Assembly (NCBI GenBank): GCA_021160245.1
Contig: JAGHCW010000044.1
Location: forward strand, 1 to 8,531
Length of the DNA: 8,531 nt
Origin: a bacterium
Lineage (GTDB): Bacteria > B130-G9
Direction: 5' to 3'
The notes beneath the pieces are model-generated. The model searched no databases, was not told the origin of the DNA, and saw nothing but the letters and a program-made list of their open reading frames with translations. This document shows, in pieces, positions 1-8,531 of this stretch (the first letter of the stretch is position 1; every line of letters begins with the position of its first letter). Both the position numbers and the translations under genes were made by a program.

Positions 1-1
1 G

Positions 2-3000
2 GACGGCTACTATGAGTTCTACACATTCGCGACAGACGAGGCGGGTAACGCTCAGGCGCCGAAGGACAGCGACGGAGATGGCTGCCAGGATGCTTATGGC
101 GCGTGCTTAAGAGATACGACCGGGCCGTGGTCGAGCGCAGAATGCACCGAGAACATCTACCCGAATCATATCGCCGCGACCTCAATAGCAGAGATTTGCT
201 ACGAGGCGGGCGATGGCAGTGGTCTGGACCTTGAGATAGTTGAGCTCTGGTTCAGGTATTACATGGCTGACTACTCCACTTGGACGCACTGGACGACCGA
301 CAGCACGCTTCGCTTCGAGGGCGCCCCTGTTGCCACGACCGGAGTGTTCATGTTCGACACGCTTGCGGGCTATGGTAACGGTGACGGCATCTACCAGTTC
401 TACACGATGGCCATGGACGAGGCGGCCAATTGGGAGCGCGTCCCGAGCTATCCGCCGAGAGATTACGATACGTATCTGATGATAGACACTACCGATCCAG
501 TTGCGGGATGCGATCTGGATACCACACCGACTAGCGGCGGTCCGATTGAGATCGGCTTCACCGCGACTGACGAACTCTCCGGTATCAACCACGTCGAACT
601 CTGCTATGCAACGTTTAGCACTGTTTGGCTTTGGGCGACGACAGGTTCGATCAGCGCGGCCGATGTCGGGACGTTCACGTTTGATCCAGAGGCTTATGGC
701 TTCTACGGTTCGGAGACATTCAGGTTCTACATCTGGGCCACGGATGTCGCTGGCAATATGTCAGCATTCCCGGCCGGCGAGGTTGGTTGTGGACCAGTAG
801 TGGTTGACAGAGACGATCCGATAATTGAGTGTGAGGCGAGTGCAGAGTATCTGCTTGGCCCAACGGTTGATATTGGCTTCGACGCCTCAGATGCCACGAC
901 CATAGTCGAGAGCGCCACCTTGTATTATAGCTTCGAGGGTTCCGACTGGGCTGACAGTGGTATTGACATCGAGAACACCACCGCGGCCAATCCGTGGGAA
1001 GATTACTCGGTCACGTTTGCGCCCGAGAATGGCGAGGGTGCTTACAGCTTCAGGTTCATCATCGTTGATAGCGTTGGCCGCACGGCTCAGTGCGAAACGA
1101 CAACCATCTTCGACGAGACGAAACCGACCACGGAGTGCACAGGCGATGACTACATAATCGGTGGAACGATTAGCGCCAGACTCTTTGGTGAGGACCCGGT
1201 TGTGGATACCCGCTCGATATCCGGCATGGACTATGTAGAGCTTTTCTACATGTTTGCCGTTGACGGCGATTTCTCCGGGCACAACTGGACAACGACCGAT
1301 GTAACAACGGCGACGATCGACACGCTCGGGTCATATCTCACGCCTGAGTGGGACCCGCCGCACGGTGACGGCTGGTATCGATTCTGCACGGTAGGTCACG
1401 ACAGGGCCGGCAACGTTGAGGACTTCCCATATCACTACGATTGGGAAGTGGCTTATGAGTCCGGCGCCTCGTTGGTGACTTCACAGTGTTGGACTCGCGG
1501 CAATCAGCGCTACTGGAATGAGGAAATCGTTCTGGAGTACATAGCGACTCCGACGACGACCGCCTTTGACCATCTTGACCTCTATTATAGGTATCAAGCG
1601 TATCCGGGCGCTGCCTGGAGCGATTGGGCGGACACGGGCTATGTCGCCTACGAGACGACTGGCATGTTCAACTTCGCCAGGTTCGATTATGGCGAGGGCC
1701 TGTATCAGTTCTACACTCATGCCTATGAGGTCTCAGGGCTGGAGGAAGAGCACAGCGCGGATCCGAACATGCGTTACGACTGCTGGGGGCATTATGACAC
1801 TACGCCGCCAGAGTCATTCGCGAGAGTGGACGCTGCGTTCCAAAACTATGAAGAGGACCACGATACGTTTATTAACGTCTCCGTTGAGTTCGACGATTAC
1901 TTGATGGTCGGCGGCTGTGGCGTGGATTGCATCGAACTGTGGTATCGCCTTGAGGGCGGCGCTTGGGAGCATACTGGCTGCGAGGCCGTCGTTGGCGCAT
2001 CACCGCAGGATGTCTTCTTTACGGCTGTGGCAGATGGCGAGTATGAGTTCTATTCGTTGACCATTGACAAGGCTGGCAACATAGAGGAGAACCCGACCGA
2101 TCGTGACGGAACCGTTATTTGGGATACTCTTGAGCCGACGGCGATTGCATCGGCGGCCGCATACTGCAACGCGGCTCCTCTAGCAGTCACCTACATTGCA
2201 GATGATACGAATCCGTCAACTCCGAACATTTCTGGCGTCGATACTGTGCGACTCTATTACATGTTCGCAGCAGACGGCCTTACTTGGCCGGGCTCATGGA
2301 CGGACACGACGCTCGTAACGGATACGGGCTCATTCGACTTCAACTTGCCGGATGGCCAGGGCGCCTACAGGTTCTATGTTGAGGCGACGGACAACGCCGG
2401 TAATGTCGAGACGTTCAATGGCGTGTTCGAGGCGGAGACCGTTTATGACACGCTGGCGCCGATCTCGACTCTGACATCACCGACGTTCGCTACCGATACG
2501 ACGGTGGACATTGTCGCAACCGGTTACGATGCCACTGCACCGTCTATTATGCCGAGTGGTCTGGCGTTCATGGAGCTATGGTTCCGCTTCTACGACAGCC
2601 CGACGGATACTTGGACGGAATGGGAGGATAGCAGCTACACCTGCACCGGCGGGACGGTCGAGTTTGACATCGATCTCTTCGGTTACGGCGAGGGCGATTA
2701 TCAGTTCTACAGCATCGCCGTTGATAATGCAGGCAACCGCGAAACAGCGCCTACTACCGCAGATGACAGCACAACAGTGGCTATCACGCTTCCGGTCTCG
2801 ATGGTTATTCCGGGCCTGACCGGTGACTACTGCAATGACGGGACTATGGAGGTTTATTATGAGGCCTCAAGTCCGGCCGCAGCGGTGGCGGATGTTGAGC
2901 TTTGGTGGCGCTATTCACCCGACGGAAACCTTGCTTGGACGTTGTGGGAGATGTTGGACGAGAATCGACCTGGGGTTATCCAAACGCCTCTCTTCTTCGC

Positions 3001-4081
3001 GGCTCCGGCGGACGTTGCGCCCTTTGACGGCGTAACAGACGAGGGCTACTTCGAGTTCTACACGATTGCCGTGGATACAGCGGGCAGCAGGGAGTTGCCT
3101 CCGATGATGGGTATGACCATTGCCGCCGACGCCGGCGTGCTGGTTGATATAACGCCCGCAGAATCGATGATAGACGTTCCAGAGTGCACGAACGATCCCG
3201 AGGTCTTGGTCCACTTCTCGGCCTTTGACTCGCTTAGCGGTTTGGCTAGGGTCGAGTTTGAGGTAGCGACTATTGCCTCAGTGTGGATGCCCACGGGTAT
3301 CTCCAGCACCCAGTCATCTGGCGTGATGGTGTTCGAGCCTCCGGCTGACGGCACATATTGGCTGACAACGGTTGCTTACGACAAGGCGGGTAATGTTGAG
3401 GGCGACAAGGACGAACGTTCCATGGCGCTTGTTTATGACACGATTGCTCCTGAGACCACGCTCACAAGAACTGTGGCGGCCTCGCGGACAGTCCCGATAC
3501 CTGTTGACTTTGCTGTCCTTGAAGAGGGCTGTGGAGTTTCCGAGGTCAGAGTTTACTTTAAGAATAACCCGAACGATGCAGTCTGGATGGATTGCGGTAT
3601 CAGTAATACGAGTCCTGATGGCACAATAAACTTTGTCCCGCCAGGTCTTGCCCAGGGCCGCTACTTCCTTGCTGCACAGACAACAGATGTTGCGGGCAAT
3701 GTTGAGATGCTTCCAGCGGTCGGCGACTGGGATGTGGATGTTATCTATGACATCACGCCACCGGTTACGACTGTTCCGGACCCCGCCACGATGCTGCTTG
3801 ATGACTGTGAGACCATTGAGGTCTCGTATGTGGCAACAGACTATATTGGGGACGATCCATATAGTAATCTGATTGGCCAAGTTGCTCTGTTCTACAAGCA
3901 TGAGGATGGCCCGTGGACCGATAGCCTCTTAAGGGAGTATGGGGACACAGGCGCGTTTGCGTTCACACCGCCTGAGGCAGATGGCATCTACTACTTCACA
4001 TTGACAGCCGAGGACATTGCAGGAAATGACGAGGCCTTCGTCCCGACGGACTTTGGCATGGCCTTCCTCATGTTTGACAGC
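2..4081 (+). repeat. Tandem array of 13 degenerate Ig-like modules (first one partial)
   Basis: These are protein-level repeats with little long nucleotide identity. Complete modules span roughly 119-490, 491-811, 812-1117, 1118-1465, 1466-1798, 1799-2128, 2129-2452, 2453-2788, 2789-3151, 3152-3442, 3443-3754 and 3755-4081, that is 97-124 residues each. The common plan is a Pro at the DT-x-P boundary, often a Cys soon after, an alternating hydrophobic strand, a VELWYR-like strand, a Trp pair, a G-x-F-x-F strand, then G-[DE]-G-x-Y-x-F-Y-x-x-A-x-D-x-A-G-N. Nine of the 13 signature copies keep Ala-Gly-Asn. The others read AAN, VGR, VSG and AGS. Alternating strands and the closing Y-x-F-Y...D strand fit an Ig or fibronectin-III type beta sandwich, used in bacteria as rigid stalks or adhesive arms. 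The fold is inferred from pattern; the repetition itself is read directly. Confidence 0.88.
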
Positions 4082-6727
4082 GAGGCTCCGTATGTCGAAA
4101 GCGACAGCATTCAGCCACCGGCGGGTTCAGTCGGCGTTCAGAGAGATGCGAACATTGAGTTCACGCTGGTTGATGACGGTTATGGAGTTGATGTTAGTAG
4201 CGTGCTGGTTGAAGTGATAGACCGCTTCGGCCGGAACATAACTGCCTCAAGCATCACGATGAACGCGAATGGTGATGGCACCGTTGATGTGATTTTTGAT
4301 CCTCATGGCGTCTTCTCATACGAAGATGAGATCACGGTTTATGTGACCGCTTGTGATCTCGTGCCGTCAGGCGTGTCTGGTAACTGTGAGAATTGCATGA
4401 CTTCGCCAGACCCGTGGACCTTCTATGTAACAGATAGGCAGCTGCCGGCGCTTTCCGAGGGTAGCGTTACACCTCAGGTCGGTTATGTGCCTCGTAACAC
4501 AGAATTCACGCTTGAGGTCATGTACTACAGTCCAACCATGGAACCGCCAACGACGAAGCTGGCTTATGTTGACGGTGTATCCCATGAGATGGAGCTTGTT
4601 TCGGGCGATGCGTGGAATGGCTACTACCAGGTCGCGGTAAGCGGTCTTGAGGCCGGAGTGCATGGTTATTACTTCCTGTTTGCAACCGCTGGTGGCGATC
4701 AGGCGAGATGGCCGGCCGTGGGCAGTCAAGATGGCCCGACTGTATATGAGACGATGTCCACCACGCTCACTTGTTCCGTGGCGCCGTTGAATCCGACAGT
4801 ATTCGGTTCAGTCGTCATTTCCGGAACATTGGGCATGGGCGCTACAGAGGAGACGATTGCCATAGCGCTTACGACTCCTATAACCATGATCATGGGAACG
4901 GCTGTTACGGGCGAGGGTGGCGAATATACTTACGAGGCTTCAGTATCGGTAGTCGGCCCGTGGTCAGTAAGTGCTACTTGGTCAGGTGATGATGAGTACG
5001 GCCCAGTTGAGAGCGCGATAGAGCAATTCAACGTAAGCCGGGCGCCAACTGCCATTGAGCTTGATGTGTCTGCGCAGACCGTAGCAATGGGCGAGTCGGT
5101 TGACATTTCTGGTCGATTGATTGCCGATCCGCTATTCACTGATGGCGTTGTTTACATTGAGTTTGTTAATCCAGCAGGCGAGCGCTTCGAAGGCGTTGAA
5201 GTGGAGCTCTTGCCGGATGGCGCGTTCGAGCTGCCTGACTTTGATATGCTCACGCTGTTGGGGACCTGGCAGATAATAGCGGTGTTCGATGGAACCGCAG
5301 AGTATGACTCGGCAGAGTCAGATCCGGTTCCTGTGGTTGTTAGCGGCGGCGACGCTGCTGTGATTATCCACGGGTATTCGCACCTATCCAGGGCGCGTGA
5401 CGACAAGCACTTCACCGCAGAATACGCTTATCAGGCGTTGCGTCGCAGAGGGCTGAGCCACGATGATATTCACTATCTAAGCATCAGAGAGGATTCGGAG
5501 TACAGGGATGCGCCGTCCAATAGGGATGAGTATCAGATTGTCTTCAACCAGCTGATGGCCAGGGCGAATACCGGTAGGGCGCCGGAGACGTTGTATATCA
5601 TTCTGATTGGCGAGATGACGACACCTGGAAGCTCGTTCAAGTTGAGTAATAGCGAAACATTGACTTACTCAAAGCTTCAAGCTGAGCTCCAGTCGCTTAA
5701 GAACATTGCTCCGTCGATGAAGACAATCGGACTCATGGCGTTCAATCGCTCAGAGCTCTTCGCAGATGGCCTATCCTCCTGGCTGGATGATAGCGTCTTC
5801 ATAGCGACGACAACTGATCCTGGATACAGCTATCCTGGACCTAAGCACGGCGATCTGTTCACGGCGGAGTTCCTCTCAGCAATCGCATCGGAGAAGCCGG
5901 TCGAGATGGCGTTCAACATGGCATGTGATTCTGTAAAGGCGCTGCACGGAGCGCAAGAGCCGATCCTGTATGATAGCAGCGGGCTTGCTCCGACCAGTTA
6001 CGTTGGTTCCTGGACGATTAGGGGCGATATGGCGCCGGTAATCGTTGACCATTCAGAGGGCATGACGTACGCCGAGACATCTACACCGCCGACGGTGCAG
6101 CTCTGGGCAAGGACGGAAGACGACGTGATGGTCGAGCAGGCGTATGCGTTGATTATGATGCCTGCATACGATCCAGCGGCCGAGCCGTTCACCGGAGAGG
6201 GCGGACTTATCAAGCAGACGTTGACGAGGCGCGTAGGCGGTTATTGGACGGGGTCGTTCGAGATTCCCAATCCTGGGGAATACAAAGTGGCTTATATGGC
6301 CATTGACAACGTCGGTAATGTCACTGAGCTCGCAACAACGACCTATGTGATGGCGAGCATCGATATGGAGATAGCCCTCAATGGCTACACGTTCAATCCG
6401 GGTGATACTGTTCAGGTGAGTGTCGGCTATGAGAACAACGTCGGTGTTGACGTGGATGTTGATTTCTATCTAGTAATCAACTTCCCGAATAGCGATTTGA
6501 TGCTCTTTGTGAATGGTATGGCCGGATATTCCTTCGATACTGGCGCGCCGTTCTACTCAGGTGTCCTGCCGCCGGGTGAGATGCCGCTTATGCCAATTCA
6601 TTGGCTGCCAATACCGGAAGTCGGGCTGGACTACGGCCTCTATACTTGGTATGCGGTATGCACGGAGCCGGGCACGCTGAACATCATGGGTGAAGGCGCC
6701 ACGGCCGCTATGGACCTGCAGCCCTAA
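2..6727 (+). CDS. Giant modular extracellular protein (5'-partial): Ig-like repeat array plus inactive C13/caspase-like domain
   Basis: The frame is open from the first complete codon to the TAA at 6725-6727, giving 2241 visible residues. The true start and any N-terminal signal peptide lie to the left of the window, so the internal ATG at 263 is not the start. Domain order: tail of one Ig-like module and twelve complete modules (to 4081), a bacterial Ig-like domain (4082-4435), a beta-rich domain with a Tyr-Tyr-Phe core (4436-4750), two further Ig-like domains (4751-5341), a C13/caspase-fold-like domain (5342-6028), another Ig-like domain (6029-6355) and a C-terminal domain (6356-6724). The protein is acidic and rich in Asp, Thr, Tyr and Trp, with no transmembrane helix, which fits secretion and a surface or adhesive role (inference). 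No LPXTG, PEP-CTERM or recognisable type IX sorting signal is seen at the end. The architecture is familiar from uncultured bacteria, but substrate and partner are unknown. A strong terminator follows at 6762-6802. Confidence 0.93.
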   Translation, partial: DGYYEFYTFATDEAGNAQAPKDSDGDGCQDAYGACLRDTTGPWSSAECTENIYPNHIAATSIAEICYEAGDGSGLDLEIVELWFRYYMADYSTWTHWTTDSTLRFEGAPVATTGVFMFDTLAGYGNGDGIYQFYTMAMDEAANWERVPSYPPRDYDTYLMIDTTDPVAGCDLDTTPTSGGPIEIGFTATDELSGINHVELCYATFSTVWLWATTGSISAADVGTFTFDPEAYGFYGSETFRFYIWATDVAGNMSAFPAGEVGCGPVVVDRDDPIIECEASAEYLLGPTVDIGFDASDATTIVESATLYYSFEGSDWADSGIDIENTTAANPWEDYSVTFAPENGEGAYSFRFIIVDSVGRTAQCETTTIFDETKPTTECTGDDYIIGGTISARLFGEDPVVDTRSISGMDYVELFYMFAVDGDFSGHNWTTTDVTTATIDTLGSYLTPEWDPPHGDGWYRFCTVGHDRAGNVEDFPYHYDWEVAYESGASLVTSQCWTRGNQRYWNEEIVLEYIATPTTTAFDHLDLYYRYQAYPGAAWSDWADTGYVAYETTGMFNFARFDYGEGLYQFYTHAYEVSGLEEEHSADPNMRYDCWGHYDTTPPESFARVDAAFQNYEEDHDTFINVSVEFDDYLMVGGCGVDCIELWYRLEGGAWEHTGCEAVVGASPQDVFFTAVADGEYEFYSLTIDKAGNIEENPTDRDGTVIWDTLEPTAIASAAAYCNAAPLAVTYIADDTNPSTPNISGVDTVRLYYMFAADGLTWPGSWTDTTLVTDTGSFDFNLPDGQGAYRFYVEATDNAGNVETFNGVFEAETVYDTLAPISTLTSPTFATDTTVDIVATGYDATAPSIMPSGLAFMELWFRFYDSPTDTWTEWEDSSYTCTGGTVEFDIDLFGYGEGDYQFYSIAVDNAGNRETAPTTADDSTTVAITLPVSMVIPGLTGDYCNDGTMEVYYEASSPAAAVADVELWWRYSPDGNLAWTLWEMLDENRPGVIQTPLFFAAPADVAPFDGVTDEGYFEFYTIAVDTAGSRELPPMMGMTIAADAGVLVDITPAESMIDVPECTNDPEVLVHFSAFDSLSGLARVEFEVATIASVWMPTGISSTQSSGVMVFEPPADGTYWLTTVAYDKAGNVEGDKDERSMALVYDTIAPETTLTRTVAASRTVPIPVDFAVLEEGCGVSEVRVYFKNNPNDAVWMDCGISNTSPDGTINFVPPGLAQGRYFLAAQTTDVAGNVEMLPAVGDWDVDVIYDITPPVTTVPDPATMLLDDCETIEVSYVATDYIGDDPYSNLIGQVALFYKHEDGPWTDSLLREYGDTGAFAFTPPEADGIYYFTLTAEDIAGNDEAFVPTDFGMAFLMFDSEAPYVESDSIQPPAGSVGVQRDANIEFTLVDDGYGVDVSSVLVEVIDRFGRNITASSITMNANGDGTVDVIFDPHGVFSYEDEITVYVTACDLVPSGVSGNCENCMTSPDPWTFYVTDRQLPALSEGSVTPQVGYVPRNTEFTLEVMYYSPTMEPPTTKLAYVDGVSHEMELVSGDAWNGYYQVAVSGLEAGVHGYYFLFATAGGDQARWPAVGSQDGPTVYETMSTTLTCSVAPLNPTVFGSVVISGTLGMGATEETIAIALTTPITMIMGTAVTGEGGEYTYEASVSVVGPWSVSATWSGDDEYGPVESAIEQFNVSRAPTAIELDVSAQTVAMGESVDISGRLIADPLFTDGVVYIEFVNPAGERFEGVEVELLPDGAFELPDFDMLTLLGTWQIIAVFDGTAEYDSAESDPVPVVVSGGDAAVIIHGYSHLSRARDDKHFTAEYAYQALRRRGLSHDDIHYLSIREDSEYRDAPSNRDEYQIVFNQLMARANTGRAPETLYIILIGEMTTPGSSFKLSNSETLTYSKLQAELQSLKNIAPSMKTIGLMAFNRSELFADGLSSWLDDSVFIATTTDPGYSYPGPKHGDLFTAEFLSAIASEKPVEMAFNMACDSVKALHGAQEPILYDSSGLAPTSYVGSWTIRGDMAPVIVDHSEGMTYAETSTPPTVQLWARTEDDVMVEQAYALIMMPAYDPAAEPFTGEGGLIKQTLTRRVGGYWTGSFEIPNPGEYKVAYMAIDNVGNVTELATTTYVMASIDMEIALNGYTFNPGDTVQVSVGYENNVGVDVDVDFYLVINFPNSDLMLFVNGMAGYSFDTGAPFYSGVLPPGEMPLMPIHWLPIPEVGLDYGLYTWYAVCTEPGTLNIMGEGATAAMDLQP
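65..91 (+). other. Possible calcium-binding loop, DSDGDGCQD, in inter-module linker
   Basis: The link between the first (partial) module and the next reads DSDGDGCQD. This D-x-D-x-D/G-x-x-D spacing is typical of thrombospondin type 3-like and dockerin-like calcium loops in bacterial surface proteins. A second Cys follows seven residues later (codon at 104), so a small disulfide loop is possible. Only one such loop occurs in the visible protein; the other module junctions use a plain DT-x-P linker. Confidence 0.4.
4082..4435 (+). other. Bacterial Ig-like domain within the giant protein
   Basis: About 118 residues follow the module array and lack its Y-x-F-Y...AGN signature. The segment opens with P-Y-V-E-S and a P-P-A-G-S-V-G-V turn. 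It then has an IEFTLVDDGYGVD strand, a V-x-V-E-V-I-D strand, an F-D-P...F-S-Y-E-D-E-I-T-V-Y-V strand, and ends W-T-F-Y-V-T-D. This order (pre-strand with P-x-x-G, I-x-F-x-L-x-D, then E-x-V-T-V-x-V-x-A) is what I expect of Big-type or cadherin-like domains in bacterial exoproteins. A cluster of Cys residues lies near 4351-4396. Domain type is inferred. Confidence 0.6.
4436..4750 (+). other. Beta-rich domain with Y-Y-F hairpin (surface-protein accessory domain)
   Basis: About 105 residues begin with a G-S-V-T-P-Q-V-G-Y segment, followed by an E-F-T-L-E-V-M-Y-Y strand, an A-Y-V-D-G turn, and G-V-H-G-Y-Y-F-L-F near 4654-4680. It closes with R-W-P-A-V-G and G-P-T-V. A similar order (S-V-x-P...G, F-x-V-x-Y, D-G, then H-x-Y-Y-F, then R-x-P...G-P) occurs, from my general knowledge, in large exoproteins of uncultured bacteria and archaea beside Ig-like and protease-like domains. 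The name of the family is not certain to me. It probably serves as a structural spacer. Confidence 0.5.
4751..5341 (+). other. Two tandem Ig-like domains preceding the protease-like domain
   Basis: Two units of about 96 and 101 residues (4751-5038 and 5039-5341) share a plan: T-x-L/I with alternating hydrophobics, a G-S/E-x-V-x-I-S-G strand, a central substrate-like strand, then G-P/T-W-x-[VI]-x-A and a D-D/T-x-E-Y-x-x-x-E-S end. The repeated pair VVISGTL / VDISGRL and the repeated W-S-V-S-A-T-W-S-G-D-D-E-Y / W-Q-I-I-A-V-F-D-G-T-A-E-Y are the clearest evidence that they are homologous. This resembles the carboxypeptidase-regulatory or Big_3-like sandwich often placed just before catalytic domains in secreted proteins (inference). 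Confidence 0.6.
5342..6028 (+). other. C13 (legumain/caspase-fold)-like domain, both catalytic residues apparently lost
   Basis: About 229 residues within the giant protein. The layout matches what I know of bacterial C13-like domains at this position: AVIIHG first strand, a helix with A-E-Y-A-Y-Q-A-L, D-D-I-H-Y-L-S, a Y-I-I-L-I strand, F-K-L...E-T-L-T-Y-S-K-L, an I-G-L-M-A-F strand, F-I-A-T-T-T-D, F-T-A-E-F-L-S-A-I, and M-A-F-N-M-A-C-D-S. In active members the strand after the helix ends D-H-G (catalytic His) and the next core strand ends D-A-C (catalytic Cys). Here these read I-G-E-M (5606-5617) and M-A-F (5735-5743), so His appears replaced by Glu or Met and Cys by Phe. This domain is thus probably a non-catalytic binding or structural module. 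The alignment is by eye. Confidence 0.7.
6029..6355 (+). other. Ig-like domain following the C13-like domain
   Basis: About 109 residues begin M-A-P-V-I and contain T-V-Q-L-W-A-R-T, an A-Y-A-L-I-M-M-P strand, G-Y-W-T-G-S-F-E-I-P-N-P-G-E-Y-K-V-A-Y-M-A-I-D-N-V-G-N-V, ending E-L-A-T-T-T-Y-V. The Y-x-V-x-Y-x-A-x-D-x-x-G-N strand is the same closing signature as in the N-terminal modules, so this is another Ig-like unit, although its W-x-G-S-F-E-I-P version is typical of the domain that sits directly behind C13-like domains. Its constant place there supports the identification of the preceding domain. Confidence 0.6.
6356..6724 (+). other. C-terminal domain of the giant protein
   Basis: About 123 residues: M-E-I-A-L-N-G-Y-T-F-N-P-G-D-T-V-Q-V-S-V, then a V-D-F-Y-L-V-I-N-F-P strand, a G-V-L-P-P-G-E-M linker, and G-L-Y-T-W-Y-A-V-C-T-E-P-G-T-L-N. 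The pattern (N-x-x-x-F-x-x-G-D-x-x-x-V-x-V ... D-x-Y-x-x-I-x-x-P ... L-P-x-G ... G-x-Y-T-W-Y-A) is one I recognise as a beta-sandwich end domain of exoproteins from uncultured bacteria. It may serve in secretion or surface retention, but no known sorting signal is recognisable and no hydrophobic anchor ends the protein. Function is not known. Confidence 0.5.
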
Positions 6728-6739
6728 GCGCTGGGACTG

Positions 6740-7222
6740 ATGACTATTAGAAAAATGTATGGGAGGGGACCGGCATTCGCCGGGCCCCTCCTTTTCTTTA
6801 TTGTGCTTTCCCTTGTATTCACCTCTTGCCAGAGGGAGGCGACCAAAGAAGAGCGGTATGAGTCTCTCAAGTTATGCGTCAATACTTACTGGGAGAAGAG
6901 AGCGAAGGGCGAGGTCTGGCGAGAGGATACAGACAGCTGTTGTGCGACCGTTGAAATTGAGCAGAAGAACAGTGGAAAGACCCGCATTGATCCCATTGCC
7001 TCCCAGATCGTAGTTGAACGCTTCAATCTCACCGACCTGATTATGAGTGACGATCTGACGACAGGAACGGTCAGCGTATGGCTGGAGTACTCCATCCCGG
7101 TCATTCCCACGTCGCTAAACAAGACGATTACCGAGAAATGGGACTGGAGAGAGGGGTGTTGGCGCCGCCGCGCAAGCAACCTCAACGCTGTCCTCGCCGG
7201 CGCCTCAAGCGGATCCGACTGA
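6740..7222 (+). CDS. Small predicted lipoprotein, NTF2/SnoaL-like tail possible
   Basis: 160 residues from ATG 6740 to TGA 7220-7222. The N-terminus is a lipoprotein-type signal: basic residues (R4, K5, R9), a hydrophobic stretch G-P-L-L-F-F-I-V-L-S-L-V-F, then T-S-C with Cys30 as the probable lipidated residue. Position -3 is Phe rather than the usual Leu, a weaker lipobox, and Gln at +2 would favour the outer membrane. The mature part has Y-W-E-K-R-A-K-G-E-V-W-R near the start and K-W-D-W-R-E-G-C-W-R-R-R near the end. That resembles small lipoproteins with a cystatin/NTF2-like fold where a Y-W-x-x-R and a W-x-x-x-G-x-W-x-R frame the domain (inference). ATG 6740 follows the giant gene by 12 bases with only GGGA 3 bases upstream, so translational coupling is likely. 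ATG 6755 is an alternative start. Downstream starts, such as GTG 6803, would destroy the signal peptide. The 3' end overlaps lpxK by 18 bases. Confidence 0.72.
   Translation: MTIRKMYGRGPAFAGPLLFFIVLSLVFTSCQREATKEERYESLKLCVNTYWEKRAKGEVWREDTDSCCATVEIEQKNSGKTRIDPIASQIVVERFNLTDLIMSDDLTTGTVSVWLEYSIPVIPTSLNKTITEKWDWREGCWRRRASNLNAVLAGASSGSD
6762..6802 (+). terminator. Strong intrinsic terminator inside the lipoprotein start region
   Basis: Arms 6762-6774 (GGAGGGGACCGGC) and 6779-6791 (GCCGGGCCCCTCC) pair over 12 of 13 positions, with one A-G mismatch, around an ATTC loop. The 3' arm is followed at once by TTTTCTTTATT (6792-6802). GC-rich stem plus T run is a textbook rho-independent terminator. It lies 35 bases after the stop of the giant gene and so very probably ends that transcript. 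It also lies wholly within codons 8-21 of the lipoprotein frame, so any messenger reading through or starting upstream has this hairpin in its coding region. Confidence 0.85.
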
Positions 7223-8530
7223 CCCGCACGGCCGGATATCTTGGCCGGCAACACCGCGAATTATACTCAGAATCTGCTCTGCATCGCTACGGCCGACCAG
7301 AGATAGCTCGATCCTCAGAACCAGAACGCGCCGCGCCTCATGAGGTGATAGGTTCCCCAATCTAGGGGCGTCCTTCTCCGTGGTTACGATGAAGTCATAA
7401 TCGCCGGTTTGCGATTGAGCGAATATGTCGCGGAGCTCACTCGTTGAAAAAGCATGGTGATCGGGAAATCCGACCCCGGTGACGATTGCGCCACAATTCC
7501 CAAGTAGCTTGAAGAACTTGTCGGGATGGGCAATCCCACAGAATGCAAGAACCCTCTTGCCGGAAAGGCTATTGAGCGGGAGCTCCTCTTCACCGGAGAG
7601 TTGCCTCATTGAGACAGGGCTGTGGCGCGAATGGAGAATGGCGATATCGGGATTCCTCGAGCGGATGGCCTCCTCTGTCTTCTGAACTTCCCTCGGGTCC
7701 GCTTCGTCCATGTGCGACAGGATTGCCACTTTGGCTCTTGATATCGCGGATAGTGGCTCCCGGAGCATGCCACAGGGCAGGAGCTTCTTGTTTCCGAATG
7801 GGTAACGCGCATCAAACATGAGTATGTCGAGGTCTCTCTTCAGGCGGAGATGGCCAAAACCGTCATCCATCACCAGTACGTCAGGCTTGAACGTGTCGCA
7901 CGCCTCTTTCGCCGCCGCGGCTCGATCCGAACCAATGACGATGGGAACCTGAGGCAGTTTCGATCTGAACATCATGGCCTCGTCCCCGAACTTAGCGAGC
8001 GACTCGAGGGAATTTGCGTACTCAAGAGGGCCTGGAGCGATGGCGAGCAAATTGCGCTCCGTCCTTCGGTAGCCTCTCGAGAGGATAACAGGGCGGAGGC
8101 CCATGCCAATCAGCAGCTCGCATATCAGGATTACAGTAGGCGACTTGCCGCTGCCGCCCGTTGTCAGATTGCCGACGCATATCGTGGGACAAGGAGGACG
8201 GTACGACCGCGCTCCCTTTCGCTCATAGAGCGACGCCCGCAAGGTTGCCGCAAGAAAATAGATGATTGAGGCTGGCTTGAGCATGAAGAGAATGAGTGAG
8301 GCCAAGGCGTCCTCCAACGTCCTCTTCCGTTCGCCATCTGGCCTAAGATGGTCGTTCTCGCAGAGTCCGGGATCAAGATTGCACAAGATGGCGGCCTTTA
8401 GGCGAGTTGGGAATCGACAGGGCGCGCGGTCCGAATGACTTGGCTGAGGCGCAAAGAGGCCCCTTTTCTTGAGTTCCGTGACTATAATCTCAGTCGCGCC
8501 TCGGTTCTCGTCAAAGCAATTGTGGGCAGC
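7205..8530 (-). CDS. lpxK: Tetraacyldisaccharide 4'-kinase LpxK, in-frame with a WaaA-like tail (5'-partial, probable fusion)
   Basis: LpxK phosphorylates the 4' position of the lipid A disaccharide, an inner-membrane step of LPS synthesis. Counting from the TTG at 8386, the P-loop is V-G-N-L-T-T-G-G-S-G-K-S (71-82), followed by L-S-R-G-Y-R-R (102-108), G-D-E (Asp135, counterpart of the catalytic Asp99 of Aquifex LpxK), D-D-G-F-G-H (174-179), L-L-P-C-G-M-L-R-E-P-L (202-212), F-P-D-H-H (307-311, with the second catalytic His) and T-T-E-K-D (335-339). A hydrophobic helix with KPASIIYFLAA precedes the P-loop, as in other LpxKs. Usual LpxK length is 320-350. Starts at ATG 8284 (360 aa by family fit, no SD), TTG 8317 (GGAAG upstream) or TTG 8386 (AAAGG upstream) are all possible. 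No stop exists upstream: the frame continues to the window edge through a WaaA-like tail, so the product may be one fused protein. Glutamine of the family motif D-D-G-F-Q-H is Gly here. Confidence 0.93.
   Translation of the reverse strand, partial: AAHNCFDENRGATEIIVTELKKRGLFAPQPSHSDRAPCRFPTRLKAAILCNLDPGLCENDHLRPDGERKRTLEDALASLILFMLKPASIIYFLAATLRASLYERKGARSYRPPCPTICVGNLTTGGSGKSPTVILICELLIGMGLRPVILSRGYRRTERNLLAIAPGPLEYANSLESLAKFGDEAMMFRSKLPQVPIVIGSDRAAAAKEACDTFKPDVLVMDDGFGHLRLKRDLDILMFDARYPFGNKKLLPCGMLREPLSAISRAKVAILSHMDEADPREVQKTEEAIRSRNPDIAILHSRHSPVSMRQLSGEEELPLNSLSGKRVLAFCGIAHPDKFFKLLGNCGAIVTGVGFPDHHAFSTSELRDIFAQSQTGDYDFIVTTEKDAPRLGNLSPHEARRVLVLRIELSLVGRSDAEQILSIIRGVAGQDIRPCGSVGSA
8395..8399 (-). 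promoter_or_regulatory. Candidate ribosome binding site AAAGG for lpxK start at TTG 8386
   Basis: On the minus strand AAAGG is followed by 8 bases and then TTG (8386-8384), a good spacing for a Shine-Dalgarno site. In another frame the same place contains a TAA (8400-8398), which would be the natural stop of an upstream waaA if a one-base shift existed between the two. The match is short and could be chance. A second purine-rich element (GGAAGAGG, 8328-8321) precedes TTG 8317. Confidence 0.3.
8447..8530 (-). other. waaA: C-terminal tail of probable Kdo transferase WaaA, in frame with lpxK
   Basis: The first 28 visible residues of the minus-strand frame include F-D-E-N-R-G-A-T-E-I-I-V and then a Lys-rich helix ending K-R-G-L-F. 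An A-x(n)-N-R-G-A-T-E-R-x(n)-L ending is how I remember the C-terminus of WaaA/KdtA, the transferase that adds Kdo sugars to lipid A, and waaA is a frequent upstream neighbour of lpxK. Only the tail is visible, so the assignment rests on a short motif and on gene order. A stretch of about 50 low-conservation residues with three Cys links it to the LpxK part. Confidence 0.55.
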
Positions 8531-8531
8531 C

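Follow-up and report, generated by a model that had tools for sequence, protein, structure and literature searches.

The catalytic His-Cys dyad of clan CD, together with the Gly adjoining the His, has been defined previously (PMC4357240), and in C13 peptidases (legumain or asparaginyl endopeptidase and the GPI transamidase PIG-K; PF01650) all three of these residues are present. Bacterial clan CD domains in which the dyad is replaced are also known, namely the pseudo-orthocaspases (PMC6426788). The domain described here is encoded within a window of 8,531 nucleotides, the whole stretch of DNA analyzed, from the uncultured bacterium Candidatus Coatesbacteria. It resembles the C13 peptidases in its fold, the order of its elements and the positions of its His and Cys loops, whereas the His, the Cys and the Gly following the His have all been replaced. 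With the pseudo-orthocaspases it shares being a bacterial clan CD domain with a replaced His-Cys dyad (PMC6426788), and as such pseudoproteases are already known it is not new in kind. However, those proteins have a C14-type p20 domain, Tyr/Ser replacements and no Ig stalk, while the Coatesbacteria domain is C13-like with Glu/Gln and Asn/Asp replacements. It was not assigned to the pseudo-orthocaspases (C14B), having neither Tyr nor Ser at the dyad and a best match that is legumain-type, not caspase-type.

The domain is situated near the C-terminus of a giant protein encoded by an open frame (2–6727, forward strand) that starts at the contig edge. The features of this locus are as follows:

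2–4807, forward strand: N-terminal stalk of tandem Ig-like/OmpL47-type modules, truncated at the 5′ end of the contig (open frame, Pfam, NCBIfam)
4808–5341, forward strand: Big_3_5-type Ig-like module (4808–5035), then a second Ig-like module adjoining the C13 domain (Pfam, comparison with the intact homolog L008)
5342–6028, forward strand: domain of C13 (legumain) fold lacking the catalytic dyad (HMM, AlphaFold2, Foldseek, VIA-align)
5612–5614, forward strand: Glu codon where the catalytic His would stand, D-H-G to G-E-M (alignments)
5744–5746, forward strand: Asn codon, most likely at the catalytic Cys site, Y-G-A-C to M-A-F-N (alignments)
5924–5926, forward strand: sole Cys codon of the domain, within the helix formed by model residues 188–203, not catalytic
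6029–6352, forward strand: beta-rich, Ig-like post-domain, collinear with intact relatives (A5 alignment, second model)
6353–6724, forward strand: C-terminal module common to many other proteins in the same genomes, usually at the extreme protein end
6740–7222, forward strand: predicted gene for a small lipoprotein, 12 bp past the end of the giant gene

The stalk gave matches above cut-off to Pfam Big_13 (four stretches) and Big_3_2 and to NCBIfam barrel_OmpL47, and such tandem Big/OmpL47-type modules are those of modular surface proteins of the Ig-like (Big) kind. A preliminary description had proposed at least 13 Ig-like modules, in agreement with 13 D-x-A-G-N-type module motifs read by eye. 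The orthologous contig G003:C245 extends the stalk further upstream with no start reached, and all three Coatesbacteria assemblies lack the 5′ end of the gene. The Big_3_5 match (E 6.4e-6) lies under the curated cut-off, and a similar sequence was seen by eye immediately before the C13 domain of L008. A typical post-domain had also been anticipated, and the beta-rich domain found downstream is indeed common to the intact relatives; its strands occupy residues 235–238, 252–259, 265–273, 290–297, 302–308, 315–323, and 328–336 of the second model, and its tail is OmpL47-like. The protein is probably secreted, although we infer the export itself. A search of four Coatesbacteria genomes for the T9SS outer-membrane protein SprA (TIGR04189) gave no match, which says little about the export route as the control genomes also gave none over the cut-off.

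The AlphaFold2 model of the domain (pLDDT 84, pTM 0.85) had legumain as its best structural match using Foldseek (4.9e-9), and VIA-align gave Z scores of 20.2 and 20.1 against AEP and legumain. Comparison with the C13 peptidases gave an rmsd of 2.8 over ~205 residues and ~13% identity. The topology of the caspase/haemoglobinase fold, with the His site after beta3 and the Cys site after beta4, is present by all three approaches, which bears out the C13 order of core strands and helices originally proposed. Neither gingipain (C25) nor CHAT proteins were among the 50 fold matches listed by Foldseek and VIA-align, an absence that does not speak against either family.

Direct searches of Pfam, NCBIfam and PDB sequences with the single domain did not recognize it, PF01650 included, and matches to designed repeat proteins or to chains of no relation were rejected as chance. 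No relative emerged when genome contigs were first scanned with the sequence alone, nor from a viral contig scan or a plasmid tblastn. Profile A1, in turn, retrieved the intact homolog L008, which by tblastn matched the orthologs L003 and L004 from two other Coatesbacteria genomes (E 2e-9 and 5e-8). An HMM built from 47 intact-dyad domains only scored the window domain at 72.8 bits, with the best of 1000 shuffles reaching 5.4, and the three Coatesbacteria domains at 72.8, 77.0, and 72.1 bits. Several intact relatives exceed the PF01650 cut-off, and profile A4 matched legumain and GPI transamidase in the PDB (E ~3e-5). Homology to C13 is thus established through intermediate sequences, these being the intact relatives matching PF01650.

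At the His site, every alignment places the Glu of 5612–5614, as had been proposed, with middling posterior confidence in the intact-dyad HMM; this residue comes straight after strand beta3 (model residues 84–90) and Gly91. The Gly following the His is replaced by Met in the window and by Met or Ser across the Coatesbacteria lineage. The Cys site had been assigned to Phe (5741–5743), but MAFFT and HMM alignments to relatives (YGACHSGSF/MAFNRSELF) pair this Phe with the preceding Ala and make the next residue, Asn 5744–5746, most likely the one at the site; the Cys is lost under either reading. This Asn (model residue 136) lies after strand beta4 (128–134) and before a helix (138–146). In the orthologs the His site holds Glu or Gln and the Cys site Asp, giving E/N, E/D and Q/D for the three domains. 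The sole Cys was correctly placed in a helix by the preliminary description and is replaced by Tyr in the orthologs. Neither an intact His-Cys pair elsewhere in the domain nor an unrelated fold was found. Positions 5342–6028 encode a domain of legumain (C13) fold that lacks the His-Cys dyad.

The frame is intact in all three genomes and 115 of the 229 domain residues are identical in all three. Between L003 and L004, dN/dS was 0.10 for the domain, 0.15 upstream and 0.22 downstream, indicating purifying selection and hence that the domain is not a pseudogene; the loss of both residues within an otherwise intact frame is a conserved one. Identity across the three was 7/13 and 9/16 in the former cleft loops L1 and L5 and 2/8 and 2/5 in the catalytic loops L3 and L4, a comparison with little power given that only three orthologs are known.

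Hydrogenedentota have intact relatives that share the Ig-C13-beta-domain layout. The C13-like domains of the Ig-type proteins L065–L069 share with those of Coatesbacteria the beta-rich post-domain and significant sequence similarity and are their best tree neighbors, and Ig-like modules likewise precede the C13 domain in L008/L065. Unlike Coatesbacteria, L065–L069 retain His-Gly and Cys (DHG or NHG; GAC or GSC) and are presumably active. Eleven Hydrogenedentota proteins have an intact C13 domain followed by a degenerate second one, showing that dyad loss is recurrent. These second domains resemble the Coatesbacteria domain in their C13 fold (by homology), lost dyad and long proteins, and differ in having an intact partner copy. 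The tree was restricted to the 75 domains with at least 60 bits, because the register at the catalytic sites is unreliable below this score (e.g., L045, L130, and L168, with the Cys one residue off).

Given its fold, its homology to intact relatives and a dyad loss conserved in three genomes under purifying selection, the C13-fold pseudoprotease on an Ig-like stalk first proposed is well supported. Most likely the Coatesbacteria segment is a non-peptidase C13 homolog with a binding or structural role, carried by a long Ig-like stalk. Its ancestor would have been an intact protease with the layout seen in Hydrogenedentota, and in the Coatesbacteria lineage its His was changed to Glu/Gln, its Cys to Asn/Asp and the Gly adjoining the His to Met/Ser. 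Set between Ig-like modules and the beta-rich post-domain, the present domain would lack peptidase activity; as it has been kept under selection with its dyad replaced, we infer that it was retained for binding or structure and is probably not an enzyme. Retention of catalysis with the replaced residues is very hard to credit: all three orthologs do carry acidic or amide residues at both sites, yet these vary from one ortholog to another, the adjoining Gly is lost, the Cys site offers neither a thiol nor a hydroxyl nucleophile, and loops L3 and L4 drift. The poor conservation of these loops and the long stem leading to the Coatesbacteria group (2.05 changes per column) would also suit a domain decaying within the long stalk, tolerated with no function of its own. 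This is improbable with a frame intact in three genomes, half of the residues invariant, a confident fold and a dN/dS as low as that of the adjoining modules.

It is also unlikely that the degenerate domain belongs to an active/pseudo pair in which it regulates or positions an intact C13 copy located in the unassembled N-terminal part of the protein. The Hydrogenedentota pairs and the missing 5′ end of the gene speak for such an arrangement, and the AU test does not reject a tree that joins the Coatesbacteria domains to the second domains of the tandem proteins (p 0.42). In the best tree, though, the second domains form a separate clade and the Coatesbacteria domains join intact single-domain proteins (SH-aLRT 98 with one long row left out). 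Furthermore, the tandem copies are ~330 aa apart, yet no such copy lies in the ~1,780 aa of stalk that precede the window domain, and the search for active homologs in the same genomes found no other C13 domain in four Coatesbacteria genomes, two of them ~95% complete, in assemblies lacking the 5′ end of the gene.

Tentatively, secreted C13-fold pseudoproteases may form a class that recurs in little-known bacterial phyla and has gone undescribed, with conserved solitary members in Coatesbacteria and, in Hydrogenedentota, members that share a single chain with an intact C13 domain. c-FLIP acts as a regulator or dimer partner for caspase-8, and if such a class exists the dead Hydrogenedentota copy could, by analogy, be a built-in regulator or dimer partner. 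The tandem intact/degenerate pairs make intramolecular regulation a directly testable question, while a conserved C13-type pseudoprotease on a giant Ig stalk, whose intact relatives share its layout, lets the role of a non-cutting legumain fold be asked. The small lipoprotein gene downstream is also a neighbor in both orthologous loci (48–49% identity).

A C13-fold domain that has lost its catalytic dyad (His and Cys) is conserved within a giant protein of Ig modules, whose gene occupies most of the window, the entire contig (8531 bp) of a draft genome. The genes discussed here are as follows:

2-6727, + strand, 3' part of the giant gene, as an ORF open at the contig 5' edge
6740-7222, + strand, small predicted lipoprotein gene, 3' of the giant gene
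lpxK, on the strand opposite to the giant gene (PF02606, E 2.8e-84)

The domain itself (5342-6028) gave no match in Pfam or NCBIfam; its orthologues in two genomes of the same family (L003 and L004) are 51-54% identical to it. GenBank names the contig of L003 (also L074) as Candidatus Coatesbacteria B130_G9, and by family assignment the genome of the window would belong to this group. A profile of these three Coatesbacteria domains found an intact-dyad homologue, L008 (E 2e-9 against L003 and 5e-8 against L004), whose protein reads LYVVMIDHG...VVIYGACHSGSF and in which Ig modules of similar look precede the C13 domain. Several intact relatives, from Hydrogenedentota, Desulfotignum and Deltaproteobacteria RBG_13_61_14, passed the cut-off of PF01650, and a profile of all relatives matched legumain and GPI transamidase in the PDB at ~3e-5. 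Against an HMM made from 47 intact-dyad domains only, the window domain scored 72.8 bits, the best of 1000 shuffles reaching 5.4. From L008 on, the link to C13 is solid.

For the AlphaFold2 model of the domain (pLDDT 84, pTM 0.85), the window domain was aligned with eleven related ones. The best Foldseek match of the model was human legumain (4.9e-9). VIA-align scored it at Z 20.2 against a plant asparaginyl endopeptidase and at Z 20.1 against legumain, both over ~205 residues at 2.8 A. Clan CD peptidases have their His where strand beta3 ends and their Cys where beta4 ends, and the Gly adjoining the His is conserved across all families (PMC4357240). The model has Gly91-Glu92-Met93 after beta3 (84-90); after beta4 (128-134) come Phe135-Asn136 and then a helix (138-146).

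Site residues were assigned from sequence alignments together with positions in the model. The Glu at 5612-5614 does stand in place of the His, as the preliminary description had proposed, and the orthologues have Glu or Gln there; the Gly after the His is replaced by Met or Ser. The Phe at 5741-5743, which had been taken for the Cys site, is instead aligned with the preceding Ala, and the site itself is most likely Asn (5744-5746) in the window, with Asp in both orthologues. The sole Cys of the domain (5924-5926) was correctly placed in a helix; the orthologues have Tyr there. Both sites being replaced in the window and in two orthologues, the dyad is therefore absent in 3/3. A pseudogene is ruled out by the frame, open in all three genomes, and by low dN/dS: between the two closer orthologues (Nei-Gojobori) this was 0.10 for the domain, 0.15 over 380 codons upstream and 0.22 downstream, synonymous sites being saturated in comparisons with the window. 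Former cleft loops L1 and L5 were about as conserved as the rest and catalytic loops L3 and L4 less so, a pattern which, coming from three sequences, may serve only as a hint. No other C13 domains were found in the four genomes of the Coatesbacteria family, and none at all in G002, which is 86% complete.

A survey of 68 Hydrogenedentota genomes and the earlier loci, keeping domains of at least 60 bits (n=75), found both dyad residues in 47 domains and one or both missing in 28. Eleven Hydrogenedentota proteins (L140, L145, L146, L148, L149, L150, L153, L155, L156, L158, and L166) carry an intact first and a degenerate second C13 domain ~330 aa apart, the second missing the His and mostly the Cys too; both domains are degenerate in a twelfth tandem protein, L163. 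The Coatesbacteria domains group in the tree with intact single-domain proteins (SH-aLRT 85, or 98 without one long row), and their stem is long, at 2.05 changes per column. One clade of all degenerate domains was narrowly rejected (p-AU 0.038, the group having been picked after the tree was seen), and a group of the Coatesbacteria and tandem second domains was not rejected (p-AU 0.42). Because of these results, repeated loss of the dyad appears likely but is not proven. Another protein, in G267 (L009/L038), has three tandem C13-like domains, none with a full dyad. Seven short Hydrogenedentota frames of ~270-540 aa (L129, L131, L132, L169, L170, L171, and L173) have GHGS but Ser at the C13 Cys, with low scores and uncertain register, and are perhaps a further C13 variant.

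The giant protein would be exported to the cell surface or outside, where the window domain may serve in binding or in spacing modules. Such a role would fit known pseudoenzymes in general and the bacterial pseudo-orthocaspases. In the latter the His is replaced by Tyr and the Cys by Ser (PMC6426788), whereas the Coatesbacteria domain has Glu or Gln and Asn or Asp. The window domain belongs among the clan CD pseudoproteases, which are already known. A word-based search, covering few subscription journals, found no paper on bacterial C13 pseudoproteases or on the tandem arrangement, and the tandem intact/degenerate pairs are the more interesting lead.

The predicted lipoprotein gene, which matched no Pfam family, lies immediately 3' in all three loci (window 6740-7222, L003 313-795, L004 307-786; 48-49% identity). 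The post-domain (6029-6352) can be aligned with that of intact relatives and is rich in beta strands in a model with an overall pLDDT of 77 and a pTM of 0.67. The stalk 5' of the C13 domain consists of Ig-like/OmpL47-type modules, and the orthologous contig G003:C245 extends it ~110 residues past the window edge with no start reached. Places matching the Ig-like stalk number 51-111 per genome in the four Coatesbacteria genomes (G000-G003), and the open frames that contain them reach 6033 aa; giant proteins of Ig modules are thus numerous there. T9SS SprA was not found in the Coatesbacteria genomes, nor above cut-off in the control genomes. The C-terminal module (6353-6724) is repeated across many proteins (besides the window, L103, L104, L106, and L107), each Coatesbacteria genome having 8-30 matches to it at E 0.01. 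It often lies 0-6 residues from the protein end, a position that would suit a sorting or anchoring signal.
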